Position numbers and translations under genes: made by a program. Below, in pieces: positions 1-14,551 of a stretch of DNA of 14,551 nt (positions are counted from its first letter, which is position 1; each line of letters begins with the position of its first letter). The notes beneath the pieces were generated by a model, which saw only the letters and a list, made by a program, of their open reading frames with translations, made no database searches and had not been told where the DNA came from. The DNA lies in NCBI GenBank assembly GCA_947177715.1, contig CAMWVM010000011.1, forward strand, positions 1-14,551, in the 5' to 3' direction. This DNA comes from an uncultured Ruminococcus sp. (GTDB lineage Bacteria; Bacillota; Clostridia; Oscillospirales; Ruminococcaceae).

Positions 1-1571
1 TAATTCTCTTCCAAATCCGTTAGTTTGGCAGGAACTGCTTCATCTGTATGCTTGTGTTTTTGTAGTTGTTTTTCTTTCTTAATTGTCTTAGGCTGTGCAA
101 TTTTTGCTTCAAACCAGAAGGTGGAGCCTTTTCCCTCTTCAGACTTTACACCAAATGCAAAACCGTGCTTTTTAAGAATTTCCTGACAGATTGAAAGTCC
201 AAGTCCAGTGCCGACAACTTCACGTTTATATTTGGCATCACGATAATACCTGTCAAAAATAAGCGGCAAAAGCTCCTTTGAAATACCTTTTCCGTTATCT
301 ATAACTTCAATTCTGACCACATCAGGTTTATTTATCTGACGAATACGAATGAACTTATCCTCACCACAGTAGTTCACAGCGTTGTTTATGAAGTTATAAA
401 GAACCTGGTCAATTTTTCCCTCGTCAGCAGAAATGATTCTGTCATCGTCTTCAATAAATCGAATATCGTAGCCGTCATTCTCAATCAGCAGCTGATATCT
501 CATCAAAACGTCATGGATTTTTTCATGCACAGAAAACTCGCTGATTTCCATGTCCATATTACCGCTCTCAAGCTTGGAAAGCTCCAAAAGGTTGTTTACA
601 AGGTTTGAAAGCCTGTCAGTTTCATCAATTATAACATTGATATGTTCGCTTCGTTTTTCAGGATTATCTCCAGATAAATCTCTTATCATTTCCGCATAGC
701 TTTTAACTATCGTCAATGGTGTTCTCAGATCGTGAGAAATGTTGGCGATAAGGTCTTTTCTCAAATCAGAAACCTTTTGTATTTCATTTTTTGCATTGTC
801 AAGAACAGTAGACAGCTCTTCAATTTCACGATAACCTTTTGCGTTGAAGTCTACAGAATAATCTCCCTTACCGAATTTTTTTGCTGTTTTTGTTATTTCT
901 ACAATCGGTCGGGAAAGGCGCTTTGAGATAAACATGGTAACAATAAACGCCAGTTCGAAAAGAATAATAGTAATATAAATCAGCTGTTCACGAATTATGG
1001 TTACCGTTGAGTCGATTGGTTCGATAGAACCCTCAATATACAAATAAAGCGGAGATTCATAATTTTCACTGTTTATTGTGGTGCAGAAAAAAATCTCCTG
1101 ATTTTTTACATGTTCATTTTGATATATTTTTGTAATATAGTCGTTTTTCTGCTTTTTTAAATCGTTTTTCAGTTGAAAAATAAATCTTCCCCAGTTATTA
1201 TTTAAATCGCTGTTGAACACAGAAAAGCTGCCCAAGTTATTTTCAAGTAGAATTTTATTTCCGGTTTCATCTGCTACAAGTATGCATAAACCGTGTTCAA
1301 AAGCTATTCTTTGTGTTACGTCCTGAATGTCGTCATTGTCAAAGTTGTTTGTAATAGTTTTTGCTGATTTTTGAATATCTCTTATTTTTGCAGACTGATA
1401 ATAGTTTGCAAGGAAAAAATACTGAAAAAGCCAAATCAGCACAAGAATAAATGCAGTGAAAATAATAAAATACATCCAAACATAAGAACGTATGCTGCGT
1501 TCTTCTTTAATGCGACGTATTTTATTCTTTATCTTTTGGGACAAGCTCTTTTTATTATCAAATTTTTTCAA
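1..1571 (-). CDS. Membrane sensor histidine kinase of a two-component system (3' end at the window edge)
   Basis: This protein should sense an envelope or extracellular signal and phosphorylate the response regulator encoded just upstream. The chosen start is TTG at 1571, 14 bases inside the regulator gene; the first in-frame ATG lies within the first membrane segment and would truncate it. Visible domains are a transmembrane segment at residues about 27-47, an extracytoplasmic stretch at about 50-190, a second transmembrane segment at about 195-215, then HAMP and a HisKA domain with NISHDLRTPL (phospho-acceptor His280). A HATPase_c domain follows with N box N396/N397, G1 box DNGKG at 425-429 and G2 box GTGLGLS at 454-460. 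After the ATPase domain comes a charged tail of about 30 residues rich in Lys, Gln and His. The last visible bases of the frame are TA, so the stop codon may sit exactly at the window edge. The architecture matches PhoR/WalK-like kinases; the ligand is unknown. Confidence 0.93.
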   Translation of the reverse strand, partial: MKKFDNKKSLSQKIKNKIRRIKEERSIRSYVWMYFIIFTAFILVLIWLFQYFFLANYYQSAKIRDIQKSAKTITNNFDNDDIQDVTQRIAFEHGLCILVADETGNKILLENNLGSFSVFNSDLNNNWGRFIFQLKNDLKKQKNDYITKIYQNEHVKNQEIFFCTTINSENYESPLYLYIEGSIEPIDSTVTIIREQLIYITIILFELAFIVTMFISKRLSRPIVEITKTAKKFGKGDYSVDFNAKGYREIEELSTVLDNAKNEIQKVSDLRKDLIANISHDLRTPLTIVKSYAEMIRDLSGDNPEKRSEHINVIIDETDRLSNLVNNLLELSKLESGNMDMEISEFSVHEKIHDVLMRYQLLIENDGYDIRFIEDDDRIISADEGKIDQVLYNFINNAVNYCGEDKFIRIRQINKPDVVRIEVIDNGKGISKELLPLIFDRYYRDAKYKREVVGTGLGLSICQEILKKHGFAFGVKSEEGKGSTFWFEAKIAQPKTIKKEKQLQKHKHTDEAVPAKLTDLEEN

Positions 1572-2229
1572 ACTTATAACCCATTCCTCTCAAAGTAACA
1601 ATCAGATTTCTATATTGCTTCAGACTGTTTCTCAGCATTTTAATGTGGGTATCAACTGTTCTGTCATCACCATAAAAATCAAATCCCCAAACTTCCTCAA
1701 GCAGTTTTTCCCTTGAAAGCGCAATATTCATATTTTTTACCATATAGAAAAGCAGGTCATATTCCTTTGGTGTCATTGCAACCTTTTCGCCATCTATGGT
1801 AACCTCACGGGCAGTAAAGTTTATTACCAAAGTTTCATAGGTAATAACATCTTCAATTTTCTTTGAAGCATTTACCCTGTTCATAACTGCACGGATCCTT
1901 GCCATTAGTTCCTTTGGAGAAAAAGGTTTCACTACATAGTCGTCTACGCCGATTTCAAAACCGAAGAGCTTATCATATTCTTCTCCCCTTGCAGAAAGCA
2001 TAATAACCGGTATCTCTTTGATTTTTTTAATCTCCTTGCAAGCGGAATAGCCGTCAAGCTTAGGCATCATTATATCCATTATAATGATATCAAAGTCGTC
2101 GTTTTTTACCTTTTCAACGGCTTCCATCCCATCTTCTGCTTGAGTTACCTGAAAGCCGTTAAATTCAGCATATTCTTTTATAATTTCACGGATTCTCTGT
2201 TCATCGTCAACGACCAAAATTTTAGGCAT
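1558..2229 (-). CDS. OmpR/PhoB-family response regulator
   Basis: This is a 223-residue DNA-binding response regulator. The receiver domain (residues 1-120) shows the acidic pair D8/D9, phospho-acceptor D52 in IIIMDIMMP, the switch residue S79 and K101 before a cis-proline. A winged-helix effector domain follows at about 125-222, with the typical TPKEYDLL start and the RTVDTHIKMLR recognition helix. The start is supported by AAAGGA ten bases upstream of the ATG. The 3' end overlaps the kinase gene by 14 bases in another frame, so the pair is co-transcribed and probably translationally coupled. The kinase next door is presumably its phosphodonor. Targets cannot be read from the sequence. No convincing promoter was found on this strand between 2230 and 2400. 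Confidence 0.95.
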   Translation of the reverse strand: MPKILVVDDEQRIREIIKEYAEFNGFQVTQAEDGMEAVEKVKNDDFDIIIMDIMMPKLDGYSACKEIKKIKEIPVIMLSARGEEYDKLFGFEIGVDDYVVKPFSPKELMARIRAVMNRVNASKKIEDVITYETLVINFTAREVTIDGEKVAMTPKEYDLLFYMVKNMNIALSREKLLEEVWGFDFYGDDRTVDTHIKMLRNSLKQYRNLIVTLRGMGYKFEKI

Positions 2230-2379
2230 AATTTTTAATTCCTTTCAGTTAAACTTCAAAATCCCAAAAACATTCATAATTATTTATCTATAGTTTACCA
2301 TGTATTTATGTATATTATGTGAAAAGTTCAAAATTGAATAATGAAAACAATAATGGTTTCACTAAGAAAGCATTGTATA

Positions 2380-2408
2380 TTGACATTTTGCTGTGACGGT
2401 GATATGAT
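2380..2408 (+). promoter_or_regulatory. Sigma-A promoter of the hemolysin III gene
   Basis: A perfect -35 TTGACA (2380-2385), a 17-base spacer and -10 TATGAT (2403-2408). Transcription would begin near 2415, past the upstream in-frame ATG at 2411, which supports the start at 2435. Confidence 0.82.
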
Positions 2409-2434
2409 AAATGAAAGGAAAGGCGGAATTTTTT

Positions 2435-3103
2435 ATGGTAAAAGAAATAAATAAAAATACAACAAAACGCTATACATTAGGAGAAGAAATTTTCAATTCT
2501 GTATCTCACGGTACAGGAGGATTGCTTGCCATAGCTGGTACGGTCGTAATGATTGTCTGTGCGGCTATATATTCCAATGCATGGGGCGTAGTAAGCTCAG
2601 CAATTTACGGTGCAAGCATGATAATTTTGTATACTATGTCAACTCTTTATCATGCAATAACCAATGAGAAAGCTAAGACGTTTTTTAGAATCATGGATCA
2701 CAATACGATTTTTCTGCTAATCGCAGGAACCTATACTCCTATTACCTTAGTCCCGCTGAGGGGGCCCGTAGGCTGGGTGCTTTTCGGTATAGTCTGGGGA
2801 GCATCAGTAATCGGAATAGTGCTGAATTCTATAAATCTCGAAAAATTTAAAAAGCTGTCCATAGTTTGCTACGTTGCAATGGGCTGGGCTATTATTTTTG
2901 CGATTAAACCCATGATTGAGTCAGTGCCGAAGATTTCACTTGTTTTCTTACTTATCGGCGGCATTTTTTATACTGTGGGAATAGTATTTTATGTTATCAA
3001 AAAAATAAAATACTTTCATTCAGTTTGGCACCTGTTTACTATTGGCGGAACGATCTTTCATTATTTCTCCATACTATTGCTTTTAATACATGATAGGATT
3101 TAA
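2435..3103 (+). CDS. Hemolysin III / PAQR-family integral membrane protein
   Basis: This 222-residue protein belongs to the hemolysin III (YqfA/PAQR) family of seven-helix membrane proteins, which have a putative metal-dependent hydrolase site; the bacterial physiological role is not settled. Most of the chain from residue 25 on is hydrophobic helices. Family motifs are present: EEIFNSVSHG at 17-26, STLYHA around H73, D88 in the FRIMDHN segment, and the C-terminal HSVWH with H195 and H199 (the HxxxH metal-site pair). The ATG at 2435 is preferred because it follows a GGAAAGGCGG ribosome binding site by 8 bases; the in-frame ATG at 2411 lies at or before the predicted transcription start. The gene appears monocistronic, with its own promoter and a strong terminator, and is divergent from the two-component genes. 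Confidence 0.92.
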   Translation: MVKEINKNTTKRYTLGEEIFNSVSHGTGGLLAIAGTVVMIVCAAIYSNAWGVVSSAIYGASMIILYTMSTLYHAITNEKAKTFFRIMDHNTIFLLIAGTYTPITLVPLRGPVGWVLFGIVWGASVIGIVLNSINLEKFKKLSIVCYVAMGWAIIFAIKPMIESVPKISLVFLLIGGIFYTVGIVFYVIKKIKYFHSVWHLFTIGGTIFHYFSILLLLIHDRI

Positions 3104-3110
3104 AAACAGT

Positions 3111-3145
3111 AAAAGGACAGCATAAAATTGCTGTCCTTTTTTATT
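3111..3145. terminator. Bidirectional intrinsic terminator between convergent genes
   Basis: A 12-bp perfect stem (3111-3122 with 3129-3140) with a 6-base loop. It is flanked by T-rich sequence on the right and A-rich sequence on the left, so it can end transcription of the hemolysin III gene (+) and of the converging kinase-like gene (-), whose stop codon overlaps it. Confidence 0.88.
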
Positions 3146-4202
3146 GTTCTTCATTTTTAAATCCTTTGGCAAGAATACAATATGCAGGTTCATATTCTCC
3201 GACAATAGGAGGAAGCCGTTTAAGCCTGAAGCTTTGCGGTTCTTCAGATATTTCACTTGAAAATGAAATTTGAACGATAAGTCCGTCTTGGCTTTTTATA
3301 AGGTTGAGAGTTCCGTTGAAATGCTCAGTGAATTTGTTGACTATTGCAAGTCCCAGACCTTCCCCTGTTTTGAATTTGGGTAGAGTGCGGAAAGGTTTAA
3401 GAGCCGTTTGCATAATTTTAACATCGGCAGCTTTACCGTTATCTGATACTTCAATATAAATCCGTTCATTTTTTTTATACGCTTTTAAAGTAAGTTTTTT
3501 TCTTTCCTCACTGCAATACATATAACCGTTAATTAATAGGTTTATCACTGTTAATGACAGACGATCATAGTTCATATTCATATAAATTGATGATTCAATT
3601 TCAGTCTTAAACTCACAGTTGCCAGCTTCAAAGCTGTCACGGCAAAGGAGTGCAGTTTCCTCAAGGCATTGTGAAACATTTAATAGCTCGGTTGAAAACT
3701 CGCCGCTGTAATATTTTGTGATTTCATTGGAGTTGACAGTTGAAGATAGCATTTTAAGCAGATTATTGGAAACTATAGTATAAAGATTATTAATATCTGC
3801 GCTGTATTCTTTGTTTTTTAAGCCTTCAAGCTGTGCAATAATAGGCGAGATGGCAAGGCGAATGTTGCCCAGTGAATTGCGCTTATACTTTAAAATCGAC
3901 GATCTGTCAGATAAGGTTTCAATTTCTTCAGCGTCATAAAATGTCAGCATATAGCCGTCAAGTTTTTCTTCATCAAAAAGAGGTTTGATTTTTACTGAGT
4001 TGCCGTTTATATAGTGGAGAATTTTACTTGACTTGACAGGCAGGGAAGGAGTTTTTCCAAACTCAGGTTTAAAATCAGTTATGGCAATAAAATCCGGAAG
4101 TGTGATATGGCTTTTCCAGATTACAGCAAGATTACTGTCTGTGACGATAATCATTTCATCGGATTTTTCATACAATTTTTTCACTGATTCAAGCATTTTC
4201 AT
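3141..4202 (-). CDS. Histidine-kinase-like ATPase lacking a recognisable phospho-acceptor His
   Basis: This is a 353-residue, apparently soluble protein. Residues about 10-95 resemble a PAS-like sensor domain (DEMIIVTDSNLAVIW). Residues about 104-160 form a helical region where a DHp domain should be, but the segment RNSLGNIRLAISPI at 108-121 has N or R where the H box carries its His. The C-terminal HATPase_c domain is well kept: N box N221/N225, G1 box DNGKA at 254-258 (second glycine replaced by Ala) and G2 box GEGLGLAIV at 280-288. It is probably an ATP-binding regulator, pseudokinase or unusual phosphotransferase; no response regulator is adjacent. ATG 4202 is chosen because GGAGGA lies 9 bases upstream; a TTG at 4223 extends the frame but includes that ribosome binding site. 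It has its own strong promoter. Confidence 0.85.
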   Translation of the reverse strand: MKMLESVKKLYEKSDEMIIVTDSNLAVIWKSHITLPDFIAITDFKPEFGKTPSLPVKSSKILHYINGNSVKIKPLFDEEKLDGYMLTFYDAEEIETLSDRSSILKYKRNSLGNIRLAISPIIAQLEGLKNKEYSADINNLYTIVSNNLLKMLSSTVNSNEITKYYSGEFSTELLNVSQCLEETALLCRDSFEAGNCEFKTEIESSIYMNMNYDRLSLTVINLLINGYMYCSEERKKLTLKAYKKNERIYIEVSDNGKAADVKIMQTALKPFRTLPKFKTGEGLGLAIVNKFTEHFNGTLNLIKSQDGLIVQISFSSEISEEPQSFRLKRLPPIVGEYEPAYCILAKGFKNEEQ

Positions 4203-4235
4203 TGAACAAATCCTCCATAACAACTCGTTGTTTAT

Positions 4236-4264
4236 ATTATACTGAAATTAAAGCCTTAAGTCAA
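4236..4264 (-). promoter_or_regulatory. Near-consensus sigma-A promoter of the kinase-like gene
   Basis: Reading leftwards: -35 TTGACT (4264-4259), a 17-base spacer and a perfect -10 TATAAT (4241-4236). The leader to ATG 4202 would be about 27 bases. The promoter begins 14 bases after the stop codon of the small ORF at 4278-4406. Confidence 0.87.
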
Positions 4265-4277
4265 GTAACACAAATTA

Positions 4278-4406
4278 TTAATTATGTTCTGTTGTTTTAA
4301 GTAGCCTAAGTTGTTTTCTCCTGCGCCTTTCAGATGCAATTTCACAAAGCTCCTTTACACTATTAAAAAACACTAATGCCAATGCTGTTACTGCAATAGC
4401 TTCCAT
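4278..4406 (-). CDS. Hypothetical 42-residue protein with hydrophobic N-terminus and basic middle
   Basis: This small ORF of 42 codons plus stop was read by hand. The protein starts MEAIAVTALALVFFNS, a short hydrophobic stretch (residues 3-14) that could insert into a membrane, and continues with an amphipathic part and an Arg/Lys-rich stretch (SERRRRKQ, residues 25-32). AAAGG lies 11 bases before the ATG, an acceptable but not ideal spacing. No terminator is seen between it and the downstream kinase-like gene, so it could be read together with it, although that gene has its own promoter. I do not recognise the family. Size and layout recall small membrane peptides such as type I toxins or small regulatory proteins, but that is inference. 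It could also be a chance frame. Confidence 0.45.
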   Translation of the reverse strand: MEAIAVTALALVFFNSVKELCEIASERRRRKQLRLLKTTEHN

Positions 4407-4470
4407 ATTTCATACGACCTTTCATTTTTTGGATTTTTCACTGTTTTTCCTTATGCTATTCAAATAAGGG

Positions 4471-4565
4471 CTCCCGCCGCCACACCTATCCGAAAGAATA
4501 GGTTGGAGGCTGGGGGACATCTTACCTAAGTTATAATAACACCTATGATGTCCAAAAGTCCGGAC
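4471..4565. promoter_or_regulatory. Highly structured intergenic region (stacked hairpins and dyads)
   Basis: This is the most GC-rich and most structured stretch between genes here. Stems stack: CCCGCC (4473-4478) with GGCTGGG (4508-4514), CCA (4480-4482) with TGG (4504-4506), and ACCTAT (4484-4489) with ATAGGT (4498-4503). On the + strand they close on a CGAAAG tetraloop (4491-4496). Next to it GGACATC (4515-4521) pairs with GATGTCC (4547-4553) around TTATAATAA, which gives -10-like hexamers on both strands, and GTCCGGAC (4558-4565) is a perfect palindrome. On the minus strand it lies in the leader or promoter region of the small ORF. It may be a structured 5' UTR, a small RNA or a regulator site; orientation is unresolved. 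Confidence 0.55.
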
Positions 4566-4762
4566 AGAAAAGACGGAATTTCAACTTTTTTGAACAATTA
4601 TCATAAAGTTATTTTCCGTAATAAAATATCATGATTGCATATCATAATCTATATCAATCCATATTAGAGTGAATTCAATTATGAAAAATGCCCATAATAC
4701 GGCTTTTTATATTTGTCGGTTAGTGTAAAATCATGATTTTTTGCAGGAAATGAAAAAACAAC
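4566..4762. other. AT-rich intergenic stretch, nothing decisive
   Basis: No gene is seen here. It holds four loosely tandem ATATCA-like units (starting at 4626, 4639, 4651 and 4661) and a weak hairpin, AAAAA-t-GCC with GGC-TTTTT (4684-4692 with 4701-4708), followed by T-rich sequence. The hairpin could act as a weak terminator on either strand. Confidence 0.35.
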
Positions 4763-4791
4763 TTGCAAAAAATCTTTAAAAGGTATACAAT
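4763..4791 (+). promoter_or_regulatory. Promoter of the aminotransferase gene
   Basis: -35 TTGCAA (4763-4768), a 17-base spacer and -10 TACAAT (4786-4791). The leader to the start at 4845 would be about 47 bases. Confidence 0.68.
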
Positions 4792-4844
4792 ATATATTAA
4801 TGTAATTCTTAATTTATGATATTATATTTTGGGGGTATTTTAAT

Positions 4845-6131
4845 ATGATGTTATCAGAAATGAGTAAAGAAGAACTTCTTAAATTTAAAGACAGTGTCCA
4901 AAAGGAATATGATGATTTTAAAAGTCAGGGTCTTAGCCTTAATATGGCAAGAGGAAAGCCGTCCTCTGCACAGCTTGACCTGGCAATGCAAATGCTTGCC
5001 GCTGTAAATAGCTATGACGCTGATTATAAGGCTTCTGACGGAACAGATTGCCGTAACTATGGCGGACTTGACGGAATTATCGATGCTAAAAACCTGTTTT
5101 CACCAATGCTTGGGGTGAGCAATGATGAGCTTATCGTTTGCGGCAACTCAAGTCTTAATATAATGTATGATACAATAGCTAAATGTATTATCTTTGGCGT
5201 TGACGGAGTTCAGAAACCTTGGAAGGACTATGAAAAGATCAAGTGGCTTTGTCCTGCTCCGGGATATGACAGACATTTTGCAATATGCGAGAGCTTCGGC
5301 ATCGAAATGGTAACTATTCCTCTTAATGAAGATGGTCCTGATATGGATATGATTGAAAAGATGGTCGCTGAAGACGATACAATTAAGGGCGTTTGGTGCG
5401 TTCCTATGTATTCTAATCCAACAGGTATCACATATTCTGATGAGGTTGTAAGAAGATTTGCAAACCTTAAACCTGCGGCTAAGGACTTCAGAATTTTCTG
5501 GGATAATGCTTATTGCATCCACCATTTGACTGAAACTCCTGATAAACTTCTTAATATTCTTGACGAATGCAAAAAAGCCGGCAACGATGATATGGTGTAT
5601 ATGTTCGCTTCAACGTCAAAGATAACCTTTGCAGGCGGCGGCATTGCAGTTATGGCAGCATCTAAAGCAAATGTAAACTATATTAAGTCTTTGATGACAG
5701 TTCAAACTATTGGATTTGATAAGATTAATCAGCTTAGACACGCTAAGTTCTTCGGCAATTATGAGGGGCTTATGGCTCAAATGGAAAAACACAGAGAAAT
5801 TTTACAGCCTAAATTTGAAATGGTTCTTGATACTCTTGAAAGAGAAATTGCGCCATTGGGAATCGGTTCATGGCACAAACCAAGAGGCGGATATTTTGTG
5901 AGCTTTGACGCTATGGACGGTTGTGCTAAAAAAATCTGCCAGCTTTGCAAGGTCGCAGGAGTTGTTCTTACAGGTGCAGGTGCAACATTCCCATATGGAA
6001 AAGACCCTCATGACAGCAACATAAGAATTGCTCCAAGCTATCCTCCTGTTGAGGAGCTTGAACTTGCAATGAAGCTTTTTGTTTCAGCAGTTAAGCTTGC
6101 ATCTGCTGAAAAGCTTCTTGAAAACAAATAA
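4845..6131 (+). CDS. PLP-dependent aspartate aminotransferase, class Ic type
   Basis: This 428-residue fold-type I aminotransferase should interconvert aspartate and 2-oxoglutarate with oxaloacetate and glutamate in the cytoplasm. The characteristic blocks of the class Ic (Asp_aminotransf) subgroup are present: ARGKPSSAQLDL at 35-46, CGNSSLNIMYD at 99-109 for PLP phosphate binding, YSNPTGITYSDEVV at 189-202, WDNAY at 219-223 (D220 and Y223 contact the cofactor ring) and STSKITFAGGG at 256-266, with K259 the Schiff-base lysine. R394 in SNIRIAPSYPP is the expected carboxylate-binding arginine. GGGGG lies 9 bases before ATG 4845; ATG 4848 directly after it is an equally possible start. It is monocistronic with its own promoter and terminator. 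Substrate preference cannot be read directly; other amino-donor specificities remain possible. Confidence 0.9.
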   Translation: MMLSEMSKEELLKFKDSVQKEYDDFKSQGLSLNMARGKPSSAQLDLAMQMLAAVNSYDADYKASDGTDCRNYGGLDGIIDAKNLFSPMLGVSNDELIVCGNSSLNIMYDTIAKCIIFGVDGVQKPWKDYEKIKWLCPAPGYDRHFAICESFGIEMVTIPLNEDGPDMDMIEKMVAEDDTIKGVWCVPMYSNPTGITYSDEVVRRFANLKPAAKDFRIFWDNAYCIHHLTETPDKLLNILDECKKAGNDDMVYMFASTSKITFAGGGIAVMAASKANVNYIKSLMTVQTIGFDKINQLRHAKFFGNYEGLMAQMEKHREILQPKFEMVLDTLEREIAPLGIGSWHKPRGGYFVSFDAMDGCAKKICQLCKVAGVVLTGAGATFPYGKDPHDSNIRIAPSYPPVEELELAMKLFVSAVKLASAEKLLENK

Positions 6132-6144
6132 ATCATTGGATATA

Positions 6145-6187
6145 GAAAAACAGGACAGCCACGGTGACTGTCCTGTTTTTCTTTTTT
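6145..6187 (+). terminator. Intrinsic terminator of the aminotransferase gene
   Basis: A 14-bp perfect stem (6145-6158 with 6168-6181), a 9-base loop and a following T run (6182-6187). The A-rich left side could also serve the opposite strand. Confidence 0.9.
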
Positions 6188-6280
6188 AATGTCAAGACTC
6201 TGTTTTTTCTATTTTCTATATACGTCAAAAATAATCCCCGGCTTTTTTATTTGTCTTGACTAATTTTAGCGTTAGAAATA

Positions 6281-6309
6281 CTGACAATATCTCTCATCTA
6301 TATTATAGT
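6281..6309 (+). promoter_or_regulatory. Upstream promoter candidate
   Basis: -35 CTGACA (6281-6286), a 17-base spacer and -10 TATAGT (6304-6309). It would give a leader of about 230 bases for the XRE gene or an untranslated RNA; no terminator or ORF was found that decides between them. Confidence 0.4.
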
Positions 6310-6432
6310 GTTTTATCATAAAATTGTCAATAATGTTTCGGCGAATTTACTGTTTGTTAACAATAAACTGTATAAAATGTCAAAAAGATAGAAAACAATT
6401 TATAGTAATATGATACATATAATCTTTTACAA

Positions 6433-6489
6433 TGTCAACATACTATTGATACTGATAAAATCAATAATCATATTAATAGCATGTTGACA
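6433..6489. repeat. 18-base imperfect inverted repeat, likely operator
   Basis: The left arm is TGTCAACATACTATTGAT (6433-6450). The right arm (6472-6489) reads TGTCAACATGCTATTAAT on the other strand, identical at 16 of 18 positions. The arms are separated by 21 bases and the right arm contains the -35 box of the proximal promoter. Confidence 0.75.
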
Positions 6490-6512
6490 ATATTTTCATA
6501 ATAATATATGCT
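6484..6512 (+). promoter_or_regulatory. Proximal promoter of the XRE regulator gene
   Basis: A perfect -35 TTGACA (6484-6489), a 17-base spacer and a weaker -10 TATGCT (6507-6512). The -35 box is the end of the inverted-repeat arm, so a protein bound there would block RNA polymerase. Confidence 0.6.
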
Positions 6513-6549
6513 GAAAATATAAGAAAAGTGCAGTAATGTAAAGGAATAT

Positions 6550-6891
6550 ATGCAAATGAGTCGTATTGCAGCAGACTTCGGTAAGAAAGTCAAATTTTTT
6601 CGCATACAAAAAGGGATGAGCCAGGAAAAACTGGCGGAATTAAGCGGACTTCATCCTACATATATCGGACAGGTTGAACGGGGAGAGAAAAACTGCACCC
6701 TTGAAAGTGCAGAAAAAATATCAAAAGGTCTTCAAATTCCCATGGAAAAACTTATAGAAAGACTTACCTCTATTGAAGATGAAACAGATATTCCTCATCA
6801 GATTTATGATAAGCTGTTAAAACTTTCGGATAAGGATCAGCAGTCAATTTCAACGATTATAAATAATATTATAGATTATAAATATAAATGA
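6550..6891 (+). CDS. XRE/Cro-type helix-turn-helix transcriptional regulator
   Basis: This 113-residue DNA-binding protein has one HTH_3 domain at residues about 11-66. The helices are clear in SQEKLAELSGLHPTYIGQVERG (24-45), with a capping ERGEKN and the following scaffold helix LESAEKISKGL. The tail (about 75-113) is hydrophilic, then helical, and may dimerise. The sequence resembles controller (C) proteins of restriction systems and other small XRE repressors, but no restriction or methyltransferase gene is near. It is probably autoregulated through the inverted repeat just upstream. Start choice is uncertain: AAAGGA lies 4 bases before ATG 6550 and 10 bases before the in-frame ATG 6556. 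It is followed by its own terminator, so the deaminase downstream is separately transcribed. Confidence 0.9.
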   Translation: MQMSRIAADFGKKVKFFRIQKGMSQEKLAELSGLHPTYIGQVERGEKNCTLESAEKISKGLQIPMEKLIERLTSIEDETDIPHQIYDKLLKLSDKDQQSISTIINNIIDYKYK

Positions 6892-6896
6892 TAAAT

Positions 6897-6935
6897 GCGG
6901 ATTGGTATTGCATAGTGCCGTCCGTTTTATTTTTT
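6897..6935 (+). terminator. Probable terminator of the XRE gene
   Basis: GCGGA...TCCGT outer stem (6897-6901 with 6921-6925) and GGTA/TGCC inner stem (6904-6907 with 6916-6919), loop of 8 bases, then TTTATTTTTT. Internal mismatches make it weaker than the others in the window. Confidence 0.6.
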
Positions 6936-6941
6936 CTCTTG

Positions 6942-6970
6942 TTGTAATAATATTTTTTTTGTGCTATAAT
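6942..6970 (+). promoter_or_regulatory. Extended -10 promoter of the amidohydrolase gene
   Basis: -35 TTGTAA (6942-6947), a 17-base spacer and a perfect -10 TATAAT (6965-6970) preceded by TGC, the extended -10 motif. Transcription would start near 6977, before the ribosome binding site at 7003-7008. Confidence 0.75.
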
Positions 6971-7017
6971 TAATCAAAGAAAATATGCTTATATTTTGTG
7001 CGAAAGGATTTTTTGTT

Positions 7018-8295
7018 ATGATTAGATTTAAAAACGGCAGAGTTATGACAATGGAAAAGGATACAGAAATAAAAAATATCGAGGTTTGGATTAAAGATGA
7101 CAAAATTTATTTTGTTGGTACTCCTGATAGTGAGCAATTAAAAAAAATAAGTTTTGAAAGAGAAATTGACCTTGATGGTAACCTTCTTATGCCGTCTTTT
7201 AAGAATGCTCATACTCATTCGGCAATGACTTTTTTGCGTTCCTTTGCAGATGATATGCCTTTGCAGGACTGGCTTTTTAAGCAGGTTTTTCCTATGGAAG
7301 CAAAGCTGAAAGGTGAAGATATATATTGGCTTTCAAAGCTGGCAATTTTAGAGTACCTGACAAGCGGTGTTACCGCTAATTTTGATATGTATTTTGAGCC
7401 TGATGATTATGTCAAGGCACATATTGAAAGCGGTTTCCGTACAGTGCTGTGCGGCTCCGTAAGCGGTGATGTGTCCAATATAAAACGTCTGGAGGACTAT
7501 TATAACAGATTTAACGGAATCAATCCTCTAATATCTTATAGACTTGGGTTCCATGCGGAATATACTGCGGATTTTGAACTAATGGAAGCTGTGGGCGAGT
7601 TGGCAAAGAAATATAAAGCTCCAGTTTCGGTGCATAACTCTGAAACTGAAAAAGAGGTTGCAGAATGTATTGAGAAGTACGGAAAAACTCCTACCGAGCT
7701 TTTTGATTCTCTTGGAATTTATAACTATGGCGGAGCAGGTTTCCATTGCGTGCACTTCAGTGATAATGATATGGATATTTTTAAAAAACGTGGCGTTTAT
7801 GCAGTAACTTGTCCCGGTTCAAATGCAAAGCTTGCCAGCGGAATTGCTCCGTTGTGCAAAATGGCAGAAAAGGATGTAATGCTTGCCGTAGGAACCGACG
7901 GCCCTGCAAGCAACAACTGTCTTGACATGTTTAGAGAAATGTTCTTAATGACAGCCTTGCAGAAAATTTCAAATAAAGACGCCGCTGCATTTCCTGCTGA
8001 TAAGGTGCTTTTCGCTGCAACATCAGGCTCTGCAAGAGCAATGGGACTTGACAACTGTGTTTCAATCTCAGAGGGCATGCAGGCAGATCTGATAGTAATA
8101 GACCTTAATCAGCCTAATATGCAGCCTTTAAATAATATTGGCAAAAACATCGTTTACAGCGGTTCAAAGCAGAATGTAAAGCTAACTATGTGTGCTGGCA
8201 AGGTGCTGTATGAGGACGGTAAATTCAGCGTTGGCGAAGAGGCTGCCCGAATTTATGCAAGAGCAAACGAGATTATTACAGAGTATTCAAGATAA
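7018..8295 (+). CDS. Amidohydrolase, 5-methylthioadenosine/S-adenosylhomocysteine deaminase family
   Basis: This 425-residue metal-dependent deaminase belongs to the MtaD/TRZ-ATZ branch of the amidohydrolase superfamily, whose members convert S-adenosylhomocysteine or methylthioadenosine to the inosine form. All expected active-site residues are present: metal ligands H65 and H67 in NAHTHSAM, H206 in VHNSETEKEV, with E209 as the proton-shuttling glutamate, H243 in FHCVHFSDND, and D294 in VGTDGPASNN. The short N-terminal and C-terminal beta segments (IRFKNGRVMTM and QADLIVIDL) are the usual composite domain. ATG 7018 is preferred to the in-frame ATG 6985 because AAAGGA lies 9 bases before it and the shorter protein matches the usual MxxFKNG start. 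It is monocistronic. Exact substrate is open; related members deaminate guanine, cytosine or other bases. Confidence 0.88.
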   Translation: MIRFKNGRVMTMEKDTEIKNIEVWIKDDKIYFVGTPDSEQLKKISFEREIDLDGNLLMPSFKNAHTHSAMTFLRSFADDMPLQDWLFKQVFPMEAKLKGEDIYWLSKLAILEYLTSGVTANFDMYFEPDDYVKAHIESGFRTVLCGSVSGDVSNIKRLEDYYNRFNGINPLISYRLGFHAEYTADFELMEAVGELAKKYKAPVSVHNSETEKEVAECIEKYGKTPTELFDSLGIYNYGGAGFHCVHFSDNDMDIFKKRGVYAVTCPGSNAKLASGIAPLCKMAEKDVMLAVGTDGPASNNCLDMFREMFLMTALQKISNKDAAAFPADKVLFAATSGSARAMGLDNCVSISEGMQADLIVIDLNQPNMQPLNNIGKNIVYSGSKQNVKLTMCAGKVLYEDGKFSVGEEAARIYARANEIITEYSR

Positions 8296-8393
8296 AGTAT
8301 AATACGGCTTTCTTAATGTCCGGAATTAAAAAAATCCATATCTGACCCTATAATTGCCCGTTAATTTGAGGTCTATTAATAGTCATAAAAATT

Positions 8394-8427
8394 ATGCACA
8401 CTCAACAAAATGAGTGTGCATTTTTTA
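8394..8427 (+). terminator. Intrinsic terminator of the amidohydrolase gene
   Basis: An 11-bp perfect stem (8394-8404 with 8411-8421), a 6-base loop and a T run. The left side is A-rich, so it may also stop leftward transcripts from the sigma factor gene. Confidence 0.88.
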
Positions 8428-8466
8428 TGCATTGTTACAAACTTGATTTCATATTTCGTTCATAGT

Positions 8467-8514
8467 TGCACGTTTGCGTGCAAAAAATCCTCAAATGGGG
8501 CTATTAGTAGAGGA
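8467..8514 (-). terminator. Weak terminator-like hairpins after the sigma factor gene
   Basis: On the minus strand TCCTC (8514-8510) pairs with GAGGA (8492-8488) before six T residues (8487-8482). The next element, TTGCACG-TTTG-CGTGCAA (8467-8484 on the + strand), is a perfect 7-bp hairpin that overlaps this T run. Either could end the sigma factor message, but the stems are short. Confidence 0.35.
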
Positions 8515-8533
8515 GCTTTTAAATGGAATTGAC

Positions 8534-10174
8534 CTAATCGGCGTATGTCATAACAGAAAATACACTCTTTTTCTGTAATTCGGTAAGCGGCTTAAGCATA
8601 TCTCTATCAAGCATTTCTTCGATCAGATAAGGAATAAAATGACCAGCACTTAAAGTGTTTGTGCTGTAATGCTGAACTATGGGACGAATATGCGGTGGAT
8701 ATTTGTCCTTTTCATATTCATATTGGCGTTTGTCAAAATCATTTACATATGACTTGACTTCATTGCTTACAGAAACATTTTCATGAATTATGTTTTTCAG
8801 GATATTGATTCCCGAAGCTGGATTGCCTATAGTATTTTTACAGGACATTACCTGAACCTTGTCATCATGAATATATCCTTTATCGCAAAGACGTTTGTAT
8901 TCCTCCAGCGTTATTGCCTGCGGATTGCAGCCGCCTTTTATGAAAGCATATAGAGAATCCCAGTCGCTGTCCAGGTTATCACGCCACGCAAGGTCACTTC
9001 GTCCGCTGAAACGGCAATCGACCTGAATGCTTGAATTTTTGTCAGTTGCTCTGGTCATATATCCGCAAGCCCAGTACGGATTTTCATCAGGCTGTTTATA
9101 ATCATTGGATATACTTGCGTGAGCAATAAAGCAGCCTCCGTCGGGACGTTTTACTTTGAGCTTTTCATAGATGCTCCAATAATTGTCATCGTCATATTTT
9201 GAATAAGAAAAGTCTGTACACAGCATTACAAGGGTGTATTTCATAAAGTTCTTGTCATTGCCGTCGCATGAAAATCCCCAGTTGTCCTGTGAGCGGTCGA
9301 AATCATTAAAAACCTTCTGATAAAAATTATCGCACATGAATTTTGCCGCCTGCTTGAGCATAACGCTTTCAGTATTGTCAAAAAGCCTGCTGTCTGTAAT
9401 AAACATATTAGTGAGATACTTTGGATTTTTACTGTTATCCACCTGATCGATATATCCGTATTCACAGAGGATTTTCAGCTCGTCAGCAACGTAAGTAACA
9501 GGAACATTAAGCTTTCTTGCAATTTCTTTGGCATTCAGCGGCTTGTAATAGCAGGCGAAGGCTATATTTTGCTTAAGCTGGGTATCAAACATATCATTTG
9601 TGTCGCCTTTTATACCAGGGTAACCATTGTGCCCCATAGCGCTGAATTTAATGGGATTTACAGCAAGATCGTCATTATATTTTTTCATAGCAAGTTCCTC
9701 CTTTAAAGTTGACCGTGCGTCGGACAAATGCCATTTTACAGTGCCAGTGGATATTCCCAGCTTATCTGCAATTTCCTTTGCGGATTTTTTCTCATAGTAA
9801 TGCATATATACAACAGTCCGCTGTCTTTGCGACAGATAGCCGATTTCCCTGCGAAGCTCGCTAAGCGTTTCTTCGTTTTCCGGCTTGTCAAATCCGTCAT
9901 CATAAAAAGGCAGAGTAATTTCATTAATATTTTCTAAATTTCTTCCAACGGTAAGAGTATGTATGTATTTTGCATAAACATTACTGGCAATACGGTATAC
10001 ATATCCGTCAATGTTTGCGATGTTTTCTGTGTTCAAAAAGGATTGATATACCTCGCATACAATGTTGGAAGCAAGTTCCTCCGCCTGAGATATATTTCGC
10101 ATTTTTTTAAGAGCAAAGCCAAAAATTTTATTTTGATAATGTAAAATCAATTTGTCAGCACGTTGTTTTTCCAT
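8534..10174 (-). CDS. ECF-like sigma factor with a large C-terminal extension
   Basis: This is a 546-residue protein. Residues about 5-72 match sigma region 2 (HYQNKIFGFALKKMRNISQAEELASN and DGYVYRIASNVYAKY). Residues about 105-160 match sigma region 4, with SQRQRTVVYMHYYEKKSAKE leading into the helix-turn-helix KLGISTGTVKWHLSDARSTL. Together these direct RNA polymerase to promoters. Ordinary ECF factors end near residue 170-200. Here about 385 further residues follow: a second, winged-helix-like segment (about 207-260; LNAKEIARKLNVPVTYVADE) and a C-terminal part I do not recognise, with eight Cys between residues 303 and 445 (twelve in the whole protein). No transmembrane segment and no adjacent anti-sigma gene are seen, so the extension may itself control activity. 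ATG 10174 is chosen because GGAGG lies 6 bases before it; the frame stays open to 10213. Confidence 0.85.
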   Translation of the reverse strand: MEKQRADKLILHYQNKIFGFALKKMRNISQAEELASNIVCEVYQSFLNTENIANIDGYVYRIASNVYAKYIHTLTVGRNLENINEITLPFYDDGFDKPENEETLSELRREIGYLSQRQRTVVYMHYYEKKSAKEIADKLGISTGTVKWHLSDARSTLKEELAMKKYNDDLAVNPIKFSAMGHNGYPGIKGDTNDMFDTQLKQNIAFACYYKPLNAKEIARKLNVPVTYVADELKILCEYGYIDQVDNSKNPKYLTNMFITDSRLFDNTESVMLKQAAKFMCDNFYQKVFNDFDRSQDNWGFSCDGNDKNFMKYTLVMLCTDFSYSKYDDDNYWSIYEKLKVKRPDGGCFIAHASISNDYKQPDENPYWACGYMTRATDKNSSIQVDCRFSGRSDLAWRDNLDSDWDSLYAFIKGGCNPQAITLEEYKRLCDKGYIHDDKVQVMSCKNTIGNPASGINILKNIIHENVSVSNEVKSYVNDFDKRQYEYEKDKYPPHIRPIVQHYSTNTLSAGHFIPYLIEEMLDRDMLKPLTELQKKSVFSVMTYAD

Positions 10175-10208
10175 CTTGCGCCTCCGGAAGCATTTGATTG
10201 AAACCTGT

Positions 10209-10225
10209 TTCACTTATATAGTGAA
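10209..10225. promoter_or_regulatory. 17-base palindrome in the sigma factor leader
   Basis: TTCACT-TATAT-AGTGAA, a perfect 6-bp inverted repeat with a 5-base AT centre, 34 bases upstream of the sigma factor start. On the minus strand the centre could serve as a TATATA-type -10 element, so a protein bound here would compete with polymerase. No convincing -35 was found. Confidence 0.5.
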
Positions 10226-10253
10226 GAATTTTAAAGAAGGGTTGGGCGGATTT

Positions 10254-10383
10254 AAAATAAAAAGGCGAACATTACGGTCATATCTTTTTTGAAGAATTAA
10301 ACGGTTTGCCGTTCAATTTTCGGAACGCAGCTAACCGTATCCCGAATTCTCCGTTAATGATATATGCCGTGTTGTTCGCCCTT
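10254..10383 (-). terminator. Long multi-armed palindromic terminator downstream of rpiB
   Basis: The outer arms 10262-10283 and 10362-10383 pair almost throughout (AAGG-CGAACA, then ACGG, then CATAT, with two short bulges). Inside are hairpins AACGG-TTTG-CCGTT (10300-10313) and TTCGG/CCGAA (10319-10323 with 10342-10346). On the minus strand the structure begins 12 bases after the rpiB stop codon and ends in TTTTTATTTT, as an intrinsic terminator would. At about 120 bases it is far larger than a normal terminator and resembles an interspersed palindromic element that has been adopted as one. Confidence 0.7.
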
Positions 10384-10394
10384 ACTGTTATTAT

Positions 10395-10835
10395 TTAATT
10401 TTCTAATTCCGTAATTAAATCAATTCGTTTCTGGTGTCTTTCTTCATTGGAGTATGGTGTGTCAACAAATGCGTCAACCAAATCTATAGCAGTACCCTCT
10501 CCCACAACTCTTGCACCGAAACAAAGTACGTTGGCGTTGTTGTGTTCACGGGTCAATCTTGCGGAAAAATAATCGGAGCAGCATGCCGCTCTTATGCCTT
10601 TGACCTTGTTTGCGGCAATGGACATTCCAACACCTGTACCGCAGATGAGAATACCTAAATCGCATTCGCCGCTGACAACCTTTTCACATACAGCTTTTGC
10701 TGCATTAGGATAATCGCATTTTTCTCCAATGGCACAGCCCATATCTATACATTCAATGCCTTTTTCTTTTAAATGATCAATTACCGCAAGCTTAAGCTCT
10801 GGTGCAGCATGATCGTTTCCTATTGCAATTTTCAT
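10395..10835 (-). CDS. rpiB: Ribose-5-phosphate isomerase B
   Basis: This 146-residue RpiB/LacAB-family enzyme interconverts ribose 5-phosphate and ribulose 5-phosphate in the non-oxidative pentose phosphate pathway, or a close sugar-phosphate relative. Visible features are the N-terminal MKIAIGNDHAA with D8 and H9, the catalytic C65 followed by the phosphate-binding loop GTGVG at 66-70, and H98 in TREHNNANVLCFG. Length and motifs fit the family fully, and Cys at 65 indicates the RpiB rather than the LacA type. The start ATG overlaps the tsaB stop as ATGA, and AAGGAGG lies 7 bases before it inside tsaB, so the two are translationally coupled. It is the last gene of the leftward run, followed by the large terminator. 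A separate allose-6-phosphate role cannot be excluded. Confidence 0.95.
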   Translation of the reverse strand: MKIAIGNDHAAPELKLAVIDHLKEKGIECIDMGCAIGEKCDYPNAAKAVCEKVVSGECDLGILICGTGVGMSIAANKVKGIRAACCSDYFSARLTREHNNANVLCFGARVVGEGTAIDLVDAFVDTPYSNEERHQKRIDLITELEN

Positions 10836-11530
10836 TTTGTTTCCTCCTTGTATGCTTTGTCTTTTTCGGCTTTTGTTACCTGAAGATATGCAACTTCAAG
10901 ATTTTCAGCGCTTGTAAAATACTCAGGATTATGTTCAAGTGCAATGCAAAGAGAGGATGCACGCTGTAATCTCTGCGTTTTTCCTGCACAGACTACGTTT
11001 TTCTCTTTTGCAAAGTATTTTTCCTTTATTTGAGTGCAGTAATCTCCTGTAAGCATTATCTTTTCCGAAAGGTCAAGATTTGAGAATACCTCAATTTCAG
11101 GACAAACTCGGTCCTCGCCTATGCGTGAAACGCTTTCACTGTCTGATAAAAACTCACCAACATAAACTATATTAGGACGTGCTCTCATCACTGAAATTAT
11201 TTTTCCGCAAAATGCAGAGCAATTACAAGCCATAGCCTCAAGAGTAGAAACTCCTGCGCATTTTATATGCGGTGCACCAAGGCAAATGCCTTTTACGGCG
11301 GCAATTCCGATTCTCAGACCTGTATATGATCCAGGACCTTTAGCAACGGCAATGGCGTCAATATTTTCAAAGGACAGACCGCTGTCATTCATAACTTCCT
11401 GCACCATTGGCATGATAATTTGTGAATGGGTGAGATTTGTATATAAAACCTTTTCACAAATAAGTTTTTCGTCATCTGTTATGGCAACGGATGCAATTTT
11501 TCCTGATGTATCAAGTCCCAATATCCGCAA
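10832..11530 (-). CDS. tsaB: tRNA t6A biosynthesis protein TsaB
   Basis: TsaB is the non-catalytic partner of TsaD in the complex that adds threonylcarbamoyl to A37 of ANN-decoding tRNAs. It has the ASKHA fold: the N-terminal MRILGLDTSG strand, THSQIIMPM at 34-42 and the hallmark GPGSYTGLRIG at 65-75. The reading frame is open to an ATG at 11545. I prefer the TTG at 11530 because GGAG lies 9 bases before it, no ribosome binding site precedes 11545, and MRILGLDTS is the usual family start. It then has 232 residues and overlaps tsaE by 20 bases. It overlaps rpiB by 4 bases at the other end. The C-terminal half is less conserved, as usual. TsaD and RimI, common neighbours in this cluster, are not in the window. 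Confidence 0.93.
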   Translation of the reverse strand: MRILGLDTSGKIASVAITDDEKLICEKVLYTNLTHSQIIMPMVQEVMNDSGLSFENIDAIAVAKGPGSYTGLRIGIAAVKGICLGAPHIKCAGVSTLEAMACNCSAFCGKIISVMRARPNIVYVGEFLSDSESVSRIGEDRVCPEIEVFSNLDLSEKIMLTGDYCTQIKEKYFAKEKNVVCAGKTQRLQRASSLCIALEHNPEYFTSAENLEVAYLQVTKAEKDKAYKEETK

Positions 11531-11957
11531 AACGGTCATCTCCATCTATAGTGATTTTTCTTGTGTTGTCATCAATTCTATCTATATTAATTCTTATTGT
11601 ATTTTCAGGCAATTCGGACGCTATGTTTTCAGACCATTCGATTGCGAGTATTCCGCCGTCCTCAATATAGTCATAAAAGCCTGTGGTTTCCAAATCGTCA
11701 GGAGAAGTGATTCGGTACATATCAAAATGATAAAGCCTCAAGTTTTTTCCTGTATACTCATTCACCAGTGAAAATGTGGGTGAAATAACCTCGTCCCCAA
11801 GTCCCAAACCTATAGAAATTCCTCTGGTTATAGTAGTTTTTCCTGCACCAAGTCCTCCGCTGTATGCAATTACATCTCCGCTTTTTAACCGATTTCCGAT
11901 TTTTTCTCCCAGTTTTATTGTGTCTTCGGGGGATTGGGTAAAGGTGATATAAATCAA
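11511..11957 (-). CDS. tsaE: tRNA t6A biosynthesis ATPase TsaE
   Basis: TsaE is the small P-loop ATPase that drives turnover of the TsaB-TsaD complex in t6A synthesis. The 148-residue chain has the Walker A motif GGLGAGKTT at 34-42, SPTFSLVNEY at 59-68, the HFDMYR block at 77-82 and the conserved IEWSEN at 106-111. The gene starts with TTG at 11957, with AAAAGGA 9 bases upstream, and no in-frame ATG offers a better choice. It follows the DUF3810 gene by 14 bases and overlaps tsaB, so it belongs to one transcript with both. Length is normal for the family and nothing is truncated. Confidence 0.95.
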   Translation of the reverse strand: MIYITFTQSPEDTIKLGEKIGNRLKSGDVIAYSGGLGAGKTTITRGISIGLGLGDEVISPTFSLVNEYTGKNLRLYHFDMYRITSPDDLETTGFYDYIEDGGILAIEWSENIASELPENTIRINIDRIDDNTRKITIDGDDRFADIGT

Positions 11958-11971
11958 GTTTTCACGTCCTT

Positions 11972-13093
11972 TTATGATAAATCGTAATAGTAATTCAACA
12001 GCAGGTCTACCATTCTGCCATATGATTTTTTGCCGTCCTCAACGCCGTTTAATTTCAGCGAGGTTTCCATTGCTTTGTCCGAAACCTTAGCTATGGTTTT
12101 GCTTGAAATGATACCTGAACTGTCCTCCTGAACGGATTTCCAATAGGCTGCATTTCCTGCATAATCAATGAAAATTTCATCGCATATCATTTCGCTCAGC
12201 TCGGCTTTTTTATCATCGGAGGAAAACTCGTCAATTTTATTTATAACATATTTTAACGCACTAAGATATCCACTGTATTGATACTCAATATTATCCGAAC
12301 GAGTGCAGGCAAGAAAAGCGATAAAGTTCGCTTCGTCCTCCTGTATAAAGCCTTTGGTATGCGCAAGCTCGTGACACACAGTATCAGGCAGATTGTGCGG
12401 ATACATCAGACGGTTATAGTTAGCTTCCATAGTAAACGGAAAATATATTCCCATAAGGTACTGTTGGCTCATAAAATAAGAATACATTACGGGCTTTGGC
12501 GTAACATAATATCCGCTCAGAGCAGGGAATTCTTCGCCAAGATTTCTCATAGCCTCTTTTGTAGTTTCATTAAGGTCTGAGGTAAGAATGAATCTGCCGT
12601 TGTCATCTCTTTGTACCATAATGGCAAGCTGGTTTGTTTCTTTAATTAAATCCTCTGCAAGATGTTCAAGCTGTGCGGTAGTATGCTGTTTTTCAGGAAT
12701 ATCATGAAGCTTTGAAAAGCTTGAGCAGTGATAAAGTATAAAACAGTTCAGCGTTTCGGTAACTGCAATAAACGCAATTATCCAAAGATATGTAAGACCA
12801 AAGATTCTGCTGATTTTTTTACGCCTGCCTTTTTTTACAAACATCAGGATTATCCACAGTACCAACGATAGAGGTAAGCCGATAACTGCAATCCAAATTA
12901 GTATTTCGCCAAGTGAAAACGGCAGAATTGAGGTCAGGCGACCATATGTATTAATCCAGATTGGGAAGATATTTGCGGTATACCAGTTGCAAAAATCTTC
13001 AGAAAGCCATGCCAGTACATTCAGGACAACGCACAGCATAAAAATCACAATAAGTATTATAGTAGATATTTTAAGCTTATTTTTTCTTTTCAT
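11972..13093 (-). CDS. DUF3810-family membrane protein with HExxH metalloprotease-like motif
   Basis: This 373-residue protein fits DUF3810, a family of membrane-anchored putative zinc peptidases of unknown substrate. Three N-terminal transmembrane helices are visible at about 9-29, 60-87 and 100-122. The following domain, probably outside the membrane, contains HELAH at 241-245 and downstream EDEANFIAF at 252-260; H241, H245 and probably E254 would bind the metal and E242 would be the catalytic base. The ribosome binding site AAGGAA lies 6 bases before the ATG. It sits between fhs (73 bases upstream, with no terminator seen between) and tsaE (14 bases downstream), so co-transcription is likely, although a link to tRNA modification is not evident. 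Peptidase activity is inferred from the motif only. Confidence 0.85.
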   Translation of the reverse strand: MKRKNKLKISTIILIVIFMLCVVLNVLAWLSEDFCNWYTANIFPIWINTYGRLTSILPFSLGEILIWIAVIGLPLSLVLWIILMFVKKGRRKKISRIFGLTYLWIIAFIAVTETLNCFILYHCSSFSKLHDIPEKQHTTAQLEHLAEDLIKETNQLAIMVQRDDNGRFILTSDLNETTKEAMRNLGEEFPALSGYYVTPKPVMYSYFMSQQYLMGIYFPFTMEANYNRLMYPHNLPDTVCHELAHTKGFIQEDEANFIAFLACTRSDNIEYQYSGYLSALKYVINKIDEFSSDDKKAELSEMICDEIFIDYAGNAAYWKSVQEDSSGIISSKTIAKVSDKAMETSLKLNGVEDGKKSYGRMVDLLLNYYYDLS

Positions 13094-13166
13094 TTCAGTT
13101 CCTTAATCTGTGAATTCGCCTTATTGTGAATGAATTCGGTTGCGGGGTCATTAAATTTTGTGACGA

Positions 13167-14551
13167 TTAGAAAAGTCCGGTAATGTTGCCCTCGTTATCG
13201 CAGTCAATTTTAGTTGCGGCAGGAACCTTAGGAAGTCCCGGCATTGTCATAATGCTGCCTGTATAGATAACGACAAATCCTGCACCAGCGGAAAGTCTTG
13301 CGTCGCTAACAGTGATTTTAAAGTTCTCAGGTTTGCCCAGTTTAGTTGGATCATCGGACAAAGAATACTGTGTTTTTGCCACACATACAGGGATATCGCC
13401 GAAGCCTAATCCCTCTATTTCTTTTATTGCTTTTTCAGCCTGTGAGGTATAGACTACACCATCAGCTCTGTAGATTTCCTTTGCGATTATATCCAGCTTT
13501 TCCTTGATAGGCAATTTCTCGTCATAGAGTGGTTTAAAGTCAGTCATGCAGTTTTCGCATCGGTTAATAGTATCGCATACCTTTTCAACTAAGTCTATTC
13601 CGCCCTCGCCGCCTTTTGCAAATATTTCTGCCAAAGAAACCTCAACGCCCAATTCCTTGCAGGTATCTTCGATAACTGCAATTTCAGCGTCGGTATCGGT
13701 ATGGAATCTATTTATTGCTACGACAACTGGAATTCCGAATTTATGCATGTTTTCCACATGAGTTTTCAGATTTACTATACCCTTTTTCAAGGCTTCAACA
13801 TTTTCTTCTGTGAGGTCTGTTTTCGGAACTCCGCCGTTATATTTCAATGCTCGGATTGTTGCCACAAGAACAACGCAGTCGGGTTTTAAGCCTGCAAAAC
13901 GGCATTTAATATCAAAGAATTTTTCTGCACCCAGATCAGAACCAAAACCGGCTTCGGTAATACAATAATCAGCAAGCTTAAGTCCTAATTTTGTTGCTCT
14001 GACGGAGTTGCAGCCATGAGCAATATTTGCAAAAGGACCTCCGTGCATAATAGCTGGAGTATTTTCAAGGGTCTGTACTAAATTTGGTTGAATTGCGTCT
14101 TTCAAAAGTGCAGTCATTGCACCGCAGGCACCTACATCCTTTGCATAGACAGGTTTATTATCCAATGTGTAAGCAACAAGAATGCGTTCAAGGCGAGCCT
14201 TTAAATCCTCCAAATCAGAAGCAAGGCAGAGGATCGCCATTATTTCGGAAGCGACAGTTATCTGGAAGCTGTCCTGACGTGGAATGCCGTTTACTTTTCC
14301 CCCCATACCGATAACGATATTTCTGAGGGCACGGTCGTTCATATCAAGACATCTCTTGAACAAGATTCTTCTCTGATCAATATTGAGAGGATTACCCTGT
14401 TGGAGGGAATTGTCGATCATAGCACAGAGCAGGTTGTTAGCCGCAGTGATCGCATGCATATCTCCGGTGAAATGAAGATTTATATCCTCCATAGGGACAA
14501 CCTGGGCATATCCGCCGCCTGCGGCACCGCCTTTGATTCCGAACACAGGCC
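13167..14551 (-). CDS. fhs: Formate-tetrahydrofolate ligase (5' end outside the window)
   Basis: Formyltetrahydrofolate synthetase makes 10-formyl-tetrahydrofolate from formate, ATP and tetrahydrofolate, feeding purine synthesis and the folate branch of one-carbon metabolism. The visible part is about 460 residues of a protein normally near 556. It begins at [20 protein letters not shown], a block that in the full enzyme lies about 100 residues from the N-terminus, so the P-loop is outside the window. Other conserved parts are [68 protein letters not shown] and the C-terminal [19 protein letters not shown] at 14546 is an internal valine codon, not a start, because the frame and conserved sequence continue to the edge. 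The C-terminus is complete. DUF3810, tsaE, tsaB and rpiB follow on the same strand. Confidence 0.96.

Follow-up and report, generated by a model that had tools for sequence, protein, structure and literature searches.

A lone ECF sigma factor of an uncultured Ruminococcus with a fused winged helix and a candidate operator at its own promoter

Sigma factors with fused regulators are already known, and ECF sigma factors characteristically have an autoregulated promoter with an AAC-type -35 element. According to the available text of PMC3426412, members of the ECF41 group combine a fused C-terminal regulator with very few detectable promoters and essentially one target unit, and they usually drive the adjoining COE gene from TGTCACA/CGTC promoters. 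A review available in part (PMC8999054) describes ECF238/CorE as a sigma factor with a Cys-rich C-terminal extension and no anti-sigma factor (section 3.5.1) and lists ECF262, whose model SFB89493.1 is from Ruminococcus albus, as an extension group of unstudied mechanism (Table 2); the portion of its text that was available mentions no winged helix, palindrome or autoregulation. The gene analyzed in this study may, with about even chances, encode an ECF sigma factor that acts alone, regulates itself and probably contains its own repressor: it would fire from its own promoter, place a winged helix at an operator over the start site and be gated by its C-terminal domain.

The window considered here is the whole stretch of 14,551 nucleotides, in which the gene, read from the minus strand, occupies 8534..10174, with its ATG at 10172-10174 and its stop codon at 8534-8536, and encodes a 546-residue protein (P0001) composed of sigma, winged-helix and extension parts; a GGAGG ribosome-binding site is read directly from the sequence at 10181..10185 on the same strand. 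A sequence-only reading had placed an open reading frame at 8534..10174 and left its strand unnamed; the frame is real and reads on the minus strand. The flanking frame at 6985-8295 encodes an amidohydrolase and the one at 10395-10835 ribose-5-phosphate isomerase B, and the kinase and response-regulator genes of the window lie more than 4 kb from the sigma gene, in agreement with the earlier statement that neither an anti-sigma gene nor a partner kinase is adjacent. The accompanying statement that there is no transmembrane segment was also borne out, since none is indicated along the 546 residues and the highest Kyte-Doolittle mean over 19-residue windows is 0.66. Elsewhere in the window, tsaE, tsaB and rpiB lie on the same strand upstream of the sigma gene (10395-11957; NCBIfam equivalogs above cut-off), and the product of positions 3141-4223 resembles a kinase and has a HATPase_c domain (PF02518), HisKA not being in the Pfam listing.

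The same reading had divided the protein into sigma regions 2 and 4 (residues 1-160), a second winged-helix-like DNA-binding segment and an extension without an assignable fold, a division that profile and structure comparisons uphold in each part. The ECF sigma part spans residues 1-165 by profile matches and by alignment of ECF structures over that range; the general ECF model TIGR02937 matches residues 6-161 at 66.2 bits (cut-off 42.9) and region 4 matches PF04545 strongly (E 1.9e-15), with the Pfam region 2 model (PF04542) by itself weak and below cut-off (E 0.004; 17.4 vs 24 bits). Region 2 (residues 1-74; 9953..10174, minus strand), the proposed reader of the -10 element, is supported by TIGR02937, by 71 residues aligned at 1.7 A to SigR region 2 (1h3l) and by its tracking of the -10 element. 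Region 4 (residues 106-161; 9692..9859, minus strand), the proposed reader of the -35 element, is supported by PF04545/PF08281, by 62 residues aligned at 1.4 A to sigma-D region 4 (3vfz) and again by tracking. The winged helix-turn-helix (residues 199-262; 9389..9580, minus strand), which would read the operator, draws TrmB, HTH_27 and MarR matches in Pfam over residues 210-248, every one below cut-off, and is also backed by the AlphaFold2 model and by a structural match to the ArsR-family protein CzrA. The full-length AlphaFold2 model has a mean pLDDT of 85, with low confidence confined to the sigma linker (77-108) and to residues 158-171.

The C-terminal domain (residues 262-546; 8537..9391, minus strand), the putative sensor, comprises 285 residues that AlphaFold2 modelled alone at a pLDDT of 91.5; it falls into no recognised family or fold, with no significant match in Pfam, NCBIfam or the PDB by HMM search and structure comparison. 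SnoaL does not appear among the 25 of 28 Pfam matches listed for the protein, nor among the Pfam families listed for the 262-546 domain in 52 members, and the fold lists are compatible with SnoaL; MerR and TipAS have no match among the Pfam matches listed for the protein and for the domain. An RPDGG motif at residues 343-347 (9134..9148, minus strand) stands out by conservation, with R343, D345, G346 and G347 invariant (120/120) and P344 kept in 117 of the best 120 of 512 homologues, while residues 263-340 are the most variable region (10-19% identity vs 23-42% for residues 341-447, in the subfamily 2 rows). Residues 421-443 (window 8846-8914), a short helix-turn-strand, weakly resemble Paratox, a phage protein, at sub-significant E values (0.06 in Pfam and 0.21 with the PDB profile).

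The promoter of the gene consists of a -35 element CCAACC (10240..10245, minus strand) and, 16 nt past it, a -10 element CACTATAT (10216..10223, minus strand), both identified as matches to a family motif. Of 91 regions upstream of family genes, 57 contain this motif, CCAACC-N16/17-CACTATAT, in exact form, and 74 score at least 12 of 14 promoter positions vs 0 of 273 shuffled regions; the window is present two times among the 91 (as L001 and L078), and some further regions are duplicated. By its sequence, the motif before family genes and before this gene has the AAC-type -35 typical of ECF autoregulated promoters. Across 196 family genes with the window excluded, NNAACC followed by at least five of the eight -10 positions was found in 164 of 195 usable upstream regions, by a scoring that favours AACC and leaves 31 of the 195 without a promoter; the -35 element of these 164 begins with CC in 118, TT in 28, CT in 13 and other letters in 5.

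Exact copies of the promoter are concentrated at the family genes themselves. The motif occurs once in the window's own genome assembly (1.74 Mb, 80% complete), at the sigma gene, and loci L004-L077 (974 kb) hold 52 exact sites, made up of 48 self sites, two at the sigma copies of locus L053 and two extra. In a set of 17 genomes, 11 of 12 exact sites directly precede a family gene by coordinates, the exact promoter being missing from two family-bearing genomes of the set (G178, G045); over 197 genomes of the taxonomic family, 10 of 15 exact sites lie before family genes (one at a contig break) and the remaining five fall within open frames of 138 to 394 codons, with 14 sites for the reversed-pattern control. 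Sites with two mismatches are in no excess over seven genomes (218 vs 368 in the control) and are fewer in each genome. Therefore, since the other exact and two-mismatch sites do not exceed controls, the gene itself is the only well-supported target, as read from pattern scans that may miss degenerate promoter sites.

These counts bear on the alternative, which we regard as quite unlikely, that the protein is a conventional ECF sigma factor whose degenerate target promoters are scattered and whose extension serves as its regulator. Against it stand both the control counts and the location of the inspected one-mismatch sites, which fall within open frames of 132-561 codons; in its favor, a Treponema locus (L053:1917-13400) with two copies of the sigma gene carries the exact family promoter at four places, two of them beyond the one at each sigma copy. 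The extra promoters precede a 336-codon open reading frame, with a GNAT acetyltransferase gene next, and a DUF2807 gene, so that extra targets exist in this one lineage, where exact promoters precede further transcription units. The second L053 sigma gene overlaps the first gene of an ABC-transporter pair, and none of the L053 promoters has a palindrome.

Just downstream of the -10 element of the window lies an inverted repeat, TGAAAC-AG-GTTTCA (10199..10212, minus strand), which forms the palindrome TGAAACAGGTTTCA and is the proposed operator. When the leader was shuffled 40 times with dinucleotides preserved, no shuffle equalled it, and TGAAACNNGTTTCA has a single exact copy in the 1.74 Mb assembly. 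Many members have a perfect palindrome directly past the -10 element, with letters that change from lineage to lineage and a symmetry that persists, among others TGAAAGCTTTCA, TGAATGCATTCA, GAACGTTC, CAGAAGCTTCTG, CGGTACCG, ACAACATGTTGT and ATCACCGGTGAT; in the window's subfamily, the repeat of many close relatives is reduced to an imperfect GAA...TTC. In total, 98 of the 164 motif-bearing leaders have a palindrome with arms of at least 4 centred 7-14 nt past the -10 element (88 loop-free, 44 distinct sequences), and 66 have none by this definition. Leader L012 exceeds the others with a perfect 22-bp palindrome, GAGGTTCAAGGCCTTGAACCTC, past the -10 element and about 55 nt upstream of the gene.

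Zero-loop arms of at least 5 occur in 44.5% of 119 non-redundant leaders vs 2.4% of dinucleotide shuffles and 15.4% of 26-nt windows upstream of the -35 element. When loops of up to 4 are allowed, the upstream window (41%) and the leaders (50%) are nearly equal; therefore, only the zero-loop, position-fixed feature is distinctive, and the absence of a loop favors a DNA symmetry and disfavors an RNA hairpin. Palindromes are most often centred 8.5 or 9.5 nt past the -10 element (53 of 81 counted, arms of at least 4), a position at which the palindrome should overlap the transcription start site. A composite of AACC, CTATAT and TGAAAGCTTTCA has 32 matches in 28 of 394 genomes and none with the reversed control; a family gene lies just downstream at 29 of the 30 fetched loci and a family remnant at the 30th, and the two composite sites outside the fetched loci agree with sigma-gene coordinates. 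In L304 (G265:C20:4991-5033), all that comes after an intact promoter and palindrome is a remnant that matches a relative over its residues 436-494; this is a decayed copy.

The correspondence between protein regions and DNA elements was measured with distance correlations over 81 members, divided into subsets of 48 members with CCAACC only and 33 others; because members share ancestry, the permutation counts are not probabilities and tracking gives support rather than proof. The palindrome follows the winged-helix part (residues 172-262) given sigma (r 0.296, 0/500 permutations), as opposed to -0.119 for sigma given the winged helix, and with the three other regions taken into account the correlation with the winged helix is 0.187 in all 81 members, 0.211 in the 48 and 0.260 in the 33. 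The recognition-helix stretch alone gives a weaker value (0.118), and sigma 2 reaches 0.229 with the palindrome in the 33 non-CCAACC members. The -10 element follows sigma 2 (0.311 in all 81, 0.753 in the 48, 0.225 in the 33), with lower values for residues 263-447 (0.139 and 0.185). The -35 element follows sigma 2 and sigma 4 in the full set (0.256 and 0.253) and sigma 4 in the non-CCAACC set (0.390); its correlation with the winged helix given sigma 4 is 0.116 (0/500) and is weak when every region is included (0.047).

These correlations also enter the question of whether the palindrome is the site of another regulator, with the winged helix contacting, for example, RNA polymerase or upstream DNA. 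Differences in the palindrome do track residues 263-447 too (0.142 in all members, 0.073 in the CCAACC-only set), and a palindrome overlapping the expected start site would hardly be reachable by the extension of the same bound holoenzyme. However, the palindrome tracks the winged helix in each of the three sets, and the paralogues of a single genome (G297), which has four family members with four different promoter/leader combinations, are preceded by different palindromes, making a separate regulator improbable in our judgment.

The sequence-only reading had further pointed to eight Cys between residues 303 and 445 and suggested that they sense metal or redox state. The count is exact (303, 319, 348, 370, 387, 416, 430 and 445), and the closest relatives lend the suggestion some support: among the best 120 of 512 homologues, C208 and C387 are kept in 120/120, C370 in 117, C281 in 116 and C303 in 109 with His instead in 5, with positions 237, 348, 416 and 445 variable even there. 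Conservation is similar in the window's subfamily (C208 and C387 45/45, C303 43/45, C370 42/45), but the set dissolves in sister subfamilies that retain the architecture and the promoter: subfamily 2 has C208 and C303 in 0/16, C387 in 4/16 and C370 in 14/16, nine distant members keep only C370 (8/9), and far paralogues have C370 in 2/12, where the alignment is unsure. Thus, C370 is the one Cys of the 303-445 stretch that persists in all three nearer subfamilies, and the replacements are mostly A, V, I, S and T, as with buried residues. A CorE-like Cys-based sensor is consequently very improbable; a Cys site of 303/370/387 limited to the window's subfamily may exist.

Homologues number 512 at E <= 1e-3, the best 120 of which share 46-79% identity with the query across 87-100% of its length, and sequence-record names assign members to Oscillospiraceae, Lachnospiraceae, Ruminococcus, Treponema and Paenibacillus. 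Genome surveys with A1 at E <= 1e-30, a threshold at which many paralogues match over about residues 1-330 only, found relatives in 27 of 197 genomes of the taxonomic family, 93 of 394 of the order and 29 of 391 of the class; several paralogues per genome are common, each of about 500-650 codons. The surveyed loci showed no recurrent anti-sigma gene beside the relatives, and no conserved neighbour gene was found around the family loci. The first downstream open reading frame is co-stranded in 30 of 58 loci, and 22 of 62 sigma genes have a next gene that runs in the same direction and lies no more than 350 nt away. Additionally, reading-frame stops inside the family copies G156:C40, G341:C7 and L047 suggest that the gene is dispensable.

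Returning to the self-regulating sigma factor, the proposed circuit would begin with the sigma part acting at the CCAACC/CACTATAT promoter to transcribe its own gene, a positive feedback that a winged-helix dimer of the same protein, bound to the palindrome, would block or stall. Repression rather than activation is proposed because of the position of the palindrome, and the C-terminal domain is expected to sense something soluble because neither a membrane segment nor a conserved partner was seen. A cytosolic ligand on this domain (262-546) would then relieve the block or release the sigma part. As output, the protein at raised levels could itself act, for instance by capturing a toxic compound, or it could drive a small number of genes that lie downstream or have weak promoter matches, such as the transporter genes after the sigma gene in L050, L059, L053 and L006. 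The earlier suggestion of a one-protein signalling switch is thereby retained in part: the lone regulator with a built-in extension stands, the promoter and the palindrome lend the switch independent support, and the metal/redox sensing by Cys is unsupported.

One form of output would be that of a TipA-like self-amplifying binding protein, in which a ligand turns on the protein's own promoter and the accumulated C-terminal domain neutralises the compound. This reading is compatible with the self-regulating circuit because it concerns the output, and we consider it rather unlikely. TipA proteins are minimal autoregulated multidrug-resistance systems in the available text of PMC7762955, and a comparable arrangement fits the exact motif found solely at the gene in the window's genome, the lack of excess near matches, a sigma gene that is often alone or convergent with its neighbour, the variability of residues 263-340 and the ABC-transporter genes that directly follow in those four loci. 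However, structure comparison found no resemblance of the C-terminal domain to a drug-binding fold, and the transporter neighbours are a small minority in which L050 and L059 look related.

More broadly, the family may tentatively, and with some doubt, be viewed as a widespread undescribed class of sigma factors containing their own repressor, in which separate domains read the -10, the -35 and the operator, forming one-gene circuits insulated from their paralogues, with a sensor whose fold has yet to appear among solved structures. If true, activator, repressor and sensor would be joined in one protein as a self-contained switch, present in many gut Clostridia and some Treponema, and the paralogue-specific promoter/operator code would be readable from sequence and reusable as insulated genetic parts. 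A vague finding is also turned into testable sites at known coordinates, namely a 6+8 bp promoter and a putative 14-bp operator. Within the limited literature searched, neither a fused second DNA-binding domain with a matching site on its own sigma promoter nor a description of this family's winged helix, palindrome or circuit was found.

Among the described systems, ECF262 resembles this family as an ECF sigma group from the Ruminococcus group with no anti-sigma factor and a regulatory extension (PMC8999054, as available). The genome of R. albus 8 encodes a single intact, full-length protein of the sigma/winged-helix family, alongside a 424-codon sigma open reading frame and the fragment of a relative at a contig edge; the intact member suggests, no more, that ECF262 may be this family, in which case the family is already catalogued. 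ECF238/CorE, in the part of the review available, shares a C-terminal extension with cysteines and the lack of an anti-sigma factor, whereas the present family has no family-wide Cys set and a 385-residue extension that comprises a winged helix plus a large folded domain. Assignment to the CorE-like group (ECF238/former ECF44) was rejected, as the Cys set is lost outside the window's subfamily and the CXC in the sigma2-sigma4 linker is absent, C40 being the sole Cys before residue 208. With ECF41, as its source was available, the likeness is the fused C-terminal regulator and essentially one target unit; the differences are the CCAACC/CACTATAT promoter, the palindrome past the -10 element and no conserved neighbour found. 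With the ArsR-type winged helices such as CzrA (1r1u, 4ggg, 6cdb), the likeness is the winged-helix fold of residues about 184-262 and the following helix. TipA/SkgA of the MerR family, as far as described in the available text of PMC7762955, differ in that they are not sigma factors, rely on another sigma factor and have no homology detected here, and membership was rejected because a sigma part and a winged helix replace MerR and TipAS; the two could nevertheless work alike. TipA forms, and the sigma factor would form, a single-gene autoregulated circuit with DNA-binding and C-terminal effector domains, and the autoinhibition of TipA that is relieved by ligand is the logic proposed for the sigma factor of this study.
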